DNA of 64,000 nucleotides, taken from positions 1,488,001 to 1,552,000 of the forward strand of contig NC_019779.1 in assembly GCF_000317635.1 (NCBI RefSeq), written 5' to 3'. A model generated the notes under the pieces. The model made no database searches, had not been told where the DNA came from, and was given only the letters and a program-made list of their open reading frames with translations. Positions 1 to 64,000 of this stretch are shown piece after piece (position 1 is the first letter of the stretch; each line of letters begins with the position of its first letter). The position numbers were made by a program, and so were the translations under genes. This DNA is from Halothece sp. PCC 7418 (GTDB lineage: Bacteria; Cyanobacteriota; Cyanobacteriia; Cyanobacteriales; Rubidibacteraceae).

Positions 1-73
1 CTTGGGTTCATTTTTCAAACCTTGGTTGCATAAGTTTAGATTCGCCAATCGTTAAAGCAGGAAAATTTGACTG

Positions 74-1588
74 ATGATGTCTCACGCTAAACAAAAAAAG
101 AAGGAAACTGTTTCTGGGCAGTATTCCCTTTGGAACTCACCTTTATTACAACCCTTACGCATAATTGCTCGTTCTTTCTCTCCCTATTGGTTCGCTTGCA
201 TTCCTCTCGTTGCGCTAATTTTGATTGTTACCCAAAGTGCAGCACAAGCCCAACACGCCTTTGATCTCGAAACGGTCGATATGAGTGACCCCGCAGTGAT
301 CAAAGGAATCCTCGATACCGTCTTTGTCTTCGTTTGTGCGGTGCTTGTCATTTTCATGAATGCGGGCTTTGGAATGCTCGAAACAGGCTTCTGTCGCCAG
401 AAAAACGCCGTTAATATTCTCTCCAAAAACTTAATTGTCTTTGGGATTGCGGTGATTGGATACTGGGCATTGGGTTTTGCGTTTATGTATGGCTCTGGTA
501 GTGCGTTTATGGGCTTTGCGGGCTTTTTCCTCTCCAGTAGTGACCCCGCAACCTATGGCTTAGATCCATTCCCTGCTGGCTTACCGATTTCTGTGTCTTT
601 CTTGTTCCAAGTTGCTTTTGCTGCGACTGCAGCCACCATTGTTTCTGGGGCGGTTGCAGAACGGATTAAGTTTGTGGATTTCTTAATCTTCTCTTTCTTA
701 TTAACTGCCATTTCCTACCCCATTAGCGGACACTGGGTTTGGGGGGGTGGTTTACTCTCTTCCATTCCTTTCTTAGGCGGGGCTGGTTTCCATGACTTCG
801 CTGGTTCTACTGTGGTTCACTCTGTTGGCGGTTGGGCTGCGTTGATGGGGGCTGCTTTTGTCGGTCCGCGCACAGGTAAATATCGCGAAGACGGTAGCAG
901 TAGCGCGATTCCAGGTCATAATATGAGTCTTGCCACTCTCGGCTGCTTAATTCTCTGGATTGGCTGGTATGGCTTTAACCCTGGGTCAGAATTAGCAGCA
1001 ACCCCCAATATCACTTATATTGCCATGACGACCACTCTCGCAGCAGCAGCAGGGGGCATTGCTTCGACCTTTACCTCTTGGTTTAAGGATGGTTATCCCG
1101 ATTTATCCATGATTGTTAATGGCATTCTTGCTGGTTTAGTCGGGATTACAGCAGGCTGTGATGCGATTCCTTATCCGTTTGCTGTTCTCACTGGCGCGAT
1201 CGCGGGAATTATTGTTGTTTTCGCTGTGTCTTTCTTTGATAGCATCAAAATTGATGACCCTGTTGGTGCAATCTCTGTTCACCTTGTCTGTGGTGTTTGG
1301 GGAACAATCGCCGTTGCTCTATTCGGAGGAGCAAACTTTGTCGCTCAAATCCTGGGTATTCTCACCATTGGTGGCTTTACAGTTCTCTCTAGTAGTATTG
1401 TTTGGGGAATTTTAAAAGCAACCCTTGGCGTTCGGGTTTCCATGGAAGAAGAAGTGCAAGGTCTCGATATTGGCGAACACGCGATGGAAGCCTACAGTGG
1501 CTTTGTCAAAGAAGCTGATGTTTTAAGTGGTGGTCGCAGTATGTCCATGAGTCAAGGCGGAGAAGTGCCTCGCAGTTCTGAATCGTAA
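74..1588 (+). CDS. amt1: Ammonium transporter (Amt family)
   Basis: Inner-membrane channel that takes up ammonium. The 504-residue protein has the Amt core of about 11 membrane segments, with family signatures visible: [16 protein letters not shown] near residue 95, the conserved SGHWVWGGG stretch, [13 protein letters not shown] near 240, and [17 protein letters not shown] near 405. A hydrophobic N-terminal segment ending in AQAQH near residue 60 looks like a cleaved signal peptide, as in bacterial Amt proteins; the basic N-terminal tail before it is longer than usual. The start is one of two adjacent ATGs (74 or 77) after an AGGAAAA-type ribosome site. A rho-independent terminator follows. 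No clear NtcA box is visible in the 73 upstream bases available. Family assignment is secure; which Amt paralogue is not. Confidence 0.95.
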
Positions 1589-1625
1589 ACTAACTGAAAA
1601 TCTTTCTTGGGGGATTTCCCCTCAG

Positions 1626-1650
1626 TCCCCCCAAACTGGGGGATTTTTTT
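1626..1650 (+). terminator. Intrinsic terminator of amt1
   Basis: A CCCCCC run, a short AAACT loop, a GGGGGA run and then seven T residues form a strong hairpin with U-tail about 40 bases after the amt1 stop codon. Confidence 0.75.
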
Positions 1651-1691
1651 GGGTCGTTTTGAAATCACCACAAATAACTAATAATACCATC

Positions 1692-1813
1692 TCGATCAAT
1701 TAGTGCTACACAACGTAGGCTGAAACCCCCCTTAGTAAGGGGAATCCCCCCTAACCCCCCTTCAATAAGGGGGGAACCCTTGGGGGGATCGTTATGTAGT
1801 GCTAGTTGATCGA
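1692..1813. repeat. MITE-like palindromic element
   Basis: Imperfect terminal inverted repeats of about 24 bases (left arm 1692-1715, right arm 1789-1813, both containing TAGTGCTA-like cores and ending in CGATCAA/TTGATCG) flank a C/G-run core made of alternating CCCCCC and GGGGGG blocks, itself self-complementary. It fills most of the 330-base gap between amt1 and miaB. The structure suggests a non-autonomous repeat able to fold into a long hairpin. No coding capacity is seen. Confidence 0.6.
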
Positions 1814-1919
1814 AACGCTATAACTATTTGCTGCGGAGAATTTTCATCTGCGCTAATATACGATATGCAGATCATGTTCTGCTCTTTTTGTTGTGTTTTC
1901 ACCCCCTCTGCTTTCAATT

Positions 1920-3263
1920 ATGACTTCAATTACTTCTCGTCGTTATCACATTACTACCTTTGGCTGTCAGATGAATAAAGCTGACTCGGAACGGATGGCG
2001 GGTATTTTGGACGCGATGGGCTATCAAGCAGAAGATGATCCTTATCTGGCTGATGTTGTAGTTTACAATACCTGCACAATTCGGGATAATGCAGAACAAA
2101 AAGTTTATTCTTATCTGGGACGACAAGCAAAACGGAAACAAAAGAGTGCTGATGTCACGTTGATTGTTGCTGGCTGTGTCGCACAACAAGAAGGGGAAAA
2201 GTTATTACGGCGTGTTCCCGAATTAGATTTAGTGATGGGTCCGCAGCACGCCAACCGCCTTGGGGATCTCTTGGAACAAGTACAAGAAGGAAATCAAATT
2301 GTTGCCACAGAACCCATTTACATTATGGAAGATATCACTAAACCGCGACGAGATAGTGATATTACGGCGTGGGTGAATGTTATTTATGGGTGTAATGAGC
2401 GTTGCAGTTATTGTGTTGTTCCCAATGTGCGGGGGGTAGAACAATCCCGAACTCCCGAAGCGATTCGGGAAGAAATGGAAATCCTCGCCGAACAAGGCTA
2501 TCAAGAAGTCACGCTGTTAGGACAAAATATTGATGCTTATGGGCGTGATCTCCCTGGTTCGACTCCAGAAGGACGACATAAGCACACCTTTACGGATTTA
2601 CTCTATTATGTCCATGATGTGCCTGGAATTGAACGGATTCGCTTTGCAACCAGTCATCCCCGCTACTTTACAGAACGTTTGATTCGCGCTTGTGCGGAGT
2701 TACCGAAGGTGTGCGAACATTTTCATATTCCGTTTCAGTCTGGGGATAATGAAGTCTTAAAAGCAATGTCTCGCGGTTATACTCATGAGAAATATCGGCG
2801 GATTGTGGATAAGATTCGTCACTATCTCCCTGATGCTGCGATTAGTGCAGATGCGATTGTCGGTTTTCCAGGAGAAACAGAAGAACAGTTTCAGAATACT
2901 TTGCGCTTGGTCGAAGATGTTGAGTTTGACCAGTTAAATACGGCTGCTTATTCTCCCCGTCCTGGAACTCCTTCTGCAAAATGGGAAAATCAACTCAGTG
3001 ATGAGGTGAAAAGTGATCGCCTGCAACGGTTAAATCATCTGGTTTCAACGAAAGCTGCAGCGCGATCGCGCCGTTATTTGGATCGCACTGAAGAAGTCTT
3101 GGTGGAAGGACAAAATCCCAAAGACCCCTCGCAAGTGATGGGACGCACCCGCACCAACCGCTTAACCTTCTTTGCGGGTGACATTAATCAACTGCGGGGA
3201 AAACAAGTCCCTGTGAAAATTACAGAAGTACGCGCCTTTAGTTTGACGGGTGAAATGGTTTAA
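1920..3263 (+). CDS. miaB: tRNA-2-methylthio-N6-dimethylallyladenosine synthase MiaB
   Basis: Radical-SAM methylthiotransferase that converts i6A37 to ms2i6A37 in tRNA. Seen in order: the N-terminal methylthiotransferase domain with its three cluster cysteines (TFGCQMN at about 16, [13 protein letters not shown] at about 52, AGCVAQQEG at about 86); the radical-SAM CxxxCxxC in [17 protein letters not shown]; conserved [11 protein letters not shown] and [16 protein letters not shown]; and a C-terminal TRAM-type region rich in arginine and basic residues. A GTG in the same frame exists at 1893, but ATG 1920 gives the normal MiaB N-terminus. It converges on the next gene with a 4-base overlap. 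Confidence 0.95.
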
Positions 3264-4207
3264 GTTGCAAGACTTGCAGGGGGAGTTACTTGCTCTTGTA
3301 AAAACTGCATTACTTGTTGTTCAATTTGTTCTGATGCACAGGCGATCGCGTCATGTCCGCAATTTTCAAGAATTTCTAAACGGGAATTAGACATTTTTTG
3401 CTGTAAGATTTTGCCATGTTCGAGGGGAAACCAACGATCGCGATCGCCCCATAAAATCAGGGTTGGACAAAGAATTTCTGCTAGATTCTCTTGGACATAA
3501 CTAATTAAATTCGGTTGTTGGCGTTCTAAGCATTCAATTTCTTGAGCAGCTTGTTGTAAGGTTTGGGTAAAGTGCGCGATCGCGCCTGGATTTTCAATAA
3601 ACGGATATGTCAACGCATACACATCCTCATAGCGACTCATGGCGGGTGTCGTAACCACCTCTCTCCGCGCAAACCGCACCGCTTCCCGCACCAAAGGGGC
3701 TAAAGGTTTAACTAAACGAGACTGATCAAACTCTCTCACCACCGCTAAAGGAATTTTTGACAGAAAACGCATACTCGCACTCGGTAAGGCTTCAGGGAAA
3801 ATCGCAGCATTAACTAACACCAATCGCTCAAAATATTGGGGATAGTCGATCACTGAGGCTAACGTAACCAAGCCCCCTAAAGATTGAGCAATCACCGTCG
3901 CGGGTTCATCACATAACGCGGAAATCACTTGCGGTAACTCTTGCTGTAATTGGGTAATTTTCCACTGAAAAGGCTTATCCGAAAAGCCATGTCCTGTCGC
4001 ATCAAAAGCAATGACTCGATAGTGTTGAGCTAAAATCGGAATCAGTCGTCGCCAACTATAACTCCAACTCCCAATCCCATGTAAAAAAATAATCGGCGGT
4101 CCCTCACCTCTTTCGCCATAAGCAAGGTGATGAACTTCACCTTGAGAATTATACACAGGTAACTTTTTTTGCCCCTCTGGAAATGTATTTTCCCACCAAT
4201 TTTTCAT
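3260..4207 (-). CDS. Alpha/beta-fold hydrolase
   Basis: A 315-residue single-domain alpha/beta hydrolase of unknown substrate. The oxyanion-hole motif [12 protein letters not shown] is near residue 41, the nucleophile elbow AQSLGG puts Ser at about 109 (the first elbow position is Ala rather than the usual Gly), the acid is in [10 protein letters not shown] near 253, and the catalytic His is in NCGHDAIA near 285. No signal peptide is seen, so it is probably cytosolic. It resembles cyanobacterial hydrolases annotated loosely as haloalkane dehalogenase- or epoxide hydrolase-like; no specific reaction can be assigned. Its end overlaps convergently with miaB. Confidence 0.85.
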
Positions 4208-4411
4208 TGTCCCACTTCTCCTTAAATGAGATTATTTTCAGTGTTGAACGAATAGTTGACAACCCAGAACTTTAGAATCAAGTGTAAATTTAATATAACA
4301 AATCACTGTTAATCATCAAATTCTCATGTTCTCCATTTAACCAACTCCTATTCCAACCATAACGTTTTGATAACTTTTGCGATATAGCAATATGATTAAA
4401 TTTGTAAAAAA

Positions 4412-5161
4412 ATGAGTCAATTCTTATTTATTAGCGACCTCGATAATACTTTAATCGGCGATGACATTGCCCTCGAACAACTCAATAAAATTTTACAGAA
4501 AAAGCGAGAAGCAGACGGAACAAAAATCGTTTATGCAACTGGACGTTCTCTATTTTTATATAAAAAACTGACCACAGAAAAGCCCTTAATCCCTCCTGAT
4601 GCCCTCATTGCTGCGGTAGGAACAGAAATTTATCTTAACCCAGAAAGTCAACAAATCGATCAAGATTGGGTAAAATTATTATCTAACAATTGGCAACGAG
4701 ATAAAATTTTAGAAATTACTCAAACCTTTCCCGAACTGGTTCTGCAACCTGAATCAGAACAAGGACAATTTAAGATCAGTTTTCATCTTTCTGCTGATAC
4801 AGCTAAACAGAACATTGAGCAGCTAGAAAATAGGCTCAAAGAGAATGGTTTAGAAATTAAACTCATTTACAGTGGAAGTAAAGATTTAGATTTGATTCCC
4901 CAGCAAGCGGACAAAGGCTTAGCGGTTAATTTCTTACAAAATAAGTGGGATTTCAATGATCTAAAAACGGTTGTTTGTGGTGACTCAGGAAATGATATTG
5001 CACTTTTTAGCACAGGTCAACCTCATGGAATTTTAGTCGGTAATGCTCAAATTGAACTGCGAGAATGGTATCAAAATAATCAAACAAACTATCGTTATTT
5101 TGCCGACCAAAATTATGCAGCAGGAATTCAAGAAGGGTTACAATACTTTCATTTCATTTAA
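4412..5161 (+). CDS. spp: Sucrose-6F-phosphate phosphatase (HAD family)
   Basis: Removes phosphate from sucrose-6F-phosphate, the last step of sucrose synthesis, often used for osmotic protection in cyanobacteria. The 249-residue length matches the stand-alone enzyme. HAD motif I is SDLDNTL (Asp9 and Asp11), motif II is YATGRS near 42, the cap region carries the substrate-binding KISFHLS stretch, motif III Lys is in QQADKGLAV near 168, and motif IV is CGDSGNDIALF near 192. No sucrose-phosphate synthase gene is nearby. The 204-base divergent gap upstream shows no clear regulatory box. Confidence 0.85.
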   Translation: MSQFLFISDLDNTLIGDDIALEQLNKILQKKREADGTKIVYATGRSLFLYKKLTTEKPLIPPDALIAAVGTEIYLNPESQQIDQDWVKLLSNNWQRDKILEITQTFPELVLQPESEQGQFKISFHLSADTAKQNIEQLENRLKENGLEIKLIYSGSKDLDLIPQQADKGLAVNFLQNKWDFNDLKTVVCGDSGNDIALFSTGQPHGILVGNAQIELREWYQNNQTNYRYFADQNYAAGIQEGLQYFHFI

Positions 5162-5251
5162 ACTGGCAATTATAGCAGTTTTCGGACTAGCGAGGTCTAT
5201 TCTAAATTTTGATTCTTTGTCCCTCAAAAGACTAACAAACACTATAATATC

Positions 5252-6073
5252 ATGAGTCAAATCGTTCCTGTTCCATCCCAGCCCTTAACAAAAACACCAT
5301 TAATTGAACTGAAAGGGATTTCTAAAACCTTCGGGACAAAACCCATTCTAGATGAAGTTGATTTAACAATTTATGAAGGAGAAGCCCTTGTTATTATCGG
5401 TCCTTCTGGTACAGGAAAATCAACAATTCTCCGCATTATAGCGGGTTTACTCGCCCCAGATAGTGGTGAAATTTATGTGAAAGGGAAACGGCGAGACGGA
5501 TTAATTGAAGAACATGATGATGCGATGAATATTAGCATGGTTTTCCAACACGCAGCCCTGTTTGACTCTCTTACTGTTGATGAGAATGTCGGCTTTTATT
5601 TATATCAAAACTCGCGCTTACCTCGGGACAAAATTCGCAAATTAGTAGAAGAAAAACTGGAAATGGTAGGCTTACCTGGAACGGCTGATCTCTCCCCTGC
5701 ACAACTTTCTGGGGGGATGAAAAAACGAGTCAGTTTTGCGCGGGCGATTATGTCAAACCCTGATGATCCCGCAAGTTGTCCTGCTGCAATTCTATATGAT
5801 GAACCCACCGCAGGACTCGATCCCATTGCTTCAACAGTCATTGAAGATTTAGTTCGTCAACTCCAAGATACCAATACCGGATGTGGGACTTATATTATGG
5901 TTAGCCACCAAGATAGCACCATTCGTCGTACTGCGGATCGGGTTATTTTTCTATATGGTGGTAAAGTACAGTGGGAAGGCAATGTTCATGAAATTGATAC
6001 CACCACCCATCCCATGGTACGACAATTTTTTAGTGCTAGTGTTGAAGGACCGATTCGGGTGATTGGTAGTTAA
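5252..6073 (+). CDS. MCE-type ABC transporter ATP-binding protein (MlaF-like)
   Basis: ATPase subunit of an MCE/Mla-like lipid transporter. The 273-residue protein shows Walker A GPSGTGKST near residue 51, a Q-loop in MVFQHAALF, the signature LSGGMKKR near 150, Walker B AAILYDEPTAGLD near 175 and an H-loop in MVSHQD. The HAALFDSLTV and GGMKKR variants are typical of the MlaF/Ttg2A branch. It lies 30 bases before an MCE-domain gene in the same direction, which supports this role; the permease subunit is not in the window. The best-fit substrate is phospholipid or another lipid moved between membranes, by family inference only. Confidence 0.88.
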   Translation: MSQIVPVPSQPLTKTPLIELKGISKTFGTKPILDEVDLTIYEGEALVIIGPSGTGKSTILRIIAGLLAPDSGEIYVKGKRRDGLIEEHDDAMNISMVFQHAALFDSLTVDENVGFYLYQNSRLPRDKIRKLVEEKLEMVGLPGTADLSPAQLSGGMKKRVSFARAIMSNPDDPASCPAAILYDEPTAGLDPIASTVIEDLVRQLQDTNTGCGTYIMVSHQDSTIRRTADRVIFLYGGKVQWEGNVHEIDTTTHPMVRQFFSASVEGPIRVIGS

Positions 6074-6103
6074 AACAATTGCAATGCAATTAAGGATATA
6101 AAT

Positions 6104-7303
6104 ATGCGATCGCGCACAATTCGAGAAGGTTCTGTCGGTTTATTGATTCTATTCGGTTTTATTTTATTTGGCGGGCTTTTTATCTGGTTAAGAGGGTTTA
6201 AACTCGGGCAACAAAGTTATAATATTACCATCGCTTTTCGGGATGCAAATCGAGTGATTGCGGGTTCACCTGTCCGTTATCGAGGGGTTAATGTGGGAGA
6301 AGTGGTTAGCATTAATCCCAATGCAAACGGGGTTAATATTGAAGTTAAAATTAATCGGGTCGATCTGAGTATTCCCAGAGAAAATTTATTAGTGGAAGCG
6401 AATCAATCTGGGCTGATCGGAGAAACCTCTATTGATATTTACCCTCAAGTGCAATTAGCTTCAGATCAAGCAGGAATCAATCCCCTTAGTGAAGATTGTA
6501 ATTCCCAAATTGTCGTGTGTGAAAATGACACGATTGACGGAAAAGTTGGCGCAAGTATTGATGTTTTAATTCGGAATACAGCAGAAGCTGCGGAATTAAT
6601 AAGCGATCCCGAGTTGTTTAATAACTTGAAAAATGTTGCTCAAAGTGCAACTGATGCTGCGGATGGAATTGCAGAAGTGAGTCGAGAATTATCAGAGATT
6701 TCTGGAGATGTGAGTCAACAATTAAAAGTATTAACAACAACCACATCTCAACAACTTAGAGTGTTAAGCAAAACGACAGAAAAAACGGGAGAACAGGTGA
6801 TAGCCACCGCAGCGGAAGCAGAAGAATTAATAGGAAATGTGAATCGGGTTGTGGTCGCGAATCAAAAAAATGTAGAAACAACTCTCGCCGAAATTAGTGC
6901 GACCAGTCAACAATTGAATCAACTAGTTGATACTCTAGCAGCAACCTTACAAAGTCTTAATAGCAATTTAGAAGCAACGGATACTCAAGAATTGATTCGT
7001 AATTTAGAAACCTTAACGGCGAATGCAGCAGCTACCTCAGAAAACTTAAAAAAAGCCTCAGCAACCCTCAGTAGTTCTGAAAATTTAGTTTTACTTCAAC
7101 AAACCTTAGACTCAGCACGGGCAACCTTTGAAAATACGCAGAAAATTACTTCTGATCTCGATGAATTAACAGGAAATCCTGAATTTCGACAAGATTTGGA
7201 AGATTTAATTAAAGGATTAAGTGACTTACTCTCTTCCACTCAAGACTTAGAACAACAATTGGCAATTGCTGAAAAAAATAACTTAGAATTAAAGCAGGAC
7301 TAA
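6104..7303 (+). CDS. MCE-domain (MlaD-like) lipid-transport protein
   Basis: A 399-residue membrane-anchored substrate-binding component of an MCE transporter. One N-terminal transmembrane segment (about residues 8-30, VGLLILFGFILFGGLFIWL) is followed by a single MCE domain beginning YNITIAFRDANRVIAGSPVRY near 39, with the typical RGVNVGEV turn. From about residue 155 on the protein is a long alpha-helical, Gln/Thr/Glu-rich coiled-coil tail, as in other cyanobacterial MCE proteins. The start codon is merged with a HIP1-like sequence. It forms a probable operon with the upstream ATPase gene and ends one base before the convergent DALR gene. Confidence 0.88.
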   Translation: MRSRTIREGSVGLLILFGFILFGGLFIWLRGFKLGQQSYNITIAFRDANRVIAGSPVRYRGVNVGEVVSINPNANGVNIEVKINRVDLSIPRENLLVEANQSGLIGETSIDIYPQVQLASDQAGINPLSEDCNSQIVVCENDTIDGKVGASIDVLIRNTAEAAELISDPELFNNLKNVAQSATDAADGIAEVSRELSEISGDVSQQLKVLTTTTSQQLRVLSKTTEKTGEQVIATAAEAEELIGNVNRVVVANQKNVETTLAEISATSQQLNQLVDTLAATLQSLNSNLEATDTQELIRNLETLTANAAATSENLKKASATLSSSENLVLLQQTLDSARATFENTQKITSDLDELTGNPEFRQDLEDLIKGLSDLLSSTQDLEQQLAIAEKNNLELKQD

Positions 7304-8086
7304 CTAATCTTCCAAGTCAAAGAGTAGTCTTTCTGTAATAGCAATGGCAGTAAACCGAATGACTGCAAGTTGATGAAAATGAGGTTGTTGGCGGTTAAAG
7401 AGTTGACAGTGGCGATGAAACTCTAGAAAAGCAGCACTGAGGTGATCAGCAAGTTTTTCTCGCTGCTGCACAGAAGAGACTTTTTCTAAACCATCCCGAG
7501 TCAAAATGAGTTGATAGAGAAATTGCCAATCTTCATCTATTAAAAGACTAGGAGTGGAAAAAGAAATTGTCTTCCACTGTTGAATAGGATGAAGCAGAGA
7601 GATGAAGTTTTCTTGAATCCCCAATTGCAAAAGCTGCCAACATCGATCGCGCACATATTTGGGAAAAGAATCAATGGTCTCTGGTGGTGTGAGCGAGTAA
7701 CTCAAGGAAGAAATCCCCTGCAATCCCTCCTCAAGCCAGTTTTGAATCGTCTTTTCGGTGAGGGTGAATTCAATCCAAGCGGGAGGAGAGCAGCGAATGT
7801 CAGCGAAATCAGGAGGGATTGTCTCTTGTAACTTCTCTGTGATCGCTGCTGCAACTTGAGAGGCCAAAGAGGAGTGTTTTCTGGCTAAAAAGAGCGCGAT
7901 CGCGCTACGATAGTTAAGTTTGTTGTCTTGCCAGCGCAGTGTCAACGGCGGAGGATGACACTGATCAGTTCTCAGCGTCAAGGGTTGAACCTCCAGTTGA
8001 TCTAAAACAAATTCAATACTATTTTGGAGTCTCTCCTCAATTGAGATTAAAAATTCTATTTCCCTTGACGAATCTTTCCCTTTCAC
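7304..8086 (-). CDS. DALR anticodon-binding-domain protein (ArgRS-derived paralogue)
   Basis: A 260-residue protein resembling the two ends of class I arginyl-tRNA synthetase without its catalytic Rossmann core: there is no HIGH or KMSKS motif. The N-terminal part (NYRSAIALFLARK near residue 57) looks like the ArgRS additional domain. The C-terminal part (AAFLEFHRHCQLF and RFTAIAITERLLFDL near 220-255) looks like the DALR helical bundle that reads the anticodon. Such shortened proteins occur in other cyanobacteria; their role is unknown, and tRNA binding is only an inference. It is divergent from a Crp-family regulator across a 68-base gap. Confidence 0.65.
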   Translation of the reverse strand: MKGKDSSREIEFLISIEERLQNSIEFVLDQLEVQPLTLRTDQCHPPPLTLRWQDNKLNYRSAIALFLARKHSSLASQVAAAITEKLQETIPPDFADIRCSPPAWIEFTLTEKTIQNWLEEGLQGISSLSYSLTPPETIDSFPKYVRDRCWQLLQLGIQENFISLLHPIQQWKTISFSTPSLLIDEDWQFLYQLILTRDGLEKVSSVQQREKLADHLSAAFLEFHRHCQLFNRQQPHFHQLAVIRFTAIAITERLLFDLED

Positions 8087-8103
8087 TGTATCTTTTTATA
8101 CTC

Positions 8104-8117
8104 GTACCACAAATTAC
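8104..8117. promoter_or_regulatory. Candidate NtcA/Crp-type box GTAN8TAC
   Basis: GTA-CCACAAAT-TAC fits the NtcA consensus exactly and lies in the 68-base gap shared by the divergent DALR gene and the Crp-family regulator. No well-placed -10 element follows at the canonical distance on the plus strand, and the six fixed bases are expected by chance many times in 64 kb, so confidence is low. Confidence 0.3.
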
Positions 8118-8154
8118 TGTACTGTAAAATTAAGCGTCAGCACCTGTAAATATA

Positions 8155-8838
8155 ATGTATCCTTCTTCTGCTTCTGAAACGAATCGTCCTTTTGTAATTT
8201 GGCAAAGAGTTGCTGATTGGGCCCATAGTCATTATCGAGCACGAACCTTTGGCAAAGAGGAGCGCATTCCCGCCCGTCCTGGATTATTGTATCTTGTTGA
8301 ACGAGGGGTCATTCGTTTAGCAGGTCTCTCCCAAAATGAAGGGCTCAAACCCTCTAGTCTTGGGGAAGAAGCAGAAACTTTTTTAGGTTTTATTGGGGCG
8401 GGTCAACCCTTTGAAATTGTCGCGCAATCTCCCTACACCCTACAAGCCTACGCCCATGTGGAATCAACTTCTGTGATTTGGTTATATTGGAAAGATATCG
8501 ACAATTGGCCCCATTTTCGTGGGGAAATCTTAGAAGCCTTTCGCACTCAACACCAACGGAAATTAATCTGGCTGAGTACCCTCGGACAACGGCAAACCAT
8601 CGACCGCTTACTTGGTTTTCTCACCCTTCTTGTGGAAGAACACGGAAAACCCATTGAAGAGGGATATTACTTACCTTTTCCCCTCACTCATGCTCAAATT
8701 AGCAGTGCCATTGGTTCAACTCGCGTCACCGTCACTCGTCTGATGGGAAAATTACGACAGCAAGGTAAAATTCTAATTGTAGAAGACAATTTAATCTGCT
8801 TACCTTATTCTCCCGAACCATTGCTCAGTCCAAACTAA
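8155..8838 (+). CDS. Crp/Fnr-family transcriptional regulator
   Basis: A 227-residue DNA-binding regulator. The N-terminal two thirds is a cyclic-nucleotide-binding-like beta roll ([50 protein letters not shown]). The C-terminal helix-turn-helix is [22 protein letters not shown] near 180-200, whose recognition helix is the same type as in NtcA. It differs from NtcA in the sensor domain and lacks the phosphate-binding cassette of cAMP receptors. It resembles a second, conserved cyanobacterial Crp-like protein rather than NtcA itself. It overlaps the convergent rfbB end by 4 bases. Effector and targets are unknown. Confidence 0.85.
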
Positions 8839-9917
8839 GCCGAGGTTTGATAGACCTGTTGATAATAGGCTTGATATTCTTCTGATAACAAAGGTTCCCA
8901 CCAGTGGCGGTTTTCTAAATACCAGCTTACTGTCTGGCGTAATCCTTCTTCTACAGTGACAGACGGTTGCCAACCCAATTCTGTTTTAATTTTATCGGCA
9001 TCAATGGCATAACGGCGGTCATGTCCAGGGCGATCTTTAACAAAGGTAATTAACTCTTGTGCAGGAGACACAGGAAGACTCGGTGCGAGTTCATCCATCA
9101 AATCACATAACATTCGCACCAAGTCAATATTTTTCACTTCATTGTTTCCGCCAATATTATAAGTTTCTCCAGGTTTCCCTTTGCGAATAACAGTATCTAA
9201 CGCCCGACAATGATCCAGAACATACAACCAATCACGAACATTTTGACCATCTCCGTAAACTGGTAACGGTTTTCCAAGGAGGATGTTAATACACATCAAC
9301 GGAATTAGTTTTTCAGGATAATGATAGGGGCCGTAGTTATTGGAACAGTTGGTAATGAGGGTGGGGAGTTCATAGGTGTGGTAGTAGGCGCGAACTAAGT
9401 GATCACTCCCTGCTTTTGATGCTGAATAAGGGCTATTTGGGGCGTAAGGGGTTGTTTCTCGGAATGGGGGATCGTCGGGCTCTAATGTGCCATAAACTTC
9501 GTCTGTGGAAACATGGAGAAAGCGTCCGTTTCCCTCTAGCTGCGGGTAATAATTGCGGAAGGCTTCAAGGAGGGTAAATGTCCCGATGACGTTGGTTTGA
9601 ATAAACGCATCTGGGGCTAAAATTGAGCGATCCACATGGGATTCTGCTGCAAAATGAGCAATCGTATTAATTTGATAGTCTCGCAAGAGACGGTCAACTA
9701 GAGCGCGATCGGTAATATTCCCTTGACTAAAATGAAAATTAGGGTTGGATTCTAATTCTTTTAAGTTATCAAGATTTCCCGCATAGGTGAGAGCATCGAG
9801 GACAACTACTGCATCTTCGGGGTGTTCATTGAGCCAATAGTGAACAAAATTAGATCCAATAAAGCCAGCACCGCCAGTGACTAATAAATGGTTATTTGTA
9901 GTTCGTTGTTGGTTCAT
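8835..9917 (-). CDS. rfbB: dTDP-glucose 4,6-dehydratase
   Basis: NAD-dependent short-chain dehydratase making dTDP-4-keto-6-deoxyglucose for rhamnose and related surface sugars. The nucleotide-binding [10 protein letters not shown] is at about residue 15, the active-site region HVSTDEVYG near 135, and the catalytic Tyr/Lys pair in YSASKAG near 165; [14 protein letters not shown] and [11 protein letters not shown] are also typical. The first nine residues, MNQQRTTNN, are encoded by heptanucleotide-repeat sequence, whereas the family usually begins directly with the [11 protein letters not shown] strand. The start region is therefore unusual. No other rhamnose genes adjoin it. Confidence 0.93.
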
Positions 9918-9953
9918 GGTTGTTTGTTGTTTGTTGTTGGTTCATGGTTGTTT
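9905..9953. repeat. Duplicated 21-base repeat covering the rfbB start
   Basis: Identical 21-mers at 9905-9925 and 9933-9953, 28 bases apart, each contain an ATG on the minus strand (9917 and 9945). The inner one is the rfbB start; the outer one is out of frame and opens a short reading frame that overlaps the rfbB start. A GGTAACT pair follows at about 9954-9967. Confidence 0.7.
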
Positions 9954-9998
9954 GGTAACTGGTAACTGCTGTACCTCGATCCGCTAAGGAACGCTATA

Positions 9999-10412
9999 TT
10001 AATTGTTAATTATTAGTTGCTTTGCCTCCTGAATCCATTTTTGAACAGTTTCCACAGGAGGACAATAGTCTTTGCGTTTGAAAAGAGACACCTGTAATTT
10101 TAGAATTTGACGATGGAGTTTTTGCGGGTGCATTTGACTTAACTGCTCAATTGAAGCGATTCCCCCATGAAGTAATAAGCCACAATAGTCACAACCAACA
10201 CTTTCAACTCGGGCTAAATCCGCCATGATCAGCCATTTATTAATCTGTTGCGGTTTTTGCTGTAAATGGTGCGCGATCGCGCTTTTTCCCGCAGCCGTTT
10301 GCCCTTTTTTTAATAAATCTTCTGTTGTCTGAATTCCTAAAGATTCAAGGCGCGATCGTGTTGTCTCATCCAAACGGGGTAACTTGTTAATTGGCCAACT
10401 TTTTCCTTGCAT
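9999..10412 (-). CDS. DUF4332 family protein (helix-hairpin-helix-like)
   Basis: A 137-residue soluble protein with two helix-hairpin-helix-like repeats: LPRLDETTRSRLESLGIQTT near residue 12 and VGCDYCGLLLHGGIASIEQL near 74, followed by the helical QMHPQKLHRQILKLQ. This arrangement matches DUF4332 proteins, thought to bind nucleic acid by fold; function is unknown. It sits 40 bases downstream of rpsJ on the same strand and may be co-transcribed. Confidence 0.7.
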   Translation of the reverse strand: MQGKSWPINKLPRLDETTRSRLESLGIQTTEDLLKKGQTAAGKSAIAHHLQQKPQQINKWLIMADLARVESVGCDYCGLLLHGGIASIEQLSQMHPQKLHRQILKLQVSLFKRKDYCPPVETVQKWIQEAKQLIINN

Positions 10413-10452
10413 GGATTAAGTCACCCCCAAAAGGGGCGACAGTAAACTAGGA

Positions 10453-10770
10453 TTATAGTTTTACTTCAATATCAACCCCTGCGGGTAAATCGAGTTTCAT
10501 CAAAGCATCAATAGTCTTAGAAGAGGGCTGATAGATATCAATAATTCGGCGATGGGTGCGTGTCTCAAAGTGTTCCCGAGAATCTTTATTGACGTGAGGG
10601 GAACGCAAAACACAATAAATTTTCCGTTTCGTGGGTAGAGGAATCGGACCCACAGCATTGGCATCGGTACGCTTTGCCGTTTCTACAATTTTATCGCAGG
10701 AAGTATCAAGTAAACGTCGATCAAATCCTTTGAGACGGATCCGAATTTTTTGCTGTTGGATAGTTGCCAT
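10453..10770 (-). CDS. rpsJ: 30S ribosomal protein S10
   Basis: A 105-residue S10, also the NusE antitermination subunit. Diagnostic stretches are [51 protein letters not shown] (read in two parts at about residues 40-60 and 60-75) and the C-terminal [11 protein letters not shown]. It is the last ribosomal gene of the str cluster, as usual in cyanobacteria, separated from tuf by 114 bases that hold a hairpin. Confidence 0.97.
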
Positions 10771-10832
10771 AGTTGAAATGAGTTAATTCAGTTGTCGAGG
10801 TTCAGAATAATGAAAACCGTAAAAGCGAATAA

Positions 10833-10865
10833 AAGAGCAACAGGGAAATATCCACTGCTGCTCTT
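10833..10865 (-). terminator. Hairpin between tuf and rpsJ
   Basis: On the minus strand AAGAGCAGCAG pairs with CTGTTGCTCTT (one mismatch in eleven) around an 11-base loop, followed by TTTTATT. It lies just after the tuf stop codon, so it may be a partial terminator or attenuator that lowers rpsJ expression, or an mRNA-stabilising stem. Confidence 0.45.
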
Positions 10866-10884
10866 AAGAAGTTATCTTAGTGAG

Positions 10885-12114
10885 CTATGCCACAATTTTG
10901 GACACAACACCAGCACCAATAGTGCGACCGCCCTCACGAATCGCAAAGCGCATTCCTTGTTCAATTGCAACAGGGCTGATGAGTTGTACGGTCATTTTGA
11001 CACGGTCACCTGGCATCACCATTTCTGCTTCACTGCCATCATCTGCTGTAAAAGCGGTGATGGTACCAGTGACATCAGTTGTGCGGACAAAGAACTGAGG
11101 ACGATAGTTGGGGAAGAAAGGTGTATGACGACCCCCTTCTTCTTTTTTCAACACATAAACCTCAGCTTCAAACTGGGTATGAGGGGTGATGGAGCCAGGT
11201 TTCGCCAGTACCATTCCGCGCTCAATATCATCTTTTTGAATCCCACGGAGAAGAATCCCAACGTTGTCACCAGCCATCCCTTCATCAAGGGTTTTCTGGA
11301 ACATTTCAACGCCAGTGACAGTGCTTTTACGGGTATCTTGAATCCCGACGATTTCGACTTCTTCGCCCACTTTAACTTTACCGCGTTCAATCCGACCTGT
11401 GGCAACCGTTCCCCGACCTGTAATGGAGAATACATCTTCCACCGCCATTAAGAAAGGCTTATCAATATCCCGCTCTGGTGTGGGAATATAGTCATCCACT
11501 GCATCCATGAGTTCGTAGATTTTATCAACCCACTCGTTTTCTCCTTTGCTAATTTGAGGATTTTTGGTGAGTTCTTCTACAGCCATTAAAGCAGAACCAG
11601 AAATAATGGGGATATCATCGCCTGGGAAATCATACTCACTCAGCAATTCCCGAACTTCAAGTTCTACTAACTCTAAAAGTTCTTCGTCATCCACTTGATC
11701 AACTTTATTCAAGAAAACCACGAGGCTAGAAATTCCCACCTGACGGGCTAGCAAAATATGCTCACGGGTTTGGGGCATCGGACCATCTGCAGCAGAACAG
11801 ACGAGGATTGCACCATCCATCTGTGCTGCACCTGTAATCATGTTTTTTACATAGTCCGCGTGTCCTGGGCAGTCCACGTGGGCATAGTGACGCTTATCGG
11901 TCTCATATTCCACGTGAGCCGTGTTAATGGTAATTCCCCGCGCTTTTTCTTCTGGGGCAGCATCAATATCTTCATATTGACGTGCTTTTGCCCGACCAGA
12001 GGAGGACAAGGTCATTGTCAAAGCTGCAGTTAATGTGGTTTTACCGTGGTCAACGTGACCAACAGTGCCAATATTCGCGTGATCTTTTGTACGTTCAAAT
12101 TTTTCGCGTGCCAT
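10885..12114 (-). CDS. tuf: Elongation factor Tu
   Basis: GTPase that carries aminoacyl-tRNA to the ribosome. The 409-residue protein has G1 GHVDHGKTT near residue 19, the switch I RGITINT stretch, G3 [10 protein letters not shown] near 81, G4 NKVD near 136 and G5 GSAL near 174. The roughly 15 residues more than the E. coli protein include a short insertion near 185-200 typical of cyanobacterial and plastid EF-Tu. It lies 27 bases after fusA in the str operon. Confidence 0.98.
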
Positions 12115-12141
12115 GAGTCAATTCTTCCTTAAATATCCTAA

Positions 12142-14217
12142 TTATGCGTTCCCTTGAGTTTTGGCAATGACGGCTTCAGCAACGTGATTCGGAACTTCAG
12201 CATAATGGCTGAATTCCATGGTGAAGATGCCTCGACCTTGTGTTTTTGAGCGGATGTCAGTGGCATAGCCAAACATCTCAGCAAGCGGGACTTCCGCTGA
12301 AATCTTCGCGATCCCATCGTCGGTATTCATATTACCAATTTGACCGCGACGAGAGTTCAGGTCACCCATTACATCCCCTAAGAAATCTTCGGGAACTTCG
12401 ACTTCCACTTTCATCATTGGCTCTAATAGGGCTGGACTTGCTTTTTTAACCGCTTCACGGATGCCCATAGAGCCAGCAATTTTGAAAGCCATTTCTGAAG
12501 AGTCCACATCATGATAAGACCCATCCACTAAGGTGACTTTCAAATCAATCATGGGATAACCTGCTAATATACCAGATTCACAGGTTTCTTTGATCCCTTC
12601 TTCCACAGAAGGAATATATTCTTTGGGGATGACCCCACCGACAATTTTAGACGTAAATTCAAAACCAGTTCCCGCTTCTCCTGGTTCTACTTCTAAAACC
12701 ACGTGACCATATTGTCCTTTACCGCCACTTTGACGAATGAATTTCCCTTCTGCATTTCCGGGTTGACGAATGGTTTCACGATAGGCAACTTGCGGTTGAC
12801 CAATATTCGCTTCCACTTTGTATTCCCGCAGCATCCGATCCACTAGAATTTCGAGATGGAGTTCTCCCATACCCGCAATTACGGTTTGATTGGTTTCCGC
12901 ATCAGTGGTGACTCGGAAGGTGGGATCTTCATCCGCTAACGCTTGCAGTGCTTTGGAGAGTTTCTCCATATCTGCTTTGGTTTTTGGCTCGACCGCTACA
13001 GAAATAACCGGTTCAGGAATGAAGATGGACTCTAGAATAATGGGGTTATTCTCATCACAAAGGGTATCGCCAGTGGTGGTGTTTTTCAAGCCCACGATCG
13101 CGCCAAGTTCTCCAGCCCGGAGTTCATCCACCTCAATGCGATCATTGGATTTCATCACAATCAAGCGCGAGAGCCGTTCTTTCTTATCCTTAGTGGCATT
13201 GTAAATATAACTGCCTTTTTCCAGAACACCAGAGTAAATCCGCACAAAGGTCAGTCGTCCATAAGGATCCGCAGCCACTTTAAATGCTAATGCTGCTAAA
13301 GGCTCATCATCACTAGAGGGGCGAGTGGCTTCTGTCCCATCAGGAAGAATCCCTTCAATGGGAGGCACTTCCGTGGGTGCAGGCAGATAATCAACCACTG
13401 CATTGAGCAATAATTGTACCCCTTTATTTTTAAAGGCTGACCCGCATAACATAGGAACAATTTCTCGGTTTAAAGTCCCTTTACGCAACCCACTCCGAAT
13501 TTCTTCCTCGCTCAAGGTTTCTTCAGCCAGATACTTTTCCAGAAGTTCCTCATCGGTTTCGGCGACTGCTTCTATTAACTCAGCACGATACTTTTGAGCA
13601 AGCTCCATCATCTCCTCGGGAATTTCAGTGATTTCGATATCTGTTCCCAAGTCATTGTTGTAGATGTAAGCCTTCATTCCCACTAGATCAACGAGTCCCA
13701 AAAAGTCACTCTCAGCACCAATGGGCAATTGAATCGGAACCGCATTGCAACGGAGCCGATCGCGCAATTGCTCATAGACTTTATAGAAGTTAGCACCGGT
13801 GCGATCCATCTTATTGACAAAGACAATTCTGGGGACGCTGTAGCGTTCCGCTTGTCGCCAGACCGTTTCGGTTTGAGGTTGGACCCCGCCAACCGAACAC
13901 AAAACAGTAATCACCCCATCTAACACCCGCATCGAACGTTCCACTTCGATTGTGAAATCCACGTGACCTGGGGTATCGATAATATTGATTTTATTATCGA
14001 GCCAACTGGTACTAATTGCTGCTGCAGTAATGGTGATGCCTCGTTCTCTTTCTTGAGACATCCAGTCCATCACGGCGTTTCCATCATGAACTTCCCCCAG
14101 TTTATGCGCCACCCCTGAATAATATAAAATCCGTTCGGTGGTTGTGGTTTTCCCCGCATCAATATGGGCAGCGATTCCGATATTACGGACTCGTTCTAGG
14201 GGAATAGTACGTGCCAT
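12142..14217 (-). CDS. fusA: Elongation factor G
   Basis: Ribosomal translocase GTPase, 691 residues. The G1 motif AHIDAGKTT is near residue 17, RGITITAAA is the switch I region, DTPGHVDFT is G3 and [10 protein letters not shown] is G4. Domains II to V follow, with the conserved GMGELHLEI and VRETIRQ-type (here YRETIRQPG) stretches and a C-terminal [11 protein letters not shown] region. It is third in the str operon after rpsL and rpsG. Confidence 0.98.
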
Positions 14218-14335
14218 AGCGACCTCCTTTTGTGAGCAGTGCTGCTTTTTATATACATTTCTTGGCTGTTTACAATTTTATAACTTTTTTTACATTTCCA
14301 CCGCAGGTCGAGCCGTTTCACTGCTGTTTTCGTTA

Positions 14336-14806
14336 TTAATAGCGGTAATGGGCGAAGGCTTTATTCGCTTCTGCCATCTTATGGGTTTCTTCCCGTTTCC
14401 GAATGGTGCTTCCCGTTTCGTTTGCTGCGTCAATGATCTCGTTCGCAAACCGAATCGCCATCGTTTTTCCTGAGCGACTGCGACTATATTGAGAGAGCCA
14501 ACGCAGAGCGAGGCTGGTTCCTCTTTCGGGGCGTACTTCCATGGGAACTTGATACGTTGCTCCCCCCACCCGTCTCGCTTTCACTTGCACCAACGGGGTG
14601 ACATTGCGTACTGCTTGTTCAAAGGTTTCTAGGGGGTCACTATTGGTTTTTTCTTCTACGAGCTTAAACGCATCATAGAGAATTCTTGAGGCTACTGATT
14701 TTTTCCCGTCCATCATCAACCGCCGAATCATCATGCTGACGAGACGGCTATTATAGACAGGATCGGGGGGGACTGGACTTTTTTTGACGTTACTCCGACG
14801 AGACAT
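14336..14806 (-). CDS. rpsG: 30S ribosomal protein S7
   Basis: A 156-residue S7, primary binder of the 3' major domain of 16S rRNA. Recognisable stretches are [40 protein letters not shown] near residue 28, the [14 protein letters not shown] loop near 79 and the C-terminal [20 protein letters not shown]. It lies 23 bases after rpsL in the str operon; a 118-base gap separates it from fusA. Confidence 0.98.
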
Positions 14807-14829
14807 AAGCGAGCTTCCTAAAATTTAGC

Positions 14830-15204
14830 TTATTCTTTTGGGCGTTTAGTGCCGTATTTCGACCGTCCTTGACGACGATCTTTAACTCCGGTTGTATCGA
14901 GAGTTCCACGGACAATATGATAGCGGACACCAGGTAAATCTTTGACCCGTCCACCGCGAATGAGAACCACTGAGTGTTCTTGTAAGTTATGACCGATCCC
15001 AGGAATATAGGCGGTCACTTCATACCCCGAGGTCAGGCGTACCCTTGCCACTTTCCGTAGGGCGGAGTTGGGTTTTTTGGGCGTTGCGGTATATACCCGC
15101 GTGCAGACCCCTCGCCGTTGGGGGCATTCTTTTAATGCGGGGGATTTGGTTTTTTGAGTGAGTTTTGATCGCTCGTTTCTGATCAGTTGTTGGATTGTGG
15201 GCAT
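14830..15204 (-). CDS. rpsL: 30S ribosomal protein S12
   Basis: A 124-residue decoding-centre protein. The conserved [20 protein letters not shown] and [17 protein letters not shown] stretches are intact, including the Lys of PKKPNS that is the common streptomycin-resistance position (wild type here), as are [20 protein letters not shown] and the C-terminal [12 protein letters not shown]. First gene of the str operon; its upstream region carries a nested inverted repeat. Confidence 0.98.
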
Positions 15205-15261
15205 GAGTTAGCCTTGGACAATTCCTTGTTGAATGCTGTATTTACTGTCGTCTATTTTTGA

Positions 15262-15304
15262 GTCAAAGATTACGCCTTCCTAAACGGAAGGCGCCTGCTT
15301 TGAC
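15262..15304 (-). promoter_or_regulatory. Nested inverted repeat upstream of rpsL
   Basis: Inner arms GCCTTCC (15274-15280) and GGAAGGC (15286-15292), outer arms GTCAAAG (15262-15268) and CTTTGAC (15298-15304). It lies 58 to 100 bases before rpsL and after the IscA-like gene. It could be a leader structure controlling the str operon or the terminator of the upstream gene; the absence of a strong T-run favours a leader. Confidence 0.4.
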
Positions 15305-15405
15305 CGTTGGTCAACAGCACCCCATTGTATCCCTATTTTTAGAAACTTGTCAAGACTATTTCCCCTCTAACAAAGGGGAGTTTCTTGGCTTTGGACACCA
15401 TCAAC

Positions 15406-15732
15406 TTAATCTAAAGAGAAAGAGAGACCACAACTACAAGCCTTAACCGCTTGCGGATTATTGAAACGAAATCCGCCCCCCATAAGATCTTCAGTGTAGT
15501 CGAGTTTCAATTGATGAAGATAGGGAAGACTTTTTTCATCAATGACCACGGAAAACTCAGTTTGGGGATAAACGCGATCGCTGCTGGCAATTTCTATTGA
15601 CCAATCTAGGGTATAGTAAAGTCCAGAGCAACCGCCTTCAGCAACGCCAATCCGCAAATAACTCTTTTCTTGCTTGCGGGTCGTTTGCAACCGCTTAATT
15701 TCTTTTTGCGCAACGTCACTAATTTCAATCAT
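15406..15732 (-). CDS. IscA/SufA/HesB-family iron-sulfur assembly protein
   Basis: A-type carrier for Fe-S cluster maturation, 108 residues. The three family cysteines are present: Cys35 in EGGCSGLYY and Cys99 and Cys101 in KACSCGLSF. The KLDYTEDLMGGGFRFNNP stretch is typical. Its ATG overlaps the stop of the upstream cupin gene by one base (TAATG), showing translational coupling. Which A-type paralogue it is cannot be set by eye. Confidence 0.92.
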   Translation of the reverse strand: MIEISDVAQKEIKRLQTTRKQEKSYLRIGVAEGGCSGLYYTLDWSIEIASSDRVYPQTEFSVVIDEKSLPYLHQLKLDYTEDLMGGGFRFNNPQAVKACSCGLSFSLD

Positions 15733-16133
15733 TACTTGGAACTGCGAGCATAATCATCCTGAAAACGAATAATATCATCTTCTCCTAAATATTCTCCGTT
15801 TTGCACTTCAATCAGTACCAAGTTAATCACCCCAGGATTTTCAAGACGGTGAGAAGTACACTGAGGAACATAGGTGGATTGATTTGTCGTTAAAATTTCT
15901 TCGCGATCGCCGCAAACCACTTTTGCTGTTCCTGAAACCACAATCCAGTGTTCACTGCGATGATGGTGCATCTGCAAACTGAGGCGATGTCCAGGTTTCA
16001 CCTCAATCCGTTTAATTTTATAGCCTTGTCCTTCTTCGAGGGTACTAAACGATCCCCAAGGACGAGATTCAGTTTCGGTCGCTGTAGAAAATTGGATGGA
16101 TGAGGGAATTGTAAGGGCTTCTACGTTAGACAT
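15732..16133 (-). CDS. Cupin, mannose-6-phosphate isomerase type II-like
   Basis: A 133-residue single cupin matching the C-terminal domain of bifunctional mannose-1-phosphate guanylyltransferase/phosphomannose isomerases: RPWGSFSTLEEGQGYKIKRI, then the metal-binding PGHRLSLQMHHHRSEHWIVV (His cluster near residue 57-64), STYVPQCTSHRLENPG and LIEVQNGEYLGEDDI. The ATG at 16133 is preferred to an in-frame TTG at 16148 because GAGAGAAAG precedes it at a suitable distance. Stand-alone versions are common in cyanobacteria; isomerase activity is inferred. Confidence 0.85.
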   Translation of the reverse strand: MSNVEALTIPSSIQFSTATETESRPWGSFSTLEEGQGYKIKRIEVKPGHRLSLQMHHHRSEHWIVVSGTAKVVCGDREEILTTNQSTYVPQCTSHRLENPGVINLVLIEVQNGEYLGEDDIIRFQDDYARSSK

Positions 16134-16293
16134 AATGCTTTCTCTCAAGTAACAATTGATACAAAAATTTTAAACAATAAATCGTTCTGGAAAAAGGACG
16201 TAAACAATTTGAAAGAAGTTTCATCTCGTCCCTCTAATTTCTAATATTCCCACAGATCTTCTATAAAAAAGCTAAGTTTTACAGTATCCCAAC

Positions 16294-16314
16294 TCCCGAT
16301 TCCCGATTCCCGAA
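16294..16314. repeat. Heptanucleotide tandem repeat (TCCCGAT x3)
   Basis: Three consecutive heptamers, TCCCGAT, TCCCGAT and TCCCGAA, lie just downstream of the yebC stop codon. They are of the short tandemly repeated repetitive (STRR) type known in cyanobacteria. Confidence 0.75.
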
Positions 16315-16346
16315 CCACACCGACCGATAAACTTTTTCAGCAACCC

Positions 16347-17105
16347 CTATTTACTATTTTCAAAAACTAAATCATCCGCCATATCAAAGTTTGCAGTGAC
16401 ATTTTGCACATCATCCAGTTCTTCTAGGGCATCCATGAGTTTGAGCAGCGATCGCGCTTGGTCGGGATCACTCACTTCTACCTCATTATTGGCAATCCAC
16501 CGTAACTCGGCTTCTTTTACTGGAAAGCCTTGGTCAATTAGCGTCTGATTGAGTTGTTCCAGTGCAGTGACTTCCGTAAACACTTCCGCCCCCGGATCAT
16601 CATTCATTTCATAGGTTTCCGCCCCACCTTCCACTGAGGCTTCTAATAACGCCTCTTCATCAATTTCGCCTTCTAAACGGACAACACCTTTTTGTTCAAA
16701 CATCCAACTAACACAGCCCGTTTCCCCCAAGTTTCCGCCATTTTTGGAGAAAGCCGAGCGTAAATCAGCAGCCGTGCGATTGCGATTATCGGTGAGGGCT
16801 TCAATGAGAATGGCGACACCGCCTGGACCATAACCTTCATAGCGGATGGCTTCGAGTTGATCCTCATCACCACCAGCCGTTCCTGCCCCTTTCGCGATCG
16901 CGCGTTCAATATTATCATTCGGAATACTCGCTGCTTTTGCCTTATCAATGGCGGTACGCAGTTGAAAATTTGCCTCGGGATCGGGTCCCCCGTTGCGGGC
17001 TGCAACAATGATGGCGCGAGAGAGTTGAGTAAAGGTTTTCCCTTTTTTCGCATCCACTCGCGCTTTTTGCCGTTTAATATTTGCCCATTTACTATGTCCT
17101 GCCAT
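16347..17105 (-). CDS. yebC: YebC/PmpR-family DNA-binding protein
   Basis: A 252-residue YebC family member with the diagnostic start [21 protein letters not shown], the acidic [18 protein letters not shown] near residue 89, and [15 protein letters not shown] near 125. Family members act as transcription regulators or, as shown more recently, relieve ribosome stalling at proline stretches; the role here is not determined. The 5' region on the minus strand is made of heptamer-type repeats with no evident Shine-Dalgarno sequence. Confidence 0.93.
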
Positions 17106-17114
17106 ATTAATTTT

Positions 17115-17156
17115 GTTATTTGTTCTTCGTTATTTGTTCTTTGGGAACTGGGAACT
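17115..17156. repeat. STRR block upstream of yebC
   Basis: A 14-base unit GTTATTTGTTCTT(C/T) is repeated at 17115-17128 and 17129-17142, followed by GGGAACT twice (17143-17156). The block begins nine bases before the yebC ATG on the minus strand. Confidence 0.75.
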
Positions 17157-17255
17157 GGTCACTCCCTCTCCCCCTCGTCCCGATGACGTTGTAAACTAAG
17201 CAGGGTAGGGTAAGACAACCCTCTAGCATAATAGCAATTGTACTGAGGAGACGAT

Positions 17256-17645
17256 ATGGCGCTTGAATATCCTAATGATTTGAAATACCTTGACTCTCAC
17301 GAATATGTGCGGGTAGAAGGGGAGACGGCAACCATTGGCATTAGTGCCTTTGCGGTGGATCAATTGGGAGATATTGTTTTTGTAGAACTCCCTGATGTTG
17401 ATGAAACCCTAGAAAAAGGGGAAACCTTTGGCACGGTGGAATCGGTGAAAGCCGTGGAAGATATGTATGCCCCTGTTTCTGGGACAGTCATTGAGCAAAA
17501 TACTGCGGTGGTTGATGCCCCAGAAACGATTGTTGAAGATCCTTATGGGGCAGGTTGGTTATTAAAAATCCAACTCAGTAACCCTGATGAGGCAAATGAT
17601 GCTCTTTCGGCAGATGAATATCGGGCGAAAGTGGAAGGAGAATAG
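17256..17645 (+). CDS. gcvH: Glycine cleavage system H protein
   Basis: Lipoyl carrier of the glycine decarboxylase complex, used in photorespiration. The 129-residue protein has the lipoylation site Lys65 in [17 protein letters not shown], and the conserved [22 protein letters not shown] before it. An upstream GAGGAGA ribosome site supports ATG 17256. It lies 92 bases before gcvP in the same direction; gcvT is not in the window. No glycine riboswitch was recognised upstream. Confidence 0.96.
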
Positions 17646-17737
17646 GGAGAAAAATTAATTTTCCCCGCCAAATTTGTTACAAATTGATACAGGAGGACTC
17701 GCTAAGTTCTTTAGTGTAGTAAACACATCCATTTTCT

Positions 17738-20671
17738 ATGGTTAGTTTAGATTCAAAAACCAAACAAACGACAACAAAACAACAGAGTTCCCCCGTTGAG
17801 GAAGTTCTGGGATTAGAGGATCAATTTGTGAATCGTCACGTTGATCCCACATCCGAAGAAATTGATCAGATGCTGAAGGCGTTAGGCTTTTCGTCTTTAG
17901 ATGCCCTGATTGATGAAACCGTTCCCAGTTCCATTCGCTTACAAAAGGAATTAGATCTACCAAAGCAAAAAAGCGAATATGAAGCCCTGAAACAACTGCG
18001 CGCGATCGCGTCAGATAATCAGGTGTTTCGCTCTTTTATTGGCATGGGATATTACGACTGTATTACCCCGGCTGCCATTCAACGGAACATCTTAGAAAAT
18101 CCAGGCTGGTACACCGCTTACACGCCCTATCAACCAGAAATTGCCCAAGGGCGCTTAGAAGCGTTGCTGAATTTCCAAACCATGATTAGTGATTTAACAG
18201 GGTTGGAAATTGCTAACTCTTCGCTGTTGGATGAAGCCACCGCAGCAGCAGAAGCCATGAGTATGAGTGTTGGCGTTTCTAAGAGTAAAGCAACCGCTTT
18301 CTTTGTTTCGGAGGAATGCCATCCGCAGACGATTGAAGTGTTACAAACAAGGGCGCAACCACTGGGATTAGAAGTCATCGTGGGCAATCACCGCGAATTT
18401 GATTTTAGTACGCCTATTTTCGGGGCATTACTACAGTATCCGACCACAGAAGGCAAAATCTGTGATTATCGGGAATTTGTGGAAAAAGCCCATGAACAAA
18501 AAGCGTTAGTCACAGTTGCAGCCGATCCTCTGAGTCTAGCGTTATTGACTCCGCCTGGAGAATGGGGGGCTGATATCGCGGTTGGCTCTACCCAACGGTT
18601 TGGGGTACCGTTAGGGTATGGTGGACCACACGCAGCGTACTTCGCAACGAAAGAAAAATACAAACGTCAATTACCTGGCAGATTAGTCGGTGTTTCCAAA
18701 GATACACAAGGAAAACCAGCGCTCCGCCTCGCGTTACAGACGCGAGAGCAGCACATTCGGCGCGATCGCGCAACCAGTAATATTTGCACCGCGCAAGTGT
18801 TACTCGCCGTGATTGCTTCTATGTATGGGGTCTATCATGGTCCCGGGGGCATCAAACGCATTGCTGAAAAAGTGCATCGTTTGACCGTCACCTTAGCCGA
18901 AGGTTTAAAACGCATTGGTTATACCATTGCATCTGAACCGTACTTTGACACCTTAAAAATTGAAACCAATAACGCACCACAAACTCAGCAAGCCATTCTG
19001 CAAGCAGCAGAAGAACAACAAATTAACTTGCGTAGCTATGCTGATGGTGCATTGGGTGTCAGTCTGGATGAAGCGACAACAGTAGAAGAAGTAAAAATTC
19101 TTTTACAGTTATTTGCAGGAACAGAAACCCTTCCTTTCTCGTTGGAAGAATTAGTTCCTGAATTAACGTTTGAGTTTCCCGAAACCTTTAATCGCACCAG
19201 TAGCTATCTCACAGAAGCCGTCTTTAACCGCTATCACTCGGAAACGAAACTGGTTCGTTATCTCAACCATCTCCAAAGCAAAGATTTATCGTTGACCACA
19301 TCCATGATTCCCTTGGGATCTTGTACGATGAAGCTCAACGCTGCTGCTGAGATGTATCCGGTGACCTGGGCAGAATTTGGCAAAATTCATCCTTTTGCCC
19401 CGAAATCGCAAACCAAAGGCTATCAAACCCTATTTGAGCAGCTAGAAACGTGGTTATCGGAGATTACAGGCTTTGCTGATATTTCTCTACAGCCTAATGC
19501 AGGCGCACAAGGAGAATATACAGGACTACTGGTGATCCGTCAGTACCATCAAACCCGTGGAGAAGGTCATCGCAATATTTGCTTAATTCCTGAATCTGCA
19601 CACGGAACCAACCCTGCAAGTGCAGTCATGTGTGGGATGAAAGTCGTTCCTATTCAGTGCAATGAACGGGGAGACATTGACCTCGATGACTTACGCACGA
19701 AAGCGGAAAAACACAGTGAAAATCTCGCTGCGTTAATGGTTACCTATCCCTCCACACACGGGGTATTTGAAACCGAAATTCAAACCATCTGCGAAACCGT
19801 TCACCAACACGGCGGACAAGTTTATCTCGATGGGGCAAATATGAACGCGCAACTGGGCTTATGTCGTCCTGGAGATTATGGCGCAGATGTTTGTCACCTC
19901 AACTTGCACAAAACCTTCTGTATCCCGCATGGGGGCGGTGGTCCTGGTATGGGTCCCATTGGGGTTCAAGACCACTTAAAACCCTTCCTCCCCCGTCATC
20001 CTGTCATTGAAACGGGCGGAGAACAAGCCATTGGTGCGGTTGCTGCTGCGCCTTGGGGAAGTCCGAGTATTTTACCCATTTCTTGGATGTTTATCGCCAT
20101 GATGGGCGCAAAAGGACTCACTCACGCCAGCAAAGTTGCCATTCTCAACGCAAACTATATGGCGCACCGTTTGGATGAACACTATCCTGTGTTATATAAA
20201 GGGAATGCCGATTTAGTCGCCCACGAATGTATCATTGACTTGCGCCTCGTGAAGAAGAGCGCGAATATCGGTGTCGATGACATTGCAAAACGGTTAATGG
20301 ACTTTGGTTTCCATGCACCAACGGTGTCTTGGCCCGTTGCGGGAACGATGATGATTGAACCGACAGAAAGTGAGTCGAAAGAAGAGTTAGACCGCTTCTG
20401 TGATGCAATGATTGCCATTCGCAAGGAAATTTCTGCCATTGAAATGGGAGAAGTCGATCCTGAGAATAATGTTCTCAAAAACGCTCCTCATACTCATGAA
20501 ATGGTGATTGGGGATGATTGGCAACGTCCTTACTCTCGGGAAAAAGCAGCATATCCCAGTGACTGGTTACGGGATTATAAATTCTGGCCCAGTGTGGGAC
20601 GGATTGACAATGCGTTCGGCGATCGTAATTTAGTCTGTTCCTGTGTGGGGATGGAAGCGTACACCGAGTAA
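17738..20671 (+). CDS. gcvP: Glycine dehydrogenase (decarboxylating), P protein
   Basis: PLP enzyme that decarboxylates glycine and passes the aminomethyl group to GcvH. The 977-residue length is normal for the fused (homodimeric) form. N-terminal half: [20 protein letters not shown] and [21 protein letters not shown]-terminal half: [27 protein letters not shown] and the PLP-binding Lys in [18 protein letters not shown] near residue 730. The first roughly 25 residues are Lys/Thr/Gln-rich and poorly conserved. Probably co-transcribed with gcvH, with a terminator downstream. Confidence 0.97.
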
Positions 20672-20692
20672 CAATCACTGATTGATTAAGCA

Positions 20693-20736
20693 GTAGCCAG
20701 TGACCAATGAATCTGTTGGTTGCTGGTTACTTTTTT
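20693..20736 (+). terminator. Intrinsic terminator of gcvP
   Basis: GTAGCCAGTGACCAA (20693-20707) pairs with TTGGTTGCTGGTTAC (20716-20730) around an 8-base loop, followed by six T residues. Confidence 0.75.
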
Positions 20737-20765
20737 ACATTTTCTGGCATGGACAGCTTATTTCA

Positions 20766-21632
20766 CTAAGTTATAAAACCTGAATGGAGGTTTTTAATAT
20801 ACTCAGAGGTTGGATAAACATCAGGTGGACCCATTTCTAGGACTCTATTAAAGGCTTCATGAACTACTGGTGGAGGATTATCATCAAAAGTATCACCAAA
20901 AGGAATGGGAAAACCTTCGCGATGTATTTCTATATTTTCCATAAAACCTATCATCTTTGCATATTCGCAACAATCAATAATACTGATAATTGAAAGTTCT
21001 GGTTCAAAAAGAGATAGTTGTTGAGAAGCAGTTAAAGATCCAATAACAACAAATCTATCCCCTGGATAAATATTGATGATTTCACTTAAAGAAGAATCTT
21101 GTATTCCATGATCTTTAGCTAATTTAATTAATTTAGAAGGATCATCTTCTGGTCTAGTTGTTAGAAGCACATGATCTCCTAGTTTACACCCCCAAAAGTT
21201 TTCCAGATTAGGTTTGTCTGTAAGCCAATTTTTATATCTAAATAGAAGAAGAATACTCTTAGAGTAGAAGTTCCATCTAAAAGTAGTCTCTTTATTTAAC
21301 TTATGAATTCCTCTAGGTGGCTGAGGTGAATTGTTTTCAAATTCATTGTAAATTACTTCTTCAACTGTTGATATTGCCTGATCTAAAGGTAGAATAAAAA
21401 ATTCTCGATTAGCTCGATAGCGATATCTTTTCAGTTTTTGGTGTAATCGTTTTTCAGCAAGAAAACAGTCAGGAACATCTCTTTCGTAGCAAACATTAAA
21501 GTCATCTGGTAAGCCTGTAGTAGATAATTCTTTTGCTCTTTGGAAAACTTCACGTTCTGTACGTCCAATTTTGAGCATATCTGAGCTAAAAGCAGGATTT
21601 TGCATAATGTAAACAGAACCCCTACTCATCAT
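20766..21632 (-). CDS. T5orf172/GIY-YIG-type nuclease-domain protein
   Basis: A 288-residue protein whose N-terminal 90 residues match the T5orf172 branch of the GIY-YIG fold: GSVYIMQNPAFSSDMLKIGRT, then the arginine-containing REVFQRAKELSTTGLP and the glutamate-containing DCFLAEKRLHQKL. The C-terminal 190 residues (including GCKLGDHVLLTTRPEDDPSK and IYPGDRFVVIGSL) are not recognised. Start 21632 is chosen because GAGG precedes it at a good distance; in-frame ATG 21638 and GTG 21644 also exist. A perfect palindrome lies 39 bases upstream. The AT-rich gene looks horizontally acquired and abuts a truncated xisH. Confidence 0.7.
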   Translation of the reverse strand: MMSRGSVYIMQNPAFSSDMLKIGRTEREVFQRAKELSTTGLPDDFNVCYERDVPDCFLAEKRLHQKLKRYRYRANREFFILPLDQAISTVEEVIYNEFENNSPQPPRGIHKLNKETTFRWNFYSKSILLLFRYKNWLTDKPNLENFWGCKLGDHVLLTTRPEDDPSKLIKLAKDHGIQDSSLSEIINIYPGDRFVVIGSLTASQQLSLFEPELSIISIIDCCEYAKMIGFMENIEIHREGFPIPFGDTFDDNPPPVVHEAFNRVLEMGPPDVYPTSEYIKNLHSGFIT

Positions 21633-21670
21633 CTTCATCCTCACATTTATTTAAGCCATTGCAAGCAGTA

Positions 21671-21695
21671 TAGAATACTCAACAGAAGTATTCTA
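21671..21695. promoter_or_regulatory. Perfect 9-base inverted repeat, candidate operator
   Basis: Arms TAGAATACT (21671-21679) and AGTATTCTA (21687-21695) around a 7-base spacer. It lies upstream of the T5orf172 gene start and immediately before the xisH remnant, so it may be an operator for the former; no T-run on either side supports a terminator. Confidence 0.45.
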
Positions 21696-21699
21696 TTAG

Positions 21700-21825
21700 C
21701 AAGTTGTACCTTATTACGAAACATTCTTCCAGTATGAATTTACTCAGCTTGCAGTAAAACAGTATCAAGTCTCCATTATTGTCTATGATCCAGCAAATGA
21801 GGTGATTATGCAATGGGAAAAGTAG
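21700..21825 (+). pseudogene. xisH remnant (C-terminal end only)
   Basis: Frame ending at stop 21823-21825 encodes about 41 codons, including YETFFQYEFTQLAVKQYQ and VSIIVYDPANEVIMQWEK, which match the C-terminus of XisH (fdxN-element excision controlling factor family). An in-frame stop lies at 21697 and no XisH N-terminus precedes it; the region upstream is occupied by the reversed T5orf172 gene. The remnant overlaps the xisI start by 13 bases, the usual xisH-xisI overlap. Confidence 0.7.
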
Positions 21826-22148
21826 ATCGCTATCGAGAATATGTTCAGACATTACTCAGCGAGTATGCTGCTGATGATGTCTCCACTGATGAAGTGGAAG
21901 TCCAACTCATCTTTGATACAGAACGAGATCATTATCAGTGGATGAATGTTGGTTGGCAACAATTACATCGAATTTATCGTTGCATCATTCACTTTGACAT
22001 TAAAAATGATAAGATTTGGCTTCAACAAAATCTAACCGACCAAAATCCTGCAGATGATTTAGTTGTCATGGGAGTTCCGAAAGAAGATATTGTGTTAGGG
22101 TTACAACCTCCTCTCAAACGCCAGTACACTGATTATGGTGCAGCTTGA
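21813..22148 (+). CDS. xisI: XisI family protein
   Basis: A 111-residue intact XisI-family protein (MGKVDRYREYVQTLLSEYA, FDTERDHYQWMNVGWQQLHRIYRC, VMGVPKEDIVLGLQPPLKR). The family was named from the Anabaena fdxN excision element, but most copies, usually paired with xisH, have no known element and spread like toxin-antitoxin-type cassettes. Here its partner xisH is reduced to a fragment, so it is an orphan. Confidence 0.88.
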   Translation: MGKVDRYREYVQTLLSEYAADDVSTDEVEVQLIFDTERDHYQWMNVGWQQLHRIYRCIIHFDIKNDKIWLQQNLTDQNPADDLVVMGVPKEDIVLGLQPPLKRQYTDYGAA

Positions 22149-22219
22149 TGAAGCGTGCGCGATCGCGCTGGTAGTTAGTCCATAATGATTAGTAAGTTAT
22201 AGACAAAGAATTTGCACTG

Positions 22220-22438
22220 ATGAGTCAGCACACAAGACAAGTTATTTTATACAAGGATGAAGACGGTTATTGGATTGTCGAGTGTCCCAGCCTGAAAGGA
22301 TGTCATAGTCAAGGAAGGACAAAAGAGGAAGCTCTCTCGAATATTAAGGAAGCCATTGTGGGCTATATTGCTGCTTTGGAAGAGGACGGTCTCCAGGTTC
22401 CAGAAGATGATTTTGAAACATTTTTAGTGGTGGTGTGA
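22220..22438 (+). CDS. hicB: HicB-family antitoxin
   Basis: A 72-residue HicB partial RNase H-like fold: VILYKDEDGYWIVECPSLKGCHSQGRTKEEALSNIKEAI (read in two parts around residues 9-30 and 30-48). The DNA-binding tail found in longer HicB proteins is absent. It precedes hicA with a 4-base GTGA overlap, the reverse of the classical hicA-hicB order but common in cyanobacteria. Confidence 0.88.
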   Translation: MSQHTRQVILYKDEDGYWIVECPSLKGCHSQGRTKEEALSNIKEAIVGYIAALEEDGLQVPEDDFETFLVVV

Positions 22439-22656
22439 CTAAGTTACCAAGTATTTCAGGTCAAGAATGTATTAAGGCTCTGGAAAAGATTGGTTTTTAT
22501 CAAAAGCGACAAGCAGGTAGCCATATTATCATGCGAAGAGATGAACCCTTTACCCAAGTTGTTGTTCCCAATCATTCAGAAATTGCCAAAGGGACACTCA
22601 GATCAATTATTCGAGAGATTGGATTGAGTGTTGATGAGTTTATTGCGTTTCTGTAG
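22435..22656 (+). CDS. hicA: HicA-family mRNA interferase toxin
   Basis: A 73-residue double-stranded-RNA-binding-fold toxin. The catalytic His30 is in the conserved RQAGSHIIMRR, and VVVPNHSEIAKGTLRSIIREIGLS is the typical C-terminal half. It starts at GTG 22435 overlapping the hicB stop, so synthesis is coupled to the antitoxin. Confidence 0.9.
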   Translation: MTKLPSISGQECIKALEKIGFYQKRQAGSHIIMRRDEPFTQVVVPNHSEIAKGTLRSIIREIGLSVDEFIAFL

Positions 22657-22684
22657 TTTTGAATCAATGTCCGCGATCGCGCTT

Positions 22685-22783
22685 TCCTATTTCTTAATTG
22701 TAGAGGACATGAATACCCAGCAAATGTATATCTTCCGTCAACCGCATCAAGGACAATATCAAAAAGAAAGAAAACTCGAAAAA
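22685..22783 (+). pseudogene. Possible Uma2-family C-terminal fragment
   Basis: The frame reads SYFLIVEDMNTQQMYIFRQP followed by HQGQYQKERKLE, resembling the last beta strands of Uma2 (DUF820) nucleases (a WIVD strand, then IYR-P-G-Y pattern). No N-terminal part or catalytic residues are present. It occupies the 206-base gap between hicA and the Spy-like gene. Low confidence. Confidence 0.3.
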
Positions 22784-22862
22784 AACTGCTACTGTTTCTC
22801 TCTTGGCGTTTCCAAAGATAACAATAGCAGTGCAAGAACTATTTGCTTAGAAAAAATTAGAA

Positions 22863-23402
22863 TTAATCATCAAAGCGTCCGCCTCGGAAGCCACGACCGC
22901 GACCACGACGACCGCGTCCCCGATTTTCACGACGTTCGTCCATTAACTCCGCAAAGTCTTCCCGTTGTTCAGGGGTTAAAACGTCTCGCATTTCTAGCAT
23001 ACTTTCAAAGCGTAAATTCCCCATTTCTTGTCGGAGATTAAGGATTTTATCGTGTTGACGGCGTAACTCACTGCTAGAAGTGTTATCATCCACCATCATG
23101 TTGCGGAGGGCTTGTCGCGCCTCAAATAGGGCTTCTCGTTGTTCCATGAATCGAGGTTGATACTCATTGCGAATCCGTTGGAGATCATTTTTTTGAGCAT
23201 CACTGAGATCCAGCGCATCCATAAACTGTCCTCCTCTTCTCCCGCGACGACGGGGACTAAAATCGGATTCATCCTCGAAAGATTGAGCAATTACTTGAGC
23301 CGTTTCTGAGGTTTGGAAATAAGAATTAGCTCCCGCAAAGGCGCTAGTTGCACTGAGAGAGAGAAATACAAGGGTAAAGAGAGAAATACGACGTAAAGAC
23401 AT
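22863..23402 (-). CDS. Spy/CpxP-like periplasmic protein
   Basis: A 179-residue exported protein. A signal peptide spans about residues 1-23 (LFTLVFLSLSATSAFAGA). The mature part is all-helical with two LTxxQ-type motifs (LDLSDAQKNDLQRIRNEY and LTPEQREDFAELMDERRE), as in Spy, CpxP and CnrX. The tail is extremely Arg/Gly-rich. Start 23402 is set by a GGAGG ribosome site. It is third in a row with an ECF sigma factor and a membrane-anchored anti-sigma candidate, which suggests an envelope- or metal-stress sensor. Confidence 0.8.
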   Translation of the reverse strand: MSLRRISLFTLVFLSLSATSAFAGANSYFQTSETAQVIAQSFEDESDFSPRRRGRRGGQFMDALDLSDAQKNDLQRIRNEYQPRFMEQREALFEARQALRNMMVDDNTSSSELRRQHDKILNLRQEMGNLRFESMLEMRDVLTPEQREDFAELMDERRENRGRGRRGRGRGFRGGRFDD

Positions 23403-23425
23403 AAGATTTACCTCCGATTCTGTGA

Positions 23426-23776
23426 TTATGGTTGTTCTGGAATGAACCAACTGGTTTCTGTTTCCGCAGGAGTGGTGACGGCTTCCCAGTTTTCAATGAG
23501 AAAGGTTTCTAACTCCGCCGTTTCTTGAGGAGACAAAGATTTAGGCGGTAAGAGACGAACACTGGTAAACAGCAGTAAGACACTCGCAGCGATCGCGCTA
23601 CCGAAAACCCATCCTTGATAACGGATCTTGGGGAAAGCAGTGACATTAGTAGGTGGGGCTTCTGCTTCTATTTGATCCATTAATGCGCCTTCCACATCTC
23701 CTTTCGGCGAGGGTGGAGGAGGGGAATATTTTCGCAAAAATTGAACGAGGCGTTCATCTGAAGCATGATGACTCAT
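23426..23776 (-). CDS. Putative anti-sigma factor, single membrane segment
   Basis: A 116-residue protein with an N-terminal cytosolic part (DERLVQFLRKYSPPPPSPKG), one transmembrane segment near residues 55-75 (VFGSAIAASVLLLFTSVRLL) and a short acidic outer part. It overlaps the ECF sigma gene by 4 bases (ATGA), the standard coupling of sigma and anti-sigma. No zinc-binding HxxxCxxC is present, so assignment rests mostly on context and topology. Confidence 0.6.
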   Translation of the reverse strand: MSHHASDERLVQFLRKYSPPPPSPKGDVEGALMDQIEAEAPPTNVTAFPKIRYQGWVFGSAIAASVLLLFTSVRLLPPKSLSPQETAELETFLIENWEAVTTPAETETSWFIPEQP

Positions 23777-24330
23777 AAAACCACTCCTTGCTTTTCTAAA
23801 AACTCCCGTAGAGCCTTACGCCCATGAAATAAACGGGATTTCACTGTTCCGGTAGGGATATCGAGAATGTGAGCAACTTCTTTTTGGGGAACATCCTCTA
23901 AATCATGGAGAACAATCACCGCTCGTTGTTCTAAGGTAAGAGCTTGTAATCCTTGTTGAACTAAATCTTGATAGTGCATTTCATTAAGATCTGTACTGTT
24001 CAGGGAAAGCTCTTGTTGAGCGAGGATTTGATTTTGTTCCCGCAACTGAGCAAACGCCCGTCTTTGGTCACAAGCGGTATTCCAACAAATGCGATAGAGC
24101 CAAGTAGAAAAGGTTTTCGGTTTTCGGAGTTTCGGTAGTCCTTTCCAAGCCCGAAAAAAGACTTCTTGCACTAAATCATCAAGCATCGACTCGCCACACA
24201 GTTGATAGAGTGTGGAACGAACCCGCCTTTGATAACGACGGTACAAGATCCGAAATTTTCCCTGATCTCCCTTTTGACAGGATTTAACGAGTTCTATATC
24301 ATTTAAGTTTGTCTCTGGCTCAGTTAACAC
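23773..24330 (-). CDS. ECF sigma factor (sigma-70 family, group 4)
   Basis: A 185-residue RpoE-type sigma factor. Region 2 is visible as FRILYRRYQRRVRSTLYQL, DDLVQEVFFRAWKGL and TFSTWLYRICWNTACDQRR; region 4 as LTLEQRAVIVLHDLEDVPQ and the helix-turn-helix KEVAHILDIPTGTVKSRLFHGRKALR. It starts at GTG 24330 with GGGGAGA upstream; no ATG occurs before residue 58. Translationally coupled to the following anti-sigma candidate. Confidence 0.9.
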   Translation of the reverse strand: MLTEPETNLNDIELVKSCQKGDQGKFRILYRRYQRRVRSTLYQLCGESMLDDLVQEVFFRAWKGLPKLRKPKTFSTWLYRICWNTACDQRRAFAQLREQNQILAQQELSLNSTDLNEMHYQDLVQQGLQALTLEQRAVIVLHDLEDVPQKEVAHILDIPTGTVKSRLFHGRKALREFLEKQGVVL

Positions 24331-24478
24331 ACTTTCTGTCTCCCCAAACCAATTGGATTCAACCGTTTAGACAAGAGGGATGCGAAAAAGGTTCAATGGT
24401 TCAGGAAAAATTTTATTCATTGTTCTTGGTTCGTTATTAATCGTTCCTTGTTATTTGGTAACTGGTAACTGGTCAAGG

Positions 24479-27007
24479 CTAGATCAGTAAACTTTGTAAA
24501 CGCATCAGTTGTCCGCTACTCAGATACAGGAGATCGCCTTTTCCTAATAAGTGTGCAGCTTGGGTTTGATTTCCGCCTAAAATGATTTTAGAATCGGCTT
24601 CGGTACTGGTTTTTAGCGCAACTCTTCCAGGAAGGTTAGAACGGATGATGGGAGTGACAATTTTGGCTTCTGGGCGTTGGGTAGAAATGATTAAATGAAT
24701 TCCTGCTGCTCTTGCCATTGCGCCTAAGCGTTTGATGCTATATTCTAACGCTTCGCGATCGTCTTTTTCAACCATAAAATCGGCGTATTCATCAAACACA
24801 CATATAATATGAGGAACAGGTGTTTTCTCTTTTTCTATTAGCTTGTGGTTATAGCTTTTTAGATCAGAACATTGGGCTTGCTCAAATTGTTGATATCGTT
24901 GTTCCATTTCTGAGACTAATTGTTCCATAAATTGGATGGCGCGATCGCGCTCTTTAATCACAGGAGACATTAACCAAGGACTATTTTCAAACTCAGGAAA
25001 GGTCACTCGTTTCGGATCAATTAAAACAATTTTGACCACTTCTTTCGGATAACGACGAATTAAACTTAAGACTAAACTTTTCAGAAATTCGCTTTTTCCA
25101 CTTCCGGTTGTTCCACCGACTAAAAAGTGACAACTGTTGGGATCAGATAAGTCCGCATCAACTAAATTACTATCTAAATCAACCCCCATTGCAATTTTAA
25201 TGTCTGAGTGATTATTTGAGGCTTCAATATAATCATTAAATTGAACAATTTCTCGGCGCGATCGGGGTAAATCCACACTAATATATCCTGCTTGGGGAGA
25301 AATCAAAGGAGGGCTAGAAAGACCCATTTGCACTTGCATATCAGTAGCGCGATTAAGAATAGAAACAACTTTTACACCCAGTTGAGGCTTTAATCGAATC
25401 CGAATAAATGATGCGCTAACCGTTGCGCCTTGATAATCTGCATTAACCCCATACGCCTGTAATATTTCTGCGAGTTGCTGTCCTAAGTTTTCTGCTTCTT
25501 TATTTATTTTTTCCTTTTTTAGTTTAGGTTTTTCTTCCTTGTGTGATAACTCTATAGTTTGTTTTTGGGGCTGAGAAGAGTCTGTTTTAAAATAAGTTTG
25601 ACAAGTTTCTTGTTGCGGACAAATTGGACAAAGTTGTTCCGTTTGATGGGTTTCTGGTGGCGGATCAGGTTGCGATGGTTTCCAACTTAACCAGTCTCGC
25701 ATTTGTTGGAGTTTTAAGGGGGTTAATTCATGAACAGTATCTTTTAATTGTTCCCAAGTGTAGAAATAACTTTTAAACTCAGGTAAAACGCAATAAACAG
25801 CACTATCAACACGCTCTTGTTTATTCAAATGTAAAATATAACTATATAATGCGACTTGAGCCAGTTGTGCGGAAGGATCAAGAGGCGCATAAGTTTTATA
25901 CTCTACCATACATAAGCGATTTTTTTCGAGATCACGAATTAAACTATCAAACTTCCCTTCAATTTTCTGCATTTTCTGATTCGGAAGTGGATAGTCACAA
26001 GAGACAGCAACTTCTTGGGAAACAAAGGTTTGACTAATGACATTATGATAATTAACGTAGTAACGATTGCGAATGAGGAGTCTAGCCCAATGTTGGATTA
26101 AACCTCTTAAACCTTCCCAAATTTGTTGTAAAATCGGAACGTTTTCTGGTTTAGATTGAGCCACTTTTTGTAACCCTTGGAAAAAGATTTGATCATAAAA
26201 TCTCCTTTGCATTTTATATGCAACTGTCTCGGACTCCAGTTGGTGAGGTTTGGGCTTAAAAATTTCTTTAAACTCAGGGTCGGTTTTTGCAAATTCAATA
26301 AACTTAAAGGCAAATTTATGAAATGGTTGTCCAATTCCTTTTGGTTGATCAGAGGGAATAAATAAAGTTTTTCCGCCAAAATGTTTACTCAAATAAAATA
26401 AGCGTGGACATTCAAATGCAACTCGAACGTCAGTGACACTAAATTTAGAAAAGTTGGTTTGAGTCATGGGCTGGAAGTTTAATAAATAATGATGAACATG
26501 GGCTAAATAAATCACATCCATTGCAGCATAATCTAATTGTTTTGCATCAAGAGGACGCTGTTTCCAATTACTACTTTGTTGTTGAGTATCAACTTCATTT
26601 TCAGAAAAATTGCAAAGTTCGACTGCGAGAGTTTTTAGTTTTAAGTTAGAAGTTCTTAAATACTGTTTAGAAATTTTCTGAGCTAGTTTATAAGTGCAAG
26701 TGATGTTTTTAGCCTTTTCTTTACCTAAATATCTTAAATCAAAGGAGGCGTTATGAAAGACTTTTTCAATTTTCTCATCTCTCATCACTTGGTCAATAAA
26801 CAGCGCAATTAATTCAGGTTGCTTCAACACATCTAAAACATAAACCGCTTTTACTGAAGCTGCTTTGGGATCAGTCAATACTTGAATCAGAGAAAGTTGA
26901 GGATTTTTTGTTTTCCAATCTGCAATTTCTGTGTCTATCCACAGTATTGAATATTGAGATAGTTCTTGTATAATCTGCTTAATTGTAATGGAGTCATTGA
27001 GAGACAT
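24479..27007 (-). CDS. Three-part nuclease-translocase: DEDDy exonuclease + Cas4-like nuclease + FtsK/HerA ATPase
   Basis: An 842-residue fusion. Residues 1-180 are an RNase D-type 3'-5' exonuclease: Asp25 and Glu27 in WIDTEIADW, Asp90 in VFHNASFD, Tyr160 and Asp164 in LDYAAMDVIYL. Residues 190-475 are a PD-(D/E)XK nuclease of Cas4/AddB type: KIEGKFDSL (Asp354), VEYKTY (Glu369, Lys371), QLAQVALYSY, with cysteines 200, 460, 463 and 469 fitting a 4-Cys Fe-S cluster. A charged linker follows. Residues 520-842 are FtsK/SpoIIIE-like: Walker A GGTTGSGKS near 631, LIDPKR, Walker B CVFDEYADF near 737 and ISTQRPEAK. No FtsK membrane or gamma domain is present. All catalytic residues look intact. It is last in a three-gene operon, one base after the AAA+ gene. 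DNA end resection or defence is inferred; the function is unknown. Confidence 0.85.
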   Translation of the reverse strand: MSLNDSITIKQIIQELSQYSILWIDTEIADWKTKNPQLSLIQVLTDPKAASVKAVYVLDVLKQPELIALFIDQVMRDEKIEKVFHNASFDLRYLGKEKAKNITCTYKLAQKISKQYLRTSNLKLKTLAVELCNFSENEVDTQQQSSNWKQRPLDAKQLDYAAMDVIYLAHVHHYLLNFQPMTQTNFSKFSVTDVRVAFECPRLFYLSKHFGGKTLFIPSDQPKGIGQPFHKFAFKFIEFAKTDPEFKEIFKPKPHQLESETVAYKMQRRFYDQIFFQGLQKVAQSKPENVPILQQIWEGLRGLIQHWARLLIRNRYYVNYHNVISQTFVSQEVAVSCDYPLPNQKMQKIEGKFDSLIRDLEKNRLCMVEYKTYAPLDPSAQLAQVALYSYILHLNKQERVDSAVYCVLPEFKSYFYTWEQLKDTVHELTPLKLQQMRDWLSWKPSQPDPPPETHQTEQLCPICPQQETCQTYFKTDSSQPQKQTIELSHKEEKPKLKKEKINKEAENLGQQLAEILQAYGVNADYQGATVSASFIRIRLKPQLGVKVVSILNRATDMQVQMGLSSPPLISPQAGYISVDLPRSRREIVQFNDYIEASNNHSDIKIAMGVDLDSNLVDADLSDPNSCHFLVGGTTGSGKSEFLKSLVLSLIRRYPKEVVKIVLIDPKRVTFPEFENSPWLMSPVIKERDRAIQFMEQLVSEMEQRYQQFEQAQCSDLKSYNHKLIEKEKTPVPHIICVFDEYADFMVEKDDREALEYSIKRLGAMARAAGIHLIISTQRPEAKIVTPIIRSNLPGRVALKTSTEADSKIILGGNQTQAAHLLGKGDLLYLSSGQLMRLQSLLI

Positions 27008-28981
27008 TTATTTTCTTTTTTTTGATGAGTTGATTGAAATAATTTGTGCTTCTATTTTTAGATTAGGATTAACAATTAAAATTTCTTTTTCATTAATGAG
27101 TGTTTCAAGACAAAGGTTAATATCTGCTGCTGTCGTTTGATCTTTAAATTCTGTTATCACTTTATCTGTTAATGCTTGTCTTCCAATAAGTGAAGTTGTT
27201 TTAACAAGGTTCAGAATATATTCTTTAAGTTGTAGCTGAGGTTGAGGGGGAGTAACTTTACTCGGATCACTTTCTTGACTTTCTAAGATTTCTAACTGAT
27301 TAAGAAGTTGACAGTCATTGAAGACAGCAGATTCACGAGTTAATTCTTGTAATCGCTTTATATCTGGAGTTTCATAGCCAATGGTTAAATTCTGATTGGT
27401 TGTAAAACTATAAAGCCTATGATAAGTAGCTAAGATATGAATTGAGTTTAAATCAGGTTTTAGATGAAGATTGAGAGAATTTTGAAAGATTTTTTGGAAT
27501 AATTTATAACCTTGATTTTGAGGTTTACCCATACTTTGGGAACGAATTAAGATGATTTTCTCATAGATTTTAGATTGAGAGAGATCATCTAATGCTTTCA
27601 TTAAACTACAAAAACTTCCTAAATTAGGCTGGTCATACCAAATCAGCGCATTCTTTTGATCACTATTTCGATTATAAATAAAACTTTTGACAGCAAAGGA
27701 ACTCTTTTTATTAAAAATATTGAACTGAGTTTGATAATCAAAAACCTCAATTGACTCTTGTAACATTTTTGCCAATTCTGCTGAAGAAAATTCGTAGATT
27801 GTATTAATTTTTTCTTGTATTATTTTGAGTTCTTCACGCCAAACTAACTGAAATGCTGCAATGGAATCAGGTGGATCAACACGACCAGTTTTATAATATT
27901 GGATTAATTCATGACCTGCTTTTAGGGCGTTTCTCGGATCAGCTTTACCACTAGGAAAATATGATTTTAAGTCTTTTCTATTTAAGGGTGCAATCCTAGA
28001 TTCAGGAAGTTTTTGAAGTTGCTGATGTAAGGGTCTAAGATGAATTGACCACAGGGCTTCAATTTGTTCAGTTGTAATGGGTTTTAAGGAAAGAGTTTGA
28101 TTGATTGGTGCTTTCAGTGAACCTGTCAGCGAGTCTTCATATTTTTTCCAAGTATCAGTAATGACACTCAAGATAACCAGAAAGTTTTTAAGTTTCTGGC
28201 TGTGAATGATCATATTTAATTTTAAGATCGATTCTAATAAATCCTGACGGTTATGACTAATATCTATTTCATCAAAACATAAAACAATGGGTAAAGTTGA
28301 TTTAGAAATGCGACTAAAGTTAGTCAACATATTCATCGCATCATCTTCTGTCTGAATCGTTACTTTTACACCGAGGCTTGTTAAGTCTTCATCATCTAGA
28401 TCATCTCCTTTTAACCATCCACAAGCTAAATAATATAAATCAGGTTGAGTGAGCGCATATAAGACACTAAAAAATGAATTGGGTTTCCAAATTCCACTGG
28501 GATAGGCTGCTTTCATATTATTGATGAATGTTTTTTTCTTTCCCAGTATTTTTTGAGATATTATTCCACTTTGCTGATTAATAATGCGTTTTAACCATAG
28601 TAAGAGTTGTGATTCAGTTTCTCCTTCAGGAATAAACATTAAACTCTCTATTGTTTTCCGAAGGGTATATTGACAAATGTACTCAGTTTGAATGGAAGCA
28701 ATAATATGAGCAAAGAATGCTTTTCGATTCAGACTCTTTTTAATGCGACCTAAAAGATGAGTTTTTCCCGATCCACTATCCCCTTCTAAGCGAATAGTAC
28801 GGCTTTTTTTATCTTGATAAATTTGCTTTAAAGTTTTTTCAACCGTCTCTAAAATATCTTGATGAATCGAGTTAATATTTAAGTCTTCTGGTTGCTCTTC
28901 TTCCCAAAAATTTCCTTTCTTAAAATTGGCGGTGTCAAAAGGATTGATAGATTGTTTAATAATCGTTTCTAAATCTGACAT
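27008..28981 (-). CDS. ORC/Cdc6-like AAA+ ATPase of the nuclease-translocase operon
   Basis: A 657-residue ATP-binding protein. Walker A GDSGSGKTHLL is at residues 67-76 and Walker B LPIVLCFDEIDIS at 230-242; SGKADPRNALKAG near 345-355 may hold a sensor-2-type arginine. The C-terminal 250 residues have no recognised domain but end with a winged-helix-like segment (LKEYILNLVKTTSLIGRQ and TAADINLCLETLINEKEI). The pattern resembles STAND or ORC-like loaders. It lies 2 bases after the winged-helix gene and abuts the nuclease-translocase gene, so the three are surely co-expressed. It may load or gate the translocase on DNA; this is inference. Confidence 0.75.
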   Translation of the reverse strand: MSDLETIIKQSINPFDTANFKKGNFWEEEQPEDLNINSIHQDILETVEKTLKQIYQDKKSRTIRLEGDSGSGKTHLLGRIKKSLNRKAFFAHIIASIQTEYICQYTLRKTIESLMFIPEGETESQLLLWLKRIINQQSGIISQKILGKKKTFINNMKAAYPSGIWKPNSFFSVLYALTQPDLYYLACGWLKGDDLDDEDLTSLGVKVTIQTEDDAMNMLTNFSRISKSTLPIVLCFDEIDISHNRQDLLESILKLNMIIHSQKLKNFLVILSVITDTWKKYEDSLTGSLKAPINQTLSLKPITTEQIEALWSIHLRPLHQQLQKLPESRIAPLNRKDLKSYFPSGKADPRNALKAGHELIQYYKTGRVDPPDSIAAFQLVWREELKIIQEKINTIYEFSSAELAKMLQESIEVFDYQTQFNIFNKKSSFAVKSFIYNRNSDQKNALIWYDQPNLGSFCSLMKALDDLSQSKIYEKIILIRSQSMGKPQNQGYKLFQKIFQNSLNLHLKPDLNSIHILATYHRLYSFTTNQNLTIGYETPDIKRLQELTRESAVFNDCQLLNQLEILESQESDPSKVTPPQPQLQLKEYILNLVKTTSLIGRQALTDKVITEFKDQTTAADINLCLETLINEKEILIVNPNLKIEAQIISINSSKKRK

Positions 28982-28983
28982 AC

Positions 28984-29820
28984 CTAAGCTCTTTCATGAT
29001 TCACTTGGATAAAAAATAAAGATCCCCCAATTCGTTGGGAAATCCCTGCTTTTAATTGTTCTGACGTATAACCTTCTGTCTCGGTGATGGAACTTAACTG
29101 AATTTGATTGTTAGCTTGTAAACGATATAACACTTGGTCTAATTCTTCTCGTGTCAAGGGCGGTTGTAATTGCTTGCGGAGATAAAAAATAGGTAAAAAA
29201 TTATTCATTTTATATTCCTCATCTAATTGGATAATGACTTCTAATACCTCTTCATCTGATAAGTTATGATACAGCTTTTCATTTTCATTAACGGGACTTT
29301 GTTGATCTATAGTCGGGGTTAGTTTGTAATTCCGAAGAAAATTCAAATAGTTACCCAACATATCTAAACTTAAGACAGAAGCTGTTCCACTGGGGTTAAA
29401 TTCTTGAGCAAGAAAAGTTTTTCCGTTTTCACATAAAGCAATTTTTTTCGGGATTGACTGTGTAACAGTAATGAATCCTCGTTCAACTAGACTTTGAGCT
29501 AATTTAATTTTAGGAGATACCTGTATTTCTTTTAAGAAGATACTTTTTTCAGCGCAAGCATTAAGAATCTTGAATTCTTTTTTTGTAATGGGTAATTCTG
29601 AAGAGTTAATGTTTAGAAGTGCTTTTCCAGAAGCAGTAATTTTGATTTTAGCGATTTCACTTTCTAGAATTTCTATTAAGTTTTGATCGCGCAACTGATA
29701 ACAAATGCGATTACATTCCGATATTGGGGTCTTGACGGTCGGTTTAACAGAATTGACTTTTGCTTCGTATCCGTCTTCTCCTAAAAGTTTAAGGAGGAGT
29801 TTAATTTCCTTTGTTTTCAT
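28984..29820 (-). CDS. Multi-winged-helix protein, first gene of the nuclease-translocase operon
   Basis: A 278-residue protein with no assigned function. Three winged-helix-like segments can be made out: residues 1-70 (CNRICYQLRDQNLIEILES followed by KIKITASGKALL), 78-135 (LAQSLVERGFITVTQ, then KIALCENGKTFLA) and about 200-275 (LPIFYLRKQLQPPLTREELD, VLYRLQANNQIQLSS). The last resembles adaptor-type winged helices that end in an IGG-hydrophobic strand. It may be a DNA-binding specificity or regulatory subunit. AT-rich upstream DNA (29821-29880) probably holds the operon promoter. Confidence 0.65.
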   Translation of the reverse strand: MKTKEIKLLLKLLGEDGYEAKVNSVKPTVKTPISECNRICYQLRDQNLIEILESEIAKIKITASGKALLNINSSELPITKKEFKILNACAEKSIFLKEIQVSPKIKLAQSLVERGFITVTQSIPKKIALCENGKTFLAQEFNPSGTASVLSLDMLGNYLNFLRNYKLTPTIDQQSPVNENEKLYHNLSDEEVLEVIIQLDEEYKMNNFLPIFYLRKQLQPPLTREELDQVLYRLQANNQIQLSSITETEGYTSEQLKAGISQRIGGSLFFIQVNHERA

Positions 29821-29950
29821 GATTTAAGCACATTTTATTTGTATTTAAGATAACATTTATATAAATTTTAGATCAACTACAAAAACTGGAGAACATGAGC
29901 GCTGGTTAGTAAATTCAATAAAAGCTGATGGTAAAAATTTAATATAAAAC

Positions 29951-29976
29951 TCCCCTGACTGTAGAAAGCCAGGGGA
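29951..29976 (-). terminator. Intrinsic terminator of the ndhCKJ operon
   Basis: On the minus strand TCCCCTG pairs with CAGGGGA around a 12-base loop whose ends also pair partly, followed by GTTTTATATT. It lies just after the ndhJ stop codon. Confidence 0.6.
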
Positions 29977-29997
29977 TGAAGTAATTTAGCAATCGTC

Positions 29998-30537
29998 TTA
30001 GTAAGCGTGTTGAATTTCGTAAAATTCAGGAGAAACGTAATCTTTGCGCAGGGGCCAACCCACCCAATCTTCATTCATCAATAACCGTTTCAAATTCGGA
30101 TGTCCGTCATAAACAATGCCGAACATATCATAAGTTTCTCGTTCTTGCCAGTCCGCAGCTTTCCAGATCCAATAAACAGAAGGAAGATGAGGATTGTCAC
30201 GGGGTAAGAAAACTTTAATCCGAACTTCTTCAGTCGAGTCAGCATCATCAGACACCTTTACTAGATGATAAAAGCTCACTAACTCTTTCCCAGGACCAGC
30301 ATCATAACCGCCCTGACATTGCAGATAATTAAATCCGTTCTGATACAGAGCAGTTGCGACGGGTAGCAGCGCATCTGCTTCCACGCGGATCATTTCAATA
30401 CCTTGATGATCCCGAGGAAGGGGTTGATTTTCTAGCCCGTTATTCGCAAGCCAAGAGGAAACCGCACCTGGTTCAACCAGTTGTGATTCTTCTTGGTTGG
30501 CTTCTTCGTTTTGAGTTTGTTTTTCTTCTTCAGCCAC
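29998..30537 (-). CDS. ndhJ: NAD(P)H-quinone oxidoreductase subunit J
   Basis: Peripheral-arm subunit of the photosynthetic NDH-1 complex, 179 residues from GTG 30537. That start is chosen because AGGAGG lies right before it and it follows the ndhK stop (TAAGGTG); a longer frame to 30570 would lack these. Signatures are [39 protein letters not shown] and [23 protein letters not shown], as in NuoC/30-kDa subunits. The acidic Glu/Gln-rich N-terminus is typical of cyanobacteria. Last of ndhC-ndhK-ndhJ. Confidence 0.96.
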
Positions 30538-30538
30538 C

Positions 30539-31291
30539 TTAAGCCTCCTCTTTTTGAGTTTGGGATTCACTCAGTGCAGGCGAAACCGGAGATTCCATTG
30601 CTTCGGCTAACTCTTTGGGCGGTGCATCCCAAGTGCCTTTACCAAGATATTTTCCATCATGGATCGGATCAACCACTTTCATATTGTGAGTGGTACTGTA
30701 ATAGCGGTGGGTTTGTTCAATGGAACCGGCTCGTTCTTGAATTGACTCATTGGCAATTTTCTTGCGAAGTTTGACAATTGCGTCAATAATTGCTTCGGGA
30801 CGGGGAGGACAACCGGGAATATAAGCGTCCACTGGAATTAGTTTATCTACCCCACGGACAGCAGTGGGAGAATCAACACTAAACATCCCGCCAGTAATGG
30901 TGCAAGCCCCCATAGCAATCACATATTTCGGAGCTGGCATTTCTTCATAAAGACGCACTAACGCTGGTGCCATCTTCATGGTGATTGTACCAGAGGTAAT
31001 GATTAAATCCGCTTGCCGAGGACTACAACGGGGTAACAAGCCAAAACGGTCAAAGTCAAAGCGAGAGCCAATCAGGGCTGCAAACTCAATAAAGCAGCAA
31101 GCAGTCCCGTACATCATGGGCCAAAGACTGGATAATCGTGACCAATTGTAGAGGTCATCCACAGTGGTTAGAATCACATTTTCCGACAGATCTTGGGTCA
31201 CCCCAGTTCGGCTTGCTGGATTGAGGATTTTCTCTTTCTGTTGTTGTTCTAAAGTTCCTTGATTCATGGTTGATTCAGAATTCATGACCAT
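30539..31291 (-). CDS. ndhK: NAD(P)H-quinone oxidoreductase subunit K
   Basis: NuoB homologue that holds the N2 [4Fe-4S] cluster. The 250-residue protein shows the adjacent-cysteine motif [10 protein letters not shown], then [28 protein letters not shown] and [16 protein letters not shown], giving all four ligands. Start 31291 is supported by AAAGGAGC eight bases upstream and overlaps the ndhC end by 10 bases; a longer frame to 31312 is less likely. Confidence 0.96.
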
Positions 31292-31644
31292 TCTAATGCT
31301 CCTTTGCGCCATGCGTACACTAATGCCACTACCAGAATGGCAATGAAGATTAGGGCTTCTACAAACGCGAGTAATCCCAATTGGTTAAAGGCAACTGCCC
31401 ACGGATACAAAAAGACCGTTTCGACATCAAAGACCACGAACACCAGCGCAAACATATAGTAACGAATATTAAATTGAATCCAGGCTCCGCCCATGGGCTC
31501 CATCCCAGACTCATAGCTGGTGCGTGTCTCGGGTCCCCCGCCACTGGGTCGTAATAATTTAGCAGCAGCGAGGGCAATGACAGGGATTAATGAGCAGATC
31601 AACAAAAATCCCAAAAAGTATTCATAGCCAGTTAGTGCAAACAC
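31282..31644 (-). CDS. ndhC: NAD(P)H-quinone oxidoreductase subunit 3
   Basis: A 120-residue membrane subunit with three transmembrane helices. The conserved loop [40 protein letters not shown] (read at about residues 44-83) is intact. First gene of the ndhC-ndhK-ndhJ operon, overlapping ndhK. Confidence 0.97.
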
Positions 31645-31761
31645 GCGCTTTTTTTCCTCTTGTTAAGTACAAACTTTGTTATGTTTCTTTACTTTCTACT
31701 TTCTATCGTATCTTAATGCGCGGTTAGTAATCCTTCATTCCCTAGGGATAATTACACATTT

Positions 31762-32452
31762 TTAAAGATGAGAGCGGTGCTGCCATTGCACATAAAATAA
31801 GATGATGGCAACCAAAATATAACCAATTGTCCATTGTGCGCCTACGCCCCAACCGAGTTGAATCACGGTATCGCCAATAGTCCATTGATAGCTATGGATT
31901 AAGCCTACCCAAGCCAGTGCTGCTGCAATCAGTGACCAAATCGCTGCTTTTCCAAATTGGCGTTCCACAATGTAAACCACCATCGTTGCCAAAATCATCG
32001 CGGAAAACACTAACCCCTGTTCAAGGGCAAATGCACCAGTGATATAGGTATCATTTTGTTGGAAGGAGGCAACCACTTCTTCTGAGAAAGGACGCTCTGG
32101 ATTGCCTATTCCTGCTGCTCTTAGTCCATTTTTCGCAATTCCTGCAGCCCAGCCTGCAATACCAATCATAATCCCGATGATGACCGCAGGGAGATGAGGT
32201 TGGGTTGTGGCGGTGACACTTTGAATCGCGATCGCGCTGCCAATCCATAAAACAATTGCCATTCCGCTTTCAAATGGCAAGACTGGGTAAAATCCGTCCA
32301 TAAACAATTTCTGGGGGAAAATTTAAGACCCCTTGGGTTAAACTAACAATGACCAAAATCTGAATTAAATTGTCTAAACCCAGACCAAAAAAACCGTCGA
32401 TGTCTTGACGAACAAACCAACGGGGAAAACGACTTGTTTGGTTATTCTGCAT
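31762..32452 (-). pseudogene. NCS2-like permease pseudogene with large internal deletion
   Basis: The 5' part (from 32452) encodes MQNNQTSRFPRWFVRQDIDG, a first transmembrane helix and VYGRILP, the known N-terminus of a family of xanthine/uracil-like permeases. In the full-length family about 300 residues with several membrane helices follow GRILPG. Here the frame stops at 32272 and a second frame (ATG 32307) picks up the C-terminal third of the same family: ESGMAIVLWIGSAIAIQSVT, NGLRAAGIG, GAFALEQGLVFSAMILATM and HSYQWTIGDTVIQLG. The two parts meet around 32275-32300, implying one deletion of roughly 0.9 kb plus a frame change. No full product can be made. Confidence 0.7.
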
Positions 32453-32676
32453 ATTTTTTGAGGTTGCTTATTGATGGCACTCACTTGAGGAAAAATATAC
32501 TAAGAAGAATGATTTAATGTCAATTTTTACCCCGAGAATGAAACAGCCCTGCCTTTGTAAGGGGGGAAATCAAGTTTTTACAAAGGAACTAGAACTGCTA
32601 TAGCTTTGTCCCTCAACAGACTCAGAAATGATATAAAGTGAATAACTAATCTTCAACAATTAATGAATGATCAAAT

Positions 32677-33546
32677 ATGCCCCGTAATCTCGAAAAAGAA
32701 ATCAAAGACTTCTATGACGCATCCAGTTCTCTCTGGGAAAATATTTGGGGAGAACATATGCACCATGGCTATTATGGTCGCAGTGGAAAGAATAAAGTCT
32801 CTCGTCGTCAAGCCCAAATTGATCTTATTGAAGAATTGCTGGCTTGGGGAAATCTGAGTCAGTCGGAAACGCCTCCTCAAAATATTTTAGATGTGGGCTG
32901 TGGAATTGGTGGGAGTACCCTCTATTTAGCCCAAAAATTTAACGCTACAGCGCAAGGGGTCACTCTTTCCCCAGAACAAGCCAAACGAGGAACAGAACGC
33001 GCCACAGAAGCAAATTTAGCGGATAGGGCGCGATTTCAGGTGGCGAATGCTTTGGACTTACCCTTTGCTGATCAGACATTTGATTTCCTGTGGTCGTTGG
33101 AAAGTGGGGAACACTTCCCCGACAAAGCGAAGTTTCTCCAAGAAGCGTATCGAGTCTTAAAGCCAGGGGGAAAACTGTTGATGGCGACGTGGTGTCATCG
33201 TCCCACTGATTCTTTAGCGGGGGAGTTGACAACAGATGAAAAGCAACATTTAGCAGAGATTTATCGGGTGTATTGTTTACCTTACGTGATTTCTTTACCA
33301 GAATATCGCGCGATCGCGCAAGAAGTCGGTTTCCAAGAGATTAAATGTGATGATTGGTCACAAGCGGTCGATCCGTTTTGGAATATTGTTATTGATTCTG
33401 CTTTTACGCCAGAGGCGATTATGGGATTGATTGAAAGTGGTTGGAAAACAGTGGAAGCTGCTTTATCTTTGGGATTAATGAGTCGTGGATATCGTCGCGG
33501 GTTAATTCGTTTTGCTATCTTACAAGCAGTGCGTAGCAGTGACTAG
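32677..33546 (+). CDS. Tocopherol O-methyltransferase-family SAM methyltransferase
   Basis: A 289-residue class I SAM methyltransferase. Motif I is ILDVGCGIGGSTLYLA near residue 72, and post-motif SLESGEHFPDKAKFLQEAYRVLKPGG is typical of gamma-tocopherol methyltransferases and their sterol-methyltransferase-like relatives. MHHGYYG near residue 30 is also characteristic. It lies directly before a homogentisate phytyltransferase gene, which supports a role in vitamin E synthesis. MPBQ methylation is the alternative. Compared with some homologues it lacks an N-terminal signal. Confidence 0.75.
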   Translation: MPRNLEKEIKDFYDASSSLWENIWGEHMHHGYYGRSGKNKVSRRQAQIDLIEELLAWGNLSQSETPPQNILDVGCGIGGSTLYLAQKFNATAQGVTLSPEQAKRGTERATEANLADRARFQVANALDLPFADQTFDFLWSLESGEHFPDKAKFLQEAYRVLKPGGKLLMATWCHRPTDSLAGELTTDEKQHLAEIYRVYCLPYVISLPEYRAIAQEVGFQEIKCDDWSQAVDPFWNIVIDSAFTPEAIMGLIESGWKTVEAALSLGLMSRGYRRGLIRFAILQAVRSSD

Positions 33547-33583
33547 CGACCAAGTAACGAATAACAAAGAACAAATGACTAAT

Positions 33584-33611
33584 GTACAGACGTTCCATGG
33601 AACGTCTCTAC
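33584..33611. repeat. Palindromic REP-like repeat
   Basis: A 28-base near-perfect palindrome centred on CCATGG with outer arms GTACAGACGTT and AACGTCTCTAC. A half copy with the same GTAGAGACGTTCCATG core lies in the 3' end of dnaE (42209-42230). Confidence 0.75.
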
Positions 33612-33628
33612 CCAATGACTAATGACTC

Positions 33629-34570
33629 ATGACTTCTAATCTTGAAAAAACTGTTTTGCATGATCCAATGGGTTGGTTAAAAAGCCTCTGGAAATTTTCT
33701 CGTCCTCATACGATGATTGGGACAACGTTAAGTGTTTTTGCGTTATATTTTATTACCCTTGCTATTTATACAGTTACGATCAGTGGAACAAATTTAGTTC
33801 CTTTATTTTCCGCTTGGATTGCTTGTTTGGCTGGAAATGTGTATATTGTTGGGTTGAATCAACTGGAAGATGTTTCCATTGATAAAATTAATAAGCCGAC
33901 CTTACCGATCGCTGCAGGAGAATTTTCTTTAAAGCAAGGACAATGGATTGTTGGTCTTACGGGAACTTTAGCCATTATTCTTGGTTTAATAACAAGTCAA
34001 TGGTTATTCTTAACGATCGCAGTGAGTTTAACCATCGGAACGGCTTATTCTCTACCCCCGATTCGTTTGAAACGATTCCCCTTTTGGGCTGCATTGTGCA
34101 TCTTTACCGTTCGTGGGGTCATTGTTAATATTGGCTTGTTTTTACATTTCAATCAAACTTTGAAACAAGAAGCCTTAATTCCTCCTGCAATTTGGGCGTT
34201 AACCTTATTTATTTTAGTATTTACGATCGCGATCGCGATCTTTAAAGATGTTCCAGACTTAGAAGGAGACCAACAATATAACATCACCACCTTTACTATT
34301 TTATTAGGGAAATCTACGATTCTTAATCTCACCCGCATTATTATCAGCGTTTGTTATTTCGGGGTAATGATTGCAGCGTGGCGATGGTTACCAGATGTGA
34401 ATCCTATCTTTGTGGGGATGACACATGGCGGACTTCTCTTGCTACTGTGGTGGCGTAGTCAAAAGGTTGATTTAGAAAATAAAAGCGCGATCGCGCAATT
34501 CTATCAATTGATTTGGAAGTTATTTTATCTGGAATACTTATTATTTCCCATTAGTTGTTTTTTAGCTTAA
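33629..34570 (+). CDS. hpt: Homogentisate phytyltransferase
   Basis: Membrane UbiA-family prenyltransferase that joins homogentisate to phytyl diphosphate, the committed step of tocopherol synthesis. The 313-residue protein has about eight helices and the two Asp-rich prenyl-diphosphate motifs: NQLEDVSIDKINKPTLPIA near residue 79 and DVPDLEGDQQYNITT near 207. The first motif favours homogentisate phytyltransferase over chlorophyll synthase. Its ATG sits inside AATGACT-type heptamers. It follows the tocopherol methyltransferase-like gene by 82 bases. Confidence 0.88.
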   Translation: MTSNLEKTVLHDPMGWLKSLWKFSRPHTMIGTTLSVFALYFITLAIYTVTISGTNLVPLFSAWIACLAGNVYIVGLNQLEDVSIDKINKPTLPIAAGEFSLKQGQWIVGLTGTLAIILGLITSQWLFLTIAVSLTIGTAYSLPPIRLKRFPFWAALCIFTVRGVIVNIGLFLHFNQTLKQEALIPPAIWALTLFILVFTIAIAIFKDVPDLEGDQQYNITTFTILLGKSTILNLTRIIISVCYFGVMIAAWRWLPDVNPIFVGMTHGGLLLLLWWRSQKVDLENKSAIAQFYQLIWKLFYLEYLLFPISCFLA

Positions 34571-34576
34571 ATTATT

Positions 34577-35152
34577 ATGCCAGAACTTGCTCCGCATACA
34601 ACTAAGATTATTGCTTTAGTAACTGTTTCAATTCTTCTCCTGATTGTGTTAATTACCTTGGGCAGAAGTTTCATTTTATCAAAACGATTTCAGAAAGCCT
34701 GTCAACTCTACGAAGATGAAAAATATGGCGAGGCAATTCCCCTGTTTCAGAAAATCATTGCTCGCCAAAAGAGTAATGATTTAGCGCAATTGTTATTAGG
34801 AAAATGTTTTGTGGGACAAGGAAACTTAACGGAAGCCATTTCCACCTTTGAAACCTTAACCCAAAGTTCTCCCAAAAATGTTGATGCTTACATTGAGTTG
34901 GGGAAAGTGTATATGCAGCAGGGGAAAATTGACAGCGCGATCGCGCAGTTTGAACAAGCTGCAAAAATCAAACCGAATAAATTTGCAGAACCCCATCGGG
35001 TGCTTGGGTTAGCCTTAAAAGAAAAAGGAGAGACGAAAGCAGCCTTGAGTTCTCTAGAAAAAGCGAAAAAACTCTATTCTGCACAAAAATCTTACCCGAT
35101 GATCGAAGCCATTGATGAAGAAATTCATACCATTACGGAACAAAGTAGTTGA
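34577..35152 (+). CDS. Membrane-anchored TPR protein
   Basis: A 191-residue protein with an N-terminal membrane segment (about 8-28, KIIALVTVSILLLIVLITLG) and at least three tetratricopeptide repeats: KYGEAIPLFQKIIARQKSND, GNLTEAISTFETLTQSSPKN, GKIDSAIAQFEQAAKIKPNK, then GETKAALSSLEKAKKLY. It lies 6 bases after the phytyltransferase gene, so the two are probably co-transcribed, though a functional link is not evident. Confidence 0.85.
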   Translation: MPELAPHTTKIIALVTVSILLLIVLITLGRSFILSKRFQKACQLYEDEKYGEAIPLFQKIIARQKSNDLAQLLLGKCFVGQGNLTEAISTFETLTQSSPKNVDAYIELGKVYMQQGKIDSAIAQFEQAAKIKPNKFAEPHRVLGLALKEKGETKAALSSLEKAKKLYSAQKSYPMIEAIDEEIHTITEQSS

Positions 35153-35155
35153 TCC

Positions 35156-36499
35156 TTATCGTCTCAATCTGACCATAAAAAAACCATCGCTGTTGTGTTC
35201 AGTTGGAATCACTTTTAACCAACCAGAAGAGGAAACCAAAGATTGGGCGGGAAATGTTTCTGGAGGGGCTTCAATTTTCCATTCAGGATGATGGCTTAAA
35301 AAGGCTTGAATGACATCTTCATTTTCTAAAGGATTAATGGTACAAGTGGCATAGACTAAAATCCCATTCGGTTTGACCCAAGTTGCAGTTGCAGTTAAGA
35401 TTTCCTGCTGTAGCTTCGCCAACTGAACGAGATTTTCTGGCGTTTGTCGCCACCGTAAATCGGTGCGTCGGTGCAATGTTCCTAAACCCGAACAAGGGGC
35501 ATCAATTAACACCCGATCTGCGGTATTTTGAAACTGAGACAGTTCTCGCGCATCTCCAACACGGGTTTCTATAGATTTTAATTGCAGACGTTGAGCATTG
35601 TTCGTGACTTTTTTGAGACGACTTTCAGCGCGATCGCACGCCCAAATTTTCCCCTCATCCCCCATTAATTCTGCAATGTGAGTGGTTTTCCCCCCTGGCG
35701 CAGCACAAGCATCAATAATGGTTTCTCCCGCTTGCGGAGACAATAAATAACTGACCAATTGTGCACTAAAATCTTGAACCGTCCACCAGCCTTCTGTAAA
35801 CCCTGGCAGTTGTTCTATTTTTCCCACACCAGAGGAGAGTCTTAACCCTAAAGGAACAAAAGGAAGAGGAGAATAAGCAATATTCGCTTCGGTAAGGGCT
35901 TTTTCCAGGGCTTCTGGGGTCGTTTTTAAGGGATTAATTCTTAAATCAAGGTTTGGGGATTGATTAAACCAAATTCCCAATTGATCGGCTGTTGCTTCGC
36001 CAAATTCATCACACCAGAGTTGAATCAACCAATCGGGAAAGCTATGTTGAATTCCCAGTTTCTGAATAGGGTCATTGGGTAGGTGTAAGGGATCGCCTTC
36101 TTTTTCTCGTTGACGAATGTATTGGCGTAAAATTCCATTGACGACTCTTGAGAGTTTCCCTAAATGATTGCTTTTTGCTAGTTCGACACTGGTATCCACC
36201 GCAGCAGAAGGGGGAACTTGTGTCAGATAGCGCAGTTGATAGAATCCCAGTTGCAAGATTAAGCGCAGTTTCGGTGGTTGCTCAGAAGCGGGTTTACTGG
36301 CAAATTGATCAATAAGTGCGTCTAGGGTGCGTTGTCGGCGGACAATACCATAGACTAACTCACTCACTAAGCCATAATTTTGAGGAGAGAGGGTCGCCTG
36401 AGAAAACGCGCGATCGAGCGCAACTTCTGCATAAGCCCCCTTTAAAACCACATCTCGCAGTGCGTTGAACGCAACTTTCCGAGGATTAGAATCAGTCAT
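35156..36499 (-). CDS. rsmB: 16S rRNA (cytosine967-C5)-methyltransferase
   Basis: A 447-residue RsmB: an N-terminal NusB-like RNA-binding domain (about 1-140, DRAFSQATLSPQNYGLVSELVYGIVRRQRT) followed by an RNA m5C methyltransferase. SAM motif I is DACAAPGGKTTHIAEL near 270; the two catalytic cysteines are in IDAPCSGLGTLHRRTD and YATCTINPLENEDV. Five CAAGAAC heptamers lie directly upstream of the ATG where a ribosome site would be expected. Confidence 0.95.
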   Translation of the reverse strand: MTDSNPRKVAFNALRDVVLKGAYAEVALDRAFSQATLSPQNYGLVSELVYGIVRRQRTLDALIDQFASKPASEQPPKLRLILQLGFYQLRYLTQVPPSAAVDTSVELAKSNHLGKLSRVVNGILRQYIRQREKEGDPLHLPNDPIQKLGIQHSFPDWLIQLWCDEFGEATADQLGIWFNQSPNLDLRINPLKTTPEALEKALTEANIAYSPLPFVPLGLRLSSGVGKIEQLPGFTEGWWTVQDFSAQLVSYLLSPQAGETIIDACAAPGGKTTHIAELMGDEGKIWACDRAESRLKKVTNNAQRLQLKSIETRVGDARELSQFQNTADRVLIDAPCSGLGTLHRRTDLRWRQTPENLVQLAKLQQEILTATATWVKPNGILVYATCTINPLENEDVIQAFLSHHPEWKIEAPPETFPAQSLVSSSGWLKVIPTEHNSDGFFMVRLRR

Positions 36500-36504
36500 T
36501 ATTT

Positions 36505-36539
36505 GTTCTTGGTTCTTGGTTCTTGGTTCTTGGTTCTTG
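36505..36539. repeat. Heptanucleotide tandem repeat (GTTCTTG x5)
   Basis: Five perfect consecutive copies of GTTCTTG (CAAGAAC on the minus strand), starting six bases upstream of the rsmB ATG. Confidence 0.9.
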
Positions 36540-36624
36540 GTTTGTTGATAGCGACTGATTCCCTATCACCCATAATCAGCAAAATCGGGTTGGGCTGTGT
36601 TCTTTGACCCAACCTGATAATTCA

Positions 36625-37614
36625 TTAAAAATATTGTTCGACTCCAGATAACAAGCCTTTTTCCGCGAGCCATTGCTTATTATACAAACGAGATTGGTAG
36701 CGAGTTCCACTATCACACAATACCGTAACAATGGTTTGCCCGGGACCGATTTGTTTTGCTAAGGCATAAGCAGCACCGACATTGATCCCCACAGAACCGC
36801 CCATAAACAGTCCTTCTTTGTGCAGCAACTCATAAATCATTTCGACACAGGTGGGGTCATCAATTTGAATGGCATCATCTGCGGGTGCGCCCTGCATATT
36901 AGCGGTAATGCGACTATTGCCAATTCCTTCTGTGATTGATCCCCCTTCGGTGTGAATCTCGCCAGTTTTGACATAACTATACAAACCGCTACCCATGGGA
37001 TCAGCAACTACACATTTGATATCAGGGTTCACTTCCTTAAAGAACATGGAAGCGCCTGCATAAGTGCCTCCAGTTCCTGTGGCTGCCACCCAAACATTAA
37101 CTTGACCGTCGGTTTGTCGCCAAATTTCAGGACCTGTGGTTTCATAATGCGCCCGTCGATTGGCAACATTATCAAATTGATTGGCCCAAATTGCATTTTC
37201 CGTTTCTTCGGCAAGTCGTCCTGAGACTTTAATATAGTTATTAGGGTCGCGATAGGGAACAGCTGGAACCGTCTGTACTTCTGCACCGAGGGTTCGCAGT
37301 GCATCAATTTTTTCTTGAGATTGGGTTTCGGGAATAATAATCAGACATTTATAACCCTTGGCGTTGCAGATATGGGCTAAACCAATCCCTGTATTGCCAG
37401 CAGTTCCTTCTACTACCGTTCCCCCTGGTTTGAGTAAGCCTTTTTCTTCTGCATCTTTAATAATGTAGAGGGCTGCGCGATCTTTAACCGATCCACCAGG
37501 ATTGAGGAATTCTGCTTTTCCTAAAATTTCGCAACCTGTCTCGTCACTTAAGCGGTTAAGACGGATGAGGGGGGTATTCCCAACTGTACCAACAAAGCCT
37601 TGTTTAACGTCCAT
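36625..37614 (-). CDS. cysK: Cysteine synthase A
   Basis: PLP-dependent O-acetylserine sulfhydrylase, 329 residues. The PLP lysine is Lys44 in FLNPGGSVKDRAALY; EGTAGNTGIGLAHI is the Asn loop near 69, GTGGTYAGAS the phosphate-binding glycine loop near 180, and TVLCDSGTRYQSRLYN the C-terminal motif. Asn replaces no key residue. Monocistronic by context; about 70 bases separate it from the IS607 element downstream of its start. Confidence 0.93.
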   Translation of the reverse strand: MDVKQGFVGTVGNTPLIRLNRLSDETGCEILGKAEFLNPGGSVKDRAALYIIKDAEEKGLLKPGGTVVEGTAGNTGIGLAHICNAKGYKCLIIIPETQSQEKIDALRTLGAEVQTVPAVPYRDPNNYIKVSGRLAEETENAIWANQFDNVANRRAHYETTGPEIWRQTDGQVNVWVAATGTGGTYAGASMFFKEVNPDIKCVVADPMGSGLYSYVKTGEIHTEGGSITEGIGNSRITANMQGAPADDAIQIDDPTCVEMIYELLHKEGLFMGGSVGINVGAAYALAKQIGPGQTIVTVLCDSGTRYQSRLYNKQWLAEKGLLSGVEQYF

Positions 37615-37688
37615 TCTGTTTTAACATGATCAACTTATCTATTTTCCATTAGACCAATTCCACTGTGCAACATTTAACCTTCTTAAAT

Positions 37689-38864
37689 CTACTCATAGTT
37701 AAGTAAACTTAAGCTAGGTATAGCATTACTCGTAAGAGTAAAGGGCGTTGCCGCCAAAGCCCGTAGCATAATGTTACGGGCGCCATTCCAATCTCGGTGT
37801 ACGGTGTAGCCACAACTAGGACACTTAAACTTCTTACTTCCTCCTAAGCGATCATGAATGTGACCGCACTCTGGGCAAGTTTTAGAGGTATAAGACTCAT
37901 TGCATCGGACTACCAAGACTCCTTTACGTTTCGCCTTATGTAAAAGATGTTCAGCGAACTTATGGTGACTCAAAGTCATCATATTACGAGCTACCTTTGA
38001 GTTAATCTTTCTCTTGCTTTTCAATACCATTTCGGAGGTATCAAAAGTTGGTAGAAAGATTACCTTGTAGTAAGAGACTAAGAACTTAGCCACTTTGTTA
38101 TGAAGGTCTTTAACTAGGTTTTGAATCCGATGACGTATCTGTGTGGCTGCTTTTCGCATCTTAAACCGCTTTCTCTTAGAATTACATTTGGCAATTCGGC
38201 TTAGTAAGTCGTCGAGATGTGTACAGAGTCGGTTAACTCGTCCAAGATCTCTCTCGCCAACCTCTAGGACTCTATTGCCGTCGTAACCCGTTAAAAAAGT
38301 TCTGACACCTGGGTCAAGTGCGATTACAGAATCAGTTTCAGTGCAGCTTTCCTCTCGACATTCTGGAAAGATACCGTACCACTTCCCTTTTTGATAGACT
38401 AGCTGCGTTGCATAAAGGCATTCGTTAGGAAATGATTCAGGAGAGTAGAAGGTTAAGCCTTTAGTTTTCTTTGGATACCAACATCCTTGCTTATAGTTGC
38501 CAGCTTTGAATTTTATAACTTGACTTGGGGCTTTAACCGACTTAAACTTAGCCTGACCACCATTCGCTTTCGCTTGGGCAAAAGCATCAACAGCATCAGA
38601 CACCGCTTCCTGTAATTGATGTCCTGGAAGTTCTTTTACCCAGTCAGGGCGATTTGCCTTTCTAGCTAAGGGTTGAAGAGTGTATGCACTGATATACCCT
38701 TCTTTCTTTAATTTTTCGATAGTCCAGTTATATATCCATCTGTAAGCAGCTAGCCAGCGTTTCCAAACCCGATGCAAGTCTTTAGATGGATATACCCTGA
38801 TCTTCCTGACAGCGTTGGGAGTTGACTTCTGAGTTTGGTTTCTCGGTTTTTTCTTGTAGGGCAA
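37689..38864 (-). CDS. tnpB: TnpB, RNA-guided nuclease of an IS607-type element
   Basis: A RuvC-like nuclease related to Cas12 ancestors. The preferred start is TTG 38864, giving 391 residues, a normal TnpB length, and overlapping the tnpA end by 83 bases; the frame stays open another 180 codons upstream, antisense-free overlap with tnpA, giving no TnpB homology. RuvC-I Asp184 is in VIALDPGVRTF; the RuvC-II position reads LPTFDTSEMV, with Asp275 where related proteins have Glu (FETSQM-like); RuvC-III Asp358 is in HRDWNGARNIM. The zinc ribbon is CPECG and CPSCG (Cys 330, 333, 348, 351). The Glu-to-Asp change may weaken cleavage. Confidence 0.85.
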   Translation of the reverse strand: MPYKKKPRNQTQKSTPNAVRKIRVYPSKDLHRVWKRWLAAYRWIYNWTIEKLKKEGYISAYTLQPLARKANRPDWVKELPGHQLQEAVSDAVDAFAQAKANGGQAKFKSVKAPSQVIKFKAGNYKQGCWYPKKTKGLTFYSPESFPNECLYATQLVYQKGKWYGIFPECREESCTETDSVIALDPGVRTFLTGYDGNRVLEVGERDLGRVNRLCTHLDDLLSRIAKCNSKRKRFKMRKAATQIRHRIQNLVKDLHNKVAKFLVSYYKVIFLPTFDTSEMVLKSKRKINSKVARNMMTLSHHKFAEHLLHKAKRKGVLVVRCNESYTSKTCPECGHIHDRLGGSKKFKCPSCGYTVHRDWNGARNIMLRALAATPFTLTSNAIPSLSLLNYE

Positions 38865-39411
38865 GTTCGACTTGTTTTCGGTACTTTCTGAGTCCGTATA
38901 ACCGAGCAGAGAAACAGTGGAGGATGGACAAGATATCTTCAACGAGTTCTTGTTCTGGAGAGAGATTTCTTTCATTGAGAACCACGAGTTTACATTCTGC
39001 TTGACTACAGAGCCACTCAATGAGGGGGAAGCCAAATCTAACGAGTCGGTCGGAGTAAGCGCAGACAAGACATCCGACATCACCTTGGTAAATTCGCTCC
39101 AGTAAGGAGAGGAACTTTCGCCGCCTAAAATTGAGTCCTGATCCAACTTCTTTGACCAGTTCTGCTCTTGGGTATGCTTGACGCAGAAAGTCAATTTGTC
39201 GTTCAAGGTCATCTCTTTGGGAATGAGTAGAGACTCTTGCATAGCAAACAGTGGGTTTCTCTGTCTGGTCTTCATACTCCGAGATTGAGAATCGTCGTTG
39301 TCCTCCTGGGGTGCGGATGGATTTGATCTTTCCTTCTTTATCCCATCTTCTAAGGGTAGAGACTGAGACTCCAAGTTGTTTGGAGGCTTCTTGGGGGCTG
39401 ACATAGGACAT
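38782..39411 (-). CDS. tnpA: IS607-family serine recombinase TnpA
   Basis: A 209-residue transposase. The N-terminal MerR-like helix-turn-helix is SPQEASKQLGVSVSTLRRWD with RTPGGQRRFS; the catalytic serine-recombinase domain begins CYARVSTHSQRDDLERQ (nucleophile Ser) and has the conserved YSDRLVRFGF with essential arginine. ATG 39411 gives the usual N-terminus; a longer in-frame start at 39474 adds unrelated residues. Overlaps tnpB. Confidence 0.9.
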   Translation of the reverse strand: MSYVSPQEASKQLGVSVSTLRRWDKEGKIKSIRTPGGQRRFSISEYEDQTEKPTVCYARVSTHSQRDDLERQIDFLRQAYPRAELVKEVGSGLNFRRRKFLSLLERIYQGDVGCLVCAYSDRLVRFGFPLIEWLCSQAECKLVVLNERNLSPEQELVEDILSILHCFSARLYGLRKYRKQVELALQEKTEKPNSEVNSQRCQEDQGISI

Positions 39412-39592
39412 TTGTATCTTTTTTGTGTTTACATACTTAAACACATTATACCGAGATTTCATAAGGTATAGCAAGGTTTAGGTATGTATTTCGTTACTTG
39501 TTACTACCTCTCCTCGCAAATCTGATTGCGTTCAAGATCGAACTTTTTAATTGTTATTTTAGGGAGAGGACTTGCATCAGAAAAAGGGAAAT

Positions 39593-42256
39593 ATGTCGTC
39601 ATTCGTTGGTTTGCACATTCATAGCGATTACAGTTTGTTAGATGGGGCATCTCAGTTGCCTCCTTTGGTTGACCGTGCTTTAGAATTGGGGATGAGCGCG
39701 ATCGCGCTGACGGATCACGGGGTGATGTATGGCGCGATCGAGTTAATCAAAATTTGTCGCTCCAAAAATATTAAACCGATCATCGGGAATGAAATGTATG
39801 TGATTAATACCGATGATTTAGAAAAGCCTGCCAAATATAAAAAATATCACCAAGTTGTTCTCGCCAAGGATACTCAAGGCTATAAAAATTTAGTTAAATT
39901 AACCACTGTTTCTAATTTAAAAGGGATTCACGGGAAAGGAATTTTTGCTCGTCCTTGTATTAGTAAATATTATCTCGAACAGTACAAAGAAGGATTAATT
40001 GTTACCAGTGGTTGTTTAGGGGGAGAAGTTCCCCAAGCGATCTTAAGAGGAGACCGCAAAGAAGCTCGTCGCGTTGCAAAATGGTATAAAAAAGTTTTTG
40101 GAGATGACTATTATTTAGAAATTCAAGATCACGGCTCACCTGAAGATCGCATTGTTAACACAGAAATAGTAAAAATTAGTCAAGAATTAGATATTAAAAT
40201 TGTCGCCACGAATGATTCCCATTTTATTTCTTGTAATGATGTGGAAGCCCATGACGCACTGATTTGTATTCAAACCAATAAATTAATTACTGAAGATAAA
40301 CGGTTGCGGTATAGCGGTACGGAATATCTGAAATCTGCTGATGAAATGCGACAGTTATTCCGTGATCATTTATCCGATGATGTGATTGAAAGCGCGATCG
40401 CGAATACAGTAGAAGTTGCCGAAAAAGTGAAGCCTTACAACATTTTAGGAGAACCCCGCATTCCCGATTATCCAGTTCCGAGTGGACATAATGCCGATAC
40501 TTATCTCGAAGAATTAACTTGGAATGGATTAATGGAACGCCTTGGTTGTCGGAGTCGTTCTGAAATTAGTGAGACGTATAAAACCCGTTTAGAACGCGAA
40601 TTAACCATTATGCAGGAACGGGGGTTTTCTACTTACTTTTTAGTGGTTTGGGATTATATTAAATACGCTAGAGATCATAATATTCCAGTAGGACCTGGGC
40701 GCGGTTCTGCTGCCGGTTCTTTAGTGGCTTATGCCTTAAAAATTACCAATATTGATCCCGTTCATCATGGCTTATTATTTGAGCGTTTCTTAAATCCAGA
40801 ACGGAAGTCAATGCCTGATATTGATACCGACTTTTGTATTGAAAGAAGAGATGAGGTGATTGAGTATGTTACCCGCCGTTATGGAGATGATAAAGTCGCG
40901 CAAATTATTACCTTTAACCGCATGACATCGAAAGCAGTATTAAAAGATGTTGCCCGCGTTTTAGATATTCCTTATTCTGAATCAGATCGCCTTGCAAAAA
41001 TGATTCCTGTTGCGCGAGGAAAACCTGCTGAACTAACTAAAATGATCTCCGATGATACCCCCGAACCTGAGTTTAAGAAACTCTATGATTCTGATGAGAA
41101 AGTTCGGCGTTGGGTGGATATGGCAATTCGGATTGAAGGGACGAATAAAACCTTTGGCGTTCACGCTGCGGGAGTGGTAATTTCTAAAGAACCCTTAGAT
41201 GAAGTTGTCCCTTTACAAAAGAATAATGATGGGGCAGTAATTACACAATATTATATGGAAGATTTAGAAGCCCTGGGCTTGTTAAAAATGGACTTTCTCG
41301 GGCTTAAAAATCTGACAACAATTCAGCGAACAGCAGATTTAATTGAGAAAAATAAAGGGACAAAGTTGGATTTAGATGAACTGCCTCTGGATGAAATTCA
41401 TTCCCGAAAAATTTTAGCCAAAGGAGAAATCAAAAATACTAAGCCCCCTGATATTCAAAAGACCTATAACCTCATTGAAAAAGGTTGGCTAGAAGGGGTT
41501 TTTCAGCTTGAATCATCGGGAATGTTAAAAGTGGTTCAAGACTTAAAACCCTCCAGTATTGAAGATCTTTCTTCCATTTTAGCTCTCTATCGTCCTGGCC
41601 CCTTAGATGCGGGACTAATTCCTAAGTTTATTGATCGCAAACATGGACGAGAAGAAATTATCTATGAACATCCTATTTTAGAACCGATTTTAGATGAAAC
41701 TTATGCGGTCATGGTCTATCAAGAACAGATCATGAAAATTGCCCAAGATATGGCAGGTTATTCTCTGGGTCAGGCGGACTTATTGCGTCGTGCGATGGGG
41801 AAAAAGAAAGTGAAAGAAATGCAGAAACATCGCGAAATTTTTATTGATGGGGCGACAAAAAATGGCGTGAAACAAGAGACTGCTGAACACTTATTTGATC
41901 AGATGATTAAATTTGCTGAGTATTGCCTTAGCTATGATACGGAAATTTGGACAGTGGAATATGGGGCGATGCCTATTGGCAAAATTGTAGAAGAAAAAAT
42001 TGAATGTAGCGTTTATACTGTTGATGAAAATGGCTTTGTTTACACCCAACCGATCGCGCAATGGCATCCTCGTGGTCAACAAGAAATTATTGAATATACC
42101 TTAGAAGATGGCAGAAAAATTCGCGCGACAAAAGACCATAAAATGATGACAGAATCAGGGGAAATGTTGCCTATTGAAGAAATCTTTCAGCGAGAATTAG
42201 ATTTAAAAGTAGAGACGTTCCATGAAATGTCCTTGTTACGAAGGGGGGCGAAGTAG
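39593..42256 (+). CDS. dnaE-N: DNA polymerase III alpha subunit, N-terminal part fused to split intein-N
   Basis: First half of the split replicative polymerase. [19 protein letters not shown] begins the PHP domain; the polymerase domain has the catalytic PDIDTDF near residue 405 and [16 protein letters not shown] near 365. The 777-residue extein ends at KFAEY, where the intein begins. The start at ATG 39593 follows AAAAGGGAA; a TTG at 39572 is also in frame. The matching intein-C/DnaE-C gene must lie elsewhere, as in other cyanobacteria. The last residues come from repeat DNA (see the intein feature). Confidence 0.96.
41924..42253 (+). other. DnaE split intein, N-terminal half
   Basis: Begins with the nucleophile Cys in [19 protein letters not shown], with block B TKDHKMM (the TxxH motif) and ends after [12 protein letters not shown], all matching the Npu/Ssp DnaE intein-N family. 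Known intein-N halves end about 12 residues after RELDL. Here the tail [15 protein letters not shown] is encoded by half of a REP-like palindrome, and the stop codon lies at the edge of the next repeat. Confidence 0.93.
42209..42230. repeat. Half REP-like repeat in the 3' end of dnaE-N
   Basis: GTAGAGACGTTCCATGAAATG shares its first 16 bases with the palindromic repeat at 33584-33611, then diverges (GAAATG for GGAACG). Confidence 0.65.
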
Positions 42257-42320
42257 GTTGGTTTAGCAAGCCAACGAAATCTGGTTGGTGTTGGGTTTCA
42301 CTACTTTCAACCCAACCTAC
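42253..42320. repeat. Inverted-repeat element after dnaE-N
   Basis: Ends GTAGGTTGG (42253-42261) and CCAACCTAC (42312-42320) are inverted repeats, with internal GGTTTAGC/GTTGGGTTTCA segments of the type common between cyanobacterial genes. Its first base triplet region supplies the dnaE-N stop codon TAG. It may also act as a terminator for the convergent genes. Confidence 0.6.
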
Positions 42321-42340
42321 ATCGAAATCTTTTATCATCC

Positions 42341-43954
42341 CTAGTTTTCAGAAACATTCTGCGAACTGAACTCATTTTTAGTGACTTTCCAAAGCCAATT
42401 TGTTTCGGTGGGGATGACTTCACGATTCAGTTTTGTTGGAATAGTGTCTCGCAATTGGGGGGAAGGTTGATATAAGAAAATCTCTCCTCTTTGTTGACTA
42501 ATTTGTATGGGTTGTTGCGATGAAATTAATTTGAGGGTCACCTTATTTTCTAAACGATAACCGAGAGAGAGGACTCTTTCTACCGAGGCATCACTGATGA
42601 GAAGCGGATCGGTACTCTGATTAATAATATGAGCAATTTCAGGATTATAACGGGTTTTGAAAGGGCTTTTATTCCACCAAACTTCCATTTGCGAACTAAT
42701 CATACAAGATAATAATCCAAAGGCGAAAAAGGCTAGAGTAATTCTACGCCAGCGATAATATTGTTTTTTAGGAGTTGCTTTTTCCAGTTGAGTGGCTAAT
42801 AAATAAGCAATGGCAATTAAAATTCCGAGATAACAAGGAATCGGATAACGTGCAATTGTTGAGCGAATTCCTCCTAGAATTAAATCACTTAAAATTAGAC
42901 TCGATCCGATGACTCCAATCAAGGTTAATATAAATAACCAAATTTTGGCTTTCGTGTAACGACAAAGATAATAAAGGGCATAACAACTGATTCCAACAAC
43001 GGCATAAGTTAAGGGATTAATTGCACTTGCGCCATGATTAAAATCAAAGAAACTACGACTGAGATTGAGCATCCAAAATAAGGGTAATTCTGATTTTTCT
43101 TGAGAGAGATGAGCAACATTTTGTTCCAGTTGGTTAAAGTTTTGATAGATCACAAATAACCAAGGAGAAAAGAAAATAATACTGGTGACAGAGGCGATTA
43201 AATAAGATCGGAACGGAAGTTGAGGCTGTTTTTTCCAGAGGATTACCATATAAATTCCGTGCGCGATCGCGCTGAAAATAGAAAATAAACAAGTATAAAG
43301 AGAGAGCGTCAAGCTAACTGTATAAATCAACCAATTTCGCAGATGATTTCTCTGAATTGCTTGTAAAAATGTCACACAACTGAGTAAAATCGTAACCGTC
43401 CATAAACTATATTCTCTAGCTTCTTGGGCGTACAACACTTGAAAGGGAGAAATGGCAAAAAGTCCCAGCGCGATCGCGCTAACCTGATGAGATTGAAACA
43501 GTTCCCAACATAACCAATACAGTAAAGGAAACGCCAGTAAACTGATCATAGCAGAGAGACTTCTAATTAGAAAAATATAAGCGTTTGATTGCTGATAAAT
43601 CGCCTCATTCCCAAACGTTTTGACCCAATATCGAGCTAATAAATAATAGAATGGGGTGTGTTCTGGGCTACCCACTAAAGCATTCATTGTTTCCTTAAAT
43701 CCTCGGTCGGAATTAGGGCGTTGATAAAAAGTAATTTCTGGAATAGTTAGAGATTCGCCCGTATAAATGCTTTCTGTAACTTCACTGGCGGTATAACCCG
43801 AAATGCGGATCGACGTGAAAACTTCATCTCCCCAATATACTTTATGATCAAGATGATAGAAGCGAAAAAAAGTCCCACAGGCTAACAAAATTAAGATGGT
43901 ATTTCTTAACCAAGGTGCAAGAGAGCGAAGGGTTTTTAAGGGTCGGCTAAACAT
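42341..43954 (-). CDS. Glycosyltransferase family 39-like membrane protein
   Basis: A 537-residue polytopic protein of the ArnT/PMT type, using lipid-linked sugars on the outer face of the membrane. The first-loop acidic motif is VYWGDEVFTSIRISGY near residue 38; about 10-11 transmembrane helices follow (for example FPLLYWLCWELFQ and FAISPFQVLYAQEAREYSLW). The C-terminal 100 residues form a soluble domain. It is a clear paralogue of the gene at 47263-48801. The upstream gene on the same strand overlaps its start by 19 bases. Confidence 0.82.
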   Translation of the reverse strand: MFSRPLKTLRSLAPWLRNTILILLACGTFFRFYHLDHKVYWGDEVFTSIRISGYTASEVTESIYTGESLTIPEITFYQRPNSDRGFKETMNALVGSPEHTPFYYLLARYWVKTFGNEAIYQQSNAYIFLIRSLSAMISLLAFPLLYWLCWELFQSHQVSAIALGLFAISPFQVLYAQEAREYSLWTVTILLSCVTFLQAIQRNHLRNWLIYTVSLTLSLYTCLFSIFSAIAHGIYMVILWKKQPQLPFRSYLIASVTSIIFFSPWLFVIYQNFNQLEQNVAHLSQEKSELPLFWMLNLSRSFFDFNHGASAINPLTYAVVGISCYALYYLCRYTKAKIWLFILTLIGVIGSSLILSDLILGGIRSTIARYPIPCYLGILIAIAYLLATQLEKATPKKQYYRWRRITLAFFAFGLLSCMISSQMEVWWNKSPFKTRYNPEIAHIINQSTDPLLISDASVERVLSLGYRLENKVTLKLISSQQPIQISQQRGEIFLYQPSPQLRDTIPTKLNREVIPTETNWLWKVTKNEFSSQNVSEN

Positions 43955-45666
43955 TTAGAATCAAGTACAAAGTAACCTGTTGTTTCCAAAACGGAACAAG
44001 TTTCTATCTGAGTTGAAAGGAAGGGAACAATTCCATTTTCAAGTTGAGAACGAGCGTGATTTGTAACGGGTTGAAATTGTTGCATCCAGCGATGATCGTC
44101 AATATATTTGAGGGTAAACGCATTTCGTTCCAATAACCAAAAATCAACACCGTAACGTTCAACAAAAGCTGTCACTTGTTTTTGATCTGGGCTATAGTGG
44201 GCTTTAATGGTTGCCATAACGCGATCGCGCAAAGGAAGATAATAACCTAAATGATAAGGAATCGCTAGTTCTTTACTAATTAAAACAGATCGCCTAGCAA
44301 AAGAGGGAATATTATCCGCTTCTCCGCCGAGGGAAACCACAAGGGTATCTTTCGGTTGTTGATTGAGAAACTCATAAATTTGGGGTTCTTGACCCATTTT
44401 ATAATTGGGGTCTGGAAACTGATCTAAAAAGCTAGGATAGAACAGCACTGCCATGGCAATCATGGTAACAAAACTCAAAACAATTGGGGGTTTCCAAAGC
44501 TGTTTTGAGCGCGATCGGTTTTGTCCCCAATGTAGTAACATATCAATAATAATTGTTATGGTAATTGCTGCTGCAAACGCGAGGATAATGCGAATACTGT
44601 GCTGAGTATAACGACTGGGAAGATATAGGGTAAAAAGAATGGCATGAGCGAGAAAAAATAATCCTAAGGAAACAGCAGTCAGTTGACCAAGGATTCCCAC
44701 TTCGGGTTTAATTTTTGCTACTAAAGGCAAGCGTTGAAAGGGAAGAAAAAACGGTAAAAAAACTGCAAAAACGAGTGTCAAAGGGACTAAAATATGATCT
44801 GGAAAGAGTCCACTGCGTCCACCTAACCAATATTTCCAGAAGTTATCATCGGAGAAAAAAGTAGTTCGCCCATCAGGAAAAAATGCTGGCATTTGACGGG
44901 CTTGTTCAAAGGAAATCGTGGGGTCAAAGGGAGAAGGAATCAGAACAAAGGGAAGTAAAACAACAACAGATACCAGTAACCCGATTCCTGAAAAAATATA
45001 CTCTTTTTTTTGCCAAGAAATATGAAGTTTTCTCTGTTGCCAATAGATCAGTCTGATCACGAATAGTCCTGCCGATAATAAGACGGTCGGTGGGTAAAAT
45101 AATGCTTGTAAAACAAGAACGATTAAACAAGCAACGAGATTTTTACGCAATAAGACATAAATAAAAGCTAATAATAGGGGATAAAAAAAGGCTCGCGGTG
45201 TTCCTGAAGGTAAATCATCGGCATACCATAGATTTTGTTGGAGAAGAGTGCTGGTTAAAAATGCAGTAAACGGAATCGGTAAAATCTGCATTGAGATCGC
45301 AAAAGAAAACCCCACCACAATTAAGGCTAAAGGGAGGGGAAGTAACTTATTAAAGACAAGGGGTTCAATCCCAAAAAAGACTCCCAACTTATAAATAGAA
45401 GTATAGCCTAAGGTTGCGACAGACTGGAAATAATCCGCAATCATATCATTGGGAAAAAGTTCTGGATCAACAAATTGTTGCATCCAAAAAACGTGCTGTC
45501 GGGCATCATCTTGAACCACATATTCACTGCTAAAGGCTTGTTTTAGCCCTAAAATACTGTAAACTAGAGCAATGCTAAGACTTAGCCCAAACCAAAACGC
45601 GATCGCGCGCTGATTGGCTGATAACTTTGAACTCCCGAAAAGAGAAGATAACGACTGGAGAGACAT
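43936..45666 (-). CDS. Polytopic membrane protein in the glycosyltransferase cluster
   Basis: A 576-residue protein with about 11 transmembrane segments (FWFGLSLSIALVYSILGL, LPLALIVVGFSFAISM, LTLVFAVFLPFFLPF and others) and a soluble C-terminal domain from about 470. An Asp pair in VVQDDARQHVFW near 65 resembles the first-loop motif of GT-C glycosyltransferases, so it may belong to that fold. ATG 45666 is chosen over a longer frame (to 45825) that would overlap the divergent gene. The substrate is unknown. Confidence 0.65.
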   Translation of the reverse strand: MSLQSLSSLFGSSKLSANQRAIAFWFGLSLSIALVYSILGLKQAFSSEYVVQDDARQHVFWMQQFVDPELFPNDMIADYFQSVATLGYTSIYKLGVFFGIEPLVFNKLLPLPLALIVVGFSFAISMQILPIPFTAFLTSTLLQQNLWYADDLPSGTPRAFFYPLLLAFIYVLLRKNLVACLIVLVLQALFYPPTVLLSAGLFVIRLIYWQQRKLHISWQKKEYIFSGIGLLVSVVVLLPFVLIPSPFDPTISFEQARQMPAFFPDGRTTFFSDDNFWKYWLGGRSGLFPDHILVPLTLVFAVFLPFFLPFQRLPLVAKIKPEVGILGQLTAVSLGLFFLAHAILFTLYLPSRYTQHSIRIILAFAAAITITIIIDMLLHWGQNRSRSKQLWKPPIVLSFVTMIAMAVLFYPSFLDQFPDPNYKMGQEPQIYEFLNQQPKDTLVVSLGGEADNIPSFARRSVLISKELAIPYHLGYYLPLRDRVMATIKAHYSPDQKQVTAFVERYGVDFWLLERNAFTLKYIDDHRWMQQFQPVTNHARSQLENGIVPFLSTQIETCSVLETTGYFVLDSKCLADP

Positions 45667-45735
45667 GAAGCAACTAAACTCGAATTTCGTGTCATTTATA
45701 TTAGCATTGTCGATCATGCTTGTCTGCTCAATCCG

Positions 45736-47253
45736 ATGAGAAATCAGTTTATCAAACAGATGACCCCCTCTCTCATACTTTCCATAATTGCTGTTGTCTT
45801 TGGCTTCGCGGTTCGCTTGGTTCAATATTTAAGTAATCGATCACTGTGGGGAGATGAAGCGTCAATTTCCCTCAATATTATTAATCGCTCTTATTCTGAG
45901 TTACTAACACCTTTAAGTCACAATCAAGCAGCACCGCCAGGATTTTTAACAGTAGAAAAGTTAGCCGTGCAATTATTCGGTAATAGCGAATATTCCTTAA
46001 GACTTTTTCCTTTAATTAGTAGCGCGATCGCGCTTTGTGCCTTGGTTTGGCTGGTCACGTATTATACCTCAAAAATCACTGCCCCGATCGCGATCGCTTT
46101 TTTTGCTTGTTTGCCTTATTTAGTTTATTATGCAACAGAAGTCAAACAATATTCCAGTGATGTCGCGATCGCGCTACTTTTATTTATTCTCTTACTCTCT
46201 TTCCGCACTGAACTTTTAAATCGAAACCAAATCATTTTACTCTCTCTTTTAGGAAGTATTGCCATTTGGTTTTCTCATCCCTCTATTTTTATTCTCTCAG
46301 GTGTAGAACTGAGCTCGCTGGTCATTTTACCCAGATCTCGTCGCCTGTCATGGTTAATCCGTCGTTTCCCTGTCTATTTGAGTTGGTTAACCAGCTTTAT
46401 TTTACTTTATTGGCTAACCATTCGTCCGACATTAAAAAATGATGTTCTCACTGCTTCTTTCGAGGGTCGCTATCCCGAATCTTGGTTTGATCTGCTGTGG
46501 CTTTTTGATGCTTTGGGTCGATTTTTTTACCGACCATTAGGCTTCTTTGGATTTACTGACGGCATTGCTATTTTAGCGTTTATCCTTGGCTGTATTGCCT
46601 TTTATCGCCAAAATAAAATGTTTTTACTCACCCTCATTTCTCCGTTTATTACCACCTTACTGGCAGCTTATTTACAGAAATATCCGTTTCGAGAACGATT
46701 GATTTTATTTCTTGCCCCCTTTGCCATTATCATTATTGCAAAAGGGATTAGCTGGATGCTTGAATCGGGCTTTCTTCAGTTTCGGGGAATTAGTATTTTC
46801 GGGGTTTCTCTATTCACCATTTTATTGATACCACGCGCCATTAGTGCCAGTGAAGTTTTTATTGAACCGAATACCGTTGCTGAAATTAGACCCGTTCTGC
46901 AATATATTCAAAAACAGAAAGAACCGCAAGATATGTTATATATTTATCCCTCTGGGGTGAATCCATTTCGCTACTATGCTGCTCAGTATCAGTTCTCTTC
47001 AAGTCATTATAGGATTGGTCAGTGGGATATCAAGAAAGCAGGACGTGAAAAGCTCGATCCCCATGATTTACAAGGATTTAAATCAGAACTCAGTCAACTG
47101 CAAGGACAACGAGTTTGGTTGATTTTATCTGATGTCTCTGCACTAGAAGAAGAAACTATTTTTTCTTATTTGAGTCAATTTAGTCAACCGATTAACTGCT
47201 ACCGAAAACCTGGTGCTGTTACTTGTCTCTATCCATTGCCAACTGAATTCTAA
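45736..47253 (+). CDS. Glycosyltransferase family 39-like membrane protein
   Basis: A 505-residue GT-C-fold protein: a membrane segment at about 10-28, then the acidic SLWGDEASISLNIINRSYSEL motif near 36, with HNQAAPPGFLTVEKL after it and around nine more transmembrane helices. The C-terminal 130 residues are soluble (AEIRPVLQYIQKQKEPQDML). It is divergent from the preceding gene across a 69-base gap and 9 bases upstream of the next glycosyltransferase, so the two are probably an operon. Confidence 0.78.
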   Translation: MRNQFIKQMTPSLILSIIAVVFGFAVRLVQYLSNRSLWGDEASISLNIINRSYSELLTPLSHNQAAPPGFLTVEKLAVQLFGNSEYSLRLFPLISSAIALCALVWLVTYYTSKITAPIAIAFFACLPYLVYYATEVKQYSSDVAIALLLFILLLSFRTELLNRNQIILLSLLGSIAIWFSHPSIFILSGVELSSLVILPRSRRLSWLIRRFPVYLSWLTSFILLYWLTIRPTLKNDVLTASFEGRYPESWFDLLWLFDALGRFFYRPLGFFGFTDGIAILAFILGCIAFYRQNKMFLLTLISPFITTLLAAYLQKYPFRERLILFLAPFAIIIIAKGISWMLESGFLQFRGISIFGVSLFTILLIPRAISASEVFIEPNTVAEIRPVLQYIQKQKEPQDMLYIYPSGVNPFRYYAAQYQFSSSHYRIGQWDIKKAGREKLDPHDLQGFKSELSQLQGQRVWLILSDVSALEEETIFSYLSQFSQPINCYRKPGAVTCLYPLPTEF

Positions 47254-47262
47254 TTGTAACCG

Positions 47263-48801
47263 ATGATGAAAGCGCTGCAAAAAAACGGACTGGAAGTTTT
47301 ATTTCTAACCATTTTAATTTTAGGGCTATTTTTTCGATTTATTAATTTAGGGGAAAAAGTTTATTGGCATGATGAAACTCTCACTTCTTTACGTATCTTT
47401 GGCTATACCAAAACCGAATTAGTGGCAGAAGCCTTTACGGGAAAAATTATGACGGTTGATGAGTTATTACAATATCAGCGTCCCAGTCCAGAAAAAGACT
47501 TAGGAGATACCTTTAACGCCTTAAGTGGCAATGCCGAACATCCTCCCCTTTATTATTTATTAGCCCGAGGGTGGGCTGCTTTATTTGGGTCTTCTGCTGC
47601 TGCGATGCGAGCTCTTCCCGCGATGATTAGTTTATTCGCAATTCCCGCAATTTATTGGCTATGTTGGGAGTTATTTCAATCTCCCCTAGTGGGCGGAATT
47701 GCCATGATGTTAATTACCGTTTCTCCGTTTCATTTTCTCTATGCCCAAGAAGCCAGAGAATATAGTTTATGGACTACGATTATCATTGTTTCTAGTGCTG
47801 CTTTACTGAGAGCAATTCGAGTGAATAATAAAGTAAATTGGGCGCTTTATGGAATCACCGTTGCCTTAGATTTTTATACGCATTTACTAGCGGTTTTAGT
47901 CAGTATTGCTCACGGCATTTATGTCATTGCTGAAGAACAGACAAATCAAGGTAAAATTATTTTAAATTATATCATTTCTTCTCTGGGAGGGATTCTTGCC
48001 TTTTTTCCTTGGGTTTGGATTATTATTAATAATTTTATGGAAATTCATGAGACAATTGGCGGATCAAGAGAACCGTTGTCTCTCTCGACTTTAATTGACA
48101 AATGGTTTCTTAATTTTAATCGTATTTTTCTTGACGTGGAATTGGGCGGATATAATTTTATTTGGGTCTTAATTTCTCTTTACGCTCTATATTTTCTGAC
48201 ACGAAAAACACCGCAAAAGGTCTGGTCTTTTATTGTGATTTTAATTGGGGTAACCGCCCTCACTTTAGTCATCCCAGATCTGCTTTTGGCGGGGCGAAGA
48301 TCGACGATTATGCGCTATTTAGCCCCCTGTTGTATTGGCATTGAAATTGCTGTTGCCTATTGGCTTGCCCATTTATTAACTGCGGAAAAAGCGCGATCGC
48401 GCAGAATGGGAAAAGGGTTAACCGCTTTCATTCTTTCTGCTGGAATTATTGGCGGTAGTGTGAGTTCACAAGCGGATGTTTGGTGGACAAAAAGTGTTTC
48501 CAGAAGTGGTGCTTATAAACCCGTAGCAGAAATTCTTGGACAAAGCGATCGCGCCTTATTAATTAGTCATGCGGGACAAGCCATTGGCACCCTCGCCCTT
48601 AGTCGTGAATTAGCTCCAGATATACACCTGCAACTACTACCAAAAAATCAATTGCCAGAGATTCCAGAGTCCTTTCCAAATGTTTTTATTTTGCGCTCCG
48701 AAGATGATCTTGTCAAAGATTTAGAAGCAGAAGGAAACTATCAGTTTGAATCGGTGCATCGGCATCGAGATGAGGTTTATTTGTGGAGATTAAAAAATTA
48801 G
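47263..48801 (+). CDS. Glycosyltransferase family 39-like membrane protein
   Basis: A 512-residue paralogue of the protein at 42341-43954, with the same plan: KVYWHDETLTSLRIFGY near residue 32, NALSGNAEHPPLYYLLARGW near 85, IYWLCWELFQSPLVGG and SPFHFLYAQEAREYSLW near 155. The acidic DE of the first loop is kept although the preceding residue is His rather than Gly. ATG 47263 or 47266 may start it. The two paralogues may act on different sugar or lipid acceptors. It overlaps the convergent next gene by 4 bases. Confidence 0.82.
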   Translation: MMKALQKNGLEVLFLTILILGLFFRFINLGEKVYWHDETLTSLRIFGYTKTELVAEAFTGKIMTVDELLQYQRPSPEKDLGDTFNALSGNAEHPPLYYLLARGWAALFGSSAAAMRALPAMISLFAIPAIYWLCWELFQSPLVGGIAMMLITVSPFHFLYAQEAREYSLWTTIIIVSSAALLRAIRVNNKVNWALYGITVALDFYTHLLAVLVSIAHGIYVIAEEQTNQGKIILNYIISSLGGILAFFPWVWIIINNFMEIHETIGGSREPLSLSTLIDKWFLNFNRIFLDVELGGYNFIWVLISLYALYFLTRKTPQKVWSFIVILIGVTALTLVIPDLLLAGRRSTIMRYLAPCCIGIEIAVAYWLAHLLTAEKARSRRMGKGLTAFILSAGIIGGSVSSQADVWWTKSVSRSGAYKPVAEILGQSDRALLISHAGQAIGTLALSRELAPDIHLQLLPKNQLPEIPESFPNVFILRSEDDLVKDLEAEGNYQFESVHRHRDEVYLWRLKN

Positions 48802-50381
48802 TTACTTTCCCAGCGCGATCGAATCGTTAACTGATTGTGGGAAAAATGCCGTTCCACCTCAGCTAACGACTCAGACCATTCCTCCAGACTAAAACTATCA
48901 GCACTGGCCACATGGCGCAAATTTTGACGGGGACTTGCCATTACCTCTTCTTCTGTTACACCAGTGAAGGTATCTTTAATGGATACGCCTGTTTCATCAA
49001 TCGTTATTACTCTCTCAAACACTGCGCCACTTCCCCCTCGCGGTTGGAAAATTAAAGCCCGTTTTAACAAGGGAATTAATCTCTCTCCTAAAAGGCGGGC
49101 AAATAATCTCAAAACGAAATGCTTGTAAGGATTAGGGACTTGAAACTTCCCCCGTTGTAATTGTCCCCCGATCGCGATCGCGCTTCCTTCTCTTGTTACC
49201 TCCCATCGCTGATCATGCCAATTATTTGTCCAAATCTGACCCGATTGATACACCCGCCACCCGTTATCGGTAACAGGAGACAAGGATTGACGATGAATCC
49301 GCACCAGTCCGCCTTTTTTTGTTCCCACACAAGCACTCCAATGGTCATCGGGAGATTGATATCGCCAAAACCCACACCCCGAAAGCCAGATCGATGGTTT
49401 CCACGAAAACGGTTGTGGGGGAAGCATCGTTGCTAAATGAGGGAGACAGCGCACCACACTGGCGAAAATATAATGACAATGATAGCGATCATCCGTTGCT
49501 CGCAGAAAGTGAGTTGGAGAATCTAAATTTTGGAACAAATGATTGAGTATCCATGCTGCATAAGGATTGCGTTGTCCTGCTTTTGCCAAGCCATAAGGAA
49601 CAATATAATCCGTATTTCGGCTGTTTAATGTCCACGGTAACGCCCCATCAACGCCCATGACGGTTGCTAGAAACTCAATTGCGCGATCGCTGGCTTTGAG
49701 GGCGCGATCGTCTCCTGTTACGTCATAATAATCCGCTAAGGCATCTAAAGTGACGGTTAAATAACCAAAATCTGCGCCTCCGTATTCCTCAAACCATCCT
49801 TCCTCATGTTGCGAGGTAAATAACTGATCCGCCAAGAGATTCAGTCTTGCTTCTTCAGTGGAAATCAGGTCTAATTTCACGGCCAAAGCTAACCCCGCTA
49901 ATCCCGCAGCTTGTTGATTACTGGCGCGAGATTCCACCCGTTTGGCAAGTGCTTTTGCTAATCGTTGCAAAGGAGTCTGATCCACTTGAGACGGTAAATG
50001 ACTCGCATTGGTTTGCCAGTCATAAACGAGGCGACCCACTGCATACAGTCCAAAGGCAGCAGCAGGATAACTCCCTTCAAAGGGGTAATATTCTTCCACT
50101 CTTCCTTGGGAGTCAATTTGTCGCCCGAACGCATTCACCGCAGCTACACACCAGGATTCAATTATAGATTGAGGGGCTTTCCAAGTCAGGAGACCTGTGC
50201 GAATGGCTTCTAGGGTCAATCCCCCTTGTTGCAAAATTGCCGAGGGAAAATCCCGAATTTTGTAGTGCCAGTAATTGCGATCAAAACAGCCATAGGTGGG
50301 GGAATCTGGATCGCGATCCATTTGGGTTAAGACCCGTGGTAGTTGAGAGTTGGCGTAATTATAGAGTTTCTCGCTAATCAT
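48798..50381 (-). CDS. Conserved protein of unknown function, probable alpha/alpha-toroid
   Basis: A 527-residue protein of unknown function. Its N-terminal 330 residues carry repeated helical pairs of the alpha/alpha-toroid type ([61 protein letters not shown]), as in glycan lyases, epimerases and glycoside hydrolases; the C-terminal 180 residues look beta-rich. ATG 50381 overlaps the end of the FrhB-like gene by 8 bases, so the two are coupled. A role in sugar-polymer modification fits the neighbourhood but is inference. Confidence 0.55.
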
Positions 50382-51768
50382 ATTGTGTATTTTTAATTTC
50401 CGTCCAGCGTTCACTGTCGCCTGTCACGATAAAGGAAGTTTTGCCCAATCCTTTCCGCTTGGTGGGTTTCGAGAGAGATTTCCAAGTTTGGCGTAGCCAA
50501 TTAAACGCTGGTCCCACGACAGAAAGGGGTAGTTTTGTGACCAACCAACGCGCGATCGATAATTTCCCAATGGCGAAAGATCCACTAATCACCACTTCTA
50601 CGAATTGTCGCATCAGAGGAATTGATTCTGGTCTGTAACCGAATTGAGGAATGGGTTTACCTTGTTGGTTTTGCCATTGCAAGCGAATAAATGTTCCCCG
50701 TTTTTTAAAGTCCAACATATGACCGTGCATTGCTAAAGCGCGATCTCGGGGAATGGTCTCTAAGGTTAAGACTTTTGCCTCGCTCATTTCTTGTAATAAG
50801 TTTTGCGCTTGCTGAGTGCGAGCAACAATAACAGAATGTCCCCCTCCTGCAGCTTCAAACTGAGGCGACCAAGCATCCCCTACTGACAAATCCGTTAATT
50901 CGTTCGTGAAATCGGGGGTAATCTGACAGTTGCGGGAAATATAAAACGGAATCAAATAATTATAGTAAAACTTTTTCGCCCGAAAGACTTGACCATCTGC
51001 GGTTTCCACTTGCAAATAACCGGGCCATTCTCCCGCCCGCCACTGCAACTTTGTAATCGCAATCTGATCGCTAACACCGCGCGATCGTAAAAAGGCACGC
51101 ACGGCCCCCAAATACATATTTGTTCCCGTATAGGGACCCGCCACGAAAACCACTTTTTGCGCCGTCGGATGCCCAGCAGCTTGTAACATTCGCAAGGCTG
51201 CCACTTGTTCGGGTAAACCCACGAAAGCGAGACGACCGTCAAAGGTTGCTATTTCGGGAAGAATCGTCAACATGGGAGTGACTGCGTAAACACTTTGTGC
51301 AGCAGCTAGGATTTCTTCTGCGGTGGTGGCGATAAGCGGTTGAGCGCGATCGGGCGTGGGACTGCCTTGCCTTAAAACCACTGCCCCATCAATGCGTCCT
51401 GTTTCCAATAAATAAATTAATGTCCGACTAATCACCCCGCCTGATGCCCCACGTTGGCGAATATCGGGTTGATTAGCAAACCCTGTCCACAAACGGCGAT
51501 AAGGACCGATTAACCAATTCTCTGGGTCTTGATTAAATCTGCGATACAGTTCAGGATAAGGGACACCACGACCGGAACACACGGCCCATGCTAAGGATAA
51601 ATTTTGATTGAGATCGTCACTGCTGACAGAAGGAAGGGGTTGAGGGAGGGGGCCATGTTTGGTTTCCTGAAAGGTTAGCAGGTCGGGATTTAAGCCGACG
51701 CAAGCCCCGCAATGGGTACAATTTTTGGGGTCAATTACGTCTCGTTGAAAGCGTTGCCAATCATTCAT
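50374..51768 (-). CDS. Coenzyme F420 hydrogenase/dehydrogenase beta-subunit (FrhB)-family protein
   Basis: A 464-residue protein with a ferredoxin-like cluster motif at the N-terminus ([15 protein letters not shown] near residue 13), then FrhB domains: [20 protein letters not shown] near 95 and [17 protein letters not shown] near 180, and [21 protein letters not shown] near 285. Related proteins occur in polysaccharide clusters next to pyruvyltransferases and in chlorophyll-metabolism reductases; the substrate cannot be set here. ATG 51768 is preferred to 51798. Coupled to the downstream toroid-protein gene. Confidence 0.78.
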
Positions 51769-51819
51769 ACAATTGCTTTTAGGCAGTTTCGGGGGCATTA
51801 TAGCGTTTCTTAGCTTTGT

Positions 51820-51838
51820 AGGTGGGCATTGCCCACCC
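51820..51838. repeat. Short palindromic repeat
   Basis: GGTGGGC-ATT-GCCCACC, a small inverted repeat of a type often scattered between cyanobacterial genes; it lies in the divergent gap before the flippase-like gene. Confidence 0.6.
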
Positions 51839-51882
51839 TGCGAAAACTGCTCTCTTTCATTCCAATTTTAGATAAATTCCTA

Positions 51883-52809
51883 ATGAAAAAACTCATTTCG
51901 ATCGCGCTGAGTCTAACTCTTCTGATCATTCTCTATATCCAAATTGATTTTGTGGGCTTATTAACGGTTTTTGAAACCAGTCATCGCGGTTGGATGATAG
52001 TCGGATTAGGTCTAGTCATTCCCATTACAATGTTAACGGCCTGGCGTTTGCAACAGCTTGCTCCTCCCCAAACCAAACTCAGTTTTGCTGAGGGAAACCG
52101 TTTAATTTTAGCAGCCTGTGTTTTAAATATGGTTTTACCCTCAAAAATGGGAGATCTTGCCAAGGCTTATTTTATCCAGAAACGGGGCGCACTTAGCGGA
52201 TCATTAGCCTTATCTTTAGTCGTATTTGAAAAAACTTGTGATGTTTTATCTCTACTTTTGTGGTGTGGCTTGGGCTTACTTTTATATCCAGAAAAGGATG
52301 CTTTATTTTGGGGGATGACGGTGATTATTTCTTTTGGTTTTTGCTTAGGAATTTTTTTACTGGCTTCGCGATCCTTTGCTAGTTTTTGTTTTAATCTTGG
52401 ACGAACAGTTGCACCGAAAAGTCTGAAGGAAAAGCTAGAAACCTTACGAACAACTTGGGGAGAAATGCACGATTATTTTTGGCGCGATCGCGCACAACTT
52501 TTCCTCATCACAAGCACCTCCATTTTCCTTTGGTTTTTACACCTGTTTCAAATCTGGTTATTTATTCTTGCTCTCAAAGCATGGACTCCCTTTTTAACCA
52601 ACTTAGCCCTAGCACCCCTTGCCATTTTAGCAGGATTACTCCCTTTAACCTTTGCTGGGATTGGCACTCGGGATGCTGCTTTAGTCTTTTTCTACCATAG
52701 CTATTTAGACGGACCCACGGCTGCTGCGTTAGGGCTACTTTGCACTTCTCGTTATTTTATTCCTGCTGTTGCGGGTTTACCCTTTATGGGAAGATATTTA
52801 GCTAAATGA
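51883..52809 (+). CDS. Flippase-like membrane protein (UPF0104/AglD type)
   Basis: A 308-residue protein with about 8 transmembrane helices and the LPG-synthase-TM/UPF0104 pattern: AWRLQQLAPPQTKLSF, ACVLNMVLPSKMGDLAKAYF near residue 80, SLVVFEKTCDVLSLLLW near 113, and GLLPLTFAGIGTRDAALVFF near 265. Members flip or attach lipid-linked sugars. ATG 51883 is chosen over a TTG at 51829 that lies in repeat DNA. It fits the surrounding glycan genes. Confidence 0.85.
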   Translation: MKKLISIALSLTLLIILYIQIDFVGLLTVFETSHRGWMIVGLGLVIPITMLTAWRLQQLAPPQTKLSFAEGNRLILAACVLNMVLPSKMGDLAKAYFIQKRGALSGSLALSLVVFEKTCDVLSLLLWCGLGLLLYPEKDALFWGMTVIISFGFCLGIFLLASRSFASFCFNLGRTVAPKSLKEKLETLRTTWGEMHDYFWRDRAQLFLITSTSIFLWFLHLFQIWLFILALKAWTPFLTNLALAPLAILAGLLPLTFAGIGTRDAALVFFYHSYLDGPTAAALGLLCTSRYFIPAVAGLPFMGRYLAK

Positions 52810-52874
52810 ATCTTCTATTTAGGGTCTGCTAAAAAAGTCACGCCCTGGCTGGTGAAGTTGTCAGTCAGCCCTAT

Positions 52875-53264
52875 TTAATAGGTTATCTCGACCCAATCCG
52901 TATCAGGATGGTGGCGATCCGTGGGAGCATAACGATTCGGACTGCGATTGTAGCGGTAAGGGTAATAATTACTGTTATAGCGGTAAGGATCAGATGAGTA
53001 ACCATCTTTATGGGGATAGTATGTGCTCCTTCCATGATTCATATCATTATCAGAATCAGGAGAGGTAAGATTTTCCGAATCGTTGTTAATGTGACCCCCT
53101 GTTACCAGACCTTGAGGAACGTGTTTAAAATCTTCTTGGGTCAGGGTGTTTTGTGCGTCTGACTTAATCGGTGCAAAAATACCTAAAATAAGAGTCGTAG
53201 CAATGATCACTGTTGTTGTTCTTGTTTGAATAAACATAAACCTATGAGTCTGTTCTCTCATCAA
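52875..53264 (-). CDS. Secreted small protein, Tyr/Asn/Arg-rich
   Basis: A 129-residue protein (or 120 from ATG 53237) with a signal peptide (TTTVIIATTLILGIFAPIKSDAQ). The mature part is hydrophilic and its tail is rich in Tyr, Asn, Arg, Pro and His (DPYRYNSNYYPYRYNRSPNR). No domain is recognised. It lies alone between a flippase-like gene and a HEAT-repeat gene. Confidence 0.6.
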   Translation of the reverse strand: MMREQTHRFMFIQTRTTTVIIATTLILGIFAPIKSDAQNTLTQEDFKHVPQGLVTGGHINNDSENLTSPDSDNDMNHGRSTYYPHKDGYSSDPYRYNSNYYPYRYNRSPNRYAPTDRHHPDTDWVEITY

Positions 53265-53369
53265 TTGTCTTATGATACCACTATTTTAATTTTTTTGTTA
53301 TTAATTTCCATTAAAAATAGTAACTTTAAACTGGTCAGCGTAGTGATTAGAAATATAACTAGTGACCCA

Positions 53370-53393
53370 ATAACCAATAACCAATAACCAATG
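53370..53393 (+). repeat. Heptanucleotide repeat merging into a start codon
   Basis: CCAATAA-type heptamers (three copies) run into CCAATGG, whose ATG at 53391 is the start of the HEAT-repeat gene. No Shine-Dalgarno sequence is visible. Confidence 0.8.
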
Positions 53394-54536
53394 GAACTGT
53401 ATCAATATTTACAACAATTGCCGTTATCTTCTGATCCAAAAAAACTGATTGAGCTACCGCCGAAGGAAAAAGAAGCAGCATTCAATCGAGTTTGGGAGGC
53501 TTTTTTAAACGGAGACTTTCAACAGCGTTGGGAAGTGGCAAAATATTTACCGAAATTTGGAGACAGCGCGATCGCGCCCTTAAGTCATCTCCTCGAAGAT
53601 GAAACCGCCGATCTTGATTTACGGTGTGAAGCTGCTGGAATCTTAGGTCAGTTTGATGACACCAATGCTATTTTGACACTCACTGAAATTCTCAATCGTG
53701 AGAGTGAGCCTGAAGTGATCGCTGCTTGTACCCATGCTCTGGCGAAAAAAGGGAAAACTGCAATTCCTATTCTCACCGCAGCCTTAGCCCATGCAGAAAC
53801 ACGGTATTCAGCAGTACAGGCTCTCGCTTATCTCCGTGAACCTGAAATGATCACGCCGTTGATGAAAGTCATTGATGATCCCGCACCAGAAATCCGTAGC
53901 ATAGCCATTGAAGCCCTCAGCACGTTTCGTAATTCGCAAGTGATTCCCGTTTTAATTTCAGCCTTGGAAGACACTCATCCGCAAGTGCGTCAAGAAGCGG
54001 TGATTGCTTGTGGGGTCAGAGGAAGAGATCAAGATTCCGAGCAAGTGGTTTCGGCACTGATTCCGCTTTTGTATGATATTAACTTAGAGATTTGTCTGAA
54101 AAGCGCGATCGCGCTGGGAAAACTGGGAACTTCTACTGCGATTGAAGCCCTCGCTAAATGTCTCAATTCTGCGGTTACTCCGACTGCTTTGAAGCAACAA
54201 ATTGTTCGCAGTCTCACTCAACTGGAAAATCCACAAACCCTTTCTCTTCTCACAACCAGCCTCCGCGAACAACCAGAAACGATTCAAGAGGAAATTATCA
54301 TGAATTTAGGGCGTTGGAAAACAACAGCATTCAAAACCACCATTGCTGAAACCTTGATGCAGTTCTTTGAACAAAGCCCTGAAGCGCAAAGCAATCCGAA
54401 GCTAAAACAAGGTTTAGCCCTCGCCCTCGGTCATTTAGGTATGACAACGGGGAAAAAATTATTGTCACAGTTAAGCCATGATGAAACAGCAAGTGTTCGC
54501 ATCCACGCTGAAGCAGCCCTAAAAAAACTCCCCTAG
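53391..54536 (+). CDS. HEAT-repeat protein
   Basis: A 381-residue alpha-solenoid made of about ten HEAT/PBS-lyase-type repeats: DSAIAPLSHLLEDETADLDL, REPEMITPLMKVIDDPAPEI, SQVIPVLISALEDTHPQVRQ, TSTAIEALAKCLN and others, each 30-32 residues. The bilin-lyase His/Cys features are not obvious, so it is more likely a scaffold or regulator than a phycobilin lyase. The partner is unknown. Confidence 0.88.
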   Translation: MELYQYLQQLPLSSDPKKLIELPPKEKEAAFNRVWEAFLNGDFQQRWEVAKYLPKFGDSAIAPLSHLLEDETADLDLRCEAAGILGQFDDTNAILTLTEILNRESEPEVIAACTHALAKKGKTAIPILTAALAHAETRYSAVQALAYLREPEMITPLMKVIDDPAPEIRSIAIEALSTFRNSQVIPVLISALEDTHPQVRQEAVIACGVRGRDQDSEQVVSALIPLLYDINLEICLKSAIALGKLGTSTAIEALAKCLNSAVTPTALKQQIVRSLTQLENPQTLSLLTTSLREQPETIQEEIIMNLGRWKTTAFKTTIAETLMQFFEQSPEAQSNPKLKQGLALALGHLGMTTGKKLLSQLSHDETASVRIHAEAALKKLP

Positions 54537-54609
54537 CTGTATCAAAATGCACGAAACGTAAGAGAAAAATCCGTTACTCTCATCATAAAGTGTGACTAAA
54601 ACTACACAA

Positions 54610-55575
54610 ATGCGGATCGAGCAACTGCAAGCCTTTTTAGCTATCACAGAAACGGGTAACTTTGGACAAGCTGCCAAAAAATGTGGCGTGACCCAATCGA
54701 CGATCAGTCGGCAAGTTCAAGGATTAGAAACTGCCCTCGGTGTCCCATTATTTCATCGTTCTCACCAGGCAAAACTGACCGTTGCGGGAGAACGTTTTTT
54801 ACCTCGCGCTCGTAAAATATGCCAAGAATGGTCAATGGGAATGAAAGAACTGGATGATCTGATGGCTGGAAAACAGCCAGAATTGTGTGTGGCTGCCATT
54901 CATTCGGTTTGTTCTTATCATTTACCCCCAATTTTACGAACCTTTTGCCGTCAATATCCCCATGTGCAATTACGAGTGACTGCTTTAGGTAGCGATCGCG
55001 CGTTAAAAGTCTTGCGGGATGGGTTAGTGGATGTGGCGGTGGTGATGAATAATCCTGCGTTTATGGCGAGCCCAGAAATGTTAGTTGATAGACTATTTGA
55101 AGAACCGATTGAGGTATTGATGGCAGCGAATCATCCCTTAGCTAAGTATAATCAACTGGCTTGGTCAGAATTGACCGCTTATCCTCATGTGGTGTTTAAG
55201 GATGGGTATGGAATGCAACGTTTGGTGCAAAATTGGTTTTCTCAGCAAAATGCAACGATTCAAACCGCGATGGAATTAAATACTTTAGACGCATTTCGGG
55301 GCGTGATTCGCCAAGGAGAATTAATTGCCTTGCTTCCCAGTTCAGCCTTAATCGAAGTCCATGAAGATCCTACCCTTGCCATTCGTGCTATTGGCAATCA
55401 AACCAGCGAAAATGGTGATCAAAAAGCGACTTTGACCCGAGAAGTGATGTTTGCAACCACGCGCGATCGCGCAGAAATCCCGCCCATTAAAACCTTCCGT
55501 CAACTGGTGCAACAACTTTCGACTCCTTCTCCCCTTAACCTCGATCCTTGTCCCTCCCTCGAACTAAAATCATGA
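54610..55575 (+). CDS. LysR-family regulator, NtcB-like
   Basis: A 321-residue LysR regulator. The winged helix-turn-helix is MRIEQLQAFLAITETGNFGQ and CGVTQSTISRQVQGLETALG; the C-terminal effector domain begins near 90. The N-terminal third closely resembles NtcB, the cyanobacterial activator of nitrate-assimilation genes. ATG 54610 is chosen over GTG 54592. It overlaps the next gene by 4 bases (ATGA). Effector and targets are not shown by the sequence. Confidence 0.75.
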   Translation: MRIEQLQAFLAITETGNFGQAAKKCGVTQSTISRQVQGLETALGVPLFHRSHQAKLTVAGERFLPRARKICQEWSMGMKELDDLMAGKQPELCVAAIHSVCSYHLPPILRTFCRQYPHVQLRVTALGSDRALKVLRDGLVDVAVVMNNPAFMASPEMLVDRLFEEPIEVLMAANHPLAKYNQLAWSELTAYPHVVFKDGYGMQRLVQNWFSQQNATIQTAMELNTLDAFRGVIRQGELIALLPSSALIEVHEDPTLAIRAIGNQTSENGDQKATLTREVMFATTRDRAEIPPIKTFRQLVQQLSTPSPLNLDPCPSLELKS

Positions 55576-56612
55576 GCGCATCTTTCCGAGAACTTCTGAA
55601 AAAAGTCGGTAGTGGTCCCCATACTGGCAAAAATTTAACCCGTGCAGAAGCTGCTACAGCAACCCGCCTGATGCTGCAACAAGAAGCCACTCCCGCCCAA
55701 ATAGGCGCGTTTATGATTGCTCACCGCATGAAACGTCCCACGGCTGAAGAATTGGCGGGAATGTTAGATGCTTATGATGAAATTGGGGGCAGAATTCCTG
55801 CTCTCGAAATGGAGTCTCCAGTTACGGTTTTTGGTGTCCCTTATGACGCGCGATCGCGCACGGCAACGGTTTTCCCCATCACCCTCCTCTTACTCGCCAG
55901 TGTTGGTGTTCCCGTCATCTCTCACGGCGGTGCTTGTATGCCCACAAAATACGGGGTTCCTTTTGCCAAAATCTGGGAAGCCCTAGGCGTAAACTATCAG
56001 TCTTTCTCCCTCCGCGATAGCCAACAACTCCTCAGGGAAACTGGAATCGGTTTCTATTACCTTCCCCAACACTTCCCCGAAGCCGACAAGCTGATTCCAT
56101 ATCGGGAAGAAATCGGGAAACGTCCGCCGTTTGCAACCATTGAACTGATTTGGTCGCCCTACGCTGGAAACGCAAACTTGATTTCGGGTTTTGTCCATCC
56201 TCCCACTGAAAATCGCTTTCGAGAAGTGTTTACCTTACGGGAAATGCAGCAATTAATCACCGTAAAAGGGCTAGAAGGAAGCTGTGATTTAGCGCGAAAT
56301 CGCACCGCAATTATTGGACTCAATCAACGAAACCAAGAGTTTCAAAGACTCGCCTTACATCCCGAAAGTTATGGTTTTGCTGGACGGGATGTCTTACTCG
56401 AATCTCCCGAAAAATTAATTGAGCAATTACAAACCATTATCGCGGGTAAACCAGGAGAATTCATGTCTGCTGCTCTTTGGAATGGGGGAATTTATCTCTG
56501 GTTATGTGGGGTAACATCCGACTTGGAAACAGGCTTAGCCACAGCAGAAGAGTTAATTACAGGCGGTGCGGTTGCTGAAAAATTAAAAGAGTTGCAAGGA
56601 ACTTCCTTGTGA
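55572..56612 (+). CDS. Anthranilate phosphoribosyltransferase-family protein (TrpD-like)
   Basis: A 346-residue TrpD-fold protein: LTRAEAATATRLMLQQEATP, QIGAFMIAHRMKRPTAEELA near 40, and SHGGACMPTKYG near 118 in place of the PRPP-binding GTGGDxxxTxNIST loop of true TrpD. Because the canonical GTGGD loop is altered, anthranilate activity is doubtful; it resembles the cyanobacterial TrpD2-like group. Translational coupling to the NtcB-like regulator hints at a shared role in nitrogen metabolism, which is inference. Confidence 0.75.
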   Translation: MSASFRELLKKVGSGPHTGKNLTRAEAATATRLMLQQEATPAQIGAFMIAHRMKRPTAEELAGMLDAYDEIGGRIPALEMESPVTVFGVPYDARSRTATVFPITLLLLASVGVPVISHGGACMPTKYGVPFAKIWEALGVNYQSFSLRDSQQLLRETGIGFYYLPQHFPEADKLIPYREEIGKRPPFATIELIWSPYAGNANLISGFVHPPTENRFREVFTLREMQQLITVKGLEGSCDLARNRTAIIGLNQRNQEFQRLALHPESYGFAGRDVLLESPEKLIEQLQTIIAGKPGEFMSAALWNGGIYLWLCGVTSDLETGLATAEELITGGAVAEKLKELQGTSL

Positions 56613-56927
56613 TGAAAAAGGCTTTTTGGATATGACATGGTTTACTGACGATCGCGCTGTAGTAATATCGTTGGATCATTAGCTCTCTCCTATCTGGAGC
56701 CAGCACCAGATCAAAGTAAATCAGACTTATAAAGTAACAAGACGCAATTAAATTCACCGAGAAAAAGTTAATAATTCAGCGTAGGATGAGAAGAAAAGCA
56801 GTGAGAGTCAGTTATTATGGGTGTTCATCAATTTTGAATTTCAGATCAAGATTCATGTTAAATCCAGAACTAGCTCAAATTGGTATGGACTGATTCCGGC
56901 TCACTCAAAAAAGCAGGAGGTTATCTT
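56613..56927. other. Intergenic stretch without recognised genes
   Basis: This 315-base gap before the giant membrane-protein gene contains one HIP1-like site and scattered AT-rich tracts. No tRNA, ORF of credible composition, terminator or repeat was recognised apart from the AGGAGG ribosome site at 56915-56920. Confidence 0.6.
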
Positions 56928-59900
56928 GTGTCCCCTTCCGATGAAAACGATTTTAGCCTTCAAATTAGTTCCCCTCGACGACATTCTCAACTCATTGCGG
57001 GTTTACAAGACTGGTTCCAATTAGGATTATTATCTAACACTCAAATTACTCTCACTATTCGTGGGAAAATTGATTCTCTGGACTTTTTATCTGGCTTAGA
57101 AATTTTATTAGAACGAGACTTAATTGATGATATAACTGTCAAAAAACTTGCTAGAAAGTCGTTAACTTGTCAACTCCCTGAAGTCCTTTCTGTTTCTCCT
57201 CAACCCTCTCCTTCTCCCAAACCTCTTTCTCCTCCCAATCCCTTACAACAACTTTGGCACTCTTTACAAGCAGAATTCAGTGTGCAATGGTTACTCTTTT
57301 TAGGCGTTTTTATGGTCATCGCCTCTTCGGGAGTGTTGGTAGGGAGTCAATGGGAAAACTTTTCGCCACTAGCGCAATATAGTGTTTTATTCACTTATAC
57401 ACTTGTTTTTTGGGGTATAAGTGTTTGGGTTAGCCGTCAGGGGAATTTACCGCTCACAGCAAGAACATTACGTCTGATTACTTATTTGTTATTACCGCTT
57501 AATTTTTGGGCAATTAATGAATTTAACTTCAACTTTTTCCTTAGCTTTTTCATAGCAATTGGATTGACTTTGATTGGTTTTAAGGCTAACCAGTCTTTTC
57601 AACAGTTCCCATTGCTATTAACGGCGTACTTTGCTTTAAATTACATCCATTTAGCTTGGATTTTATCTCCTCTAGTACTGATTTATTGTAGTATTGCCAT
57701 TGTGATGGGAGTATTGATTTATGCTCCACTCGAATTTCAGTTTCCTTTTCTTTTAATTATTTATACTTGGGGAGTCATTTTCGGTCGAGCCTTATTTGTT
57801 GCTGGTATTCCTTTCTCTCAGGTGAGTTTAGGAATCGGAGGGATCGGATTAGTGATTTTCTGGAAACGTCTCCTTCGAGATTGGCAAAAAGTTGATTTTC
57901 TTGCCATTTTAGGTCTAGGATTATTTTCTATTAGTTCGATCTGGTTTCTAATTCCTTACAGTTTCCAAACCCAGTTGCTAGCTGGAATCAATCGCTTATT
58001 TGATCAACCCTTTTATTCCCTCTTTAGTCTCTTTTTATTTCCTTATATTATTGTGATTATTGCTTTTAGTGATTGGTTACATCAGCAGGAAAAAGAGGAG
58101 TTAGGGTTTCTTGGTGACGCGATCGCGCTAATAGGTGCATTATTTTTAGTAACGATTAGCCTAATTGATCCGAGTTTACGAACGATCACACTCTTCAACA
58201 CAAGTCTTAGTTTGGGCGTGATGACTCGAAGACGGAAGTCTCTTTTACCCTCTCCCAATTTTTTAACCCTGAAAAATTTAGTTAACTTCACTCACTTTAC
58301 AGCATTAGCAACACTTGCAAGTGGTTTAAATTGGTTATTCCCTCAACTGTCTTTATTAAGTTGGGGAGAAATTATGATTGCTTTGATGGTAATCGAGTGG
58401 GGATTCATGTTGATCACTCAAAAGCAAAATCAATTTCTAATTTTTAGTGAAAGTGCTTGGTATTTTGGTTGGGGATTAGCCGGATTAAGTTATGCTTTCT
58501 TTTGGTGGAATTCTTCATCACTGGTTCTGGTTTGGCTCGTTACTCCTATTACTTTAACTCTCCTTGCTAATCAAAGTACAAATAAGCAACAACTTGCCAA
58601 ATTTAGCAGTGTAAGTTTACTAATTGCTCAACTTTTAATGATTAAGATAACGCTGACCTTGGGAATAGTTATTCCTCTTTTAGTGAGTTTTGCAATTGCT
58701 GGGGGAGTCATGAGCGTTAATACGTTCTATCTCAAAAATACAGCATCTGCTCTAATTACGGTTGGTTTTTATCTCGGGTTAGCAGGCGTTATTTTACAAT
58801 TAATCTCTTTGCCAGTTAGTAGTTGGCTCATTAGTGGAGGAATCATCCTTGGGTGTCTTTGGGGGGTTTATTATTTTTTTCAACATCAAGAAACAACTTG
58901 GAAAAAAATATATACGAAAGCAGTTGATTATTGGGGAATACTGTTAGCAGGTGTTTTACTCTTATTTTTGACCTGGCATTCTTTTCAGGTGTATTCTAAT
59001 TTAGCTGCTTTCTCTAGTCGTATTTTAATCGCGGAAGGAATTGTTTTTAGCGCGATCGCGCTTCGTTATTTTGCTTCCTATTCTGTTGTTGCCCTTTATG
59101 CGTTAGCGTGGAATTTAGAGATTATCCTTGCAGAAATGGTTGGTTTAATTGATGCTGATTTAATTAATCTTGCTATTGTCAATTTAGTCTTAGGAATTAT
59201 TTTTCAGCAACTTGGCAATTGGCGACAAAAAAATAAGAATATTTCACTCTCTTGGCATTGGCATTTAATTCCATTATTATATGGTGGGTTCGGAACTGCA
59301 CTACGTTGGGAAACTTTTAGTCGTGGCACTGGCTTACTCACCCTTTTATTAGCCATTATTTTACTAGGAATTGGACGACAACGGAAGCAATTGAAGCCTT
59401 TATCTTATCTCGCTTTGGTTGGCATTTCTGTTTCTGCTTATGAAACCCTGTTTTATCAATTTGCTGTATTTTATGAGGGGACAATTGGCAATCGTTTAAT
59501 TTTAATCTCAGCTTTAGGAATAACGATTATTTATAGCTATCGTTTACTCTTTAAGCCCTTAAAAACCTATCTCAATTTTAGTAGCCAAGAATTAAATCGT
59601 TTCACTGACTCCCATTGGCTAATTAGTAGTCTAGCCCTTCTCCCAGCCAGCTTAGCTTCGCCAGACAATATGCTGGGATTGGGAACTGGAATTTTATTAG
59701 TTCAATATGCGATTAAACAAGGACGTAATGTGTCTTCGACACCCTGGAAAGAAATTTGGATTTATGCAGCCTTTATCTTGGGCGCTGGAATGTATTTGTA
59801 TTGGGTTAATATTCCCTTAGTTCCCTTCTTGAAAGAATCTTTTGTCACTTGGAAGGGAGCAATTATTAGCGCGATCGCATATTTCTTATATGTTTTCCCT

Positions 59901-60563
59901 TGGTCTAATTGGGGATGGTTAAACCGTCCTTGGCAAAATCTTTCTCTCCTTCTCCCGATCACTGTCATCTTGGCAAATCCCCTGAATCAAAATGTCCTGA
60001 ATTATCTATTTGTCGCTGCTTTTTATCTATTGCCCACTCTCTTAAAAAAACAAATCCGTTATAGTTATTTAACGATTATTATTCTCCTTCTTTTCAGTAT
60101 CAGGTTAGGATGGGAATTTGGAATAGTTACCCCCCTTTGGTATGCAATTGCTTTTAGCGGTAGTCTTCTCTACATTGCCCAATTTGATCCGATGTTTCGT
60201 CATCAAAATAATCGCTCTCTCCGTCATTTATGGCGTACTACTGGGGCGGGAATGATTTGTTTAGTGGCGTTTTTAAGCGACTTGGAAACAGGATTAATCG
60301 CAGGGGGAATTACCTTAATTATTACCTTGATGGGATTAGCCATGAAAGTGCGAGCCTTTTTGTATGTGGGAACAATTACTTTCTTACTCAATGCTACTTA
60401 TCAATTGGGCTTTTTAATCTTTCAGTATCCTTTTTCTAAGTGGATCATTGGTTTATTCGTGGGTATGGGATTAATTTGGTTAGCTGCCACTTTTGAAACA
60501 CGTCGCGAAAATATTAGAACCTTGATGGAGCATTGGTTAGCAAAATTCAATACTTGGGAGTAA
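56928..60563 (+). CDS. Giant polytopic membrane protein (DUF2157-like)
   Basis: A 1211-residue protein with a short soluble N-terminus (about 1-125, ending in a Pro/Ser-rich linker SPQPSPSPKPLSPPNP) and more than 25 predicted transmembrane helices up to a short basic tail. It resembles cyanobacterial DUF2157-type proteins of unknown role. GTG 56928 is chosen because AGGAGG lies eight bases upstream; a TTG at 56880 is in frame but unsupported. It is the last chromosomal gene before the CAST left end. Confidence 0.8.
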   Translation: MSPSDENDFSLQISSPRRHSQLIAGLQDWFQLGLLSNTQITLTIRGKIDSLDFLSGLEILLERDLIDDITVKKLARKSLTCQLPEVLSVSPQPSPSPKPLSPPNPLQQLWHSLQAEFSVQWLLFLGVFMVIASSGVLVGSQWENFSPLAQYSVLFTYTLVFWGISVWVSRQGNLPLTARTLRLITYLLLPLNFWAINEFNFNFFLSFFIAIGLTLIGFKANQSFQQFPLLLTAYFALNYIHLAWILSPLVLIYCSIAIVMGVLIYAPLEFQFPFLLIIYTWGVIFGRALFVAGIPFSQVSLGIGGIGLVIFWKRLLRDWQKVDFLAILGLGLFSISSIWFLIPYSFQTQLLAGINRLFDQPFYSLFSLFLFPYIIVIIAFSDWLHQQEKEELGFLGDAIALIGALFLVTISLIDPSLRTITLFNTSLSLGVMTRRRKSLLPSPNFLTLKNLVNFTHFTALATLASGLNWLFPQLSLLSWGEIMIALMVIEWGFMLITQKQNQFLIFSESAWYFGWGLAGLSYAFFWWNSSSLVLVWLVTPITLTLLANQSTNKQQLAKFSSVSLLIAQLLMIKITLTLGIVIPLLVSFAIAGGVMSVNTFYLKNTASALITVGFYLGLAGVILQLISLPVSSWLISGGIILGCLWGVYYFFQHQETTWKKIYTKAVDYWGILLAGVLLLFLTWHSFQVYSNLAAFSSRILIAEGIVFSAIALRYFASYSVVALYALAWNLEIILAEMVGLIDADLINLAIVNLVLGIIFQQLGNWRQKNKNISLSWHWHLIPLLYGGFGTALRWETFSRGTGLLTLLLAIILLGIGRQRKQLKPLSYLALVGISVSAYETLFYQFAVFYEGTIGNRLILISALGITIIYSYRLLFKPLKTYLNFSSQELNRFTDSHWLISSLALLPASLASPDNMLGLGTGILLVQYAIKQGRNVSSTPWKEIWIYAAFILGAGMYLYWVNIPLVPFLKESFVTWKGAIISAIAYFLYVFPWSNWGWLNRPWQNLSLLLPITVILANPLNQNVLNYLFVAAFYLLPTLLKKQIRYSYLTIIILLLFSIRLGWEFGIVTPLWYAIAFSGSLLYIAQFDPMFRHQNNRSLRHLWRTTGAGMICLVAFLSDLETGLIAGGITLIITLMGLAMKVRAFLYVGTITFLLNATYQLGFLIFQYPFSKWIIGLFVGMGLIWLAATFETRRENIRTLMEHWLAKFNTWE

Positions 60564-60706
60564 TTTTTGTTTCTGATACTTTTTCCAACAGTGGGAAGCC
60601 CTGACCTTGTTGGGTCTGAATTTTTACTCATAAGCTGGGGACTTAGTTACAAGGCTTGGTCAAGGTTTGATGAAAAAAATTAACTGGCTTTAGTAGCTCG
60701 AAATGT

Positions 60707-60864
60707 TGTACAGTGACAAATTAAATGACGTGATTACAAATTCGTGTCATCGGTAAAACTCAAGTTTTCATGGGGATTCCAGAAAATTAATTGATTTTAG
60801 TATAAATAAGTAACGCTGACAAATTCGTGTCGTTTATTTTCAGAGTGACAAACTCACTGTCGTT
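60707..60864 (+). repeat. CAST left end with TnsB-box repeats
   Basis: The terminal TGTACAG is followed by four TnsB-box-like repeats of the form TGACAAATT-N-TGTCGT: 60714-60731 (TGACAAATTAAATGACGT), 60734-60751 (TTACAAATTCGTGTCATC), 60817-60834 (TGACAAATTCGTGTCGTT) and 60846-60864 (TGACAAACTCACTGTCGTT). They occur as a terminal pair and an internal pair 65 bases further in. Confidence 0.88.
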
Positions 60865-60932
60865 TTTCTAAGAAGGAATTGTGCCCGATCGCGCTCCTTC
60901 AAAACCAATGCCAAATTAAGTGGCACTTTTTT

Positions 60933-60952
60933 GTTATCCTTGCTAGGATAAC
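60933..60952. promoter_or_regulatory. Perfect palindrome upstream of tnsB, candidate operator
   Basis: GTTATCCT-TGCT-AGGATAAC, a perfect 8-base inverted repeat with a 4-base spacer. It lies about where a -35 element would be for the -10 hexamer at 60972-60977, so a repressor bound here would block transcription of tnsB. V-K CASTs in cyanobacteria often encode a small regulator (CvkR) that controls transposition genes. A preceding stem (TGCCA/TGGCA, 60909-60925) ends in a T-run. Confidence 0.5.
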
Positions 60953-60971
60953 ATTATGTTTTCATTGAACT

Positions 60972-60977
60972 TATAAT
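60972..60977 (+). promoter_or_regulatory. Candidate -10 element of the tnsB promoter
   Basis: TATAAT hexamer 257 bases before the first tnsB ATG, just after the palindrome at 60933-60952. No strong -35 matches, suggesting dependence on an activator or a regulated promoter. Confidence 0.4.
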
Positions 60978-61228
60978 TTTCATGAAATGGAACAGACCTT
61001 TTAGAGTAACTCCTTGTTACGTCTAAAGAAAGATGTTGGATATTTGTCCATAAAATCCGAACTATTTCCGTTCGTTCTCTGCAAAGACTCTTTAAGCGTT
61101 ATCAAGAAGAAGGATTATCCGCTTTAAGGGTTGGGGAACGAAGCGATCACGGAAGCCATCGAGTTGGTGACTTTTGGGAAGAGTTTATTATCAAGACTTA
61201 CCAACAAGGGAATAAAGGTAGTAAACGG

Positions 61229-62569
61229 ATGAATCCCAAACAAGTTGCTTTGAAAGTACAAGCGAAAGCAACTGAAATTGGAGATGAAAAACCGCCCAGT
61301 TATCGCACAATTTTGAGGATATTAAAACCAATCAGGGAGGAAAAAAAGAAGAGTATTCGCTCTCCAGGGTGGCAAGGTTCATCCTTATCAGTGAAGACTC
61401 GTGACGGTTTTGATTTAGAGATTAATTACAGTAATCAAGTTTGGCAGTGCGATCATACTCGCGCTGATATTTTATTAGTAGATCAAGATAACAATTTAAT
61501 CGGTCGTCCTTGGTTGACAACCGTTATTGATAGTTATTCTCGCTGTATTGTAGGCATTAACTTAGGTTATGATGCCCCCAGTTCTCAAGTGGTTGCTCTC
61601 GCTTTACGCCAGGCAATTCTTCCGAAAAAGTATGAACAAGAATACAAGCTAAATTGTGAATGGGATGCCTATGGTTTACCAAAATATCTCTTTACTGACG
61701 GGGGGAAAGATTTTCGATCGAATCATCTCCAAGAAATTGCCACTGAATTAGGATTTGTTCTGAAATTAAGGGATCGTCCCTCTGAAGGAGGGATTGTCGA
61801 ACGTCCTTTCAAAACCTTTAATCAAAGTCTCTTTTCAACCTTGCCTGGATATACAGGATCAAATGTTAAAGAAAGACCAAAAGAAGCCGAAAAAGAGGCG
61901 CAATTAACACTAAGAGACTTAGAACGCTTGATTGTGCGTTTTGTTGTGGACAAATATAATCAGAGTCTTGATGCTCGTAGCGATCAAACTCGTTATCAAC
62001 GTTGGGAATCGGGTTTACCATCGATTCCAGAAGTAATTTCAGAGCGAAATTTAGATATTTGCTTGATGAAACAAGCTCGCAGACAAGTCCAAAGAAGCGG
62101 TTATATCCAGTTTGAAAATATTATGTATAAAGGAGAATATCTTCAAGGATATGCAGGGAAAACAGTTAGTTTGAGATATAATCCCAGAGACATTACTACG
62201 GTTTGGATTTATCAATATAATCGCTCTAAAGAAGAGTTTCTAACTCGCGCTCATGCTCAAGGATTAGAGACAGAACAGTTATCCTTGGATGAAGCAAAAG
62301 CCAGTGCGAAAAAACTTAAAGAAAAAGGAAAAGCCTTAACTAACGAGTCTATCTTACAAGAATTTATTGAACGGGAAGCAACAGTTAAGAAGAAAACTCG
62401 TAAGCAACGCCAAAAAGAAGAGCAAACTTATAAGCCAGTTCCCACTTTACCAAAACCTGAAGAAGAAGACTTAATAGAAACTCAGGAAGAGGAAACGAAT
62501 TTAACTTCTGAAATCAATGACATTGAAGTTTGGGACTTAGAAGAAATGAAAAAGGATTATAGGTGGTAA
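61229..62569 (+). CDS. tnsB: TnsB transposase of a type V-K CAST, N-terminus apparently lost
   Basis: DDE transposase that cuts and joins the transposon ends. From ATG 61229 there are 446 residues; ShCAST TnsB has about 584. The catalytic triad is intact: Asp75 in WQCDHTRAD, Asp157 in LFTDGGKDF and Glu191 in GIVERPF, with spacings 82 and 34 as in ShCAST. The C-terminal hook NDIEVWDLEEMKKDYRW, which contacts TnsC, is present. In the same frame, homology continues upstream to about 61064 (ISVRSLQRLFKRYQEEGLSA, GDFWEEFIIKTYQQGNKGSK), then stops occur at 61007 and 60983, and no ATG, GTG or TTG lies between 61010 and 61229. So part of the N-terminal DNA-binding domain is missing or frame-shifted. 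Confidence 0.9.
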   Translation: MNPKQVALKVQAKATEIGDEKPPSYRTILRILKPIREEKKKSIRSPGWQGSSLSVKTRDGFDLEINYSNQVWQCDHTRADILLVDQDNNLIGRPWLTTVIDSYSRCIVGINLGYDAPSSQVVALALRQAILPKKYEQEYKLNCEWDAYGLPKYLFTDGGKDFRSNHLQEIATELGFVLKLRDRPSEGGIVERPFKTFNQSLFSTLPGYTGSNVKERPKEAEKEAQLTLRDLERLIVRFVVDKYNQSLDARSDQTRYQRWESGLPSIPEVISERNLDICLMKQARRQVQRSGYIQFENIMYKGEYLQGYAGKTVSLRYNPRDITTVWIYQYNRSKEEFLTRAHAQGLETEQLSLDEAKASAKKLKEKGKALTNESILQEFIEREATVKKKTRKQRQKEEQTYKPVPTLPKPEEEDLIETQEEETNLTSEINDIEVWDLEEMKKDYRW

Positions 62570-62571
62570 TC

Positions 62572-63408
62572 ATGACGAAAGCGAATTCAATTGCTAAACA
62601 ATTAGGAGATTTACCTAAAGATGAAAAATGGTTAGAGCAGGAAATTGATCGTCTTCATCGTAAGGATATTATTGTCCTCTTAGAACATTTAATAGACTTA
62701 CATCAATGGTTAGATGAAAAGAAAAAAATAAAACAATCTTGTCGGGTTGTGGGTGACTCTCATACAGGGAAAACCGTTGCTTGTGAATCTTATGCCTTAA
62801 GGAATAAACCCATTCAAAATAAACAACAGACTCCAATTGTCCCTGTCATTTATATTAGGCTGCCAAAGAAGTGTACGGATAAAAAACTTTTCAAGGCAAT
62901 TATTGAAGCCTTGCGCTATCGAGCCGTCAAAGGGACTATTTCTGATTTCTATGCAAGAACAATGGAAGTTCTGAAGGCTTGCAAGGTGGAAATGTTAATC
63001 TTGGATGAAGCGGACAGATTAGAACCCGAAACCTTTCCAGATGTAAGGGATATTAATGACAAGCTGAAAATCTCTGTAGTCTTAGTAGGAACTGATCGAC
63101 TGGATGCGGTAATTAAGCGGGATGAACAGGTTCTCAATCGTTTTAGTTCTCGTCGTCACTTTGGGAAGTTAACAGGGGAGGATTTTAAGCGCACGGTGAA
63201 GATTTGGGAGGAAAAGGTCTTAAAGTTGCCTGTTCCTTCTAACTTAACGAGGACAGAGACGCTCAAGATACTAACTAAAGCAACTGAGGGTTATATCGGT
63301 CGCTTGGATGATATTTTGCGGTTAGCAGCAATGAGGTCTTTGTCCAGAGGCTACCAAAAGATTGAAAAAGAAACGCTACAAGAAGTGGTGAAAGAAAAAC
63401 AAGGATGA
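62572..63408 (+). CDS. tnsC: TnsC AAA+ regulator of a type V-K CAST
   Basis: ATPase that polymerises on target DNA and recruits TnsB. The 278-residue protein begins MTKANSIAKQLGD, parallel to ShCAST TnsC; ATG 62572 is therefore used rather than GTG 62563. Walker A is VVGDSHTGKTVAC near residue 62, Walker B MLILDEADRL near 143, and VVLVGTDRLDAVIKRDEQV and ATEGYIGRLDDILR are conserved. It follows the tnsB stop by two bases and overlaps tniQ by 4. Confidence 0.95.
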   Translation: MTKANSIAKQLGDLPKDEKWLEQEIDRLHRKDIIVLLEHLIDLHQWLDEKKKIKQSCRVVGDSHTGKTVACESYALRNKPIQNKQQTPIVPVIYIRLPKKCTDKKLFKAIIEALRYRAVKGTISDFYARTMEVLKACKVEMLILDEADRLEPETFPDVRDINDKLKISVVLVGTDRLDAVIKRDEQVLNRFSSRRHFGKLTGEDFKRTVKIWEEKVLKLPVPSNLTRTETLKILTKATEGYIGRLDDILRLAAMRSLSRGYQKIEKETLQEVVKEKQG

Positions 63409-63911
63409 GTTTAGATACAAATCTCAAGCCTTGGTTATTTCAGGTTGAGCCGTTAGAGGGGGAGAGTTTAAGTCATTTTTCAGGTCGATTTCGACGGCGT
63501 AACCATTTAAGTTGTGCTGCTTTAGCAAATTTAGCAGGATTGGGGGGAGAAATCAATCGTTGGGAAAAGTTTCGTCATAATCCGTTCCCGTCTGATGCTG
63601 AGTTAACGGCTTTAGGTGAGTTAACAGGGGTAGATGCAACTCGCTTACGGTTAATGTTACCGCCACAGGGAGAGCCGATAAAAATGGAACCGATTCGCTT
63701 GTGTGGGGCTTGTTGTGGGGAGTCGCTTTATCATCGTTTAGAATGGCAGTTCCAGTCGGTTTGGAAGTGTGAAACCCATCAGTTAGCCTTGTTGTGTAAA
63801 TGTCCCCAATGCGAGAAACCCTTTAAGCGTCCTTCTTTGTGGGAGTTTGGTCGGTGTGATCGCTGTGGTTTATTCTTTTCTGCGATGGCGGACTATCAAA
63901 AGCCTGTTTAA
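63405..63911 (+). CDS. tniQ: TniQ of a type V-K CAST
   Basis: A 168-residue TniQ, matching the short V-K form (ShCAST TniQ is about 167). GESLSHFSGRFRRRNHLSCA is the N-terminal helical part, and two zinc-finger sets are visible: CGACCGESLYHR with CETHQ, and CKCPQC with CDRCG. It caps the TnsC filament and links it to the Cas12k R-loop. Coupled to tnsC by a 4-base overlap. Confidence 0.95.
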   Translation: MSLDTNLKPWLFQVEPLEGESLSHFSGRFRRRNHLSCAALANLAGLGGEINRWEKFRHNPFPSDAELTALGELTGVDATRLRLMLPPQGEPIKMEPIRLCGACCGESLYHRLEWQFQSVWKCETHQLALLCKCPQCEKPFKRPSLWEFGRCDRCGLFFSAMADYQKPV

Positions 63912-63953
63912 GATATTGAATTAGCAGGAGACGAACCAAGGGAGATGATAGGG

Positions 63954-64000
63954 ATGACACCGTTAACGCAAAAGATTTACACCCCAGAGGAATATTTGGC
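63954..64000 (+). CDS. Uma2-family nuclease-like cargo gene (partial, cut by window end)
   Basis: Sixteen codons, MTPLTQKIYTPEEYLA, match the N-terminus of Uma2 (DUF820) restriction-endonuclease-like proteins, common in cyanobacteria. GGGAGATGATAGGG supplies a ribosome site. It begins 43 bases after tniQ, so it is CAST cargo. The rest lies beyond the window. Confidence 0.6.
   Translation, partial: MTPLTQKIYTPEEYL

Follow-up and report, generated by a model that had tools for sequence, protein, structure and literature searches.

Within the window, a 64,000-nucleotide stretch of Halothece sp. PCC 7418 DNA, three open reading frames on the minus strand run from 29820 to 24479 and make up a three-gene operon of 5.3 kb. 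The earlier note had claimed such an operon, and both the coordinates of the ORFs and the intergenic gaps, 2 and 0 bases, agree with it exactly. Gene 1 (28984..29820) encodes a triple winged-helix protein of 278 aa, gene 2 (27008..28981) an Orc1/Cdc6-like AAA+ ATPase of 657 aa, and gene 3 (24479..27007) an exonuclease / PD-(D/E)XK nuclease / FtsK fusion of 842 aa; all features described below are likewise on the minus strand. One flank consists of ndhJ-ndhK-ndhC, and an intrinsic-terminator-like hairpin after ndhJ (29951..29976; one found against 0.1 expected) appears to set the operon apart from these upstream genes. On the other flank lies a sigma factor/anti-sigma/LTXXQ cluster, followed by hicAB and xisI. 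Placing the operon in an 'accessory zone' beside hicAB and xisI was therefore loose: both are present, but they lie more than 1.8 kb away, and the opposite flank is the ndh cluster.

Pfam searches and a motif alignment divide gene 3 into four parts. A DEDDy 3′-5′ exonuclease occupies residues 5-176 (26480..26995; RNase D-type DNA_pol_A_exo1, PF01612, 4.7e-26; D25, E27, N86, D90, Y160 and D164). It is followed by a Cas4/RecB-like PD-(D/E)XK nuclease with a 4-Cys Fe-S motif at residues 189-470 (25598..26443; PDDEXK_1, 2e-12; D354, E369 and K371, with C200, C460, C463 and C469), an FtsK alpha domain at residues 493-581 (25265..25531; FtsK_alpha, PF17854, 1.1e-6) and an FtsK/SpoIIIE motor at residues 596-828 (24524..25222; FtsK_SpoIIIE, PF01580, 1.3e-38) carrying Walker A K638 and Walker B D739/E740. 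The motor matches FtsK structures (2iuu, 4.9e-68); the protein stops just past it and has no space for a gamma domain of the kind that cellular FtsK has.

Conservation was counted over 74 aligned homologues, gaps excluded. In the exonuclease, D25 and E27 are kept in 60/61, N86 in 60/61, D90 in 60/61, Y160 in 61/62 and D164 in 63/63; in the nuclease, D354 is kept in 68/70, E/D369 in 70/71 and K371 in 69/71, while each of the four cysteines is conserved in 70/70; in the motor, the counts are 64/64 for K638 and 62/62 for D739/E740. The catalytic sites and cysteines are thus near-invariant across about 60-70 homologues, pointing to strong constraint on both nuclease sites, and the nuclease is predicted to be an active REase. 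The domain content and catalytic motifs proposed earlier for the fusion, including the exonuclease and PD-(D/E)XK parts, are confirmed by these searches and alignments. A Cas4 profile matches the nuclease at 7.9e-6; the curated Cas4 model TIGR00372 scores 23.9 bits, below its cut-off of 65, and no CRISPR-type gene was recognised by eye among the neighbouring ORFs. We also rejected the idea that the exonuclease was captured recently from housekeeping RNase D. In the tree, the fused domains fall outside the single clade made up of the standalone genes (about 306 aa), so the two are related without recent exchange.

The AlphaFold2 model of gene 2 (pLDDT 84, pTM 0.82) has Cdc6/Orc1 and ORC chains as its best Foldseek/VIA matches (Z 14.8 for 7jgr_G and 14.2 for 1fnn_A), as expected from the earlier description of an ORC-like ATPase, and its further fold neighbours include TnsC (7mcs, Z 13.1) and BrxC (9zdx, Z 12.2). 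Its AAA+ core and helical lid (residues 41-391; 27809..28861) carry GDSGSGKT as Walker A and IVLCFDEI as Walker B. The FDE of the latter is found in the window's genus, whereas most homologues have a non-canonical FDQ or FDN, an indication that the ATPase may switch slowly instead of working as a fast motor. Beyond the core, the model shows a domain of alpha-beta-beta-beta-alpha-beta order (residues 393-562; 27296..27805) and, by its secondary structure, a C-terminal wHTH (residues 581-652; 27026..27241). We read the middle domain as a putative inactive REase insert: a conserved D...(D/E)xK is absent from it in the homologue alignment (A1). In the Foldseek/VIA tables for the ATPase, which are filled by AAA+ matches, no REase fold is among the matches listed; this does not count against the reading.

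In the gene 1 model (pLDDT 82), three helix-helix-helix-wing units can be distinguished, at about 29820-29596, 29589-29401 and 29256-28996; residues 1-147 match MarR-type proteins, and residues 183-278 separately match wHTH domains. Between the window and genome G005, this protein has the lowest identity of the three, 61% against 70 and 81% for the other two genes, and so appears to evolve fast.

This set of domains places the operon beside a class defined computationally in 2024, the 'HerA/FtsK capture' operons (NAR 2024, gkad1213; PMC10853773). As described in that paper's account of the class, its Orc/CDC6 ATPase carries an inactive REase ahead of a C-terminal wHTH and is accompanied by an active REase, FtsK-alpha/FtsK and a DndG-like protein of two to four wHTH units; some members have a 3′-5′ exonuclease fused to HerA/FtsK, two REase families are named, one of them common to AbiJ, and a counter-invader role is given as a prediction (PMC10853773). 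In the window we find an Orc/CDC6-family AAA+ ATPase with a C-terminal wHTH (fold matches at Z about 14), a putative REase-like insert ahead of that wHTH (alpha-beta-beta-beta-alpha-beta topology at residues 400-480 of the model), a predicted active REase (PDDEXK_1 2e-12, D354/E369/K371), FtsK-alpha with an FtsK motor (PF17854, PF01580), an additional multi-wHTH protein with three units in the gene 1 model, and the optional exonuclease fused to FtsK. The models of genes 1 and 2 would thus fit the published template. The window differs in joining exonuclease, nuclease and motor in one polypeptide, and in having a nuclease of the Cas4/RecB-like type with four invariant cysteines. The operon had been called undescribed, and its combination not known from any system; neither statement survives, as the exonuclease-HerA/FtsK fusion, FtsK-alpha, Orc/CDC6 ATPase and multi-wHTH protein all appear in PMC10853773. 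Judged by its sequence, the operon is most simply a new member of a class known by computer analysis since 2024. We found no experimental test of that class in the literature.

The synteny of the three genes holds up in relatives. Among the loci examined, 48 read exactly WH > AAA > exo+nuc+FtsK, with certain genomes counted twice because they have two locus ids, and most remaining loci show a variant of this order; gene order is therefore conserved far beyond chance. A near-full-length fusion occurs in 31 of 386 sampled genomes, all within one cyanobacterial order, and homologues of the ATPase in only 56. Four of the six genomes of the window's genus have the operon, at differing chromosomal places, and one copy lies on the conjugative plasmid pPSE7367.01. 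In many Nostoc-type genomes it occupies the same conserved place in the chromosome, with glycosyltransferases on one side and a ParA/IleRS pair on the other; in some other Nostoc-type genomes the site beside ParA holds an FtsK relic or is empty. Most pairs have dN/dS of about 0.1-0.4, indicative of purifying selection. A phage or prophage origin was rejected, as the ATPase had no match in phage records or viral contigs.

The wHTH protein and Orc-like ATPase are found with several effectors: exonuclease-nuclease-FtsK, nuclease-FtsK and exonuclease-nuclease, the exonuclease being fused in most nuclease-bearing loci. In sister operons, a DUF1802 + Mrr-type REase with D292...E304-C-K306 retained stands beside a remote relative of the gene 2 ATPase (hhalign probability 99.8%) and a wHTH protein of weak similarity. 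This recurrent swapping of effectors suggests that the wHTH protein and ATPase serve as a common targeting module. Some copies bear fused extras, either TPR and pentapeptide repeats or a Ser/Thr kinase-like insert, which may be sensor-like domains.

We consider it probable that the operon is a standalone, modification-free, ATP-driven double-nuclease restriction-type system of the Orc/CDC6 + HerA/FtsK capture class. This reading draws on the fit of the domains, near-invariant active sites, synteny, Orc1/Cdc6 fold and triple wHTH protein to the published class; on accessory behaviour, with differing sites and absence from two genomes within the genus, a plasmid copy, and FtsK relics or an empty site; and on the DUF1802-REase sister operons, the sensor-like fusions and the dN/dS values. 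It is weakened by the conserved Nostoc-type site, more in keeping with long vertical descent than with a mobile defence island, and by PADLOC, which found known defence genes not clearly enriched among 120 neighbours compared with 120 control genes. The earlier argument from defence-gene neighbours, and with it defence-island enrichment, was accordingly dropped; since that one site is common to many loci, glycosyltransferases and ParA abound among the neighbours.

These same observations, together with purifying selection and the resemblance of the gene 3 motor and FtsK-alpha to cellular FtsK, would suit a chromosomal DNA-end-processing or maintenance machine, a HerA-NurA/AddAB analogue that the Orc-like ATPase would load where forks have broken or stalled and that has no part in defence. 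We regard this as unlikely, as such a machine would sit poorly with the small fraction of sampled genomes having the ATPase or the fusion, the two genus members lacking the operon, the relics and broken copies, the conjugative plasmid copy, the fast-evolving wHTH protein and the pairing of a remotely related ATPase with a plain REase. The plasmid copy and the differing sites within the genus could instead reflect a transfer or maintenance module domesticated from a mobile element, in which the FtsK motor pumps DNA to serve the module's own mobility; yet no relaxase, integrase or transposase recurs among the conserved neighbour clusters, the ATPase is absent from phage records and viral contigs, and both nuclease active sites are strongly constrained, making this reading highly improbable.

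DndC, DndD and a DndB-like gene are also present in the host genome, close to an hsdR gene and about 1.76 Mb from the operon, raising the idea that the operon is the missing restriction partner of Dnd, with exonuclease and motor stalling at host phosphorothioate linkages and destroying unmarked DNA. DndC is nearly universal in the order (92 of about 104 genomes): of the 45 genomes that have a strong AAA match 43 carry it, compared with 49 of the 59 that have none (Fisher p 0.064). The DndH model (TIGR03237) had no match in 60 relatives, where the controls were silent too, so that absence is not shown. But the association falls short of significance and ancestry confounds it, operon genes occur in two genomes (G006 and G104) where DndC has no match, comparison of the AAA and wHTH proteins with SspC and SspB from a reference Ssp system gave no sequence similarity, and DndFGH itself is commonly decoupled from modification according to the 2024 analysis. 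With that p value and those exceptions, obligate coupling was rejected, and the partnership itself is improbable. A statistical link of DndC to the exonuclease domain was also dropped, there being too few exonuclease-less operons and ancestry again confounding. That the operon is an unrecognised restriction arm for Dnd marks, with the DEDDy exonuclease and motor as their reader and with self told from non-self by blocked digestion and not by site recognition, strikes us as very doubtful.

For the restriction-type reading, the complex formation, polarity, target and defence function that we infer would be as follows. The triple winged-helix protein and Orc-like ATPase would load on DNA as an ATP-dependent clamp whose target is invading DNA or else an intermediate of replication or transfer. 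The clamp would recruit the gene 3 protein, whose FtsK motor ring would pump duplex DNA and whose motor-borne Fe-S PD-(D/E)XK nuclease would cut a single strand or both. By trimming the 3′ ends thus exposed, the DEDDy exonuclease would then keep the break from being rejoined. The defence role is a prediction; the earlier suggestion of a likely part in processing foreign DNA nevertheless seems right. At stake is the idea of captured FtsK motors that pass invading DNA on to nucleases, in a class so far proposed from sequence alone. With its compact size, three intact predicted catalytic centres that offer obvious point mutants as controls, and conservation in cyanobacteria, among them some with genetics and cyanophages, the operon would allow this prediction to be put directly to the test.

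Among other known systems, DndFGH and SspFGH share with the operon a three-gene module, a P-loop ATPase and a protein with a C-terminal FtsK/HerA motor, and DndG is likewise a triple wHTH protein. SspH and DndH are far larger (about 1,700-1,800 aa for SspH against 842 aa), however, with N-terminal parts unrelated to gene 3, and no modification genes adjoin the operon. Membership of SspFGH was rejected, as the PADLOC match to SspH (1e-67) covers the FtsK motor only (SspH residues 1442-1771), PADLOC has no model matching gene 1 or gene 2, and the AAA profile shows no similarity to the 516-aa gene before SspH in a reference Ssp locus. HerA-NurA and AddAB/RecBCD also join a motor to a nuclease, and AddB has a RecB-like Fe-S nuclease; the window differs in its FtsK-type motor, in place of a HerA or UvrD-type one, its Orc-like partner, its extra DEDDy exonuclease and its accessory distribution. 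Cellular FtsK/SpoIIIE has the same FtsK-alpha and motor domains, but the fusion carries nucleases instead of a membrane part or gamma domain. BREX BrxC and Tn7-type TnsC are Orc/Cdc6-like AAA+ proteins of defence and transposition and fold neighbours of gene 2, whose own partners are of another kind, without PglZ, methyltransferase or transposase genes.

The three genes lie on the minus strand of the window where the earlier note had placed them, separated by gaps of only 2 and 0 bases: a 278-aa winged-helix protein (29820-28984), a 657-aa Orc-like ATPase (28981-27008) and an 842-aa exonuclease-nuclease-FtsK fusion (27007-24479). Downstream of ndhJ, a hairpin and T-run form a terminator on the operon strand (29976-29951), which probably makes the operon a transcription unit in its own right, although a consensus sigma-70 promoter was not detected. 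The window also holds a 292-aa T5orf172-domain protein of the GIY-YIG-type nuclease family (20766-21644), an xisI-like gene (21813-22148) and, by eye, a HicB-HicA-like toxin-antitoxin pair (22220-22656).

Pfam divides the fusion into a 3′-5′ exonuclease (4.7e-26), a PD-(D/E)XK nuclease (2e-12), FtsK_alpha (1.1e-6) and FtsK_SpoIIIE (1.3e-38); NCBIfam and PADLOC agree on these parts, and neither has a model fitting the whole protein. An alignment of 74 homologues shows the DEDDy and PD-(D/E)XK residues and the Walker motifs to be near-invariant, and each of the four cysteines is kept in 70/70. In most close pairs dN/dS is about 0.1-0.4. Fusion proteins of some species carry extra domains (loci L034 7810-12432, L041 9466-12702 and L046 6508-9873): TPR and pentapeptide repeats or, by eye, an HsdR/DUF4145-like N-terminal region or an inserted Ser/Thr kinase-like domain.

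The winged-helix protein has three winged-helix units. We modelled the ATPase (pLDDT 84, pTM 0.82) as an AAA+ core and lid (residues 41-391), an alpha-beta-beta-beta-alpha-beta domain (residues ~400-480) and a C-terminal winged helix (581-652), and in structural comparisons it scores best against Cdc6/Orc1 and ORC subunits (Z up to 14.8), followed by TnsC and BrxC. Because the modelled middle domain has the strand and helix order of the restriction-endonuclease (REase) fold and a conserved D...(D/E)xK is absent from the alignment, we read it as a putative inactive REase. Most homologues have FDQ or FDN at the end of Walker B; FDE occurs in only four of the ATPase copies preceding a nuclease gene, the window's included.

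The three-gene operon is real and well conserved. Of 60 relatives searched, about 23 have all or much of the fusion, at 42-81% identity, and the gene order recurs in the regions examined around these copies, with mostly variable flanks in this first set. Among all loci, 48 have exactly the order winged helix, AAA, exonuclease-nuclease-FtsK, a count in which some genomes were entered under two ids; elsewhere the exonuclease or the motor is missing, or there are additional ATPase and winged-helix copies. Of 386 evenly sampled genomes, 31 encode a near-full-length fusion and a few more a partial or broken one, all of them from the window's taxonomic order; ATPase matches at E <= 1e-10, weak ones counted, occurred in 56. 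When GTDB genome contigs were scanned, the best 79 loci were cyanobacterial.

Broken fusion genes occur in genomes G003 (L033 8003-10227) and G338 (C16:13227-23078); one has a frame break within the exonuclease part, and another has its motor end ~7 kb from the rest. The operon is split in the genus of genomes G104 and G266, where the ATPase gene lies ~1-2 Mb from the fusion gene (contig C1 of each). A second operon type encodes a winged-helix protein and two Orc-like ATPases without an adjacent nuclease (L133, L134, L135, L137, L055, L056, L063, L065, L079 and others); its first ATPase copies form one well-supported clade, and its second copies have FDN wherever Walker B was found.

Within the window's genus the operon is present in 4/6 genomes, and its position relative to ndhJ and a sigma-factor gene differs. 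One conjugative plasmid has a version without the exonuclease, and the ATPase had no match in phages or viral contigs. Many Nostoc-type and some Oscillatoria-type genomes carry the operon between glycosyltransferases and a ParA/IleRS pair. At this site two operon-less genomes retain an FtsK C-terminal relic, 84-85% identical, beside ParA, the rest having been lost (L216 3785-4378; L218 4309-4845), and another has the glycosyltransferases, ParA and IleRS with the operon absent. The operon at this site is thus an old resident that has been repeatedly lost, which suits a costly accessory function without proving defence. Defence genes were not clearly enriched nearby: PADLOC recognised few of 120 neighbours, two methyltransferases and some single hits, much as among 120 control genes.

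The operon is most likely a modification-free restriction machine, in which we infer the steps beyond domain assignment: the triple-wHTH protein and Orc-like ATPase would provide recognition and loading, the FtsK motor would pump DNA, the Fe-S nuclease would cut and the DEDDy exonuclease would trim the ends. That it instead serves as the restriction arm for cyanobacterial Dnd phosphorothioate marks has a low probability. The host does encode DndC, DndD and a DndB-like gene, close to the type I restriction gene hsdR and ~1.76 Mb from the operon (L187 4271-13381, about 3.27-3.28 Mb in the genome). DndC is near-universal in the taxonomic order (92 of ~104 genomes), and slightly commoner with the ATPase (43/45) than without it (49/59; p 0.064); G006 and G104 are exceptions, carrying the operon's genes without a DndC match.

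Cyanobacteria also have sister operons in which a winged-helix protein and a remote Orc-like ATPase precede an Mrr-type REase that is joined to DUF1802 and keeps its D...ECK site intact (L140-L143, L146, L148, L152); this ATPase aligns with the window's ATPase family at 99.8% probability. They look like the related Orc/CDC6 loci that PMC10853773 (NAR 2024) describes, with an ASCH-REase fusion and a triple-wHTH protein as neighbours. The same paper describes neighbourhoods coupling HerA/FtsK domains with Orc/CDC6 ATPases and predicts a counter-invader role for them. In the ATPase an inactive REase always separates the AAA+ core from the C-terminal wHTH, and the components include an active REase. 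One set has FtsK-alpha, captured from cellular FtsK; a subset has a rapidly evolving, DndG-related protein of 2-4 wHTH; in others HerA/FtsK is fused to a 3′-5′ exonuclease. PMC12839542 extends the capture idea to BREX-related systems, and the open-access literature searched, limited in scope, yielded no experimental test of the class. The window operon, which the earlier note had called undescribed, fits this published description and thereby adds a new member to a class that was defined by computational analysis in 2024.
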